A stretch of 64,000 bases of DNA, from assembly GCA_035236585.1 (NCBI GenBank), contig CP141135.1, positions 59,731,690-59,795,689 of the forward strand, in the 5' to 3' direction. Positions 1-64,000 of the stretch are shown here, in pieces. The translations under genes and the position numbers were made by a program. Numbering within the stretch: position 1 is the stretch's first letter; every line of letters starts with the position of its first letter. This DNA comes from Warburgia ugandensis. Its lineage: Eukaryota; Streptophyta; Magnoliopsida; Canellales; Canellaceae. The notes under the pieces are model-generated. The model saw only the letters and a list, made by a program, of their open reading frames with translations. It did not search any database and was not told where the DNA came from.

Positions 1-579
1 AGATTGTTTTGTTTTTCAAGTTCATTTCCTGAAGATCGTGTGAGTTGGCCAATTCTTCTTAATGCTTTAGTATCCTCTACTATCACTATGTTTTGTAAGG
101 TTAACTGTTTCTAATGTCCATCTATCTATTTATTTATTTTACATCTTATGAACTATTTTGCACAACCACAAAGAAATGAAACTGACAAAAGACATTACGG
201 AACAAAATAAGTTCTTGTCATAGAACTGAGGCTTTGTAGACCTATGGTTACTGGACAGTAGTTAATCTTGAGGTCATCTCCCTCCCTTAGAAGAGTTCTC
301 ATCGGTTCATGGCAACATGGTATCTCCTGTCATCATGGGTGTCAAGGTTTCTGCTGAGGGTTGAGATGGTACTAGGCTACCATAGGAGTCATTAGGAGTC
401 ATCTCACTGGCTATCACTTACTGTGGTGAAGTTGAATGTTATTCATCTGATTCAGACAAACTAGAAATTTTCTCTAACTTACGTAACTTTTGCATTTTTT
501 CTTTTTTCTTTTTTACCTCTGTGCCTGTTCTATACATGATTTAATTTAATTATTTTTGGGTTTAATCTTCTTTCAACAG

Positions 580-3500
580 AGAGCTGAGATTGTTGAATGG
601 GTTAGCAGAGGAGGAGGGTTGATTGTTGATGATCTTCAACAACAGAATGTTCACTTCATTATTGAGTGTCATGGTAAAAAACCAAAGCCTGTTAATACCT
701 CTCAGACTATTGCTGTTTCAAGTCATTGGATTCGGTCCTGTTTGGAGGTATAAATGACACTGTTCTGCAGTTGCTTTTTTATTAATAATATTCAGAATAC
801 TTTTCAAACTTTTTATTGACACTGTGACCGGTTGAAGCTGTTTGGTATAGGAGTTGATTTGTTCTATACTTGTGAGGAAACATTGACATTGTGACCTTTT
901 TTGTTTGGTATTTTCAAGTACTTATAACTTCAGAGTTTGAGAACATGTATTTTTCCTTTTCCAATTCAGCATTTATGATCAGTGCATATGGGATTCACAA
1001 CATATTTTTCGTGCTCAGTTCAGGAATATAACATTCGTTGTAGTCCGCTACATAGAATCTTGTTGGGTCCTCTGCATATTTGCTACAGTTCACGTTCTGC
1101 ATTGCTGAATTCCCATATTTGCTTTTGAGAAGAATATCTTGTCTTCTTCCCTCCCAAGGGTGAGAAAAACACATGCAACTGACAAGAAGATATAAAATAA
1201 TACTCTTTTCTTTTTTGTTGGGAGTTGATCCCATTAAACCCTTTTGTGCCATCACCTTCTATATCCTTTTGATGAATGAAGTTTGAAAGAGATCTAAAAA
1301 CCTGTAGCAGTTCATTCTTATATTTTTGCTCTTGTGTTGATGGTTTGTTTGGTTCTTGACTTGGTTGAAGGATGGCTGTATGCCAGATGTTGGAAGTCAC
1401 ATTCTCTATTCACCATTGCCCTGTCATATTCCTTTACCTGGATTTGAAAAATTAAGATTCTGCGTCTCCCAATATGAAGAGAAAGAGAGGTTGCTACTAA
1501 GGAATCTATGCTTTGTTCTTGGGGCAAAATTCACGGAGAAACTGACTAAAAGAGTAACTCATTTACTATGTAAGTTCACTAGTGGCCCGAAGTATGAGGC
1601 TGCTTGTAAATGGGGCATTGAATCTATTACTGCCGAGTGGATAACTCAATGTATCAGGCAGGTACATATGCCAGGTTCTTTTAATATATTGCTTCTACAG
1701 TTCCACTGCAACTCTGTGGCCTTTCATCAGATCAGGACATTGATAAGAAATTACCTGTATTCCATGTTTGCAGGATGAAATGGTTGCCCTAGATTTATTT
1801 CGGCCAAAGGCAGTTAGTGCTCAAGACAGAGAGTCAGGATTATGCACACTGAGCCAATATCCTACACAGGCAGCACTCATGGTGTCTGGAGATATTTCAT
1901 TGCATTTAGAAACTGAATCCAATGGGCCACCAAAAATATCTACACGAACTACTGGTAATAACTTTTATCTGGATCCCTTACTGCTTATTTGTGGGCAATG
2001 TCTCAAGGCCAACATCATGAATGTTGTCCACAGGTTTAGAAAGTGATAACTTCAGTGACAAAGGAAGAGATTCAAGTGCTTCAAATAAAAGACCAAAGCG
2101 TTCAGAAGATGAATACCACATGGATTTTTCGTTGGAGGACTTATCAGTTCATCAAGATGTTAGCTCCTCCAAGATCCTTTCTGCAGATAAATGTGTATCA
2201 AAAGATTGTGGGGAAGGTTTTAATCCTGTCCCTGATGTAGCTGCGGCTATTGAGGATTTATTAGCACAATCAAATAAGGTATCATGCACGAACCTGTATT
2301 TTCTTCCCATTGGACATTATTATTTACTGACTCATTTTTGTGTCCTAATGCAAGATTCAAGACATGAAATCACCTGATAGTAATGGATGTGATCAAAATG
2401 TATCCTTATACTGCACTAAGCATTGGTTTATGAGTTAACTGTACAGATACATGTATCCGTCCTTCTTTAACTTGAAAATCACAGATTTTCTCACCTAATC
2501 ATTCAATTCTTGGTCACAACCATGCTGATTCTCACTCGACCTTTACTATTTCAAAGCACTGGTTAAACAGGTAAACTTTTATACTTGCTTTACTGAAAGC
2601 TGGTTCACTGGTATGTGTTATTCAACTGGGATTACTAAGAAATTAGTCCAATGTTCAAGCAAACTGATAAAGTTCGGTTACCACATGAAAATTAGTCACT
2701 CACATAAGATCTAAACAGGCTAGTTATTGAAGCTCCACCTTTTCAATGCTACTTGTTTACACCCCTTAAGAACGTACAATATGGTACATGCCTATCATTC
2801 GTGATCTTTTATTTGTAACAATACTCTGAATTCTTATCCCAAATATAGTAGAAGTTTGCTACTGTAACATAATTAATGAGATGCTCAGATCATTTTTCTT
2901 CTATCTTCCTTAATTGCTAATAACACTTGTTCTTCCAAGTCACAAATGTCAATGCCTAAGGACTACGCCTGGTAGATTTAAGTGGGTAGAACCAGTTCTA
3001 CGCTTATCACCCACAAATCAGAATTTAGTGCATGGGCTTATCAACTGAAGGTGAAGTTCTCTTTTCTTTAAATTTCAGAAGGCCTGTAAAGATGGCATAA
3101 TTTTGTTATATGTTCCATTGATCCTTTGATGGAGTAAGCAGGAAGTCATTCATCCATGGAAGCTTCCACAGGAACCACAAGATCCCTCTTTTCCATTATA
3201 GAGCAACCTCGTTTTTCCTCATTCACAAAAATAAGATTCTCTGGCAGCCTTCAAGCCAGCTTATTCTGTGTCTTCTGCTTCATGGGCTTTGACAGCATAT
3301 GCCTGTCAAGCTATTCTATTCTTTCAAGTGTTCCTACTGTCTGCAAATACACAGAAACACTTCAATGATATCCACTTACATGAATTCATATAGTTCATCA
3401 TTTAGGCACTTGAAAATTAATGGTGAAGGTCATTCTGAGACCACATTCAATAAGAGCTATCTAGAGTTCTAGACTTTCATCCATTTTGCTCTTAGTGCTG

Positions 3501-4043
3501 AGGAGCATGTATAATCTGTTATTTTGGATCATACATTTTAAAAGCTTATGTATTTGGACAGTCCAGATCAAGCACAGGTTATTTTGAGGAGCATGTATAA
3601 TCTGTTATTTTGGATCATACAAAACTTGCTGAATTGTGACAATGGTAACAGGCTCCTCTAAGAAATCATTGAAATATAACTGGTTTGTTTCGAACAGATT
3701 GCCAATCATGTCTATGGGAACTTTTGGATTATTTTTCAGTTCTTCACTCTTGTAGTTTGTTGTAATGACTGCTTTGACACTGTCATCAGGAATGAGAAGC
3801 AAGATAATCTTTGTAGTCCATCTGGGCGTGATGGAAAACAGACCACTTGTGATGGTTTCAGTGAAACACAGACGGAATCTCAGGTCATTGGTCTGCTTGC
3901 TTTCAGTTGGTTGATTTTTTGATCAGGGCAGAAGTGAGTCTGCTCAGAGGATAATTTTGTGAATGCAGGTTGTTGGGTACGAAGAAGATTTATCCGGAAG
4001 GCAAATGATAATAGATAGGGTTCGAACGCGTAGCATGTCTTGA
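580..4043 (+). CDS. MEI1: TopBP1/MEI1-like BRCT-domain protein, 3' part (5' end outside window)
   Basis: Eight exons are visible: 580-747, 1371-1661, 1774-1954, 2034-2278, 2355-2399, 2485-2570, 3790-3883 and 3969-4043. All junctions are GT-AG and all phases join, giving 394 residues and a TGA at 4041-4043. The first visible exon ends one BRCT repeat, with the HWIRSCLE motif. The second holds a complete BRCT repeat from FEKLRFCVSQ to TAEWITQCIRQ, with the conserved Trp-x3-Cys near its end. The rest is a low-complexity linker and a charged C-terminus (RQMIIDRVRTRS). BRCT proteins of the TopBP1 group bind phosphoproteins in DNA-damage checkpoint and meiotic repair; Arabidopsis MEI1 is the plant member this resembles. 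That assignment comes from remembered family sequence, not a search. The N-terminal BRCT repeats must lie before position 1. The 2571-3789 intron is long (1.2 kb) and contains a 36-bp duplication. Confidence 0.8.
3500..3621. repeat. 36-bp direct duplication in MEI1-like intron
   Basis: The same 36 bp occur at 3500-3535 and 3586-3621 with no mismatch, 50 bp apart, in the intron before the penultimate MEI1-like exon. It starts GAGGAGCATGTATAATC. No transposon ends are visible, so a recent local duplication is the simplest reading. Confidence 0.8.
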
Positions 4044-4248
4044 ACTGCCTGTAAAGAAAAGACTGATGATGTTGCTAAAAGATAACAAGGAAACAATTAA
4101 TATCTGTAAGGTAAAACTGTTATGTTGACAGTGCATTCATCGTATTGGTATACTTGGCATTGTCTACATAGATTTCCTGAACATAATTTGCAAAACAACT
4201 TTTTTTGGTAGCAGTTGAACTTCTGTTTGCGTGGAAATTTTGCCACAA

Positions 4249-4425
4249 AACAGCCCCGGTGCATGAAGCTCTCGCCTATGCGGGGTCCGGGGAAGGGGCA
4301 GACCACAAGGGCCTAAAGTACACAGCCTTACCTTGCATTTTGCAAGAGGCTGTTTTCACGCCTTGAACCTGTGACCTCAAGGTCACACGATGACAACTTT
4401 TACCGTTGCACCGAGGCTCCCCTTC
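4249..4425 (-). mobile_element. Au-like SINE copy 1
   Basis: On the - strand this reads as a tRNA-derived Au-type SINE: a box A-like start next to GGGGAGCCTCGG, a box B-like GGTTCAAGG, then the characteristic segment with CCCCTTCCCCGGACCCCGCA. It is flanked by a perfect 14-bp target duplication, AAATTTTGCCACAA, at 4235-4248 and 4426-4439. It inserted about 200 bp behind the MEI1-like stop codon. Confidence 0.9.
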
Positions 4426-4439
4426 AAATTTTGCCACAA

Positions 4440-6375
4440 CAATGGGGAGCAAAGTAATGTGAAACTCTATCAGCTGTCACGAGAGATTCTACTGCAGTAA
4501 CTTATTCTCCTTTGTAATGCAAAATCTTTGTCGTTCTGACCTTTAATGTAAATAATTTGCTGATGCACTTACTTTTCTTTTTATTTGGGCACTGAATCTG
4601 GTCCTGAGGTATAGTACATTTCTACAATAGATTTTCTTTTAACAATTTTTTATATAATTGCCCCCACTTTCTTGAGAAGCTGTAGGACGACGATGCCTTT
4701 AGAATTATGTTGAAATTGAATACTATCCAGTTGGGGAATGAAGACCTAAATTTTAAAGCAGAATCCTTGGGAGCTAAAAAATTGGTTACTGCCAATTTAT
4801 TGCAGGCATTCAACATCATGATCTTTAACTAACTTCTCAGCTCTTTTTTTGGAGAAGCTTACGAGTGCCAATCTCCAAACGGCATGGTGTATGTGCTGTG
4901 TGAGACTACTTGTTTTGATAGTTTCATGGGCCCGCCTGACAGTTGTAACACTACTAGGGACTGATGTAGTAACGCATCTGTACATTCTGGCACAGAGAGA
5001 GACTAGTAGGGTTTTTCATTTTCAAAAGAAGAAACCATTAATAGTTTCATTACAATGAACCAATGTAGTTCTTGAGACTTGAAAACTATTCTGCACTTAG
5101 TGTTTAAGTAATAGTATTACTTTTTTTTGTTTATTTTGAATGGTTGAACCATAGTACAAATTACTCTCTTAAGTTTGTCAATGGTCGACCCAGGGTGTTT
5201 CCTATACATATATAAGAGAGGAAATTTTAACAAGGAGTTGTAGTTGTAAAGTGCAGGTGACATTTAATTGATTGAGAAAAAGTTTTTAGCTGCTATTTCT
5301 TTAACTTTTTTATTTGTTTTCTACTTTTTTCCAACTAATCAAATATCACTTGCTTGCACTTGCATTAAATAGTTGAAATTAACACATCCCATATATATAG
5401 ATGATTTGCTGAGTTTTAATAGTTATTTAGAAGTATAACTGTTTACACTCCCTTACTGACCCTTCAAACATCTGGCCAGGCACGACTTTTACGCATGATT
5501 TAACCATGGTAGACGCCCTACTTGTTAAATGCATGGTACAACAACAGAAAAGGTGGAGACTAAAAAGGCTTATTGGATGGAGAAGAAAGTTTTCACTTAC
5601 TAATAGGGTGTGAGAGACGCTAATAGGGGGATAGACATGAGGTTCCTTCTTCTCTAACTCCTCTGCCCAACTTTTATTGTTCATTCGTTCTTGCGCTATT
5701 AGTAAGTTATCCCCTCTCAGATGGTTGAGTTCATGAATGATCTTGCTTCAGTCTGCCTTTATGGTGAAGGGAAATCCCAGCTAAAATGTATATCAAACCT
5801 CATGATTAGGCAGTTCATAAGGGCTTGTCCTTCTGGCCAGGAATAAACACTCCTAAGAAATGGTCTGGTTAGGTTTGTGTGGATTTTCTAAATGAAGGTG
5901 CACATGAGGCAGTTCCATGTCGCGAGGCCCCACTAGGGGCACCAGAGCTTGTCATAACTCTAACTGGCAATATATGTCTCCTTACATGAGGAATGCTGTA
6001 ATGGGGCTTAACAATACCTGAAGCAGCAGTAAACTGCCACTTTTGCATGGAGGGGTTCGCCGTTGGGTGATCAGAACTACTAACCTTTGGATGTCCAATT
6101 AGTTCAAAATGCATGCAGTATAGATGATTCGAACATTTTAGAAACTGTGTTTTTGATCATTGAATGAATATGCAAGGCTTCCAGCCTGCTAGTTTCCTGT
6201 GATATAAAGGTACAACTTTTGCAGATACTAGATTCATCTGTTCTGCATGCGTTTTGAACTTCAGATATCGAAAGCTGGCCTAACCAGGTGAACAGGTGAC
6301 GGCACCCCAATGCGGGCAACTAGACTGCGACTTAGGGTATTGTCACACTTGACTACAGCATCCTCGTGCATGCTA
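4440..6375. other. Intergenic, no gene seen
   Basis: AT-rich DNA downstream of the MEI1-like gene. The open frames here are short, unrelated to each other and lack splice-compatible partners. I see no RNA gene or recognisable transposon. Confidence 0.6.
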
Positions 6376-6377
6376 AA

Positions 6378-9300
6378 CAAGGGCTCCGGTTTGCGATTAG
6401 CCCCTAGATTCTTATTTTGGTTCTCAAGTAGGCCCTGAACTTGAGTTTTGTTTGCAAGTCTCCCAACTTATTGAACAGCCTGTAAGTAGCCCCTTGGACA
6501 GAAACTGTAAAACAGCCTTTACACGGGGTAGTTTAAGTGGTCATTTTGATTTTACTTCTTCTCGAAACAAAAACATTGATCAAACCATCTGAAGGAAAAA
6601 TTACTAATTTCAGCGTTTCAAATCATCTTTTTCGTCTAGGCATCGACTGTAACTGCAGTATAGGCCAAATTCGAAACTTTCAAAGATTGCCAACCTCCTC
6701 CTCCGTCCCACTTCCAAGCTTTAGAAATTTCCTTCCATTTGGAAAGAGAAATCCACAGAACCAGAGAAAATAGAAGAAAGAAATGCCTACGTGCATCACC
6801 AGCTTCTCCACTGAATTCATGTTTCAAGTTGCAGAAAATCGATTATAAGATAGAAGCAAGAAGAAGAGACCAACCAAGAGGAAGAGAAATACCAACGAAT
6901 ACAAGAAGAAGAAGAAGGTCAAAGTACCAACGAGGACAAGAAGAAGAAGGTCACAGGTAAAGAGAATATGCAAGCTCTGTTTAGAAGTTCTTCATTGGAG
7001 TTTTTCAGTAGTGGTGAGTAATTTCAAGAGCATAAGATTCGTATCGCCACGAGATATAAGAACATTGACAGGTAAGAGTTTAGAGTTAGTAGATACGATG
7101 AAACATGAGAGAGTCAATATAGCTTGTATCTAAGAAACCAAGTGAAAAAGGGGCTAAAATTAGAGAAATCAACAGGTATAAGCTCTGGTACGTAGGAAAG
7201 GATAATAACAGAAATGACGTAGAAATAGTGGTGAATAAAGAATTAAAGGATAAAGTTGTAGATATTAAAAGAGCCAGTGATAGAATTATAGTAACAAAAC
7301 TTGTTCTGAGAGAGCAGATCATAAATTTTATAAGTACATATGCACAACAAATAGAGTTACAAGATATAATTAATAGACAGATTTAGAAAGATATGAAGGG
7401 AGTTATATAAGAAATTTTCAACATATAGGGGATATTTATAGGAGCAAACTTAAATGACTATATGAGCCAAATAGACTTAATAACCTTTAAAAGTGGACTC
7501 CATAAGAGCCAAATAGACTTTTTATTACCTTGGAATATCAAACGATCAATGTGTAAGGATTAAAAGGTGATACCCAGTGAGAGTTTAACCTTACAACATA
7601 TGTCAATGGTTATGGATATCTACATTAAAAGATGGAAGAAAGGAAATGATCTTAATAGGTATATGAAAACTAAGTAGTTGAACTTAAAATGGGAGAAAAT
7701 TATCTCACTCACAAATAAGTTGATTGTAGAAGGAAATTAGAATAATGAAATAGAAGTAAATACCATATGGATTAATATGGCTAAGTCCATTAAGAAAGTG
7801 GCAAAAAATGTTCTACAAGTATCTTAAGGTAAAAGGCAATTAGTAAAGGCAACTTGGTGGTAAAGATAAATAGTATAAGAAGTTATTAAAGAAAAACAGT
7901 GTTTGTTTAAAGCATGACATAATACTAGAAATAATGAAAATTATGAACCACATAAGAATGCCAAAAAGGTGCTAAGAGAATAGTGAAGCTAAACTTAAGA
8001 CATATGCTAATCTCTATATTAGACTAAGATCAAGAGAAGGTGAGAAATATGTGTTTAAACTTGCAAAAATAAGACAATAGAAAGGTAAGGACTTAGACCA
8101 TGTTAAGTGCATTAGAAGTAATGATCAGAGGATATCAGTCAAGGATGACGAGATCAAACAAAAGTGGGAAAGTTACTTCAAAAATTGCTAAATGACAATT
8201 GCTCCAAGAATATAGGGATTGAAAGTTTTGTAAGCTTAAATAACATTAGGCATTATATATATGACTATAAGATTAGAATACCTAAAGTGAAAGAGGCGTT
8301 GAAAAAGATAAAATCAAGAAAGGCCTTGTGGAGGATGGTATACCAATAGAGGTTTGAAAGCATATAAGAGATATTAGAGTAATTTGGTTAACCAAGTTGT
8401 TTAACAAGATTATAAAATTAAAGAAAATGCTGGATGAATGGAGAAAGAGCTCTATTGTACCAATTTATAAGAATAAATGAGACATATAGAGCTACACTAA
8501 TTATTAGGGGATCAAACTTATAAGTCACACTATGAAACTTTTTGAAAGAGTGATTAAGAAGAGGCTACAACATGAGACAAGCGTATCTAATAACTAGTTT
8601 GCTTTCATGCCTAGAAGGTCTACTGTGAAATTTATTTTCTTATTAAGATAATTGATAGAGAAATATAGGGGGAGGAGGAAGGACTTTCACATGGTCTTAT
8701 TGATATAGAGAAAGCTTATGATAGGGTCTTTAGAGAGTTAATATAAAGGGTGTTGCGCGAGAAAGGGGTTTCGAAGGATATATAGACATAATTAAAGATA
8801 TATATGAGGGATCAGTAATAAATTTTAAGACTATTGGTGGAGAGATCGGTGATTTTCCTGTCACTGTAGGTTATCAAGGATCAGCATTGAGCCTATACAT
8901 TTTCATATTGGTTATGAATGAGTTAATAAAACATATGCACAAGGAGATTCCATGGTGCATGCTATTTGTAGATGATATAGTTTTAATTGATGAGATAAGG
9001 GAAGGCATAAACACAAAGCTAAAGTTATGGAGAGAAGTATTAGAACATAAAGGATTTAAAATAAGCTAAACTAAGACGAAGTATATGGAATGCAATTTTA
9101 GTAAGGAGAAGAGCAGGAGTGGAGCACCAGTAAAGATTGATAACCAAGCAGTCCCCGTAAAAGACCACATTTAGTACTTTGGATTGATAATTCATGAGAG
9201 AGGAGAGATTGAGAGGGAGGTTACCTAGAGAATTTAAGTGGGTTGGAACAAACGTAAATGTACATCTGGAGTTTTGTTTGATCAACGGGTGCCACTTAAA

Positions 9301-10664
9301 CTAAAAGAAAAATTATGTAGAATGGTTATAAGGTCGGCATGATCTATGAATCAGAGTGTTGGGTAGTTAAAGAACATCATATTTATATGTTGAGCGTAGT
9401 AGAAATAAGGATGTTGAGATGGATGACTAGCAAGATAAGAAATGAAAGAATTATGAATGAAAATATTAGAGGAAACTTAAGGGTAGCACTAATAGGTAAT
9501 AAGATAAGGGAGATTAGACTTAGATAGTTTGGATATATCCAACGAAGACCAAAGACGGCACCAATTAGAAGGGGTGAGGCAATGCAAGTAGAAGATTCAA
9601 AAAGGGCAAGGGGAAGGCCCAAAAGAAGTGGTGAGAAAAGGTTTAAAAACTTTAGGACTAAATGAAGCCATAGTACTTAATAAAGGAAAATGAAAGAACA
9701 AGATTCATATGACCGACCTCTAATTGGGATAAGATATTGATGATGATGATTCTGATTCTCCAGTAACACTGATGTATCCATTGTCGGCATCATCGAAATG
9801 CTAAAAGAGCTAGCGTTTTGAACGGTCAAGTGCAAGAGAGTGTTACTGTGGTGAAGAGATCTCATGAGCCTTGCTCTTATTTTAAGAAATCAATGGTGGA
9901 GATGATAATTGAAAAATAAATGTGTGCAGCCAAGGATCTGGAACAGCTTCTCTATTACTTCTTATTGTTGAATTCTTCTTGTCATCATCAGGTTATTGTG
10001 GAAGTGTTTATAGAGATTTGGGAAGCTCTGTTGACGAATCAGATCTGATTGTACTTTCCATATCCTTTATGGGTACCAGGGCTTTGATCTTCTTCTTCCT
10101 ATGCTCTTTGTAAAAAGTTTGCTTCCATTTTGTAATGAGATTTCCTCCAAACTGATATTTGTTAGATATTCTCCAATACCAGAATGATGTTATCCATGGC
10201 TGTTTACAGTTTTGCACCATTAGAACATTGTTAAAGTATTGCAGAAGAAACATACAACTAGATCATACTCTGTTTGAATGATTTAAGGTAGAAAATAGCA
10301 GCTGAATCAACTCAGGGTATGTTATCCCCATTTCAAACAGACCCAATTATTCTTTTGGTATTTTTCTTGCATATTCTGCCTACAATCGGGTATGTATCAG
10401 AGCAGGTCAAGCAGCTCTTCTGCTTCTGCTAGCAGGTTTTTTTTAGTGAAAGATCTGTTTCAAAAGGAACACGGTTAATCTTAAAGAGGAAGGAAAATTG
10501 AAATGCCCAAACTGCCTCAACAGCTATTTTAACCAATTTCGTCGAAAGAGGCTACTTGAAGCGAAGTTCATTAAGTTGGGGCAACATGCAAACAAACCAA
10601 AGTTCAGGGCCTACTTGCAGACCAAAATAAGAGTCTAGAGGCTAATTGGGAACCAGAGCTTCTG
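6378..10664. mobile_element. TIR element (MULE-like) interrupted by an RTE LINE
   Basis: The left end (about 6378-6570) and the right end (about 10470-10664) are imperfect inverted repeats of roughly 190 bp. The outermost matching block is GCTCYGGTT followed by ATTAGCC, and a second block contains AAGTAGGCCCTGAAC. Long terminal inverted repeats suggest a Mutator-like element, but no transposase is visible and no convincing 9-bp target duplication was found, so the class is inferred. The interior between the left repeat and the LINE (6640-6960) and between the LINE and the right repeat (9760-10460) is not recognisable; it could be captured host sequence. Confidence 0.5.
7000..9752 (+). mobile_element. 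RTE-type LINE copy 1, decayed
   Basis: Translated fragments follow plant RTE LINEs in order. An endonuclease-like start is at 7060-7130 (RTLTGKSLELVDT, broken by stops). Reverse transcriptase pieces are at 8560-9070, including [12 protein letters not shown], the RTE version of the catalytic FADD block. The C-terminal block at 9390-9530 has RMLRWMTSKIRNERI and NIRGNLRVA. The element ends in the usual TTGGGATAAG and a GATGATGATG tail near 9752. Many stops and frameshifts make it non-functional. The 5' boundary is uncertain (6955-7050), and no target duplication was identified. Confidence 0.8.
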
Positions 10665-10689
10665 AACAAACATTCAATATAAGTGTCTA

Positions 10690-10868
10690 AAGGGCAGTCC
10701 CGGTCCACGAAGCTCCTGCGTATGTGGGTTCCGAAAAAGGGGCAGACCATAAGGGTCAACAGTATGTAGCCCTACTTTGCATTTTGCAGGAGGCCATTTC
10801 TACACCTTAAACTTGTGATCTCAAGGTCACACGACGACAATTCTATCATTACGCTAAGGCTCCCCTTC
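10690..10868 (-). mobile_element. Au-like SINE copy 2
   Basis: Diverged copy of the Au-type SINE, same orientation as copy 1. It is flanked by a 17-bp duplication beginning TTCAATATAA at 10673-10689 and 10869-10885, with two mismatches, so it is older than the copies with perfect duplications. It lies just outside the right inverted repeat of the MULE-like element. Confidence 0.85.
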
Positions 10869-11262
10869 TTCAATATAAATGTCCATGGACAACAAAGGGG
10901 TCTTCTTTAGATGATCTGCTTCATGCATCTGACTGCTCCAGCTTTAGGTGTCTTATTTTGAACATTACTTCGATTCAATGACTCCTGTCAAAAAAAGTTG
11001 TCCTCTGCTCACAGAAAATGAACCCGTTTGGAAACTAGTATAACAAGGTCAAAATTCAACTGCCCAAAGCATAGTTTTTAGGATCCAGAATGCTCCAAAC
11101 ATTGTCATTTGTTGTATAGAAGACATCCACTGAGCCATCGGACCAATGGGTCAGATCATCCAAATTTGAGGTCCCATCACGAGAAAGGGATTTTTGAAAG
11201 TGATGTATGGATTCAAACTAATGCCTTAAAAAGACCAAGCATAAGGCAGTCGGTCGCAATAA

Positions 11263-11440
11263 TGGGCAGCCTTAGTGTACAAAGCTTTCGCTTATGGGGG
11301 TCTAGAAAAGGGGCAGACCACAAGGGTTAATAGTAAGCACCAGTACTTTTTATTTTGCAAGATGCTGTTTCCACTCCTTAAACTCTAACCTCAAGTTCAC
11401 ACAACGACAACTCAACTGTTGCGTTAAGGCTCCTCTTCTT
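11263..11440 (-). mobile_element. Au-like SINE copy 3
   Basis: Diverged Au-type SINE, recognised by GGGGCAGACCACAAGGG on the + strand and the terminal GGCTCCTCTTC. No clear target duplication was found. Confidence 0.75.
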
Positions 11441-12303
11441 GACAACCCACTACTGGAGCACAAAAGTAAGAAGGGCCTTGTGTAGGATGGGTCAACTGAA
11501 CTATGATCAAGGCCAGTCTGCATGTTCCTTTCTCTACAGTTTATGTGCTGTAGAACCACAAAGTTGTGGCCTCCAAACCGCAAGTATTTCATGGCTGATT
11601 TTACTCAGCAAGCTAAGGGCCCCTCAATCTGTGATCGGAAGCTCTTCATGATTCCTTAACTTGCTTCGCCATAACCACATGGAGGTGGATCCCCATGCTT
11701 TAGTATTTGGTGGTTTAGATCGTTTGACTGGATCTTAGATAGGTCATACATCATCAGATGAAGGGCTTCGTCCAAATGTGGGCCCTTCGGATAAGAACTA
11801 TGTGAACACGTACCAATTCCCATGATTTTTCAGTTAAAATATCTGAAATCAAACATAAGCACCATCAACGATGGTAACTAATTAATTTGATGATCGTGAC
11901 CGCACATATTATAAGGATTGGTAATTCCATGTGAGAGTTTTATATAATTCATCATCTGATGAATGGTCACCATCAGAAAGGGACTGGATGAATGGTGGGC
12001 CAGTGAATGAACCAAAAATTCAACCATTCATCCATGATCATCCATAACAGTTAGTCAAAAGTTTTCAAAGAAGACAAAGGGATTAGAATTTGTGAGTCTT
12101 CTTTGAAATGGACTCGTAGAATTTTAGTCATGGATTACTAGTAGGAAGGGCAACAACCGATCTCATCTTCTGCTGTGAGATCATGAAAGGCTAGGAAATA
12201 TGCGGGACTCATGGGTGCGGTGATCTGAGTCGTTCAATTTGTGGGCACAATCTTGGATAGATCATCCCAATTGGGTTCTCCTAGTTAATAACTGATATGT
12301 AAA
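11441..12303. other. Intergenic, no gene seen
   Basis: Between two SINE copies. Short open frames only, with no coding character recognised and no clear repeat. Confidence 0.5.
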
Positions 12304-12380
12304 ATGGGTAGCACAATGTATGAAGCTTTTGCATATGTGGGGTACGGTAAAGGTGTGGACAACAAAAGGTCTATAATAAT
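12304..12380 (-). mobile_element. Au-like SINE fragment
   Basis: Only the 3' portion of the SINE (as read on the - strand) remains: AAGCTTTTGC..TGTGGGGT.. followed by GTGGACAACAAAAGG on the + strand. The tRNA-like half is absent. Confidence 0.55.
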
Positions 12381-12569
12381 AATATGTATGATCTGAGTTG
12401 CCATTGGAAGCTTGAGAAACAGCCTACATCAATGTCTTTGCCGCAGAGGTGCAGGGGGACCTGTGTTCGAGACTCTACATGCGTGTTTAACTTTGAAAAA
12501 TTCATCATAATCAAAGCCTTATCCCGATTAGGGTTTGGCCATATAAATCTTGCTCCTCCATTTGGCTCT

Positions 12570-12765
12570 ATTAACTGTCGTGAGTTTATTTAGTCTATTC
12601 ATTCTTTTGGATCTCTTTCTTACTCTTTTAGAAACTTCAACTTGGATTATCTCATTTCTCTTAACTTGTGCCCTTTTTGGCCTCTGTTGGACATGTCCAA
12701 ACAAATTATCTAAAATCTATTATTCTAATTCCTAAATTTACTTAAAATTTCTCCAACAATAAAAA
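12570..12765 (-). mobile_element. RTE LINE 3' relic
   Basis: The reverse complement contains the C-terminal RTE segment also present at 9480-9620 and 19730-19880, including the shared TTTGGACATGTCCAA block. It is about 200 bp and strongly diverged. Confidence 0.65.
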
Positions 12766-12805
12766 AAAATGTCATCTCAAATCATTGAACAAACCAGGAA
12801 GAAGA

Positions 12806-12842
12806 AACACCATGTTGTCTGCGACCAACTACACTAGATGAC
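12806..12842 (-). mobile_element. SINE family B fragment (tRNA-like 5' end)
   Basis: On the - strand TAGTGTAGTTGG followed by TCGCAGACAA matches the box A region of the SINE at 20371-20560. Only the 5' end is recognisable. Confidence 0.4.
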
Positions 12843-13071
12843 AATGATGATATATTCCCACTAGCCCATCTAGACTCATCTATGGTCAAACTGATCCGCG
12901 GAGTCAGTCAAACCATTGCTTAGCCCCCCGCCGGGCCGCCCCCCTAATCATGTAAGGTCTAACAACTGAGTGGCCCAAGTCTTACTTCTAGGGTGCTTTA
13001 TTCTGAGCCCACTAGGTTTTTGTGTTCACCACTAATACAGCAAATAGGGAAGTGATCAGGCTTTGAATATT

Positions 13072-13252
13072 AAAGAGGGCAGTTTCAGTGCACAAAGCTA
13101 CTACTTATGTGAGGTCTGGAGAACGGGTGGACCACAAGAACTTAAAGTACACAGTCTTGCCTTGCATTTTAAAAGAGGCTATTTTCATGCCTTAACCCCT
13201 TACGTCAAGGTCAAACAATGACAACTTTTACCGCTGCACCAAAGCTCCTCTT
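13072..13252 (-). mobile_element. Au-like SINE copy 4
   Basis: Au-type SINE flanked by a perfect 15-bp target duplication CAGGCTTTGAATATT at 13057-13071 and 13253-13267. It has the same orientation as every other copy in the window. Confidence 0.88.
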
Positions 13253-13267
13253 CAGGCTTTGAATATT

Positions 13268-15007
13268 CTAAGTACTAAATATTCACCGAGTCTAAGGTGA
13301 AAGTCACTTTTAAGGGGCTAAGATCATGTAATTGACTTCTGCTACATAGTGAGCTCAAATCATGGTGGCAATACAATCAGCAAACCCATTGCGTAGCCTA
13401 TCTACATTTAGTATAGAAAATCGAATAATCGGCATCATTAAGAAAAACCCTGGGTCGCAAGTTTGACTGACTACCTTTTTCTTTGGCCGTGGATAAATTA
13501 AGACATGTGAGTGATCTGCTTTGTAATTCTTCGCTAAACTATTGGAATCTTTAACCTAAAAATAGGCGAGACCCTTCTAGAGCCTCTACTAGAAGATTTC
13601 AGCTCGGAAAAGAAAAAAAAAGAAAAAGAAAAGAAAAGAAAAGAAATTCTATACCTGTCTGTGTTCAATAGCGAAGGAGTCTACACTACCTGTTAGGCCC
13701 CACATCTTATTTTTTAAGTGATCCAGCTCGTTCATCTGATCATCCACTTTTCAAAATGGAATGCGACAAAAAATCTCATGCAACAGCTATACCTTTGGTG
13801 AGTTTGGTACTGTGTTTATTCTTAATACCATTCATATTTCAGTCAAACGGCTTAGTGAGAGAAGTCTTGGTACTAACCCATCTTGAGGGGCCACAAAACT
13901 AATGAATGAGTGGGATTATTAAAAAAAGAAAAGAGACTGAGTGACCCTACACATTTATCGGGATCACATTGGTAGGGATATAGGCCCATGCGGCTCCAGC
14001 TTATGTTTCAATGACGGATAACACAGTCGAGCTACCTCCACTCTTTGGTAGAAGCATTTAGCGGGCTTGCATGGGCTCTTAAAGGACTCGGAAAAACAGT
14101 CCAGTTGGTCCGAGAGAGTAGAGTCTACTCCTAGAGCATTTTTCGAAGATCTGGGTCATGCATTTTTTTAAGATCTGAGCCGTTCATCTTTCAAAGCAAA
14201 AGGGAGTATCTAATACAAATTTAGTGGCAGTAGAAGTGTTGCAGAAGGTGGGAGTGTCGGTATCAATAACACATGCTCCTCTCGGATATTAAGCAGCATC
14301 CATCTTGAGTTGGTGTGTGAAAACGCATGCGTTCGTCAAATTAGTGGACAGACCTTTTCACCCTGCCCTAAATCACCACCCTCATATTGATATTGCCACC
14401 CCACACAAGACCAGGTGATGTGATGAGTCGTAAAGCATTCAAATGCTTCACATGCACTGACCTAGTAGAGCGCACCCCCAATACATACTACAAGTAAAGG
14501 TGGTCAGAGTCGCCGGGTTTTGCCTGAAAGGACCCATCACTGGATGATCTGAGGCGTTCGCCGGTTATTCCAGCTTGGATATCTACGGGTGAGGAAAAAC
14601 AAGTGGCTCACGGTGGCATTATTGGTACATCCAATGATGAGATTTTGGCCACGTGGCTCATCTTTAAGCTTTAAGAAAAAGATGGTTTTGGGCCCCACGA
14701 TTTCGGCTACCCACTTGGCCCACAGTACTTTTAGACGGCCGACTATTCTCTTAGTTCGTGGTCTGGCGACCGTTTTATCTAGGACAATAATTTGGGTGGC
14801 ATCGCCATCCTCCCAAGTCGCTGCCTCATCACACCATTTTCCTGCTCCATGATTCCACGCGCGCCCCTTTCTCCATGATTTCTAGGGTTTCCTTCATGCT
14901 CTCCGTGATTTCTAGGGTTTCCTTCTTGCTCCCTTCTTCTCGCTTCCAGCAGCAGAAGAAGTAGCAGAACTGCCAATTCCTGGAGGGACCTCCCCTCTTC
15001 TTCTGCC
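13268..15007. other. Upstream region of the F-box gene, otherwise no gene seen
   Basis: The last few hundred bases before 15008 are pyrimidine-rich on the + strand and form a likely 5' UTR; a short imperfect tandem repeat around TTTCTAGGGTTTCCTTC lies at 14878-14930. No clear TATA box is evident. An A/G-rich tract sits at 13610-13645. The rest is unremarkable. Confidence 0.45.
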
Positions 15008-17176
15008 ATGCCGCTTCAGTGCGGCTCCAGCTTTCTTCTTTGTCTCCCGGACGACGTTCTCTCCCTCATCTCCACCCACCTCCGACCAATAGACCTCTGC
15101 AGCTTGTCCCTCACCTGCCGCTCCCTCCGACCCCTAGCTTCCTCCGACAAGCTTTGGCTCGTCCAATGCCAACTCCTCTCTCTGCTTCCCCTTCGTGACC
15201 TCTCCAAATGGCGCTCCTCTCTCTCCTCCTACAAATCCCTCTGCAAATTCCTCTCCACAATCCGCCCTTTACTCGGCATCTGGGTCCATCAAAACCCCGA
15301 ACTGGGCAATGTCGTCTTCACTATGCTCGGCTTCAATTCCATCATAGGCTGCCGAATTATCCCCCAAGAATTGGGGGAAAAGGGAATCGATGATAGTCCT
15401 CTTCTTTGGGCGCCTGTTTTCGAAATCATTGCCGATTTCGATGGTTCCATCTCTTTCTTCTTCCTCCACGGCCGCGAAAAAGACGCTGATTTCTTCTACC
15501 CTGGCAAGTTGAATTCGATAGAACCCAGTTGCAATGTGCTTTTGTTGGAAGTAGAACCGAATAAACACCCAGAAGATTCGGCAAATATTGGATTTTTACA
15601 CACCAAGAGTCGTAATTTTGGTGACGAGGAGCCCAAGTTGCTAGAAGATTCAGGAAAGAATGGATTTTTACATTCGAACAGTCGTAATTCGCTTGGAGAG
15701 AGATCGGGGAGGGAGATTCGGAGGTCGGAATCTTCACTTTCGCGGTCCCGGAGGATGATTGAAGTGGAAAAGCCAATACCGTTTAACCGTTTGGCATTTG
15801 GGGACCGACGGAAGCTTTTGGAGATTATTGCGATTCAGGTTAGAATGCGAGTGCCTGAGTCATTGGATTGTTGCACTCTGTTTGCACGGTCAGAAGAAGA
15901 TTTTAGTGTTTTATCCGAACGGAGGGAATTGCTTATACAGATGTGTAAGGTCAGAGAGGGGAATGCTGACTGGGAGGGAAATTCGGGGTTATGTTTTGAT
16001 GGAACTCAGATGGAATCAAGTAAGATGAAGAAGATTCTAGATCGCCCAGGTAAGTGGAGTTCGTCAGGTTTGAATGGAAATGAGGGGCATTCCCAGAACT
16101 CAAAGAGGAGAAGTGTTGCTGGGTATTTTAAAGATGGCCTGAAGCAGATTCTGGGGCGGTCGAATTCAGTGAATGGGAGGACTACAATGTTGAGGAATGG
16201 GCATTCTAGTGGTGAGAATAAGCACGTTCCGCTTCAGGAATTTCTGAGAGCAGGCGATTCAATAGGATTGAGTTTACGGGCAGCTACATTAAAGCTAACG
16301 ACGTATCGGGCATGGCCAAATATGCATGATAACCGGTTTGCATTGTATAAGTTGCCATTACGGGCGCCCACAACTGGTCAGGAGTACGCTGGATTATGGG
16401 GTGGAACGATGGGATGGCCTCCTGGGCGGCCCACTGAAGACAAACCCGGGAAGGCCCTGTTTTTTCTTCTGCTTTCTTATGAAGAGTCTGAAGGGCAGAA
16501 GCATCTCATTGCAACCAAGATTTTAGAAGGCACTCATTATGTTCTTCACCCCAATGGCTCCGCAATGTTTATTGTGAATGTTGATGAGCCATCATTGGAT
16601 AAGTTTCCGTGGGATACGGATGGAGACTCCCTCCCTGTGGAAATACAGCATGCTTATAGTGGAGAGGGTATTGCAAATGGGTATGGCTTTAGATATCCTG
16701 GTTCCAAACCAGGTACTTTATTTGTAACTCAGAATGGACTTCTTGCATTCATATGGAAGGAAACTAGAGCTGTCTTGACTTTGCAGAGACTGGAGTTGCA
16801 AGAGCTCCTGAAGAAAGGAGAGAGAGTGCCACCTCTACCTCCAATTGCCAACTTTGCATATTTAACGAAATCCTATTCCAATGTATTTGCAGGCTTTGCG
16901 AGTGCCACAAACTGTTCATCCTTATCAAGGTGTGCTTATACTATCTCTACAGTGAATATTTTAGAAAATTCTGATGCTGCTCTGTTTGTAGCTTGTTGTG
17001 GACATAAAAGGATCATTTGCTTACTGGTCTTCATTAATATCATCAATGGTTTTGCAATCTATAATTTTCTTATCCATCATTGCACAAAACTTATCAGATT
17101 GTATGCTGTTTCCTGTGCTGGCATATTACCAAACAATGCCTTCAATTGTGTATTTGCAGTACTGGTTGTCTTATAG
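15008..17176 (+). CDS. F-box protein, At5g39450-like
   Basis: The open frame begins at an ATG behind a pyrimidine-rich leader. An F-box occupies residues about 9-50 (LPDDVLSLISTHLRPIDLCS and a Trp near residue 50), the surface that binds SKP1 in an SCF ubiquitin ligase. A conserved block follows (LLGIWVHQNPELGNVVF, CRIIPQ, FFLHGREKD), then a Ser/Arg-rich linker (about 185-420). A large conserved C-terminal domain covers about 420-625, with GLWGGTMGWPPGRPTED and TRAVLTLQRL. This resembles the single-copy plant protein At5g39450; its substrate is unknown to me. Conserved coding character ends near residue 640, at a possible donor (CAAG|GTGTGC, 16930). The remaining codons to 17176 look intronic, so the true C-terminus is probably short and encoded further on. 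Confidence 0.82.
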   Translation: MPLQCGSSFLLCLPDDVLSLISTHLRPIDLCSLSLTCRSLRPLASSDKLWLVQCQLLSLLPLRDLSKWRSSLSSYKSLCKFLSTIRPLLGIWVHQNPELGNVVFTMLGFNSIIGCRIIPQELGEKGIDDSPLLWAPVFEIIADFDGSISFFFLHGREKDADFFYPGKLNSIEPSCNVLLLEVEPNKHPEDSANIGFLHTKSRNFGDEEPKLLEDSGKNGFLHSNSRNSLGERSGREIRRSESSLSRSRRMIEVEKPIPFNRLAFGDRRKLLEIIAIQVRMRVPESLDCCTLFARSEEDFSVLSERRELLIQMCKVREGNADWEGNSGLCFDGTQMESSKMKKILDRPGKWSSSGLNGNEGHSQNSKRRSVAGYFKDGLKQILGRSNSVNGRTTMLRNGHSSGENKHVPLQEFLRAGDSIGLSLRAATLKLTTYRAWPNMHDNRFALYKLPLRAPTTGQEYAGLWGGTMGWPPGRPTEDKPGKALFFLLLSYEESEGQKHLIATKILEGTHYVLHPNGSAMFIVNVDEPSLDKFPWDTDGDSLPVEIQHAYSGEGIANGYGFRYPGSKPGTLFVTQNGLLAFIWKETRAVLTLQRLELQELLKKGERVPPLPPIANFAYLTKSYSNVFAGFASATNCSSLSRCAYTISTVNILENSDAALFVACCGHKRIICLLVFINIINGFAIYNFLIHHCTKLIRLYAVSCAGILPNNAFNCVFAVLVVL

Positions 17177-18386
17177 GAAAATTTAGAGTCCTATATGTGG
17201 ATGCTGTATGCGCCTCTACTTGGCAACTGTGAGAAACCCAGGAAATCAAAGACCTGATCTATTCTGTTCCTTTCTATGCGAGAAGAGGGCTTCTGTTGCA
17301 AATATGTGGACAGATGTCACGCCTTTCTAATATTCTACCTTAATCAAGATACGTATGGCAAGTCTGATGCATTCGGTATTGAATGTCATATCCATCCTTG
17401 TCATGTTTTCAGCCTTATTGGAGATTCTTTACCAACCCTGAGAAAACAATTCCTTGGAGATGGCCGCTGCTCTGTTTTCCATTTGTTATCTTTTGGTGGA
17501 GTTAACTTGCAACTAAAAGCATGCAAGTAGCATTCTTGTTCTACCAATGTTTTCTGCTACCTCATAGATAAAAGGAAAGACAAAAGGAATAGTTTGGGTG
17601 TTTCCAAACTTCTGCTTCATGAGGCCCCAATAATGCCCTCACGCTGCCTCTAAGCTTTTTTTTCCCAAGAATCAGTACTTCACATTCAATTTTAACAATG
17701 CTCTTCTCTGTTTTAGACCAATGTATGAGAGTCTAAGACAGAAAGGGAAAGAAGCAGGTTCTAAGGAGTCAAAATCAAAGAAAACAGATGTCTGCCCCCC
17801 CCCCCCCCCCCAAAAAAAAAACATTTTAAGCTGATTGGCCTCTATATTTCTCATTATCTTGTTTGTTTCCTGTCATTAACAATTGAATTATGTTATGAGC
17901 AAGCTTAGGCCCTTTTGCATGTTTCTCTTATCTTTAGTGATAGAATTTTAGAAGGGATAAACTTTCTATGATTCTTTGATTTTAAATCCTTATCTTATAA
18001 GCTGATTGACATCTTTATTCTTGTACCTTCTTAGAGTTCCTGAATAAGCATAGGCTTGTGACTCACCAGTGGATATTGTTACATGTTTCCTTAAGCACTT
18101 TTTTTATTTATATTGTTTTCTTACGTGTTTTAAAAATACAACCTTAGCGTGCTCTAAAATAAATGAGATATGAAGTCTAAATAAAATATCCTTTTTAACC
18201 CTTCATGCTGGTTTACATTTTGTTTGAGTTGTGAATTACAATTTTCTGCATAGCATCTGTACTTTGTGTGTAATTGCTATTTGTTATATGATGCTGTGAT
18301 CTCTATGGTCAATTTGTTAAATATTTTGTCATTATTATGCTTATTGGATTCATAGTTGTACGTAATGAACCAATTGGAGACGATAT
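17177..18386. other. Probable 3' UTR/intron of the F-box gene and intergenic DNA
   Basis: Pyrimidine- and T-rich DNA without a supported exon. It contains a C17-A10 tract at 17795-17821. Confidence 0.45.
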
Positions 18387-18401
18387 ATATATATTGGTTG
18401 A

Positions 18402-20028
18402 ACAATATAAGAATGCTAAAAAGGTTGCTAAGATTAATAGTAAGTGAGGCTAAACCTAAGGCATATGATGAGCTATATAATAGACTAGGAACAAGAGAAG
18501 GTAAGAAAGATGTGTTTAACCTTGCAAAAGTAAGAGAATAGAAGGGTAAGGACTTAAATCATGTTAGGTGCATTAGAAGTGATGATCAAAGGGTATGAGT
18601 CAAAGATAATGGGATCAAACAAAGGTGGGAGACGTACTTTAAAAAATTGTTAAATGACAATAGCTCTGAGAATATATGGATTGAAAATACTATGAACCTA
18701 AATAAAATTGGATATTATAAATATGAATATAGGATTAGAATACTTGAAGTGAAAGAGGCCTTGGAAAAGATGAAATTAGAAAAGGTCTTGGGGCTCGATG
18801 GTATACCAATAGAGGTTTGAAAGCTTATGGGAGATATTGGGATAGTTTGGTTGACCAAGTTGTTTAAAAAAATTATAAAATCAAAGAAAATGCCTGACGA
18901 GTGAAGGAAAAGCTCTATTGTACCAATTTATAAGAATAAAAGGCATACAGAGCTGCATTAATTGTTGAGGGATCAAACTTATGGGCCACACTATAAAACT
19001 TTTTGAAAGAGTGATTGAGAAGAGGCTACGGCATGAGACAATTATATCGGAGAATTAGTTTGGTTTCATGCTTAGGAAGTCTACCATGGAAGTTATTTTC
19101 TTACTAAAACAATTGGTAGAGAAATATAGGGAGAGGAGGAAAGACCTCCACATGGTCTTTATCGACTCAGAGAAAGCTCATGATAGAGTTCCTAGAGAGT
19201 TAATATGGAGGGTGTTGGGTGAGAAAGGGGTTTCGTGTGGGTATATAGACATAATTAAAGATATGTATGAGGGAATGGTAACAAATGTTAAGACGGCTAG
19301 AGTTATGGAGAGAAGTATTAGAATCTAAAGGATTTAAAATCATTAGAACTAAGACATAATATATGGAATGCAATTTTAGCAAGGAGAGTAGTAGGAGTGG
19401 AACACTAGCCAAGATTGATTACCAAGAAGTCCCGTAAAAGACCACTTTCGGTACTTAGGATCTATGCTTCATGAAAGTGGAGAAATTGAGAGGGAGGTTA
19501 CCCAGAGAATCCAAACGGGTTGGAACAAATGGAGATGTGCATATGGAGTTTTGTGTGATCGGCGGGTACCCCTCAAACTAAAAGGAAAATTCTATAGGAT
19601 GGCATAAGGTCGACCATGCTCTATGGATCAGAGTTGGACTATTAAGGAACATCATGCTCATAGGATAAGTGTCATAGAAATGAGGATGTTGAGATGGATT
19701 AGTGGTAAGACAAGAAAGGATAGAATTAAGAATGAAAATATTAGAGGAAATTTAAGGGTAGCACCAATAGGTAACAAGATGAGGGAAATTAAACTTGATG
19801 GTTTGGACATGTCCAAAGGAGACCAAAAATGACTGGTTAGAAGGAGTAAGGCAGTGCAAGTAGAAGGTTCTAAAAGGGTAAGGGGAAGGCCTGAAAGAAT
19901 GTGGATAGAAGTGGTGAGGAAAGATTTAAAAACTTTGGGACTAAATGAAGCCATGGTATTTAATAGAGAGGAATGGAGGAATAAGATTCATGTGGTCAAC
20001 CCCTAATTGGGATAAGGTCTTGGTGATG
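18402..20028 (+). mobile_element. RTE-type LINE copy 2, 5'-truncated
   Basis: It is bounded by a perfect 15-bp target duplication ATATATATTGGTTGA at 18387-18401 and 20029-20043. The sequence aligns with copy 1 from about 7950 to its 3' end. It includes EKYRERRKDLHMVFIDSEKA and VPRELIWRVLGEKGV at 19110-19240, the C-terminal RMLRWISGKTRKDRI block near 19690, and the terminal GGGATAAGG and GGTGATGAT tail. Compared with copy 1 it lacks the segment that encodes the FVDD catalytic motif: sequence near 19300 jumps from VTNVKT directly to the RVMERS region. Multiple stops are present. Confidence 0.9.
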
Positions 20029-20370
20029 ATATATATTGGTTGAGGGGCTGGTCTTTAATTGATTGGTAGGTCAGTTAACTACATAATTACTATGAATTAA
20101 CTTGGGGTTTAATGTTTTCTTTATGCTTCATGTAGTATCATCTCCTGTTTCTTTAGATTTCCTTTCAAACTTTATTTAACAGATCTAAACAATAACTGAG
20201 GTGATTTATGTGCAAACCAGGTCCGGTTCATGATCTTCGAATTGTAAATTATCTCTTCCACCATGAACCTGGTTTTATATCAACTGCAATGATAATTATT
20301 TTATAGATATACTTTTTATTTTTTTAAATTATTTATTATTTATTTATTTATTGTTGTTGTTGTTATTATT

Positions 20371-20560
20371 ATTATTATTATTATTACAAGCAAAGAATTA
20401 CAAAGCAAATCACTCACTAACACACACTCCTAAATCTAATCCCCGGCCAAAGGGGGGAAATCGGCTACTTGAACCCGTGGCCAAAGCATACTTCAGGAGA
20501 TGCTGCATTGTCTGTGACCAACTGCGCCAACTGGTGTATTGGTTTGCCATTTACATTCTA
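20371..20560 (-). mobile_element. tRNA-derived SINE, family B
   Basis: Read on the - strand, box A (TTGGCGCAGTTGG) is followed about 45 bp later by box B (GGGTTCAAGTAG), then an unrelated body and a 3' end TAATTCTTTGCTTGTAA joined to a TAA/ATT repeat tail. This is a complete Pol III SINE layout and is distinct from the Au type. No target duplication was identified. Confidence 0.7.
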
Positions 20561-21671
20561 GTGCTGCATAGGTTAACAATGTTTATAATTTTGTATACTT
20601 GTTAATGATTGTAAATTTCACTCAACCAAGTTGTCGTGAATCGGTATGGAGTTCCTATCTTTTCTGCCTCATTTTTGGAAGCATTAAATATGTATAAGTT
20701 TTTTACTTTAGATTCTCATGTAGTGTGGTATGTTTCATTGAGAAATTTGGCACTTCTCTCCAGTAAAATTCTAGGTCAGCATCCTATGGGGAAATGCCTC
20801 TTTGACCTTATTGGTTTTATGTCTATTTTTTTTCAGATTTGAACTTATTCCCTAACCGCCTAGCTGGTGCCCAATTCACTGACACACAACACTGCTTTTT
20901 TCTCCTGCAGCAGACAACATTATTACTGAGTTGGATGGAGCTTATATGTTGTAGTCTTGTTCCTGCAGAAAATGCCTGGTCTGTGGAAGGTAAATATGTT
21001 TGGCTGTTTGGCAGCATCGGTTGTTCAAAGCTGTATCGCGTGATTAGGCGTTGTGGTATTGAGGTTCCAATTGGAAATGCATTAACTCATCAAGGAACAA
21101 CCACTCCTTGTAAAAAATAATCTTGTTTCAGTATTCCTACAGTGTGGAATTCGAAAGAGCTTCTTCCTTAAGTTAGTATTAAGGAGCTCTTTCCTGATTA
21201 TAAACTTGTACTGCACCAATTCTCTGATCCGTAAAAACGCACCATGTTGCTTCTTGGTAGTGACTGTGGTTGAAACTACATGGCATGTTTGGTCATTCTG
21301 CTATGGAATTTTGTTACAAAAATGAATTACTCATCAAAGGAAGAGCATCCATGTAAGAAGTTGTCTGTCCTCAGTGGCACTGTGGCCTAAGTTAATATAA
21401 ATTCCAGAGCTCCTTGAGTAGTTTAAGGAAGAAGTGATGTATTTGTTTTTCTTGTATTTCATTCCTTATTGTCTAAGGGAAATAGATCCTATTCGAATAA
21501 TAGTGAAAAGAATAGCTGATATAATCTTCGGCAGGATCAATTTATTAATGTTTGAGTAACCTGTCAAAATTTTGTAAATTTCATCCGCTATCCAAGCAGC
21601 TCATCATAGTCCTGTTGCATGGATGTACTTCTCCAACGTCTAATATGGAGCATTCCTCTTCTCCAAAGGAC

Positions 21672-21723
<52 letters not shown>

Positions 21724-22120
21724 AGAAAGAAAGAAACTCGCCTGTAGAGTTAATAATGTTACATGCATTTATCTTTTATGGTGTACCGTGAGATGGAAAC
21801 TCTTCATGAAACATCAGTCATGCTTTCATTTTCTCAGTATGGTATGGGTGTTCATCATAATGAACTGTAATTTGTGAATATATTCAAGCTAAAATGAGTG
21901 GCTCTGTCATCTTCGTCTTGTATACTTTACTGAAAACCTTATCAAGACTCTGAATTCACAGGTTTCTTTCACCTGGTAAGTTGGAATTCCTTCACGGAAC
22001 TGCAACTCTGTTTTCCAGAACATAACATGGATCCTAATCACAGTGATTGTTAATTGCATGATTGGTTTGTTTCTTAGAAGTATCTTTATATTTTCACTTC
22101 ACAAGATAGAGATTTAGTTG
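20561..22120. other. No supported gene; CT microsatellite
   Basis: This may include untranslated exons of the F-box gene: good acceptors occur near 20837 and 20910. No coding frame is convincing. A CT repeat lies at 21673-21720. Confidence 0.4.
21673..21720. repeat. (CT)n microsatellite
   Basis: About 24 uninterrupted CT units, followed by an A/G-rich stretch. Confidence 0.95.
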
Positions 22121-22123
22121 AGC

Positions 22124-22305
22124 ATGGGCCTGATTGGCAGCACTAATATAATCCTGTTTATAGTAGTATCGTGCCAGATTATATGATGTATATGATTATG
22201 CCAATTTATATGGAATAATCTAGCATAATCACATAAACTGGATTATACAACACTTGGTTAATCCGGCTCAATATGTAGTCCAGCAGCATCTGGGTTGCTT
22301 TTGTT
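22124..22305. mobile_element. Possible MITE (Harbinger-like)
   Basis: Ends and interior are imperfectly inverted: GGGCCTGATTGGCAGCA at the left, and GATGCTGCTGGACTAC read inward from the right. TATAATCCTGTTTAT on one arm resembles TATAATCCAGTTTAT on the other. The boundaries are approximate. Confidence 0.4.
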
Positions 22306-25300
22306 CACAAGCTTAAAATCCATCTTGTTACTCTTAGTGGCTTAGATTGTAATTTTGTTTCTAGTACAGTATAATCTCCTAGAATGAGTTATTATTATTA
22401 TTTTGTATTCTCTTTTCTCCCATTCTGTAGACTACTATTAGTCATAGCAAATGTTTTGTTGGCAGTGAAGTCGATCTTTAGCAATCCAACCTTTCACTTT
22501 GAAGTGGTTCCCTCGTACCAATACAGATCTTCATTGCAACATGTTCATCAGAACAGTTAAGAGACTTTTAGTTTTGTTTATCAGTTAATCATTTCGCATA
22601 TATGATTAAAGCATTTGATAGCAGTTCTCTGAGAGATCCCTTCATCCGACTTCAAATTTTTGTTGCAATACAATCACTAATACAAACGTGGTGGATCCAA
22701 TTCTCTCTGGACCGTTTCACTTTATAAAGAAACAACTGGATTTCCTTCTGATGTCATTTCTTTAACTAAATTGGAGCATTGTGCTTCTTTCAGTTGCTGA
22801 GCTCTATTTATGTTTCTATTTGTTGCAACCTTCACTGACATTACCCAGTTACTACTTCTGATCATTTATTTTTCTATTCTTTAAAATATTTTGTTCTCTG
22901 CTTATTCTGGGATGGGTTCCAAGTCATCCTTTCCTCGAGCTATGTTGATGACTGGGTTCAACTACTTGTTCCACAAAGCTTAGTGGAAGAAACTATTGAA
23001 AGGTTGTGATGTTTTTGGACGAGAAAGGAAGTGTGAAAGTTCAGTTACCTGTGTGGTTTGATCCGTAACTGCAATGAGATTCACCTACTTTCAGTGACTA
23101 GTGGCAAATAATGAGATGTCAGGTTGACAACTGCTCTCCTCCACCGGATAGGTAGCACACCTTTCTGGTCAGTGCACAACTGCTCACTACTCCTGGAAGG
23201 TTACCATATGTTCATCTGAACCACTGATGTAACATCTTCCAAGTCAGCAACAGGTTACTCTTTCTATCAATTTAGATATTCCATTACTAAATATTCAGAT
23301 TTTGGGAGCACTCTATTGCCCTGTTAACTGACGCTTACATGCAAAGGTATCACATAATGCTGTAATGCTGAAAGACTTCCAGTTTCCCACAGTTGAGTAA
23401 CTACTGTCTTGATTCTGTGAAGGTCAGTGCAGTGGAGAATGACTCTAGAATAGCTATTCGGAAGGTCCTGTGCACAGTAGAAGCAAACAAAGTGCAATTA
23501 GCTTGAAACTCTTGTATCCTTGTTCCGCAGGTGCTGGGTGACCAGCTGTACTCACTGTAACAATGTTTCATCACATGTTAAATCGCTGTTTCCAACTTCA
23601 TGGAAGACCAGATATTTTACTAGAATTCCTGAGGAAAACCGAGGTAAGTCAAAGGGAGGACTACTATAATGTAGAGGTTGCACTCCGTTCTTATAATAGA
23701 TGTCCATTGTGGTAGTCTAGTGTGGTTTATCCTTTATTTTGGGATTTTAATCATTCTAACGTGCTTTGTCCAGTAACTTGACATGTTACTCTTCTAATGC
23801 TTAATAACCTGTTTCGGAACATGGACTTGCCATCCTTCCCCTTATTCCATAAGGCCTCTTTATTGCTGGTACAGAGAGGCTCTCATCTCCCTTTTATAAA
23901 AGAAAGATCAATATCCTAACCAATTACAATGAAAGTGAGCCAGTGAGTGCCTCGAGATTGGGGTTTGCTGTCCTTCTTAAAAAGGATAAGCGGATCAGTC
24001 ATTTGGCAAGCCAATTGAGAGAGCCCGTATTGCTCAAAATTACGGATTTGATAGTGCTCATTCAGCTGATGCTTAAAGCATAGCATGGGTACTCCTGATG
24101 GCATGTGTTGGAAATGGTGATACACTCACAGACAAGCGTCAAAACCAGAAGAAAGAAAGCAATTGTTACTTAATTCACCAGCTAGGCTTTCTTCTTGGGT
24201 CAGCACATGGAGCTTGCCCAACTATGTAGTCCACTATACCATAAAACGGTCTTTTCTTAACTCACCAGCTACTGTGCCACAAACCATGCCAAGCCCCTCA
24301 TGACCTCGTGCCTTACTCCACCCATATCTATAGTTGAGAGCCCTCATGATCCCTCACCTTAATAGCAAGCTTCATCTTGCCCAAGGAAATCTCCAAGTTG
24401 CCTACCCCAACAGACACCAAGGCAAGCACCAACCTTCCCCACTCAAACCAAAAGTGTGTTTGTCCAAACAGACACAAGGCAAGCACCAACTTGCCTAGGT
24501 GATGCCCCAACATCGCCCTGTCCATGTACCAACCTCCTTCAACACTTACAGACCCAACCTTCAGACTTCAAGACTCACCTTGGTACACACTCACCTTAGC
24601 CTTGACCAAGGTTCCCTTGCGTCCTATACCACAAGTTCACCTCATATTATATTGCAACTCCCTTACATCCCATACCTCAAGTTCATCGTGCACCAACTTG
24701 CAACTCACCATCGTACCACCCCTAGCCAACGCCCCATATTGGCCTACTTCGATGGAGCTCCACGCTAGACTTAGTCCTCTCCACCCTCATGTGGTAGCTA
24801 CACACTGGAGCTAGGTTGCCCTCTTCACATCTCACCCCTTCCCTGTCTCAATCCCAGTAGTGGCACATACTTATGACTAACGCCTATATTGGCCTACTCT
24901 GCATAGCTTCACACTAAGCCAAGTAACCCTCTCCTCAGGTCGCCCTTCCATGTTTTAGTACCTAGCTAGGCTGGTTGTTACACGTCCTTGGTCTTGACCA
25001 CTCTAATACCATCTATCACGGATGCAGCAATTTTCTATTGCCCTTGATGGTACGAGACCCTTGCCAAACCCTCATCCTTGGCCCCGAGCCAACCTGACCC
25101 AAGCTCCCAACCTTGTCCCCCAAGTGCTTAGGAGACTTAGGCATACTAGCGTACACAAGGAGAACTTCAGGAATACTCTCTCTATTATTTCACTACTCTC
25201 AATTCTGAAGTTTGAATGTAAACGATGAGCTCACTCCCTATATAGACCTCCACCTTCTAATGAACGGTAAAAAATTATTCCACTTGTCAAACAAAGAATG

Positions 25301-25609
25301 GTTTGGATCATCATCTACAACATTCCTACAAAATATCCTAAGTTGCACTACATTCTAGGCCCATCCTAGAATCTTATAAACCCTTGCTAGAACACTTATT
25401 CTAGAATATAGACCTTACAGAGCCAGATCATGCACCATGGTCTCTGCAATGAAGATCTCATTCCTTGAGCCAACCTCCATGATATTCAAAACAAGCCTAA
25501 GTCCCTTAGGCCAAGCTCTACAATCTGTGCCAAGAGAAGAACTGTGACAGCCCAAAATGTTAGCCCCTGACATTGGGCTGCAATAGGCTATAATTTGCTA
25601 TTCGTTCAA
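22306..25609. other. No supported gene; CA-rich, strand-asymmetric LTR-like stretch
   Basis: 22.3-24.1 kb holds nothing recognisable. From about 24180 to 25260 the + strand is unusually rich in C and A, has CCCTATATAGACCTCC (a TATA-like box at about 25234-25249), and runs into a C-rich tract. This composition is typical of plant retrotransposon LTRs, but I cannot define ends. Confidence 0.35.
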
Positions 25610-25611
25610 AA

Positions 25612-25770
25612 AAAAATTCTTTCTTTTTTACAAGCAAAGAATTAGTAAGCACTAGACGTTGGTTTTTGACAAGCACTACAATTAGTAATTGAACTTGAAC
25701 CTATGATCAAGCATATTCCAAGAGAGATACACTTTATAGTGTTGGGTCAAAATTTTCTATTTGCTGATTA
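25612..25770 (-). mobile_element. SINE family B, diverged copy
   Basis: On the - strand it shares box B (AGGTTCAAGT) and the 3' end TAATTCTTTGCTTGTAA with the SINE at 20371-20560. The box A part is degraded. Confidence 0.55.
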
Positions 25771-25974
25771 GGATGCATTCACATTGATACAATATTCTCA
25801 CGTTGACAATGGACAGTGGTAAGGCAAATAACAAAAACTCATATCTTATAATAATTATTATTATTAGAGCAACTTATCCCAGCAACTAAATAATTGTATT
25901 ACAAGCACTGCAAGCAATTAAGGATGGCAACGGTGTAGCCTTAGAAATTTTTTGGCCACTCATATCCTTACAAT

Positions 25975-27388
25975 TAGGGGTGTAAATAGTCTTATTCCAA
26001 TCTAGTTCCATAGAAAACGAGAATTGTGCTATTAAGTTTTTAGATTTCTTGTTATTGTATCATTCTAGAGTTCGGTTCTTAGTCTGATTCTTGGATAATC
26101 AATGATTCTAATACATGAAAGGGCAACGTGATGCGTAAAGCACTAGTATATATGGGTTTTAGAGAAGTGGCAAACCACAAAGGGTCTATGTTATACAATC
26201 TTAAGTTGTATTTTTGTAAGAGACTATTTTCACACCTTGAACTCATGATCTCCAAGTCAAACAACAACAACTCCATCGCTGCACCAAGGCTACCCTTCAA
26301 CGGTTCTAATACATAAAAGAGAAAAAGACAAAGAATTAAGTTGTCAAAAGTTATGCTATGCATTAGTTTTGTTTACTTAACTATTTATATATAAGATAAT
26401 CATGTAGTTGCTGCTTAACTTTTATATAGGCAAGTAACAATACAGCATAAGAAATAACTTAAAAGTTAAAACACATACGATTCTCATAGATATAGCATAT
26501 AGAAGTCAAGTATGACATGAATTCAAAATAGACATGCAACTGTGCCTGAGAAGACAAAGAGTTGTAAGTGATATAATGAGGCTCTTTAACTGGACCTCCG
26601 GAACTCAAACTGAGGCTCCCACTCAAGACAACAATTTCAAGTGGTTAGTGCATTTTACTAGTCAAAGGTAGTTAACTAGAGTCTGAGGTCAAATTGGGAC
26701 ATAGGCAGGTTAAAAGGGAACCTTAGTTTAAAGAGTCTTTAGTTTATCCTTTCTCATATTTAAAAAGTAACATGTTTAAGACTTCAACCTTATTGTTGAA
26801 GAACATCAACTATGTTCTTTACAAGTAAAGACTTAGAGAAGCATCCTGTAAGTGTATAATAAAATCAAACATTTGTTCAGAATATTAAACTTGAAAAGCT
26901 AAGAAGGATTCACATGAATGAGGAGTTGGAGTAACGATATCTAACTTGCTTAGAATGTCTCAATCTGCACTCCATGTATCATTGTAAAATGCAAATTGTA
27001 TGATAAGAACCTTCTTGAGATGAATGATGCAAATAGAAAGTAGAAAATGGTACAAATAGAAAGGAGAAACCAAATATTGTAGACTTGTCAAAGAATACAC
27101 AATCATAGCATATTGAGATCATGCATTAAGAAGAATGCACTGTACAAATTGCCAAGATGCATCACATTCACGCACATTATGCACCCAAGAGTTGATTTAT
27201 TAAAATTAAATTACTAAGTTACAGTCTAATACCATGAAATTAAAATCACATTTAAGGATATTTCTCTATACTAATTAATATATTTTGGCTCTTAGTCCTG
27301 CTCCAGATAATGTATTTACTATCTGTTGCAATTGAATAACTACACTCTAATTTTTTTCTCTGCTTACTATCATTTTTTCTTTGGAACT

Positions 27389-27419
<31 letters not shown>

Positions 27420-27659
27420 CACAGAGCCAATAGGTCTTTGATATATACACCTTTTCCATACATATCTTTAGGAAAAACCCCACCTTCGCTCACTGTAAAC
27501 CATTGCCAAATGTATCAGGGTACACTCCCTTTAATATGCAAGCAATCTTGCATCCCCTAAAATGATTCGATGCACTATCTCAAACCTATGACCTATTTAC
27601 CAGAGAGGCACCTAAATATATTAATTTTGCAGTTCAGGTTATTAACATTTACACCTCTA
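25975..27659. mobile_element. Non-autonomous hAT element
   Basis: The left end TAGGGGTGTAAAT and the right end, read inward, TAGAGGTGTAAAT differ at one base. They are flanked by an 8-bp duplication, CTTACAAT at 25967-25974 and CTTACATT at 27660-27667, matching at seven of eight positions. The 1685-bp interior has no transposase. It contains a SINE (26122-26303) and an AT repeat (27391-27414). Confidence 0.75.
26122..26303 (-). mobile_element. Au-like SINE copy 5, inside a hAT element
   Basis: Diverged Au-type SINE flanked by a 16-bp duplication TTCTAATACATRAAAG at 26106-26121 and 26304-26319, with one difference. It inserted into the non-autonomous hAT element and is therefore younger than it. 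Confidence 0.85.
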
Positions 27660-28022
27660 CTTACATTTCAATTTGGGGGGTACCTTAAAACACTCATTCA
27701 GCCACCATCTCTACAATAAGTAGAAAATGCTCTATAGACTCAAAAGATGTCATCTTTGAATGCAACATATACTCTTTTTCAATGATCTGAATTGTTCATT
27801 ATGTTCAGTTTGCCTTCGGTTGGTAAGACACCAAAACTCATGATCATCGGATGATTTTGGTAATTTTATTTTTGGTTTTTAAATTATAATCATTGAATTT
27901 TTTAAGTGAAAAAAATAACAACTAAAAACATCAGATTGGCATGAATTATTAGAAAATAGCTTAAATATGGAGAAGGGACGGGATGGATGGATCAGATCAT
28001 CCAAAATTGGGTCGTGGATAGG

Positions 28023-28055
28023 GGACGTCTTGAAAAGGCGTTCTTTTCGACGTCC
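28023..28055. promoter_or_regulatory. GACGTC inverted repeat upstream of the NRPD7-like gene
   Basis: GGACGTCTTGAAAAG at 28023-28037 is answered by CTTTTCGACGTCC at 28043-28055, giving a hairpin with a two-base bulge and each arm carrying GACGTC. It lies about 135 bp before the CT repeat and probable leader of the next gene. A regulatory role is inference only. Confidence 0.35.
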
Positions 28056-28157
28056 TCTACAAAAACTCCCGAATAAGGGCTTTTAACTCTAAAATTATAT
28101 GTACATTCCTTTTGTACTTTCCCACTGCTGGGCTGATTATTACACAACCCCATTAGC

Positions 28158-28159
<2 letters not shown>

Positions 28160-28194
<35 letters not shown>

Positions 28195-28286
28195 GAGGTT
28201 TTGGGGAGACAAATTAGGGCATTTTTCCACTTCCATCTCCTAAAAGAAGAACAAAACCTTAATCTCGCTTTCTTCAAACTTCAAAG
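28160..28286 (+). promoter_or_regulatory. Probable 5' leader exon of the NRPD7-like gene
   Basis: A CT repeat (28160-28191) is followed by a leader-like segment ending at a splice donor CAAAG|GTACATG (28286/28287). The coding exon of the NRPD7-like gene begins behind an acceptor at 30680, only nine bases before its ATG, so an upstream untranslated exon is expected. Linking the two across a 2.4-kb intron is inference. Confidence 0.4.
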
Positions 28287-28299
28287 GTACATGATCTGA

Positions 28300-30660
28300 T
28301 TGCATTTTCTTATTCGTTTTATGAAGGATTTCTAGTATGCATGTGTCGTCTGCCGATTTTTTATGTTCGATATATGTTTTGCTCTGCTGTTTGTTTCCAT
28401 TTTTTGTTTGTTGATGGATTGGTTCATAACAATCAATAAGGCTGGACATATGAACCAGAGAGGAAATCAGGAAGAGAAGAAAACAGCTTAGAGAACCAGA
28501 GCTCCAAATAAAATCAACGAACTAATTTGTGAATTAATTTTATGAGTATGTCGTCATACTTATGCATGCATCAATCCATTAAATCAGTGGGAACTTCTTC
28601 TCCTCCAATCCTGGCTTCCAGCTTGGAACTGCTTTTCCGGGCCTTCTATGTAGACGCGCCAAAAGATTTGCTTTAGTTATTTTCTCATTGGAACTCCAAA
28701 TCCTTCCACGCTTCCTTTCTAACCTTACTTTCGCCTAAGGCTTTAGCTTGCAACGTCTTAACAGAGTAATAGTTGGAATGGTTTCCATCTGGAAGACATG
28801 GTGTAAGAGAAAACGGAGAAAAGAAAATCTGAATCATTCGTATTGTTCTCTGTTTAAATTGATCTCACATGCTTAAGGTTCATTCCCAATGCTATTGGAG
28901 TAAATTAATTCAGGAAGCCAAGTTATCTTGGTAGACCGATTGTTGATTCTGGAAAATGCATGTGGATTAGTTAAAAGCAACTTCTTCAGCTGGCTCATAG
29001 GTAAGCTTTCAGAAAGAATTGTATCCAACAATTAATTTTGTTCGTCAGATCTTCAGTTAAACTACAATCGAAAAGCCAAAGAGCCATCTTTTTCTTTTAT
29101 CTTTTTCCTGTCTCTTGTTACATTTTTTCTTCTCATTTTACTTTGTAACATAGCCGTGTTTTCTCATCCGTTTACCTTTTATGCTTTCCTATGACTTTGA
29201 TAGGTTCATAATTTCCCATTTCATTTGTTCTTTCATTTTCTTGTTATTTCTATTGTTTGTAAGTGTGGCACCGTTCAGATTTTTGCTTGGTTTCATGGTG
29301 TAGATGAAGAGTTATACATTATAAAAGTAAATAGAAGACAGATTAAAAGATCAGAAAAATAATACGAGATCTTATCCTAATAAGTGTATTGGACAGCTGT
29401 GCTTTGTAATTTAAAAAAAAAATTTATGTCTTCTGTATGAGACACCTGAATGCCTGTTTCAGACTGACTTGCTCAGTGGGAGGGCATAAATGCGCACAAG
29501 CACTCCACAAATACCAAAATTATATGTAATAACAGCAACCTTGTGAGTTGGATTTATCAGCATTGCAACAAATAAACCTATGATTTGATTCTGACTATGT
29601 CAACTTGAAAGATTGTTTAGAGCATGGTATGAAAACTGGTTCACTCTGTGCAGAACTCGGTCAAGTCAATATGGTTTAAAATCTTCCTCATTTTTGCCTT
29701 TTGGACTCTCTGAGTTTTGCCAAGTCCTAGATAAGAGCTTTTCTGGTGGTAAAAATAGGCCAGTATATCTGCCACTAAAAATTATAGCTTTTTGTCTGCA
29801 TCTGCTGAGTACTTGCCTCTGTTAAGCCTCATCAATTCCTTTTGACAAAGTATGCCTGTGTCAGCATTTTGAGTTTTGACAGTATATTAGAGTAAACTCT
29901 GTATTTTGAGTAGATGTTATGATTTCCTTACAAAGATTGGGAAGGTCCATCTCTTTCGTACTTCATAGTTTGGATACCCAGGCTACATTATTGTTTTTTC
30001 ATGAATGACAGGTACATACACCCATGAACAGTCTTGAACCCTGGTCACCCAGGTGAGAGACGACTCCTCACGCCATTGCAATTAGAAGGCTTTGGTTCTT
30101 GGATACCCATGTTACATGATCTGTTTTCTTTTGAATTTCTTCTAGGAATGTTCAGAGCTGATTCTATTGTTTATGGCAAAGTCATTTCAAAACTTCATAT
30201 GACCTATATTATTAACAAGATGTATAGGAGTAACAATTTACTGCAGTTCTTAAACCCATAATAGCACACTTCACAAAAGAGTGATTGAAGTACATCCAGG
30301 GAATCCATCTAAAATATATCCACTTATTGGTTGCAAAAGAAATATTCATGAGATTCTGAGTGGCTTTTTGGTATTGGTTTTGTAGATAATAGTTCGGTCC
30401 TTGATGTGGTACTGGAAAATCTGCCCTTAGGCTTCACATTTAGATTCAGACTTTATAGGAAATTGCCATATCCTTATGCATGTTATAGAATCTATAACAG
30501 TTGCCCCAGATTTCACTTCCATCTAAATTCACAATCAGCTTATTATTTCATGTATTTCATAAAATAAACAGTCTGCTGTTCTGCAAAGTTACAAGGCACA
30601 TTAGTGGGAAGTAGATGTTGTTTACTTAAATATGGAATATTGCATATTTTATCAAATTTT
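28300..30660. other. Probable first intron of the NRPD7-like gene
   Basis: T-rich DNA with no coding frame recognised. The only structure seen is the SINE-like insertion near 30 kb. Confidence 0.4.
29999..30098 (-). mobile_element. Short tRNA-like SINE insertion
   Basis: On the - strand TGGCGTGAGGAG (box A-like) precedes GGGTTCAAGAC (box B-like) by about 35 bases. The roughly 100-bp block is flanked by imperfect 29-bp direct repeats starting TTGGATACCCA at 29970 and 30099. The family is not recognised. Confidence 0.5.
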
Positions 30661-30689
30661 TTCTTGTGTTCTCTTCACAGATCCCAAAT

Positions 30690-31220
30690 ATGTATCTTGA
30701 GATAGAAATGCAAGGGAATGTGTTACTCCCCCCTCAGGAGCTACACGGGAAAGGGCTTCTTCTCCAGCGTGCTATCATCCTACATCTTCTAGAGGACATT
30801 TCAAACAAAAAAGCAAGCAAGGATCATGGTTACTTTCTCGCAGTCACTACCCTCAATAGTATTGGAGAGGGAAAGGTCAGGGAGCTTACAGGTGATGTGC
30901 TTTTTCCTGTAGTATACAGCTGTATCACCTTCAAACCTTTCAAGGGAGAAGTCTTACAGGGTATAGTGGACTCTGTCCTAAAGCATGGGGTCTTTCTAAA
31001 GTGTGGACCAATAGAAAAGATATTCCTATCAACAAAAGCAATGAAAGACTACAAATTCGTCCCAGGAGACAATCCGGTATTCTTGAGTGAGAAGCAGTCT
31101 AAACTTGAAAAGGATGGGCTGGTGCGGTTCAAGGTGCTAGGATGGAGGTGGTTGGAATCTGATAGGGAATTCCAATTGCTTGCTACTCTGGATAGCGATT
31201 TCCTGGGTCCAATATCATAG
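30690..31220 (+). CDS. NRPD7: RNA polymerase IV/V subunit 7-like (NRPD7/NRPE7)
   Basis: A single coding exon of 176 codons. The acceptor ATAG-free CTTCACAG at 30673-30680 supports starting at ATG 30690 (MYLEIEMQGN) rather than further upstream. The protein has the RPB7-type layout: an N-terminal RNP-like half with GKGLLLQRAIILHLLEDIS and the conserved IGEGKVRELTGDVLFPVVY, then a C-terminal OB/S1-like half with GEVLQGIVDSVLKHGVFL and PGDNPVF. Length and motifs match plant Pol IV/V subunit 7, which pairs with subunit 4 in the stalk of the polymerases of RNA-directed DNA methylation. Pol II NRPB7 is the alternative, but the diverged N-terminus and the LGPIS end favour the IV/V paralogue. Many such plant genes have an intronless coding region, as here. 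Confidence 0.87.
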   Translation: MYLEIEMQGNVLLPPQELHGKGLLLQRAIILHLLEDISNKKASKDHGYFLAVTTLNSIGEGKVRELTGDVLFPVVYSCITFKPFKGEVLQGIVDSVLKHGVFLKCGPIEKIFLSTKAMKDYKFVPGDNPVFLSEKQSKLEKDGLVRFKVLGWRWLESDREFQLLATLDSDFLGPIS

Positions 31221-32006
31221 TATACTTGGAGATAGCTTGTCTATGAAAAGAGATTTCGGTCAGTGTTGTCACTCCAGAGTGTTTTTTGTGGTTCAGTTAG
31301 TTTCTCAAATAGCTAGTCTTATGAGACAATAGCTGTAAAGTGACTGCTTGATAGCAACAGGAATAGTTCTAAGTTAGTTTTGAGTATCATCAAGAAACTA
31401 GTAAAACTTCTTTTCCTAGCTCTGAAATGTTTGTGAATTCTTTCACTGAAAGTAACCACAATGACAAGCTATATTGGGTTCTCATTGTGATTTGTTTTCT
31501 ATTTAACATAGTTCACAATATTCATTTCTTATAAACTCTATGTTCTTGCTCTTATTTGCACGCTTGGTGGAGAAAGATGTCTTACTCTCTTGATTAGCAT
31601 TTTTCAACAGTCTCATCTTCAGCGATATAGAACTTGTTTTTAAGTTCTCGTTACAGTTCATAATCTATCTTGAAATAATTGTGACCAAGAGAATAATTTA
31701 TTGAGTACAATGGCTGAATATCCTGATTTACTTTTGTCCTTGATTCACGGTTGGACATTACGACATTGATGCCTCTCATGCAATCAGTGCTCACTTAGAC
31801 GGAAAAAACAAGAAAGAACAGAAGAAATCCAAGATAACTGCTACAGCATATAATTTCTATAACTTTGGTCCTTTGGAGATCTAGATCTCCAACTTGAATA
31901 GCTGTAATTTTACAGAACCACTAGTCCCAGCGCAGAGTATCAAAATGATCAGTTGTAATCCAGGCAAGGTAGTGTCACAGTCTAAAACTGAACAATCTTT
32001 GGAAGT
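31221..32006. other. 3' UTR of the NRPD7-like gene and intergenic DNA
   Basis: AT-rich, no coding signal, ending at the target duplication of the next SINE. Confidence 0.5.
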
Positions 32007-32170
32007 AAAAAGGGCAGCCCCGGGCACGAAGCTCCCGCCTATGCGGGGTCCGAGGAAGGGGCAGACCACAAGGGCCTACTGTACGCAATCTTACCTTGCA
32101 TTTTGCAAGAGGCTGTTTCCACACCTTGAACCCGTGACTTCAAGATCATATAATGACAACTTTTACTGTT
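32007..32170 (-). mobile_element. Au-like SINE copy 6, 5'-truncated, youngest
   Basis: This copy is closest to the Au consensus and is flanked by a perfect 17-bp duplication GAACAATCTTTGGAAGT at 31990-32006 and 32171-32187. On the - strand it starts inside box A: the usual GGGGAGCC start is missing, so it is 5'-truncated by about 20 bases. The 3' end is complete. Confidence 0.92.
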
Positions 32171-32716
32171 GAACAATCTTTGGAAGTCTGTTAAAAAAAT
32201 TTCTGTCTGCATTGTGGAGCTTCAAAGTTTTAGTTGCAGCTGCTCCTTAGGCTATGACTAGAGACTCACAAATTATGAACTACCAAAGTACTGTAGTTCA
32301 CTGTTTATTTTTTTGCTTGAGTCCTATTCTCTGGATAGTTCAAGCATAGTCCCTAATCTTTTGCAAGCACTACATCAGTTGTTGTGAACATGCTTATCAA
32401 TTCTAACTATGGTTCGCATATCATGTAGTGTGAACCAAACCCGAATTTGATTGAAACTGAGATATTGATGCAACCGTTTGTATCAGAAAGATTCTTATTG
32501 CAAAGAGGCTGACAATAAGTTCTTTCATAATTGACAATTTCTTGTATTTCAGAAATGTTTGCTATTAGATGCTGAAATAACTCATGTCAAGCATTTTTTA
32601 TTATCCAGTTGAATGATTCTGCCATACTAATAGGGGCGGCAAAATATGACACGACATGATAACACGACTTGAACCCGACAAGAATTTAGCGGGTTCGGGT
32701 TGAGTCTTATCGTGTT

Positions 32717-32749
32717 CGTGTCATTTTTGGGTGACCCAAAAATGACACG
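32717..32749. repeat. Perfect 33-bp palindrome in the hAT left subterminal region
   Basis: CGTGTCATTTTTGGGT is followed by one G and then its exact reverse complement. CGTGTC words recur through both subterminal regions, so this may be a doubled transposase-binding site. Confidence 0.85.
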
Positions 32750-32851
32750 CTAAAAATCGTGTGTGTTCGAGTTAATGAATTTGACTTGTCGTATCGACTT
32801 GTTTGACACGCGACCTATTTACTCATGACCTTGACAGTGACACGATTTGAA

Positions 32852-33053
32852 AATATAGGACGGTTCATGAGTAATCGTCCTATATTACTAGTTATATAGG
32901 ACGGCTATTCACAAACCATCCTATATTTTCAATTATATATAGGACGGCTATTCACAAACCGTCCTATATTAATAGTTATGTATAGGACGGCTATTCACAA
33001 ACCGTTCTATATTACTAGTTATATAGGATGGCTATTCACAAACCGTCATATAT
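32852..33053. repeat. Palindrome array 1 (5 units)
   Basis: Five units of the form ATAGGACGGCTATTCACAAACC ending GTCCTATA-like, spaced 36-46 bp. Each unit is itself an inverted repeat (ATAGGACGG...CCGTCCTAT). It lies between the left subterminal region and the Ulp1-type gene. Confidence 0.9.
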
Positions 33054-33673
33054 TACTAAGTTATATTAGAGGGTTCTTTTGGAGCCACTGTTAGTGAGTT
33101 ATTCTCACACATATAATATAAAGATATTCTCAGAGGAACAGCTTCTTTCAGGTTCTCGTTGACATTCGTGTGCATCTTAGAGAATATGAAAAGAAAGCAA
33201 AGACATGAGAGTGACAAACTATAAACAGGAATTCACAAAATATAATCCAAAAATCTGTGATTCAAGATCTGAATGAAGCAGGATTTCCTGAAATGTAAGC
33301 CGAAGCAACTTCACCTTCCAGTTTGCAAGCTTATGATAAAACACATTTGATTGGCAATAGATAAGTGAAAGCTTGCAAACATGATATGATTACAACGAGT
33401 GGAACTTCCTCATCCCTCTTTTTGTTCATGCAAACAATTGTGTCTTCTGATTGTCAGAAACTTGGTAGCTCAGAATCATGGGCTCCAATCATCACAATTG
33501 CCCAACATATCAATCACTTAGCACCATCTCCATGACTATATCATTCCAATTGTCAATAGGCCCAGGCAGGCACCAATGCAGACAATCATTCTGAACTTTG
33601 ACATTTTTAATTTTATCCTCAGCAAATGGATAAAATTGCCTGTATAGGCCGGGATGTCCATCATGTCTCGATT

Positions 33674-33990
33674 CAAAACACCAACTTCACAATCACATCA
33701 TTGAAATTTGAAAGTTTATTGGTATCATGTTCATATGAATCATCATATCTACAACTTCAGTATATATAAGTAATTTCAATCATCAACCTCCATTCCATAT
33801 ATGCCTCCCTCTCCAATACATGATACAATACATGATATCAACCACCCATACTGTATCTGTAGACTGTATGTACATACATGATACAATACAACCCATCTGC
33901 TGATCTAAGCCATCATTGAAAATTGATGATCAACCCATCTGCTGATCAAAACACCAACTTCACAATCACATCATTGAAATTTGAAAGTTT
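33674..33990. repeat. 44-bp direct duplication
   Basis: An identical segment beginning CAAAACACCAACTTCACAAT occurs at about 33674-33717 and 33947-33990, in the noncoding part of the composite element downstream of the Ulp1-type gene. Confidence 0.75.
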
Positions 33991-34153
33991 GAAACAAAGA
34001 AAGCACATACATTGATACAGTGCACTTCAATTATTCAATCAAAAGAAAAATAGAACACATTCATTGAAATGAACTGATCTTTGTATTATATTTAAGTAAA
34101 ATGTATATACATGAATGATAATATACATTCATTTATAATTTTACATCACTGAA

Positions 34154-37100
34154 CTACAAATTAAAATTCATAATATGATATGTCCATTCCATTCTAATAT
34201 CATCTAGATCCAACTGGGAGTAACTCTTGGTTCCAAAATTTGCCTGCAAGAAACATATAATAACTTAGTTCAGAGATCAGACATATAATCTTGGATTCAG
34301 TCAGGAAATATACAAATCAAAAGTGTAACTTTGGTCAGTAAGTCTAAGTGTTACCTTTCTCAATTGTGAGACTGTAACTCCATTGCGAATGAGGGTTCTC
34401 ATGTATCTAAGAACATAATATCCACACTCCCAATCTGATTTTTGGTTAGGGCACTGCAGAACAATGCCACCAAAGATAACAGAAAAGTTTCAAAATATAA
34501 TTTCTAATAAGTTCAGGTTTAAAATTATATCAAAGAGTCTAAAGAGTAGTAATTAGTAAACTGTACCTTGGCCTTCTTCCAGTTGAGTTTTGGTGGGTGG
34601 TGAATGCCTTCCCTCTCATCCCATTTATACCATGCTCTACACACATATAATTGAAAAGCATTAGATTATGAATATTATTATAGTTGCCAGGTGAGTAGTT
34701 ATATTATAATAAAAGGAATAATAAAGACTTACTTGTTTATAATTTCCATAAGGTGTTCTCGAATGTGTGCTCCACATGAATAAAAAAAAATTGCATGGCC
34801 ACCATGCACATCCAAAGCTAGCAACATCCAATGGGACCTATAAAAATAATAATTCAATTGAATTTTCTCTAATCTTAACTGATATAGTATTCATGTGTAT
34901 GAATTGTGAAATTAAAATGGCATAATTAAGCAACCTATGTTACAATGTACCCGCTATTGTAGGGAATCAGTAAGGCTTGCCCCTTCGCACAACTCATGAG
35001 ACTAGGAATGATATCTTCAGTTTGTTTGTCCTTAGGCAAATAGTTCAATTGAAAGACAAGAGAAGGGTCAAGGAACTTGTAAATGTCCTTGACCTCTAGT
35101 CTTTACAAGCTATCATGCAAATACCTGCATTTGGAATTTGGGTTAATGTCAAATAATTATTAAGTTTTATTAAAAAAGCAAGTATTAAGTAATGTTACAT
35201 TGATTCGTAAGTCTTAACTCTAATAGAGCAGTTACACGACGTATCCTATATAGACTATGATGTGCATGTACTCCAATTGATCTATATTACATATGGCTAA
35301 GAGGTCTTCCTTGAAGAGTGGAACCTCAACCACATCGTTTGAAAGCACACCGGCCTCTATCCTTACAGGATTCATTGTATTTGTGTTGCTTTCATTGGCC
35401 AGTCTTTACAGTACCCTTAGGAATGGAGGTGTGTTAGGTGGAACCTTCACCTGATCCCTACACTGTAGATGTAATCATGTAACATTTTAGAAATTAGTAA
35501 TGAATATATACAACATATACTGATATACTAGTAGATATAAAAGAAGAGACACAATGAGGTAAAATTAGAATATTTTATAATATAACATTGTGACTACTGA
35601 CTTGTGACTTGTGAGTAGTGACTAGTGAGCACCTAACAAGTGCTTTGAACTTGTTAGTTGTTGCATCGTTCAAGTTCACATGTAACATGATACAACGATG
35701 CAAAAATATAGAACTAGTACTACATGGGAAGGCTGGGATGTGGCTACACTTGCTACTACGCCAAAATTTGCCGGCAGCAAGGTTTGCTTCAATTGCCCAT
35801 TGTGCTGCTTTTGGTGATCCGACATGTTGCAGACAATATTAATCAATGAATAATTTAGGACGACTTAAAAAAAGATAGGAGAAAATGAAGCCATGACTAC
35901 AGTTAGTATATATGTACCTTGGAATTGGATATCATTGGTTTTATGTGTTTCTCTGGCCAACACACATGATATCTAATTGCATCCCCAATAGTTTCAACAT
36001 CACCCCCTTCGACTGGAAATGGATGGGGAGCATCTAGTTGAATGGCAGCAGTGATGCACACACGCTTAGTGTGTGGAGGTATCAACTTACCATGCAAGGT
36101 GGCGGAAGTCATGGGCCGAACCTCATACAGTGTTGCCACAGCCACATGGTTCTCAAATGTATGTAGCTGCAACATGCACTGACCCACCTGCATTTGAGAA
36201 ATGACATATATATAATAATTAGTGATGTAATGTAAAGTGTAAACTAAAAAGGTTAGTAAATAAGTAACATTGTAAAACTAAACAAGTGAATATACATACC
36301 TCACTGATTGGGAGTACTTGTTCTGCCACCTCTTCATCTGATGGAGGATTAGGAGTAGGAGTGCAGCTATTATTAAATTGGGGTGGTTGAACTTGAGATT
36401 GAGCTTCAGCTTGAGGGCCGCCAACATCCTCACATGAGGTTCTTCCGCCACCTTGGATTTCCTTCAACAGTTGATCTTTGATCTTGCTATATATCTCCAC
36501 AACTGTTTGCTTCTTCCATTCTTCCAATTCTTGTAGCGTAGGAACCTTTTGTTTTGGGAAGAATTTGGAAGGAACAACACCTCGACCTTGGCCCCTTACT
36601 CAGCCAGGGTGCTCATTCTTGTTACCCATTGCCCTATACAGGATGTCCCCCTTTGCAGCAGTGCTGCTAAGAGTCCCTGTAGTTGCACTTGCACTCTCTT
36701 GGGTCAACTCTTCCTGCACACATAAAGATCATAGCATAATAAAATCACTATTATATATGTAATATTTAAATAATATGCTATGCAAGGGTGTAAAAGTATA
36801 AAAGTATTTAACTAGGCAGTATGCAGATAAAGTAAAAGTATAAAACTTAAAGTCTTAAACCACTTACAATTCTTGAAGCAATTGCTGCAGTTGTCTCGTT
36901 GGCAAAGGTATGGGAGTTACGCCCTTTCGAATGTGCCATTTTCATTAGAATAGCACGGTCGATGGGCTCCGTTGTCCCACCTTCTTTTGCTGTAATAAGA
37001 GACACTAAGTTAGAGTTAATAAATAAAAATCTACTATGATTAGACAAATGGAATGTGACATGATATACTTACTACATCTGCCTCTAATCGTGCATAGCCA

Positions 37101-37973
37101 ACCTTTGAAAGGTGGTGCGGCGTATGGTTCTGTCCATGCGCCTTCTGTCCTTTTATATGCTTTGCCTGGACATCAAAGTAATGTGATCAAAATACAATCA
37201 ATTATAATAATTACAAAAATCAAAATTTAGCTTGGCTAGTTGAAGTTGTGATTACCTCAAAATCAAGAGATAGCCTATAATGTACAGATTGATTCCAAGC
37301 TTCCTGGTCAATGAAGCAGGAATACAACTGAGGGACCATGTTAAGCATAGAAGGATCATGGGAATTTGGAAGTATGTACTTCCTTGCAAGCTCACTCTTC
37401 CATTTCCTCCAAGCTTCACCAGCTCTTAGCAATGCTTGCTTCTTGCACTCATCAGATACGTCAAAGGTAGACTACAAAACAAAAGAAGAAGCATGTTAAA
37501 GTGACTAACTTACTAGTGAGTATTATAGCAACTTTGTGTATCTTATCGTGATTCATATGCAAACAAAAACAAAATATATAAATATAAAGGACATATTATG
37601 TTATATGTAGGAAGAATTTACATACCTTGACCATTTTCCATATTGAATCTTTGACTTGTGGTGATACATGTCTCCAATCAGTCACTGATACTGGTACAAG
37701 TCTTCTAACAGTGCAACATATGAAGCTAGCATAGGCATGTGCAGCACCACCAATCGGTTGGCCTTTAGTGTTGAATTGTACCGTTTCTTTTATTCCAACT
37801 GAGGTTCTCTTATTTATACGATCCATTTGTGTTGGCCCCCTCCCCCTGACCTTTCTCTTGACACTGACCGGTGGTGTTACTGATGGACATGTGCTTGATA
37901 GCCTTGATTGTTTTGCTTCTGTGTATTGTAATTGTTCTACTTGTACCTCTCCTACCTCTTCTACTTGCTCCAT
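34154..37973 (-). pseudogene. Ptta/En-Spm-type transposon protein fused to Ulp1 (C48) protease
   Basis: Exons with compatible phases: 37973-37626, 37471-37256, 37165-37069, 36989-36868, 36713-36300, 36187-35918, an unresolved middle, then 35124-34951, 34837-34733, 34636-34567, 34453-34355 and 34243-34154 (stop). The N-terminal half resembles plant Ptta/En-Spm proteins (DEAWNQSVHYRLSLDFE-like region, HPG*VRGQG block, then a C-terminal PFPV...WPEKH block). The last exons form a Ulp1 cysteine-protease domain: GSHWMLLALDV supplies the catalytic His and following Asp, and QKSDWECGYYVLRYM the Cys. In-frame stops occur at 36602-36600 (TGA, a likely CGA-to-TGA change in GRVRGQG), 35408-35406 and 35105-35103 (both TAA). 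The active-site residues are still present. Such genes normally belong to CACTA or MULE elements; here it sits within hAT ends. Confidence 0.75.
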
Positions 37974-39201
37974 GTTTGCTTCACAAATAAAAATGACTAT
38001 AGTTAGACAAGAAAAGTGGAATACAGGGATAATAAGCAGTAGCACCCTTGAACCATCACAAAATTTTCATTGGACACTATATTGGAAGCCTCCTACAAGG
38101 TCAGATTGTTGCTCCCTCTCTCTCTTCAAACAAGCAATTATGCTTGTTCCCAATTTTTGTGATATTGGCATAGCCCCAGAAGTATGCCATTCCAGTATGC
38201 AGAGTGGAACAAAAAATGTGATATTTTGTTTTTGTATAACATTCATTATTTCCAGATTGATTTGGCCATTTCATTAAGTTTCCTATCTCAAAACAGTCAT
38301 TCCAGTCTAATAATAATAATAAAATCTATTCTGTTCCTTCATCCTTTATTTTTTCTCTTGGTTAACTATCACTTAATCATTCCTCTTGTTTCAACAGTTC
38401 CAACACATAAAAAATGTTGAAAATCTGACACTGTTTGATGCAGATATGTTAATTTTAGTTTTTGAGAAATTTTTCTTGATTTGGTTCTTTTTTCTAGGGC
38501 TCCCTTAAGGAAAAGAAGAAATTGGGATATAAGCTCTAGCTAGTTTGTGATAAATTAGATAAAGGTAACGTTTTTGTCCATTTTGTAAAAGAAAGAACTA
38601 GTTTAATGTCTCTCTCCCTCAATCTTGTGTCCTACTTCCTCTACATTTCAGCTGACAACTATTTTAGTAGATGCAGTTCTCTGAGAACCTATTTATCAGC
38701 ACTATGGGTAAAGTTAGAACCTTTATAATTTATATGTTTGGTTTTTCCGTGAGAGGAACCTATCTCCCATTCCACTTCCAGCTTCATTTTTTTTTTGCTC
38801 ATCCATCTTTTTCCCAACAAACCCCGTTTCCAGACCCAAATGAAAGACAACATAAATCGAAATCTGAGAAATAGGTGTTTGAGAATGAAATGACAGAATA
38901 AGTTCAAGGCAAGGATCAGAGAAACCAGACAGAGGTTTTTTTTATATCAGATTGTGTTCTTTTATTACTTTTTACGATTTTTACAGAACTGTATACGTAA
39001 TTACATTATAGATGCAAAAAATCGTAAATACATACCTTTCTTTGCTTAGATTTGTGAAAGATCGAAGAGGAATGGTCGTTTTCACCTTCTCAGTATAGGT
39101 TGGATTGGATCGTTGGGTTGGAACTTGGAAGATTGAAATTAGGGCTGAGAATGACCAAGGTGAAAACTGAAAGTGAAAACGATATATGATATATATAGAA
39201 C

Positions 39202-39570
39202 AATATAGGACGGTTTTCAAATAACCGTTCTATAATATATTTAAATATAGGACGATTTTTCAATAACCGTTCTATAATATACTTAAATATAAGACGGTTT
39301 TTCAATAACCGTTCTATAATATATTTAAATATAGGACGATTTTCAAATAACCGTTCTATAATATATTTAAATATAGGACGATTTCTAAATAACCGTTCTA
39401 TAATATATTTAAATATGGGACAGTTTTAAAATAACCATTCTATAATATATTTAAATATAGGACGGTTTCAAAATAACCGTTCTATAATATACTTAAATAT
39501 AGGACGATTTTTAAATAACCGTTCTATAATATATTTAAATATAGGATGGTTTGTTTATAACCATCCTATT
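39202..39570. repeat. Palindrome array 2 (9 units, 42-bp period)
   Basis: Nine near-regular units ATAGGACGRTTTT..AAATAACCGTTCTATA separated by an AT-rich spacer (TATATTTAAAT). The array is immediately upstream of the Ulp1-type gene's 5' flank, and an AT repeat follows at 39576-39597. Confidence 0.92.
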
Positions 39571-39614
39571 CCTATAATATATATATATATATATATTGAA
39601 ATATAGGAGTTGTA

Positions 39615-40315
39615 TAAGCTATAAGAGTTATGTATTTAATTAATCTTAGTTGAGGATGTGCTTAAATAAAACTAGTTATTAAGTATAGAGTAAAGAAAGA
39701 GTTATGTAATTAACTCATCTTAATTTCCTTAAGGATGAGCTTAAAAAGATAGAGCATATATGTTCATCTCAGACTCAGACTTCTCAGTTGAGTATCTATC
39801 AGCTTAAAAACAAAGTTATGTAAGTAACTCATACTGTCATATTCAATTCAACATAGTTGTTGAGGTTGAGGTCAGCTTGGTCAGGGGAGGATGAGTAAAG
39901 TAAGTGTTAATTATGTATATAATGTATTTAACTCATCTGATGATCTCAGTTGAGGATCAGCTTAAAAAAGCAAAGTTATGTAAGTAACTCATACTCAATT
40001 CAAAAGTTGTTGAATGTTGATGATAACATTGATAAATGATAAGTAAAGAAAGAGAAAGAGTCATATAATTAACTCATTAGGTAAGAATGACTAAAGGAGA
40101 ATAGAAACAGTTATGTAATTAACTCAGTAGCTTGAGAATGAGTATAGAAAGAGTTGTGTAATTATCTCATTAGAGGATAATGAGTATAGTATAGGAACTA
40201 GGAACTAGAAAGGGTCCTAAGGGAATAGTTATTAGTTATGTAACATTGTAATTAACTAATTAGGTGAGGTGAGAATGGGAATAGAGAATAGGAGTTGTGT
40301 GTTGAATTAACACAA
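39615..40315. repeat. Interspersed palindromic motif GAGTTATGTAATTAACTC
   Basis: About ten diverged copies occur near 39623, 39699, 39814, 39910, 39973, 40059, 40109, 40151, 40240 and 40291. Most are preceded by an A/G-rich run such as AAAGAAA or TTAAAAAAGCAA. The motif is a palindrome (GAGTTA, a centre, TAACTC). The spacing is irregular (40-120 bp), so this is not a simple tandem repeat. Confidence 0.7.
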
Positions 40316-40319
40316 ATGT

Positions 40320-41300
40320 TAAATGATATTACTAAGGGAGTTACTAAATTTTACCCTACAATGTCTACATGAATGATGGATCAATGGATCATGGATGAAT
40401 GAGTTATTCCTAATATATTATCATCAATTGGGAGTTAGAAATGAGAAACAAATATTGAGTTATATAAGTTGGATACATGATATTCATGAATTTGATTAAA
40501 AAGAGATATATTAGATCAATTGGTTGGTGAGACATGTGAAATTAACATAAGAAAATCATTATTCATTAGCATTTATAATTTTATACAACAATACATGATA
40601 GTTAGTTAGTCTCTCACTTCACTTTTACTTGTGCAAGTTACAAAACTTGGTTAACTAATTATCTACTAAGTGTAACTTGTAAGTTGTAACAACTGACAAT
40701 GTGTAGCTAAACTTAAAATGGTTGATAAGAAATTATGTTGTACAGTTATTTATAACTTATAGTTATAGGCTTATAGATATAGTTATAGCAAACAACCAGC
40801 CAGCCAGGCTAGCCCTAGGCTAGGGCTCTTTAGGGATAAGACTTCAAATTCAATTGGATAATTGGATTTGGGCTTACTTAACTTACATGATACAATACAA
40901 TTATACAAAAAGACAAAATAATTGCCTTAGACAGTTATATTAGACTCTAGATTGACTTAGTAGACCTAGATAATTATTAATTAGTTAAAGTTAAACCTTT
41001 ATGTTCTTTTCAATTTTCAACTTTCATTTTGTTTTTCCGCCACTACAAGGGGGCCCCACACCTCAGATCATCTATCATCTAACAAGTAACATCAAGGACA
41101 TTGACTCAAAATATTTGACAAATGATTGAAGTGTAAGTTTCAACTTTCATTAACTCCAGTTGCCACACTTGCCACTTGCCAGTTTAGAATTGGAGGAAAG
41201 AAAGCTATCAGTCCCTGTCAGGTAGACTGGTCACTGGAAATCTGACACATCACAGACTTCACAGTCACACTCACAGATTGGTAATGAAGGAATAAACCAT
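40320..41300. other. Noncoding interior of the composite hAT element
   Basis: AT-rich, no open frame of interest. A CACTACAAGG occurs at 41041, reminiscent of CACTA ends, but no partner end was found. Confidence 0.5.
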
Positions 41301-41307
41301 GTGTAAA

Positions 41308-41590
41308 ATAGGACGGTTAGTCCGTAACTGTCCTATATTCTTATGTAAAAATAGGACGGTTAGTGTATAACCGTTCTATATTTAGACAATATAGGACGGT
41401 TAATATATAACCGTCCTATATGTTAAAACTATATTTACAAAAAATAGGACGGTTAGTAAGTAACCGTTCTATATTGTCTAAATATAGGACGGTTAACACA
41501 TAACCGTTCTATATTTTAAAAATATAGGACGGTTAATACATAACCATACTATATTTTATAAATATAGGACCGTTAATACATAACCAACCT
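41308..41590. repeat. Palindrome array 3 (7 units)
   Basis: Seven units ATAGGACGGTTARTRYATAACCGTTCTATA, ending about 115 bp before the transposase start codon. The last two units are degraded (CCATACTATA, CCAACCTA). Confidence 0.92.
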
Positions 41591-41704
41591 AAGCTTGAAG
41601 CTGCTTTTATAATTTACAATTTTACATCTGTTTCAGATTTTCCTTTCGGAAGGACCAGAATCCAGATATCTTCTTCAAGTTCAAACTTCAACCCTTCTAA
41701 CACG

Positions 41705-44291
41705 ATGAGCAGCAGCACCCCTACTACAGCACTACAGGTATGTCATGTGTTTGTTTTTTGTTATTTCTTTATGAAATTATGAGTCTGACTCTTTTCATTC
41801 CTCACTCTCAAGTCTCACTCCCTTCCCTTATTAGTAATTGTTGGTGAAGTGTTTAATTTACTGTTAGTGTGAACTAATTTTTTTTTGTCATTTGCATTTT
41901 GCAATATAGGGACAAGTTGAAGTTGGGAGCAGGAGCACTTATGTTTCTGATAACTTGAATATGCTACACCACAACAACGATGATGATGAACTTGCTGATT
42001 TGGAGAACGTGGAGTTAGTTTCAAAATCCAATAGAGGTAAAAAGCATAGGAAACTAATGTCTTCCAGTTTTGGAATTTTTTTGAACACCTTCCTCTATCA
42101 GAAGATGGAAGGAAAAGGTGTAAATGCAAGAAGTGCTCTACAATATATATTTGCGATAGCAAATTTGGTACTAGTAACTTAAAACATCATATAAAGACTT
42201 GTCAACGGAGCTCTTCTTGTGATATAGGCCAGTTACTTTTATCTCAAAGTCAGGAGAGTATGTCACTAAGTGCAGCTTTAGATAATAAGTTTGATCCTGA
42301 AGTTTATCGTGAGTTAGTAGTAGCTGCAGTTGTTATACATGATTTGCTTTCCAATTTGTTGAGTATGATGGAATTAGAACTCTACTGAAATATTTGCATG
42401 CAGATTTGCACTTGATTAGCAGAAATACAGTAAAAACACATGTTCTGAGAATGTATAAAAGAGAAAAAGGAAAGATAAAAGAGATGTTAGAGTTGGCACC
42501 TAGCAGGATAAGTTTGACATCGGATTTGTGGACTTCTTGTATTATTGATAGTTATATAAGTCTCACAGCACATTTGTGAGATAGTCAGTGGGTCTTACAA
42601 AAGAGGATATTAAAATTTTGTTTCCTACCACCTCCACATAATGGAATATCATTAGCAGAAAAGGTATACTCATTATTGGTAGAATGGGGGATTGAGAAAA
42701 AGATTTTTTTAATCACTTTAGACAATGCTTCTGCTAATGATTCTTCTATTGAGTTATTAAGGCATCAATTAAACATCAGGAACACTCATGTTTGTGGTAG
42801 AGAGTTCCTTCATCTATGTTGTTGTTGTCATGTTTTGAATTTGATTGTGCAAGATGGTTTGAAAGAAATTGATGATGCTATTTAAAAAATTAGAGAGAGT
42901 ATCAAGTATGTCAAAGCATCACAAAGTAGAAAACAAAATTTTTTAGAGTGTGAATCACATGTCAATTGAGACAAAAAAGGGCTTAAGACAAGATTGCCCT
43001 ACAAGATAGAATTCAACGTATTTGATGCTTGAAAGTGCTCTTTGTTACCAACGTGTATTTTGTCACTTAGAACTAAGTGACTCAAATTATAAGCATTGTC
43101 CTTCTTTCAATGAATGGGAAAAGGCTACAAAAATTTTGAAGTTTTTGGCAATTTTTTATGATGCCACCTGCATGTTCTCTGAATCCAAGTATCCCACTAC
43201 AAATCTCTACTTTCGTGCAGCATTTGTAATTTATTTGAGTTTAACATAATACATGAGAAGTGATGATGACTATATGAAGCGTATGTCCACCCAAATGTTT
43301 GCCAAGTTTTCAAAGTACTGGTCTGAATTTAGCACCATTTTGGCAATTGCATGTGTGTTGGATCCTCGGTATAAGCTCTCCTTTGTGGAATTCTCGTACA
43401 AGAAATTGTTTGGCAGTGGCTGCTTAGAGTTTGCTCAAGTTAGGGAAAAGTTATTCTCTCTCTTCAATGAATATATGATTAAGATTTATCCTATTCCTTC
43501 CTCTTCATCTTCCCCAGTGGCTAGAGGTGCAAAAGTCTTGATGATGTAGAACATGTCATATAGTCAAGAGGTTTTAGATTTCATGAAGCTGATTTTATTT
43601 ATAATTGTATCTTTCATTATATGTCGCTTACTCCTTAGCATATTAAAATTTGCTATGAATTGTCTTATAGTACGTTGAATAATATAATTGCATTTGCATT
43701 AGGAATTTGATTCATTTGACAGTGAAGGAGGTACTTTGGCTATGCAAAAATCACAATTGGAGCTTTATTTGGATGAACCAAGATTGCAAGAGTCAAAGCT
43801 AGACATTCTTGCATTCTGAAAAGGCAATCAATACAGATTGTTTGACTAATAATCTCATGTAAACACTATTTTATGTAATCTTATTTACATTTATATTTGA
43901 TTCAAATGTTGATTTTAGATATCCTGAACTTGCTGCCATGGCTCGTGATGTCTTGAGCATTCATATATCTATAGTTGCATTGGAGTCTGCTTTTAGTGTT
44001 GGTGGTCGAGTTCTTGACCAATATAAATCTACTTTAAAGCCAGATACCGTGCAAGCATTGATTTGTGTGAGAGATTGGCTATATAGATTGAAAGGTAATA
44101 GTTTATAATTCTATATTTACATTATATTTTATATGAGCTTAGTAATAACTAATGCGTGTTTATTCTATATGATTGTAGACTCTACCAGTACAGTTGCCAT
44201 GGATGAGCTTGCTGAGGACATTGTAAGCATAAGTAGCACTGCAGGATCACTTCAACCAATTGAAGACTCTGGATCAATTCATTTTGATTAA
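41705..44291 (+). pseudogene. hAT transposase (BED finger, hAT_C dimerisation), disabled
   Basis: Start ATG 41705 (MSSSTPTTALQ, donor after 41738); the second exon begins near 41910. A BED zinc finger follows in a shifted frame (FWNFFEHLP, CKCKKC, LKHHIKTC; 42070-42205), so a one-base deletion lies near 42070. The RNase H-like core includes LTSDLWTSCI and TLDNASAND, and LRQDCPTR before a lost Trp. The C-terminal dimerisation region is present (YPELAAMARDVLS, ESAFSVGGRVLD, ALICVRDWLY; 43919-44092). In-frame stops lie near 42580, 42884, 42968, 43013, 43246 and 43817. The last exon ends ...IHFD with TAA at 44289-44291. It is the natural transposase family for the enclosing ends. Confidence 0.85.
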
Positions 44292-44808
44292 TTTGTATAA
44301 TTTTCATGACTTATTTTAATTTGTTGTGTTTGATACATAATACATTGATGGAAGTATATTTCCCTTATGTGCTACTTAATCCATATTTATTTACTACAAT
44401 TGTGGTTATTTGATTCATTTTAGTCTCTTTTACATATCATGTGAATTGTGAACTTGTGAAGTGAGTCAGTGAGTGGTGTAATACTAAACTATAAAGAACT
44501 GTGTTGCTTCTAAATAAAATAATAAAATATTACAGGAACATTATTGGTAATTTGGTTGTCTATGTACTTGTCGTGTGGATCAGTGGATATAGCAATGACC
44601 AATGACAATGAGCATGAAAGGAGTTGGAGAAATGAATTCCTTCCTAACAATTTATGTGGGGGTTGGGTTGAAAGTTTAGTTGTTCATAACTGAAAGACCC
44701 ATACTATTGAATTCTGATTTTCTGCTCCAGAACCTCATTGTCATTGCTTCAGGTGATCAAAGATACAATTCAGTCAGAATCAGAAGATCAGTCACAATGG
44801 TGGAGTAA

Positions 44809-45097
44809 AATATAGGACGGTTATTTCATAACCATTTTATAAAACCTGTAACATATAGGACGGTTATGAAATAACCGTGCTATAAAACATAACATATAGG
44901 ATGGTTATTTCACAACCGTTCTATAAAATCCGTAACATATAGGACGGTTATGAAATAATCGTACTATAAAACGTAACATATAGGACGGTTATTTCACAAC
45001 CGTCCTATAAAACCAATGATATATAGGACGGTTATGTCACAACCATCCTATATGTTAGGATTTTATAGAACGGTTGTGAAATAACCGTCCTATATGT
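44809..45097. repeat. Palindrome array 4 (7 units, alternating orientation)
   Basis: Seven units of ATAGGACGGTTA...TAACCGTCCTATA. The centre alternates between GTTATTTCA-AAC and GTTATGAAATAAC, which are reverse complements. Neighbouring units are therefore mostly inverted relative to each other. It lies between the transposase and the right subterminal region. Confidence 0.9.
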
Positions 45098-45528
45098 TAG
45101 TTTATTGTGGTTGTTTTGGGCCTTGGCAGTGGTTCTATTCACTTGGGAGTTGGGAGAGCAGTTTTTTTAATATGTCGTGTCGTATCATTTCGTGTCGTGT
45201 ATCCAACACGACTCAGTCAATTAATCGTGTTACTCAGGTCGTGTCGTGTCATTTTTTTAAGAATCGGGTCATATACGAGTCATAGGTTTTTGACACGACT
45301 ATTAAGCGTGTCGACCCGTAACTCTATTCGTGTCGTGTTCGTGTCGGCACAAACACGACCCGCCAACCCGAATTGCCACCCCAACATACTAAGAGTGAGG
45401 TAAATGATGAACTGAAGAACTTGTTTAGTCACCGCGGGAAGTGCTTTGTTTTTAGTTTTTCTTTCCATGGCTTTTCTTCTTCTTCATTTTTCTTTTTTTT
45501 TGGGGGGGAGTGGCGGCGGGGGGCGTAT

Positions 45529-45680
45529 ACTGGTGGTGCTTCCTCTCTTCTCATTTTACTGTTAACATCTTCAAATAAGTAGCATGGGAAATTTTGGGGG
45601 GTGGATACACTAGTGGTGTTTCCTCACTTCTCATTTTACTGTTAACATCTTCAAATAAGAAAGTAGCATGGCAAATTTTG
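45529..45680. repeat. Tandem duplication of about 70 bp
   Basis: 45529-45597 and 45609-45680 share CTTCTCATTTTACTGTTAAC and flanking sequence with a few differences. They lie just outside the right end of the composite hAT element. Confidence 0.85.
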
Positions 45681-47029
45681 TGATGCCATTATTCTTCCTC
45701 AAAGTTTAGTACACGGGAATTTGAATATGGCTTCAATATCAGATATTGCACCACATAACATGAAATAAAATAAAAGACACAAAATTCTGCTTGATGCTAA
45801 TTTGGACGCATTTTCCTTGCCTTGCTTCTAGCCTTTTTGTGCGTTCCTTTTCGTTCTCAATGTAATCTCAAGTTTTTCACAGGAAATGGTGATATTATTA
45901 TTTTTTAATGGTAGACACATGCACATACACATATTTTTGAGGAGTTTTGAACTCGTGACCTTTGTGGTGATAATATTACTTAGAAACTTAATGAAATTGG
46001 CTATATTGGGTTTCCATTGATGTCGATTACTCTGAGCATGGCGTTCAGTCTTAAATTGCAACGAACTCTGCAATCTTCTGCACATTTAAATTTCTGGTGA
46101 AGAAAATGCAGTGTGAGAAGAATTTTTATCTCTATAACACTTTCCGACTTCTCCCTTGATTCGGCTTTTTTCTTGATCTAGATTGGTCGATTCTTTTGTT
46201 TTCGCTTTTTCTCAATTTCACCCTGTTTCATCTCCTAGTACAGTTTATAAGGTGTGATGGATTACAGTCTTCAAGGTGTCACCATCTGACAAGCATCATA
46301 AAGGAAGAGAGCTTTAGCATGCCCAATTTTAAATTCTTAGCCAACCTTTTTACCTTTTTGTTTTTTAAGTGATCAGCCAACCTATTCATGATATAAACCC
46401 CTTTCATCTGATAGGGCTCACAGCGTGAAAAGCATGCCATTTGGACACTGTTGCTTTCAAAGAGAATGCCTTCTCTGCCAGGTCAGTTTACGTTTATAAA
46501 GGCCAATCTTTGGCAAACCCAGGCCCACCAGATTGGAGGTATTCTCTGAAAATTCTGACAAGGTGGTTTTTGGACCTGTTTGTACTGGTGGTTCCTACCA
46601 AGCACAGGTATATGTATCTTCAATGGTATCGAGATTCGGCGCAGTGACAGGTTAAATCCTATCCCATTATCCCAAAAGATGCATATGTTGTGTTATCAAG
46701 TGGTGGAGGCTGGTGCCCCATGGAAGAGCCTTTAGAACCTGCAGTAGTTAATATCGCCCATGTTACAAGGTCTGCTGATCAGGTAGTAGATAGCCCCAGA
46801 TTTGGAGTTGCTAGAAACTCACTTCTTTTCTCTGGTTCTATTCCCTCAGAATGATGGTCCGTTTGCACCATATAAAAAGAACGGTGCTCTGTTTATTCTA
46901 TTTTTTAGTGGAGTGTAAGTTGGACCCCATGGTTCAGTTATTTCTTTTCTTTAAATGGTAAATTATATTCATGCAACTGAAGAACTAGAGATCTACACTA
47001 AAAACAATAAAAATGTAGAAAACAGATCA
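45681..47029. other. Intergenic, no gene recognised
   Basis: Short open frames only. The 46440-46650 frame has no recognisable domain and no splice-compatible neighbour. Confidence 0.5.
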
Positions 47030-47400
47030 ATCTAGCCCTTTCAGAAACATTGGAGCTAGTTTGATCATTGTCTAAGTAACGGATTTGCATTTCATCAAGA
47101 AACACTGCCCTTGCTAAACCATCTGCCTGGTAGGCTGAGCTTTTCACATTTTTGGAAGCTCACAATTGTCCATTCCTACCACAGCTTTAATCCTGTCAAT
47201 TATGTTCCAAAATTGAGGAGCTCCATTAAAGTTCAACTAATTAGTAGCAATAGCAGAATCTCCTTCCACAAGTCAAGACACAACCTTCAAACATAGCCAG
47301 GCATTTAACCTCTGCAAGAACTGTTTTGACTTCAGCATCGTTAGAACCTCCCACAACAGTGAAATCAAAGAAAACTGAGCCACTTACAACGTTACTAATC
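47030..47400 (-). mobile_element. LINE RNase H relic
   Basis: The reverse complement gives an RNase H-like fragment typical of plant L1-type LINEs: FTVVGGSNDAEVKTVLAEVK followed by a fragment with PQFWNIIDRIKAVV, broken by stops. A possible related start (INFDGG) lies near 47780. Confidence 0.45.
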
Positions 47401-48629
47401 TGCCCACACCTGAAGTGCTTGGATTGTCATTTTTAATTTATATCAACCAGCTGAAAGCAGATTCCACAGGGAAGAATGCCATTGTTTTACTCCATTTGCC
47501 CATCATAAGTCCATCCCATAAAGTCAGCTTTCAGTATCATTAGAATCTTGTCATTCGATAAACAAAACAAAACCAAAAAAGGCAAACTTGAACCTCTGAG
47601 TGCGTGTTTGTAAATTTTGTAGGATTTTTCTATCTCACAGTAAACACTAGTCAGATTTTCCGCTGTAATATAGAAAAAATTCAATAAAACAAACAAAACA
47701 AGTTTCCCAAACAGGCACTTGCTAATCTCCCCACGCCTAAATCGTCAGACATTGGCATAACTTGCCCCCCATCAAAGTTAATTCATACGACCAGCTTGAG
47801 CGGAATCTCACTTATCCTAATGCCTCCTCACAATTTCATCCCATTTCCTCAAAATGCATCTTGCATCAAATCCTCTAGATTCTCAAACCGCCTACTTCAA
47901 TTGAAGCATCAGCTGTCTCTCTCATTCCAAAATCACTCACAACACTATTTATGTCAATATTTGAAAATATATGGTTCAAATCATTAAACTAAAGTGCTCC
48001 CACTTTTCCACTATTAGTTTATACTGATCAAGAAATACGGATGACACATCAATGGAGATCAAGGATCTATCTCTGGGTTGGAACTCCTCATTTGCAACTA
48101 GGGCTCTCTAAAATAGTGGCTAGAGAGGAATCTTGTGATTGCTCATGATTCAAGGCTGTTCCTAGGTGTCTTAAGTAGTGGCTAAAGAACACTAGTGTAG
48201 TCAGTTTAGCATCCCTCTTTGTTTAAATATCATACGTTCAATTAGAAAAACAATTACAGTGCAACTAAGATGCATTACCATGTTTGAGTCACCATTTTTT
48301 CCTTTGGCTACAGATTAGATTTTTGTGCGTGCGTCAATGAGTAAGCAATTTGCTTTAGAATTTTTTGCTTGTAATAATAAGAAAAATCTTTAAATTAAAA
48401 ATAAAAAAGTAGTAGCAAAGCATTCCATTTGTTCCTTATAGAGGAGTATTGCATACTGAAGCTTGAATCCCTCCTCCAAGAGAGGAATGTGACATCTTTT
48501 CTTCCTTTCCATTTTTTTTTTTGTAAACCGTGCAAAATTAAGTTAAAAGGATAGTCAAAAGAAAAGTACAAAGTTCTAGTATGAATTGCATGCTTAGTAT
48601 CATCAAACATGATATATTAAGAAAGTCTA

Positions 48630-50460
48630 GATGCACATCATGCCACAAAGATGTTTTAGGATTTATGAACACAAAATTTTCCAGTAGATTAGCAGCCCAA
48701 TTTGCTTTGCTATGATGAGATCAACTCCTTGCACCGAATCCTAAGAGAATCTAGTCCACTGCCCTTGCATTCTCCTCATCTCCTACATTGTTCTTGCCCA
48801 ATATCTTCATTCAAAAAGACCACAATAACCCAATTAGGATCAAGAGTCCTCTTCCACCTGAACATTTGATAAATCATTTTGAAAAAACATTTAGGCTAAT
48901 AAGTAATGCAAACCACTCAACATAATTATTTTGTCTTTTATCCTAAAGGATACATTAAAGGCAACAACCAATTTTGCCTCTGTGATCATGTACAATGCCT
49001 AACACAGTAGCCAATCCTAGATTATCCCTACTAGGACCATTGAAATTTAGCTTTAAGGCTCTAGAGGCGGGGGAGTCCGAGATACCTAGGTAACATGACA
49101 ATTTTGAGGATTCAACCAAACCTAATGCCAACGGTTAAGAAAAGAGAGTTGAGATTGTACAAAAATATTAGATCCATGTCCAAGATTATTGAGCTCCTGA
49201 ACCAAAGCAATTAACATTTTACAAATGTGATCATTTTGGTGGGGAATTCATAAAAGCATAAGAGAATTTCTAACATTCTAGATAGACCATGCTAGATTTG
49301 ATTTGATAAGGCGAAAGAGAGTGTCTTGCTTATTAGTGGAAGGAGGTTTTTGAAAAGAGAATAACCTCTGGAGGATTACAAAATTGACTTATACAACTTG
49401 AAATCCATTCTAAAGTCAAGAGCACAAGGGGAACATACAAGAGCAAGATAATATGACATGAAACTTTGACAAATCCCCCCCCCCCCCCCCCCCCCAAAAA
49501 AAAGTCAGCCATGTTAAGCAGCATTAGGACCCCCAATAGTTATTACTTCGAATAAGAAGAAAATTCTTTATCCAAAGCTAGAAGAAAGTTTTAACATGGT
49601 GTGGACAATGGGATGACCAAATTCATTTTAAAATTGGATCGAAATGATTTTGATTCTAACCCAATAGTAGGAAACTTTAATAGTAAAGATTCTGGTCTTG
49701 CTAAGGACCTAAACAATTTCATCTTTTGATTTGGGGTTGATAATAGCTCCCAAGAGGATCCGTTCCCTAACTTGAGATAGCCAATGGTTGATGATAGGAT
49801 AATTACATTGGTTCCTATCAATAATGATATTATCCACCTTCAATTGTGGGTCAATCGATGCTAAAACTAAGGGCCACCAAATTTTCCAAGGGTTGCTTGC
49901 TCACCAAAAGATGTTCCCAGACTCCATTTTCATCCCATTGCCAATAACCATATGAGTATGAAACCGATTGAATTATTCAGTGCATGTGATTGATTTTCAA
50001 TCCTTGGAGAGACACTTTGCTTCGATAAATTCTATCCAAATGGATGCATCAGAAAATTTTGCTTGGAAAGCACAATTGACTTCCCTAAGGTTACCTAGAT
50101 GAAGCCCACCATTTAGCTTGGATTTGCACATTTCCTCCCATACCATAAGATGTAAGCCACTTCTAGAGTCCATAGACTTCCAAATAAAGTTGCTTTGAAA
50201 CTATTCACATTGGGATAGGAAAGATGCTAGGACATGAAAGCATAGGAAAATACAATCCCCCTTAGATAGTTGATGCTACCATATTTTATGAAATCTACAA
50301 TACTGTACCTTAGGGAAGTTTTAACTATTTGAAGAGGTGAAAATTGGTGAAGTTATTAACATATTTGTCCTCTTGCTAGTTCTTTTGAGACTCTTTTCAA
50401 CTTTTCAATTTCCTTGATCAACCTCTGCCACTCTAGAGGGATAATGGCTAGAATTTATCC
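48630..50460 (-). mobile_element. L1-type LINE relic (zf-RVT and RNase H parts)
   Basis: On the - strand at about 50000-50140 the frame reads WEEMCKSKLNGGLHLGNLRE then VNCAFQAKF, the conserved block after the reverse transcriptase of plant L1 LINEs. At about 48950-49050 it reads KLNFNGPSRDNLGLA then HDHRGKIG, an RNase H start. Stops and frameshifts are frequent. No 5' reverse-transcriptase core is recognised, so this is a 3' fragment. Confidence 0.65.
49475..49503. repeat. C21-A8 homopolymer tract
   Basis: Uninterrupted C21 followed by A8. A similar C17-A10 tract occurs at 17795-17821. Confidence 0.9.
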
Positions 50461-51987
50461 TTGGTGGAGCTATGTACTACTGGGCTATCTTATATGGATA
50501 CTGGGCTATCTTATATGGATGGGCCTTCCATATTGATCAAAGTAGTATTACTATGAATGCATGTCTTCAATGGCTAGCATTACTCCCAAGAGGGAGGTGC
50601 TGCCATCTCTTGCACCCCGTGACCTCTCCATGAGAAGAGATATTGCTTCTTTGTTCTAATACCAACCCTTCCTTGGGTGCCTTTGTGGACCCACTATGTT
50701 GAGATATCCCTTGGGTGAGCACAGGGAACATTTAACATATGCACACTCATAACACAGAAACAAAAATTTACTATGGATGAGAGTTCTACTCTTTAGTATT
50801 GTACTTCTAACCAACAGTTAATCTACAATGTTCTCTCACAAAACTTCACAATTTAGTTATCAATATTATGTCATAGGATTTTCAAGTCAGGTATCCCTAG
50901 CAGAGTTGCGATTTTAGGTATATGGGATGCAAAATTTTGAGGCCCATAAGGCACATACCTAAAAGTGGTCTAATATTCCTTTAAAGATAAAAGGGGTAGG
51001 GGGAGGAGAGGGTGAGTCGGCGATTTGGAGTCACTACTCATGTATTTTGCTAGGTTGCAGTGACAAAGCTCTTAAAGTTTATTTTAGGTCGTATTTACTA
51101 GCTTGGTCCTTTAGCAAAACATGAGTGCATTTGTCCATAGTTCTGTACCTCTTAAGGAATTTCTTTTATCCAATTAACATTTTAAGAGGACGAGTCCTTA
51201 GTGGTTTGTCAAGCTGATGGGTTGTGGGTCATTAACTAGGCTTCCTTAAAGAAGTATAAAATTAGAAAAAATAAATGTGATGCACATGATGCATGAGTGA
51301 TCAAGGTGACTAGTAAAGATTGGGGTTATGTTTCCTCTGAGTACTTACCAATCATCTTAAAATGAATGGTGCAAATGATGCTAGTACGAGAGTTTAAATA
51401 AGAAAGATAAAACATGGGTAAGCTTAGTGGTCCAGCGGACTGCCAGCCTTAGGTATTTAACCTTAGTGGTCCACAAAATCTTAAAAGATTGGGATTTTAC
51501 CTCAATTATCAAGTAAGAAGAAACCTAAAGAGGTTGGGCCCCACTTAGCCCATGAGAGTAATCTCGACTTATCCTATAGCATGTTGATGGCAAATTAGTG
51601 AAATTTTAGGGACTGAATATTTAACCTTGTGATTTAGAGGTGAAGATGGATAGCGGGCCTAAACTACATGAAGAGTAGGACATATACTTGCACTCTTACA
51701 AAAATGTGGAAAGAAACATTAAGAAAACTAAAAATAAATACACACATACCCCATCAGTGTTCCTTCGTACCACCATTCATCATTAGATATTGTTGTACAT
51801 GAGATCTGCTATGCCAAAGGCCCACAAGTCCTACTCTTTACTCTTTTTACTCACATGATATTATTTTGTGTGCACCAAAAATATTGAAATATATGAGAGA
51901 AGGGAAATGAAGGCTTGGATTGTTCGAAGATAAAGTGTCATTTGCTCATGTGAAATCTTTAAAACACCCTAGTTTCAATCAAAGCAG

Positions 51988-52046
<59 letters not shown>

Positions 52047-53140
52047 CATCATCATCATCATCATCAAAGTCTAGAGCATTGTTTGCTCAAATGAAATCTT
52101 AAAAACACCCTAGTTTCAATCAAGGAAGACAATATTTGGAATTTTCTTATATGCTAAAAACAACCTAGCTCCAACTTTTATAGTAACTACATGAGCAAAG
52201 ACAAATAAACTAGCAAAGAAACAACTTTCTAGAGGCTTTGGACTTCATATTGGGTGTTATACAACATCAGGCATATCAAAAGGTTAATGGGACAAGCTCT
52301 TATTTCAGCCAAGTTAAGAAATAAAGAGAAAATGTGGAAAAGAAGAGCTTTAGCATAGTTTGATAATATCTCCCAAGACTTTTCCTTTCTAACAGCTTTG
52401 CAATGATTCTTCTAGTATTTTAGAGTATTATCTCAAACTTTAGAAACTTACTTCCCTCTTACAAGTACCCAACTATTTTATTGATACATCCTTGCTAACA
52501 TGCCACCTGTTGTTGAAGTGGGGCATTATTCTGCTCGGGTGGCAGGCCAAGTGTTGACTCATGTGTATAAGGACCACCTAACCGACTTAACCCAAAAAAT
52601 TTGTATTACATTAATTTTTTTGTAGCAGAAGTAATAGCTAATGACCCATTTTGCTAATGTGGCATGCTAATGTGACACTTTGTACTTGTCAATAAGCTGG
52701 ATGTAGGTTGAAAACGGAAGTGGTAACCTGTTAATGGGATAGGGGGCCACTCTTAAAAGTATGCCTCTCTTGATGATGTGAGCAAGCAGATGTCAACCTT
52801 TCTCATGATTACTTGGGGCTTATATTTGTCCCTAGCTGTTAAGTGTTCAATTTTGGTCAAAATACTCCTAATTTAGGCTTCAATTAGATCATCTAACTGT
52901 TCATATTTGTAAAATTTAGCTTAATTTTGAATTTAGCTCTAATTGATCGTCAACACTTTAACTTTTCAAAATCAATGGTCAGATGATCATTAGAGCTCAT
53001 TAGTTTATTAATGTACGGTTTAGATGATTCTAATTTAGTCTTTTCTTTTGCAAATAAACCAAAAGACGCATGAATGTATACGATTAAAAGTTAATGGTGC
53101 AGATCATCTTACAAAAGATTAAATGGACCAGATCACCTAT
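50461..53140. other. Intergenic, no gene recognised
   Basis: AT-rich DNA with no supported coding frame; it contains the ATA/CAT microsatellite described separately. It could be decayed retrotransposon sequence, but I see no diagnostic motif. Confidence 0.45.
51942..52130. repeat. (ATA)n-(CAT)n microsatellite flanked by 50-bp duplication
   Basis: (ATA)n at about 51988-52046 changes to CAT repeats at 52047-52066. The flanks repeat: AAAACACCCTAGTTTCAATC occurs at about 51961 and at about 52102, within longer similar segments. Confidence 0.85.
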
Positions 53141-53212
53141 GAAGATGGATGGAATAGTTTTCTAAACAATAATGGAGCTTAATGTGGAAATCATGGACAA
53201 AATGGAAATAAC

Positions 53213-53884
<672 letters not shown>

Positions 53885-56748
53885 TGTAATATCCTTAATT
53901 TTTGGATAAATTAAGAATTTATTAAATAAATAAAATAAAAAATTTATAGATGAAATTTGATCTTGAAAACTAAAAATTTGGAAGTGCTCGACGATAGGAT
54001 TCCAACGCCATAAAGAACACGAAAAACGGAGCTCAAATGAAGGAGTTATGAGCCGTTAAGTTATAGGGGTATTTTGGTAATTTGGCAGAAACATAAAACA
54101 CATGGGCCCAAATTGATAATGGTACCCCCCTTCTTCTACACATCTCTACCAGATCCGGCGATTTCACCAAAAAAATCGTCGGAAGGAGACTTGAAAGGGA
54201 AGAGTTCCCTTTCCCTTAAACTCTATAGCCTATATATCTCCCTCCTCAGTCGTCAAAACACTCCACCTTTCCCTGCTTTCACTAAGTTTTACTCAAAAAC
54301 CCTAGCTTTGTAAATCCGTGTTTTTTTAGCGAGTAGGGCTTCGGCAAACATCAAGCGACACCCAGCGTTAGAGGTAAGCCATAAACCTTCTCTTTTCATG
54401 TTACATGTGTAAGGAAATAGCAAGGGAAAATGTATAGAAATCAGGAAATCCAGGAAAAACAAAATTTTTCCTGGGAACCCTGTGCACGCTGCTGTTGGCG
54501 CGTGAATTCATGGATGAAACCACATTTTTTTTGCAAATCGGACCGTCCATCTAGCGCATGATAGACCCAAGAACAAACCCTTTAAATTTGGGAGAGATCC
54601 AACGGCTAGTTTCTCAAAAAAAAAACGTGAAGAACAGTACCTATGGAACATTTTAGGAACGTGAAAAAAATCACATAAAAACCATAGTTTTTGAAAAAAT
54701 CAATGCAAAAGGATGGTAGAAATGGAAACTAGATGAAATTTCGAACAAAATGGCTCAAAAACCAAGTGATTTGGACACCTGTAGGGTCACCGGAGATAAC
54801 CGGAAGCCGGTCGTCTTCTCCGGTGCCGGTGTAAACTAGGCACCAGTGTAACCTGGTGTAAACCGAGGGCGCCCGTGTAACCCAGTGTAAACTAGGTGCC
54901 GGTGTAACTCGGTGTAAACCTGCGCCGCCGGTGCAGAAAGGGCTACGGTGGTCGGTCAGGCCCCATTTTTCGTATATATGCACTTAAAATTTGATTTCTG
55001 AGAGCTATAAGAGTCCAAATCACGATCCGAAAGAGGCGTTGTGACTGTATCGACAACGCGGACCTAATTTTAGCTTAAAAACTTATAAATAAGAACTTTT
55101 AATTTAGAAAAAATTTTAAATAGTGATTTTACATGGATAGGTGCACTTGAACATACCAGTCAAGGGGATTTATTAGCAAGCTAAGTGATCTCACGTTGAG
55201 GTAGGTAACGAAAATTAATGTTTTCTTTTAAATTTTGAATCCATGCATAAATTTTAGCATCATGAGTGGTTGTGATTTAAATTGCATTTATTTCTAACTA
55301 GTGATTTTATGGGATTTAGAGTCACTGTATGATTATTATAAATTGCAATCATGTATTGAGTAAACATATGATAAATGATTTTTATGAGCATGATATTAGC
55401 TAATTATGCATAGATATCAAGTTCTTTTCTTTATTACGTTATGAAAAATAGGGGCTTGGTGGCTGGTCCTTTTATAGGCTAACCCCAGGATGAGGGGAGT
55501 GCCTTGGGGTTTGCGAGCTACGAGTACTCTTGAGTTTTAGCATATACATATGATTTCTGTGTTTTTATGTTTGATGACGGGTTTTCTCACCCGGTGGGCG
55601 TCATGCTAGGAGGGATAGGGCCGGCCACTCACCCTCCGAGATTTGTGATGTGATGAGATTGTGATATGATAGACACTTGCCCATAGATGGCATTCGGTAG
55701 GGGTTTGGTAACATGGATAGTCCACACTACCGGTCCGGGCCTTTCCATGGGGACGGACGCTAAGTCTCCCGTTATGGTGTCGACAGGGAGTGGCGGTGGT
55801 TGAGACCCATGGAGGGTTGCCACTGCGGCATGACGATCCATACTCTTATTATGTGTGCTTGCATGATGAGCATGGTGATGGGACGGTATGCCTGGGCGTG
55901 ACGACACTCAAAGGTTGGATATGAGTACTCATGATCAGTGATATTTGTCTATATGATGCTTGTGGGACCCATTACCTTAGGGTGCCCTTATTATTATTAT
56001 TATTATTATTATTGTATGCTCATTTACATTGATTCGTATCATGTTTTAAATCCGTGGAATGCATGTTTTAACATACTTGAGAAATTGATACTATGTTAGC
56101 ATGAGTTATAATGATTTTATTGTCATAAACGATAGATATTTTATTTTGTCATTACTGTTATTTTATTTATTTCATTAATTGTTTATGTACCTGCACAAGC
56201 AATAGCTTGCTGAGGCATTGCTTTGTTTTGCAATGCCTCAGATCTCGAGCTCGACATCATGAAGGGCAAGACCGTTGAGAAACCGTGATAGTAGTGGGGG
56301 ATTCCTTTATTTGATTGATAGACAGTGATGTGAGTTAAAAAACAGGACTACCATTTGAATTTAATTATGGACTGTATACTTTTATTTTATGGATTTGATT
56401 GAAATGTTTAGACATATGTTGGACATTTATATGGGATGTTATAATGGATAGACCCTGTGCCATATTATTATTGTGTTTTGGATATTTATTTGATTCAAAA
56501 TAAAGGCGTCGATTCATTTGACGTTAATTGATACGAGTACTGTTTTAAATCTATTATCATAAAATTTTATTTATGTTTTAAATTATATATGTGACATTTT
56601 GAGAAAGGAAAAATAACACCCGGAGTTTTTAAGAGATGTTTTAGTAAAATGATAAATAAAACTTTTCTCATGGGATCCCAAATGCTCTTATTAAAAATGC
56701 TATTATTATTATAAAAAAAATGTCAGAAAAAAATCAGGGGGTGTTACA
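53885..56748 (+). mobile_element. Solo LTR of a Ty3/gypsy-type retrotransposon
   Basis: It starts TGTAATATCC and ends GGGGGTGTTACA (TG...CA with short inverted ends) and is flanked by a perfect 5-bp duplication TTCTT at 53880-53884 and 56749-56753. A TATA-like CCTATATATCTCC lies near 54230. No internal domain or second LTR is present, so it is a solo LTR. The TGTAAYAYCC...GTGTTACA ends resemble those of plant Del/Tekay chromoviruses; that family name is inference. A TTA repeat sits at 55988-56013. Confidence 0.8.
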
Positions 56749-56797
56749 TTCTTCTTCTCCTCTTTCTCTCTCTCACGGACCCACCTCCCTTCTTCTT

Positions 56798-56844
<47 letters not shown>

Positions 56845-57790
56845 TTTCTGCTCTGCCATATTTCTTCCCTTGCATCTTCGGTGTTTTTTCCCGCCTCCGG
56901 ACGTTCCGGGGAAGGAAACCCAAAACGGGTTTTCCTTCCTTTCCTCTTTTCCTCTTTCCTCCTTCTCCCTTCTCCTCCTTCTTCCCCATCTTCCTTTGTC
57001 GGGTTTCTGGGTTTTTTTCTTAAAACCAGATTTTCATCGAAATTCTAATTTTGCCCTTGTTTATTTAAAGAAATCTCATTTCTGTTCTTTCTGGTTAATT
57101 ACATCTGTGTTCCTATTTTATTTACATCTGTGTCCCATTTCATTTCCATTCTGTTTTATCCATATTCTGTTATCCAGGAACTGTCCAATCTAAATCAGAT
57201 CAATTAAGGTTTAACCCAAGTAATGGGTTAGCCTTAATCAAACCAAATCTCCGATTTCTCCTTTGTTTCTTAGTGGATTTCAAATTAATTTTACATTTTC
57301 ATTCTCAGGACATCCTTAGATCTAATTGACATTTCCGATCTTCGATCTAAAATTCAGAAATTAATCTGATCCATCCAAATCTTGAAATTACAATTTAGCC
57401 CAAATCTCTTTGATTTTGATGAATCTAACAAATCCGACTGGTGGATCTCTAATCAAGGATGTGCTGAAGACATATATGAAGGCTAATCATCTCTCAGGAT
57501 ATCAGAATTGAAGATTTTGATAATGATTTATCTAGGGAAGTAGTTTTTTTCCTTGTTATTTGATTTTGTTTATTTTCTTTAGGAACTAGAAATTTTGTAA
57601 TTTTGTTGGATATGATCTCTGATTATGATTTCAATAATTTCAGTAATTTTGAGTGATTTATTTTTTTATTTTAGATAATTAAATTTTATTAAAATTTCTA
57701 CTTTTTAAATCAAGTCTCCGTGGGATCGACCCGTACTTGCATAAGCTACACTACAATAGCCTGTGCACTTGCGGTTAAACATCAACACTA
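56749..57790. other. Right part of the interrupted pyrimidine-rich sequence; possible LTR 3' end
   Basis: It contains a CT repeat (56802-56841). Near 57719-57788 it has CGTGGGATCGACCC and TGTGCACTTGCGGTTAAA, a signature seen at the ends of some plant gypsy LTRs. The host of the solo LTR may thus be an older LTR, but its start was not found. Confidence 0.35.
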
Positions 57791-58819
57791 GCATTTAGTG
57801 GTCTTTAATCATGTGAAGAGAGAGAGAAAAAGGTGTCCCATACATTTAATGTATCTTGCCCTTTGGGGAGCATATGGGACATGTAGGATAGCCGTAGACT
57901 TTTCTTTAGGATTTGTACCCTTAGGGACAAGTGTTCATTGGGGATATAGCTAAGTCTAGTTCAAGTGAGAAAATGATATTTGTTTTCTCTGTCTAGTAGA
58001 TAAGGCATGATTCATACTAAAGTGGTACACTATTTCGATGTTTGGATAAAAACTACACTGTTTAAATAGCATGAATTTGTATCTATAGCAGAGCAACGTC
58101 CCTTTTTTTCTTAAGTTCTGGAACATGAATTGGAAGATAACTTGAAATAATTTTGTTGGCACTTTTTATGAAGAATAATGGTAAATGTAGTTAAGATAGG
58201 GGTTTCTACAAGAAGATATTCCAGGTTGGGTTTTACCATCATCCTCGATATCTGTACAGTTCTCAAATAGCTACCACCTCTAAGTCACCTTCTTTTAGTG
58301 GTTTCTCCTTTTTTCTTTCCTTTAATCCCATCTCTCTAACTTGGGGTTTTTAACACTGATTTTTCATCTTGACTCAAACCAGCTTCTAAGTCGCTTTGTG
58401 TTGTGTTCTTCTTCGCTTTCCTTGTCATGGTCCTTGCTTAACAAGTTGAATGGTTTGAGGATTTCTCCTTAGGTCTAACTAGTTGATTCTTGGTCTGACC
58501 ATGTCATTGAACCTATTCCATTCCTCATATTTTTGCTCTATTCTTCCTAGCTCTTTTCCCTCTAGTTCATTGTCACTCTTGATCTTTCCATTCTTCTTAC
58601 ATCGGGGTCTTGTGAGTATTGTAATTTTTTGCAAGGTGTTCCACAATTTGCGTACAATCTTGGTATCTATTCTTATCCAAAATGTTGCAAGGAGCATTTG
58701 GCGAATCACCTAGAAAGTTCCCCAACTCAAGTGATCTCACAATATCAACATTCACTCAAAATCATAAAAATGTGCCCCTAACTTTGTCTACATTTTCTTT
58801 AATCATTTGGATTGAGATG

Positions 58820-60650
58820 TGTAATGACCCAAATTTTGGAGACATTTTATATAAAGAACAGCCATGATGTTGCTACTTGCCAATGATATTGTAATTTGTC
58901 TATTTTGGGAATGAATATATGTTTATTCTATGTTTAATGGTCTTAATAGGTGGTTGGATGTTTTATCTTAATTAACATAGGAAACTTAGGAATTGGTGAA
59001 GAAAATCAGTGCCACTAGATTCTACACTCAAAATGGAATCCAACACATCAAAGAATGCCAAAAATGGAATTCGTATGAAGGAGTTATAAGCATGTAAAAA
59101 TTGAGGGCATTTCTGTAATTTAACCATAAAAACGAAAAATACGAAAAACGCAAGGGGTGGTTTTGATAACGACAACCCCCATCGTCTTCCTCCTCCAGCT
59201 GCGTCCAACTACTTCTAGAACTCTCAGCACCGCCTCTACAAGGCGGTGCCAGGAAAAATGGCGGCACCGCCATAGGACAGCATCGCCTTCCCTCTCCTAT
59301 AAATCTCTCCCCACTCCCCCTTCTCTAGCATAGCATTTCTGGCTCAAACCTGATTCAATAACTTCTCTGGCAAGGTGGGTTTTGAGCAAGCATCCCAGGC
59401 GTGAGAGCCACTCCATCTTGAGTTCCCAGGTAAGCTTCTCTTCTCCTCTCTTTCCTTCTCTTTTTCCCCTTCATTTTCCCTCACAATTCGGCCAGATCTG
59501 GAGTTTCCTAGCCGGAGAACCCATTAGGGAAGATGGGTTCATTACAGAACCCTAGGCCTATGACCAGGGCGTCCGGCAGGGGAGAGGGAGTCGAACCACC
59601 GACCAGGGTACCATTCCGGGCTGCCCAGATTGGTCCTCCTTTCCCCCTCCTTCCCAGCCCAGATCCTCGTCGGATCTGGGTATTTTTTCGGCCGTAAATC
59701 ACCGGCCTTCTATGAAGAAGACCAGACGGGTGAAAACCCGTCAAAAGACAGCGCCTCCCAGGGATGCACAGGCCTCCCAGGGGCGCACGGGCGTTCTCGG
59801 GGTGCATGAGCGGGCTAGGGGCTGTCCTTGTGCACGCATCGAGTGCAAATAATTTCTTGGATCGATCGGGACGCATGGGACGTCCTGGGAGCTGAGGCAC
59901 ACCGCGGCTGCACCAAAGATGCGTCCGCGTGACGCCATCCAGGATGCGCGTCATAGCGCGTCATTTGGGCATGCGTGCAAGTGAGAACACGGTCATTGGC
60001 GCCGGCTTCGGGCGCACACATCGTACAGGGGCGGGTCTTGGTTCGACCAGGGCACGTGAGCGTCCTCGGAACCATAACACCCAGGCCCTACACATGAACA
60101 AATATGGTTCGTCTGTAATCATGCAACGCTAAAAATGCAAATTCAGAAGCTGTCGGACTCCGATTAACAGTCCAAAAGAACCATTGCGTCCATAATTTCG
60201 ACGCGGACCTAATGATACACTAAAAAATTAGGATCAAGAGATTAGGACATTCTTAGACTAAGATCTACCCAAGAATGTCATAAAGTGACCCCTAGAAGCC
60301 GACAAATCATTTAGATCTAACCTTTGCCCTGTAAAACCTGAAAATAACATCGGGATCTCTGTTTGAACGTCATTCAGGACTTTACCAAGATATTGACTAG
60401 AATTGAAGACAGGCACGAACTAAGTAACGACGCTCGAGGTATGTAGTCTGATACTACTTTGTTTTCAAATTGCATACCTCATTAAGTTACCTGTTTCTAT
60501 TACTGTATTTTAAAACCATGCTGTTCTTAAATGAGGTTATGGATTTATAACCTTAAGTACGGTACTAGCATGAGTAGAGTTTATGCCATGCTCGCATAAT
60601 TTGAAAACAAATGCATACATTGCATGATTTATGTTGATTTGGGATTTGGA
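58820..60650 (+). mobile_element. Truncated LTR related to the solo LTR
   Basis: It begins TGTAATGACCCAAATTTTGG and shares scattered blocks with the LTR at 53885: GGAGTTAT, GCGGACCTAAT, and a TATA-like CTCCTATAAATCTC at 59296. The TGTTACA end is missing. Part of the sequence (59500-60100) is GC-rich. Confidence 0.55.
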
Positions 60651-62870
60651 CTATGTATGTTTTTGGAGAAGGAGGGAGATGCAGTGCAGAGAAGGAGAAA
60701 TCCTCATGCCGAAGCAGAGGAGGAGCAGAGTAGGACTTGGAACAAGGCCGGTGACAACGCTGGGTTGAACAGAGAAAACCAAAAGAGATGGAGAGATCGA
60801 GGAGAGGGGTGATTGGGAAAAGGAGAAAAGACTGGCCAAACTTTACCATTTTTGTTTAAGTTGTTGATGTTTTACGAGTCCCTCTCATTTATTAATGGAG
60901 AAAGACCCAAATGCTTCTATTCTTCAACTTCCTTGGAAATAGCTTGAATCTATGGTTTTCCCTCCAAAATCTAGCATAATATTGCCATTTGAGTCTCTTA
61001 AAAGTCCTCCATATCCACATGCTCAAGTTGCCATAGCAAGTTTCATCTAATTTCAGGTTGAAAGAGCCAATTGGGCTTGGATTTCGCTTTGTTTGGGGCT
61101 TGTCCTTTTTGCCTCTTTATATGGTTTCCAATTTTGGCAAAGTAACCTTCAAAAGACTCAGTAGTAGGTGCAAGTATGCTAACAATGGTTCCATCTTAAA
61201 TTTAGCTCTAACCAGGAAACCAGAACACAAACATGAAGCAAAGTATGTTCTGGCTCGTCTTCAACTTTATACCAGATCGCTGTGAATTGTAGGGAACAAA
61301 TAGACTACCTTGTATATCTCACGGGACAAATCTACTAGCACTTTTAATAAGTGAAAACGATTGGGAAACATTGAACAAAGAACGCTCTCAACAAAAAGTA
61401 AAGTTTTAGGGGATGGAGTCAGCTGACTTGAGAAGAGATGAGTTGGGCCATATCATTGTTAATGGTGCTTAAGATGAGATGAAGTAATATCTTCTAATCT
61501 AACTGTTAGTGATGTTTGAGATAAGATGAAGTAATATCTTCTCATCTCACTGCTAGTAGTGTCTAGGATAAGTTGAGATGAAAATGACCTCATAGCAACT
61601 CATTATTAAGTTGAATTTTCAGTCATCTCACTTCATTACATGCCAAATTTTTTGTCTCTCCATGCATGTCATGTGATACGAGGTCAGATCTCATCTCAAG
61701 CTAGCTCACTTTATTTCAAGCATCACTAACACCATGATAGACTTTCTAAGGGTGACTTATGGGAAAACCCAATGATGAAAGGGAGGATGCGAATATTGGC
61801 ATATGCTCATCTACGACAAGACCGTGAAGATCAATGGTTCAGGTTACAGAAAGTGTGGTGGGTCTTTCTTGTAGCTTCTGAACAGACGTTCATTTGTGCA
61901 CTTTGACTAGCAAAAATTATGACCTTCCTTTTCAAGAAATCAAATACCCACCTATCATTTCAAACCGTCTGCAGATGTTTCATTTTCTCTAATCACGAGG
62001 CAAGTAATTTGAGAGTATCAAATAACTAAGGATGTTGTATTCTTGCTAATAGGAAATTGAGTGGGTTTAGCACTAATTTTGGGACCTTCTATATCTGCTA
62101 TACATAATTTTCTGTGTTTCTCCTACGGTTCTTCTTGTTTTCCAGAAGAGAAATGCTACCCTGGCTGAGCTTCCTGGATTGAGCTCGTGATCCCTCTTTT
62201 AAAACCTCAGCTTTGGATGATCTGATTTACGCATCTTCTTCGCCTCTATAAATAGGCTACATGTATAAAACTATGTCCATTGGTCGGCACAAAGGTAGAG
62301 TTGTTGTCATGTGGCTTGGGTGATGTTTTTCTGAATTTTACCATCGAAGGTAAAACTCAAACGGCTGCAAACAGCATGAAAATAAACGGAGTTGGCATTG
62401 ACGGAGTTTGCATGAATTCATTGACTTGGTCAGTAGGTCTGCCAGTGTCTTATCCCTCATTTCACAATTTCCATTCAGCTTCTCTTTCTTCCATGAATTC
62501 ATTGACCTCAAGTCAATGTGTCGACTTATATGGAGCTTTGGTTTAGCATTTATCTTATAAAAATACCTTCTTCTGAATATTCACGATCGGGTCAGGATCA
62601 CATACCATTACGGGTCAGGATCACATACCATTACAGGACAAGCCACTTGTGGGAGTGGTCAATTCAGTGCAACGACTCTCCAAAAGTTAAAATGAGGGGG
62701 AGCAAGTGTTTTATGCGATCCTGCGGAATTTCTAGTCTAGGGCTTTGGAGTTATTCCAGTCTTCCTACTCTTAAAATCTAATGGGGCCCATAAATTCCGT
62801 GTTGAAATGCCATGAAGAAACAAAGGTGATTAATTTTTGACAGAAAATTAAGGGAATAAGAAAGGTCCTC
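60651..62870. other. Intergenic, no gene recognised
   Basis: Short open frames only. A 23-bp tandem duplication lies at 62588-62633 (CGGGTCAGGATCACATACC unit). Confidence 0.45.
61451..61739. mobile_element. Possible MITE with inverted ends
   Basis: Left TATCATTGTTAATGGTGCTT is answered on the right by AAGCATCACTAACACCATGA. The interior repeats GATRAGATGAAGTAATATCT twice and is rich in GAGATGA words. The family and target duplication are not determined. Confidence 0.5.
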
Positions 62871-62877
62871 CGACGTA

Positions 62878-62888
62878 CTATTATAAGT
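62878..62888 (+). promoter_or_regulatory. TATA box of the RALF-like gene
   Basis: TATTATAAGTA lies about 45 bases before the ATG at 62929. This leaves a very short leader of about 15-20 bases, with AGCAGCATGG as start context. Confidence 0.5.
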
Positions 62889-62928
62889 AGGATCAGGGCC
62901 TATCCTCACTTCACCAAAGCTTAGCAGC

Positions 62929-63054
62929 ATGGCGCCCAAGGTTTTTATTCCTATGCTCACTCTTCTACTTTTTGTTTTCCTTATCCTTTCAGAGATAGAC
63001 GCTAGGGGAATCTCCCAAGATCCTCTAACTGGTGGGCGTACTCATGCTGTAAGT

Positions 63055-63138
<84 letters not shown>

Positions 63139-63610
63139 ATGACCCTAATATTCTCATCTTCTGAACAACAACATAGATAGACCACGGAGGAAATACTTCT
63201 CCTTTATGTTTGATCGTGACCATTATTGTTTTGTTTGAAAGATAGATGGCTCTGAAAGCTTGAAACACCCAAACAAGATGTGGACCAACAAGCATATGCA
63301 GTATCTTTTCTAAATATGGTTGGACTATTTCAAGTACTTACAGTCAAGAACTGAGTAATATGCTATGTTTAACCAGGTTGAAGTCGCAGAAGAGAACGAT
63401 AAGAGGCATATAACTTATGCGGATTTGAGCCCCCATGTCCCTGCGACCGGAAGGAGTTATGGCCGTGGATGCAAGGGCCCTTACAAGTGCCGAAGTTTTC
63501 CAAAGCCACCCAATATGCCTGTCGTCAATCGCCCCCCCCCGGCTGTGCCGCCCTACTCTCGTGGATGCCGTTCAATTTATGAATGCCGACTGACGCCACC
63601 ACCTCCTTGA
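62929..63610 (+). CDS. RALF-like secreted cysteine-rich peptide
   Basis: Two exons, 62929-63048 and 63377-63610, join in phase to give 117 residues. Residues 1-25 form a signal peptide (MAPKVFIPMLTLLLFVFLIL, cleavage near DAR). The mature part has a RALF-type ITYADL motif (compare YISY in the family), then two similar cysteine pairs, YGRGCKGPYKCR and YSRGCRSIYECR, separated by a Pro-rich linker, and ends in LTPPPP. RALF peptides signal through FERONIA-type receptor kinases at the cell wall. The PYxRGCxxIxxCR end supports the family, but the first cysteine pair is not the usual PC...NC pattern and no RRXL processing site is seen. A diverged RALF clade or another cysteine-rich family are both possible. 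AATAAA occurs at 63841. Confidence 0.65.
63056..63137. repeat. (CT)n microsatellite next to a splice donor
   Basis: About 41 CT units start seven bases after the donor of the RALF-like gene's first exon (GCT|GTAAGTG). Confidence 0.95.
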
Positions 63611-64000
63611 TATAGGAACCATTTCACCACATGGTTTCATTCACGTGAAATCAGCTAGTAAATAAATTCTGATAAGAAATAAATGCAGCAGCTGCTGCTT
63701 TGAATATATTTATGCTGGGATTCCAAGCTACTAGTGCCTAGCTGCCGAGATGAGTTTTGCCTGAAGATTACATCTATTGCTATGATATTTAGACTGGTTT
63801 TGATGTTATTGCAGAATGAACAATGTAACTATTTGATGATAATAAAAGTTGTACAATACTTAAATCATGGTCTGAGATGATCAAGATTTGTTAATTGTGG
63901 ATGTTGGAAATTCTATTTCCTATCTCATGGTCGTTTATCCGTTAGCAACATATACTCCATGTTCCTGCAATTAAGCCTAACATTCCCTTCGCTAATAAAT

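Follow-up and report, generated by a model that had tools for sequence, protein, structure and literature searches.

A two-gene hAT transposon family in Warburgia ugandensis whose second gene is probably of CACTA ancestry

Organisation of the element

The window analysed here, i.e. a 64,000-nt stretch of Warburgia ugandensis contig CP141135.1, harbours one hAT insertion of 12,754 bp (32,631-45,384), which starts with TAGGGGCGGCAA at 32631, ends with TTGCCACCCCAA at 45384 and is flanked by a perfect 8-bp target site duplication (TSD), CATACTAA, at 32623..32630 and 45385..45392. These ends and the TSD bear out the preliminary description of a single insertion of this length with an 8-bp duplication. 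The terminal inverted repeats (TIRs) lie at 32631..32642 (+ strand) and 45373..45384 (- strand); read inwards, the right one is TTGGGGTGGCAA and matches the left one at 10 of 12 positions. Inside them, a left subterminal zone (32643..32850) carries GACACGA/TCGTGTC motifs in common with the right zone (45100..45372), where TCGTGTC motifs occur.

Two divergent genes, both broken in the window copy, make up the content of the element, i.e. a minus-strand Transposase_24-Ulp1 gene, here called Ptta-Ulp1, and a plus-strand BED/hAT transposase gene, an arrangement that had been claimed before and that Pfam domains in the window and in family copy L010 now confirm. By hand model, the decayed hAT transposase gene spans 41705..44291 and encodes a BED zinc finger (42065..42202; zf-BED, 3.6e-4), a hAT-like RNase-H fold domain (PF14372, 43178..43474; 1.2e-27) and the C-terminal dimerisation domain Dimer_Tnp_hAT (PF05699, 43917..44081; 1.7e-20), all on the plus strand; the L010 hAT protein matches PF14372 at 5e-27 and PF05699 at 2.6e-22. 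The 8-bp TSD, the short TIRs and a transposase with RNase-H and C-terminal dimerisation domains place the element among the hATs.

The Ptta-Ulp1 gene (34355..39180, - strand), likewise decayed, is multi-exon in our hand model, with a predicted 5' leader, a splice donor near 39037 and an ATG near 37973. Its Transposase_24 (Ptta/En-Spm, PF03004) region, interrupted by introns, was mapped onto the window exons at 36576..37309 (- strand) from amino acids 171-306 of L010, which matches PF03004 at 1.5e-13 and 51.5 bits (cut-off 28.7). The intron-interrupted Ulp1 (C48, PF02902) catalytic region follows at 34376..35102 (- strand) and scores above the cut-off for Peptidase_C48 in L010 (4.2e-9). When the exons of the window copy were scanned separately, C48 reached 0.0027, i.e. 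below the cut-off, and PF03004 was not detected; a PF03004 profile search of the genome returned 0 matches, as did its controls. Both the window copy and L010 keep the catalytic His, Gln and Cys and have Tyr at the Asp position. Among the 100 listed of 271 tags covering this position, 75 have a Tyr and 25 an Asp codon, and therefore the full His-Asp-Gln-Cys set exists in a minority of copies.

The element further carries 28 copies of a dyad with the consensus ATAGGACGGTT-N7-AACCGTYCTAT, common to four arrays, which upholds the earlier claim of four arrays of one palindrome and refines their placement: arrays 2 and 3 adjoin the starts of the two divergent genes, and arrays 1 and 4 lie past the gene 3' ends. 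Array 1 (32855..33051, 5 dyads) and array 4 (44812..45093, 7 dyads, the first degraded) are subterminal, while array 2 (39205..39569, 9 dyads with a 42-bp period) lies on the 5' side of Ptta-Ulp1 and array 3 (41308..41592, 7 dyads, the last degraded) on that of the hAT gene. In 26 of the 28 dyads, the half-sites pair at an offset of exactly 18 nt, i.e. with a 7-nt centre; in the dyads at 41564 and 44812, the right half is degraded and the position was assigned by spacing. The rest of the window holds no further array, just three single weak look-alikes.

A family with a fixed two-gene plan

The 1.12-Gb source genome contains a large family sharing this two-gene plan. The left-end 12-mer TAGGGGCGGCAA occurs at 450 exact places, compared with 10 for a reversed control pattern; these are places and not elements, the 12-mer standing at both ends of some short copies. 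Ptta-Ulp1 was present at 9 and absent at 11 of 20 sampled left ends, and short copies therefore need no Ptta-Ulp1 in cis. In nine of these 11 short copies, the region between both gene starts (39571..41300) was matched over 86-100 %. Inspection of 10 kb from each of the 20 ends revealed no complete hAT gene lacking an accompanying Ptta-Ulp1. A set of 21 places picked by similarity to a two-gene query, and thus biased, was kept out of these rates.

Seven of the nine Ptta-Ulp1 elements were traced end to end, and each has the hAT gene, with dyads in every one of the four arrays (in array 3 of L016, a single dyad above threshold). Six have their own, distinct perfect 8-bp TSD, the seventh, L027, having a damaged right junction, and the TIR pair TAGGGGCGGCAA / TAGGGGTGGCAA is found in six of the seven other full elements. 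A search for empty sites matched the element's two flanks and nothing else. Across the eight full elements, 202 of 249 plus half-sites have a partner at offset 18, three at another offset and 44 none within 8-30 nt. The conservation of the half-sites themselves is in part a product of how the sites were selected. The dyad pattern was absent from the viral and prokaryote contigs searched, in line with the plant origin of the element.

Exon tags extend the pairing of the two genes genome-wide, at fixed distance and orientation. The preliminary description had proposed checking whether the Ulp1 gene and all four arrays recur together, which they do in the elements traced. With exact 23-mers, a divergent hAT exon lies within 20 kb of 45 of 64 Ulp1 exons (wrong orientation, 1; random, 0.23), and 33 of those 45 pairs are spaced 8.16-8.37 kb. 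An exact left end stands within 4 kb and in the right orientation for 33 of 65 Ulp1 23-mers (wrong orientation, 0; random mean, 0.04), at 2.12-2.41 kb in 31 of the 33. From the 32 Ulp1 tags without an exact left end, 20 were probed, revealing a diverged left end in 12 and none in the 901 bp inspected for each of the other eight. Conversely, no exact hAT tag lies within 20 kb of 19 of the 64 Ulp1 tags, and among 100 listed hAT tags 55 lack an exact Ulp1 tag and 48 lack both this and an exact left end; because mutated copies escape detection by exact 23-mers and 12-mers, the tags neither show nor exclude hAT-only elements.

The two genes are inherited jointly: copy distances in both correlate (Mantel r 0.71, p 0.03), and the trees of three regions agree on one clade and are discordant elsewhere. 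The modelled exons contain one or more in-frame stops in all eight aligned copies, and therefore no intact copy was seen; stop sites are common to L011 and L027, L018 and L027, and L011 and L013, hence not all are private. Over 28 pairs of these eight copies, dN/dS (ratio of means) was 0.56 for Ptta, 0.78 for Ulp1 and 0.64 for hAT, with values <1 in 28/28, 24/28 and 27/28 pairs, respectively, i.e. weakly below 1 among decaying copies and most weakly for Ulp1.

Origin and role of the second gene

In addition to the TnpA-like Transposase_24 protein seen in L010, other hallmarks of CACTA (En/Spm) elements were looked for. CACTA/G termini and a 3-bp TSD are absent, the ends and TSDs being of the hAT type, and no CACTA-like inner ends were found among the best 40 of 148 candidate pairs. 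No TnpD (Transposase_21) gene among the 150 scored of 5074 candidates lies within 20 kb of the 140 listed Ptta/Ulp1 places, some of which fall in one element; the nearest is 27.6 kb away. MULEs generate TSDs of 9-11 bp; here the TSD is 8 bp, and Pfam found no MULE domain in the scanned exons. The second gene is probably of CACTA ancestry; no donor was found.

We consider it likely (probability roughly 0.72) that the window element belongs, as a decayed copy, to a large two-gene hAT family with a captured CACTA-type, TnpA-like regulator, which would now be a standard component acting on the ends and both promoters. Judging by known hATs, its transposase would cut at the 12-bp ends and insert with 8-bp duplications. 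The Transposase_24 gene with its C-terminal Ulp1 part would have been captured and then retained as a standard component, and its product is the most likely binder of the fixed-spacing dyads, although a host protein, or the hAT protein through its BED finger, could also bind them. Given that one kind of dyad occurs close to either end and also at the starts of the two divergent genes, one protein could join the ends and control both genes, a role already proposed for the CACTA DNA-binding protein on the subterminal repeats of these elements; the insertion therefore resembles a mobile element of two parts, possibly a self-regulating one. More tentatively, we propose a bipartite hAT, in which the hAT transposase cuts and the captured TnpA-type protein, with a Ulp1 part mostly devoid of the catalytic Asp and perhaps used to bind SUMO or a partner, recognises a single operator code near both ends and at both gene starts.

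The preliminary description had left a choice between capture by a hAT and a second inserted element. The recurrence of the family favours capture, and simple nesting, i.e. a CACTA or other element inserted into a hAT at the window site, is highly improbable: CACTA TnpD genes do abound in the genome (150 scored of 5074 candidates), but this composite is found repeatedly across the genome, bounded by ends and TSDs of the hAT type, without CACTA-like inner ends in the pairs inspected or a scored TnpD near the listed places. Nesting could describe an ancestral event alone and is refuted for the window copy. As far as these searches reached, neither independent inner ends nor a lack of other Ulp1-bearing members, both named beforehand as counter-evidence, was observed.

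Ptta-Ulp1 might also be a mere passenger, taken up once and amplified with the hAT, the dyads serving the hAT transposase alone. Plant DNA transposons often contain captured fragments (PMC2528002, PMC13317346), copies without the gene are abundant, and the catalytic Asp is changed to Tyr in three-quarters of the listed copies. However, the gene is multi-exon, dN/dS for Ptta stays below 1 in every pair, its own start has the same dyads, and the sampled ends yielded no complete hAT gene without it, which makes this reading unlikely. Less probable still is that the arrays, palindromic and sited at gene starts as they are, chiefly serve as targets of a host factor or of hairpin small RNAs, with Ptta-Ulp1 countering SUMO-dependent silencing; transposon Ulp1 domains have indeed been proposed to act in transposition (PMC2836005), but the fixed 7-nt centre is more in keeping with binding by a dimeric protein than with a long hairpin, and the Tyr replacement prevails in the listed copies.

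Comparison with known systems and significance

Elements of the hAT superfamily are usually regarded as single-gene systems, and plant members, such as Ac/Ds, Tam3 and relatives, have an 8-bp TSD, a short TIR, a BED finger, RNase-H and dimerisation domains, and subterminal motifs. The window element agrees with them in TSD, TIR, domains and subterminal motifs, but differs in its size of ~13 kb, its second, divergent gene of another kind and its dyad arrays of fixed spacing, which lie close to both ends and at both gene starts. No comparable hAT with a Ulp1 gene was found in the literature searched, Repbase lying outside that search.

En/Spm and other CACTA elements (En-1, Tgmt*, Cactavine) likewise have a Transposase_24 domain and palindromic subterminal repeat arrays; according to PMC2613891, En-1 has the pfam03004 domain, and a protein encoded by the element is considered to bind the subterminal repeats of CACTA elements. 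A Ulp1 domain occurs in five grapevine CACTA families, as stated in part of PMC2528002. In contrast to CACTA elements, the window element has hAT-type ends, an 8-bp TSD and a hAT transposase, with no TnpD found nearby. KAONASHI and other Ulp1-bearing MULEs are likewise DNA transposons that combine a transposase with a Ulp1 gene or domain, but have a MULE transposase and ends, and a Transposase_24 part goes unmentioned in the available text of PMC2528002 and PMC13317346. Ginger1 and oomycete Crypton elements similarly have Ulp1/C48 joined to or beside another recombinase, which is integrase-like or of the tyrosine type and not hAT (PMC2836005, PMC3212892).

If a high-copy hAT family does carry a CACTA-type regulator, regulatory and catalytic halves can evidently be combined across superfamily borders. 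The contribution of TnpA-like and Ulp1 proteins to transposition thereby becomes testable. Hundreds of natural copies, some with the second gene and others lacking it, exist in this genome, and the predicted binding site is clear. If the bipartite reading is true, one cut-and-paste superfamily took the regulator of an unrelated superfamily and distributed its operators across the element.

The two-gene insertion and its copies in the genome

The hAT insertion at 32,631-45,384 is bounded on both sides by the perfect duplication CATACTAA, and its 12-bp ends match at 10/12 bases. Its two genes, a minus-strand Transposase_24/Ulp1 gene (Ptta-Ulp1) and a hAT transposase gene on the plus strand, run outward from a central 1.7 kb region, which confirms the preliminary description of a 12,754-bp insertion with a perfect duplication, two divergent genes and four arrays. 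By the features tested the element is a hAT, and its novelty as a hAT variant lies in the second gene and the operator plan. The transposon and gene families present indicate a plant as the source of the DNA. Elsewhere in the window, open frames were seen with an SHS2_Rpb7-N domain (30630-31220, 1.4 kb upstream of the insertion), an F-box domain (14909-17176, 755 codons) and a twin BRCT domain match (1341-1778).

The left-end sequence TAGGGGCGGCAA has 450 exact places in this genome (1.12 Gb, 14 contigs) versus 10 for the reversed control, a number that counts ends, not elements; the first eight loci returned all had at least three dyads within 3 kb. Taking roughly one in five of the 100 listed places, we sampled 20 and fetched 10 kb inward from each. 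The Ptta-Ulp1 gene was present in nine of these copies (L009, L010, L011, L012, L013, L016, L018, L021 and L027); in seven of the nine, the 10 kb fetched also included dyads at both inner array positions, 2 and 3. For these seven the right parts were also fetched: all contained the hAT gene and array 4, and six terminated in TTGCCACCCCTA with their own perfect TSD (CTTTCAGG, CTTCCAAT, CTCTCTAG, CCCCTACG, TTGTCAAC and CTTTGAAC), at lengths of 13,137-13,400 bp. The right junction of L027 is damaged, and array 3 of L016 has a single dyad above threshold. The joint recurrence of the Ulp1 cassette and the arrays, raised as a check in the preliminary description, was thus found in 7/7 end-to-end copies, with both genes and all four array positions, i.e. 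the followed copies are one composite unit, inserted independently.

The other 11 sampled copies are without the Ptta-Ulp1 gene. A right end with matching TSD (8 of 8 bases in six, 7 of 8 in three) was found in nine of them, which are approximately 2.6-4.4 kb long; none was found in the 10 kb fetched for L015, and L024 was fetched without flank. The region between the gene starts matched over 86-100 % in nine of the 11 (L015, L017, L019, L020, L022, L024, L025, L026 and L028), as if it were important in cis or the short copies had spread from one founder. In L023, an internal deletion has left array 4 and the 3' half of the hAT gene, and the TSD at its right end matches at 7 of 8 bases. At 5117-6459 of L022 a hAT gene piece lies past the right end of the short copy, and therefore a neighbouring family member is probably located there.

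Geometry of the dyad arrays

The window element contains 28 dyads in four arrays. In 26, the two 11-nt half-sites were detected as a pair with an offset of 18; the remaining two, whose right half is degraded, were assigned from the spacing. Half-sites and spacing are constant between arrays, and centres and linkers vary. The rest of the window has no array, only three single weak look-alikes. Arrays 1 and 4 lie inside the two element ends. Array 2 adjoins a TATA-like stretch as well as a 5' leader with a splice donor conserved in 7/8 aligned copies, and the hAT gene has its first ATG 113 bp beyond the end of array 3. From these positions, one dyad marks both element ends and both predicted gene starts. 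A second short dyad-like repeat, AGTTATGTAATTAACTCA, occurs eight times with at most four mismatches between the gene starts (39626-40169).

In the eight full elements, 249 plus half-sites were found, with a partner at offset 18 in 202, at another offset in three and none within 8-30 nt in 44; the corresponding numbers for the 154 plus half-sites of the 11 short copies are 118, eight and 28. The most frequent dyad-to-dyad step in full elements is 42, around four turns of B-DNA. Across 206 dyads, half-site columns are conserved at 0.85-1.00, bar one C/T position (0.49), versus 0.48-0.71 for the centres, a contrast that is partly built in, since half-sites were used in selecting these dyads. We infer that an element protein would bind the dyads and act through them in regulation.

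Origin and history of the Ptta-Ulp1 gene

Exact 23-mer tags of one Ulp1 exon and one hAT exon occur 271 and 416 times in the genome, respectively. On three contigs (C1-C3), an exact left end in the right orientation lies no more than 4 kb from 33/65 Ulp1 tags (wrong orientation, 0; random placement, 0.04), and among 20 probed of the remaining 32, a diverged left end was found in 12 and none in the 901 bp fetched in eight. Over C1, C2 and the first 88.05 Mb of C3, a divergent hAT tag accompanies 45/64 Ulp1 tags at a distance of up to 20 kb (random, 0.23; wrong orientation, 1), the spacing being 8.16-8.37 kb in 33 of the 45 pairs. As for 100 listed hAT tags, 45 are paired with a Ulp1 tag and 37 have an exact left end no more than 16 kb away; neither applies to 48.

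Nesting of a second element at the window site was rejected, since the composite recurs in all seven followed copies, six of them with their own TSD. CACTA elements are abundant in the genome: out of 5074 candidate TnpD places, 150 were scored. All 150 are more than 20 kb away from the 140 listed Ptta/Ulp1 places, the nearest being at 27.6 kb. The joint recurrence of both genes in independent hAT-type insertions supports one of the two earlier readings, that a hAT captured a foreign transposon gene, with Ptta-Ulp1 as the gene probably acquired.

Among the matches listed in a full-text literature search (titles, abstract starts and opened passages, with Repbase outside its scope), no description of a hAT that carries a Transposase_24 or Ulp1 gene was found. 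The passages opened report Ulp1 in MULE and CACTA families of grapevine (PMC2528002), pfam03004 and stem-loop repeats in CACTA (PMC2613891), a C48 domain in Cryptons (PMC3212892) and Ulp1 in Ginger1 (PMC2836005). The word hAT is absent from the main text of one review (PMC13317346), and PMC5240378 describes one amplicon with a Ulp1 gene and hAT repeats, there not shown as a single element.

Over the 28 pairs of eight copies, dN/dS (ratio of means) was 0.56 for Ptta, 0.78 for Ulp1 and 0.64 for hAT, with values below 1 in 28, 24 and 27 pairs, respectively. In two Ulp1 exons the window copy has stops that none of the seven other copies shares; some further stops are common to two copies. Because inter-copy distances correlate between regions (r 0.71-0.93, p 0.002-0.03), and because the window element, L018, L021 and L010 cluster in all three region trees, which disagree elsewhere, the Ptta-Ulp1 and hAT genes have largely travelled together.

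The L010 copy matches SENP5 (E 1e-5); its His, Gln and Cys are retained, and Tyr stands where Asp is expected. In 100 listed of the 271 Ulp1 tags, the codon at this position encodes Tyr in 75 and Asp in 25; therefore, most listed copies probably descend from a Ulp1 version that lacked the Asp, and may not require protease activity.
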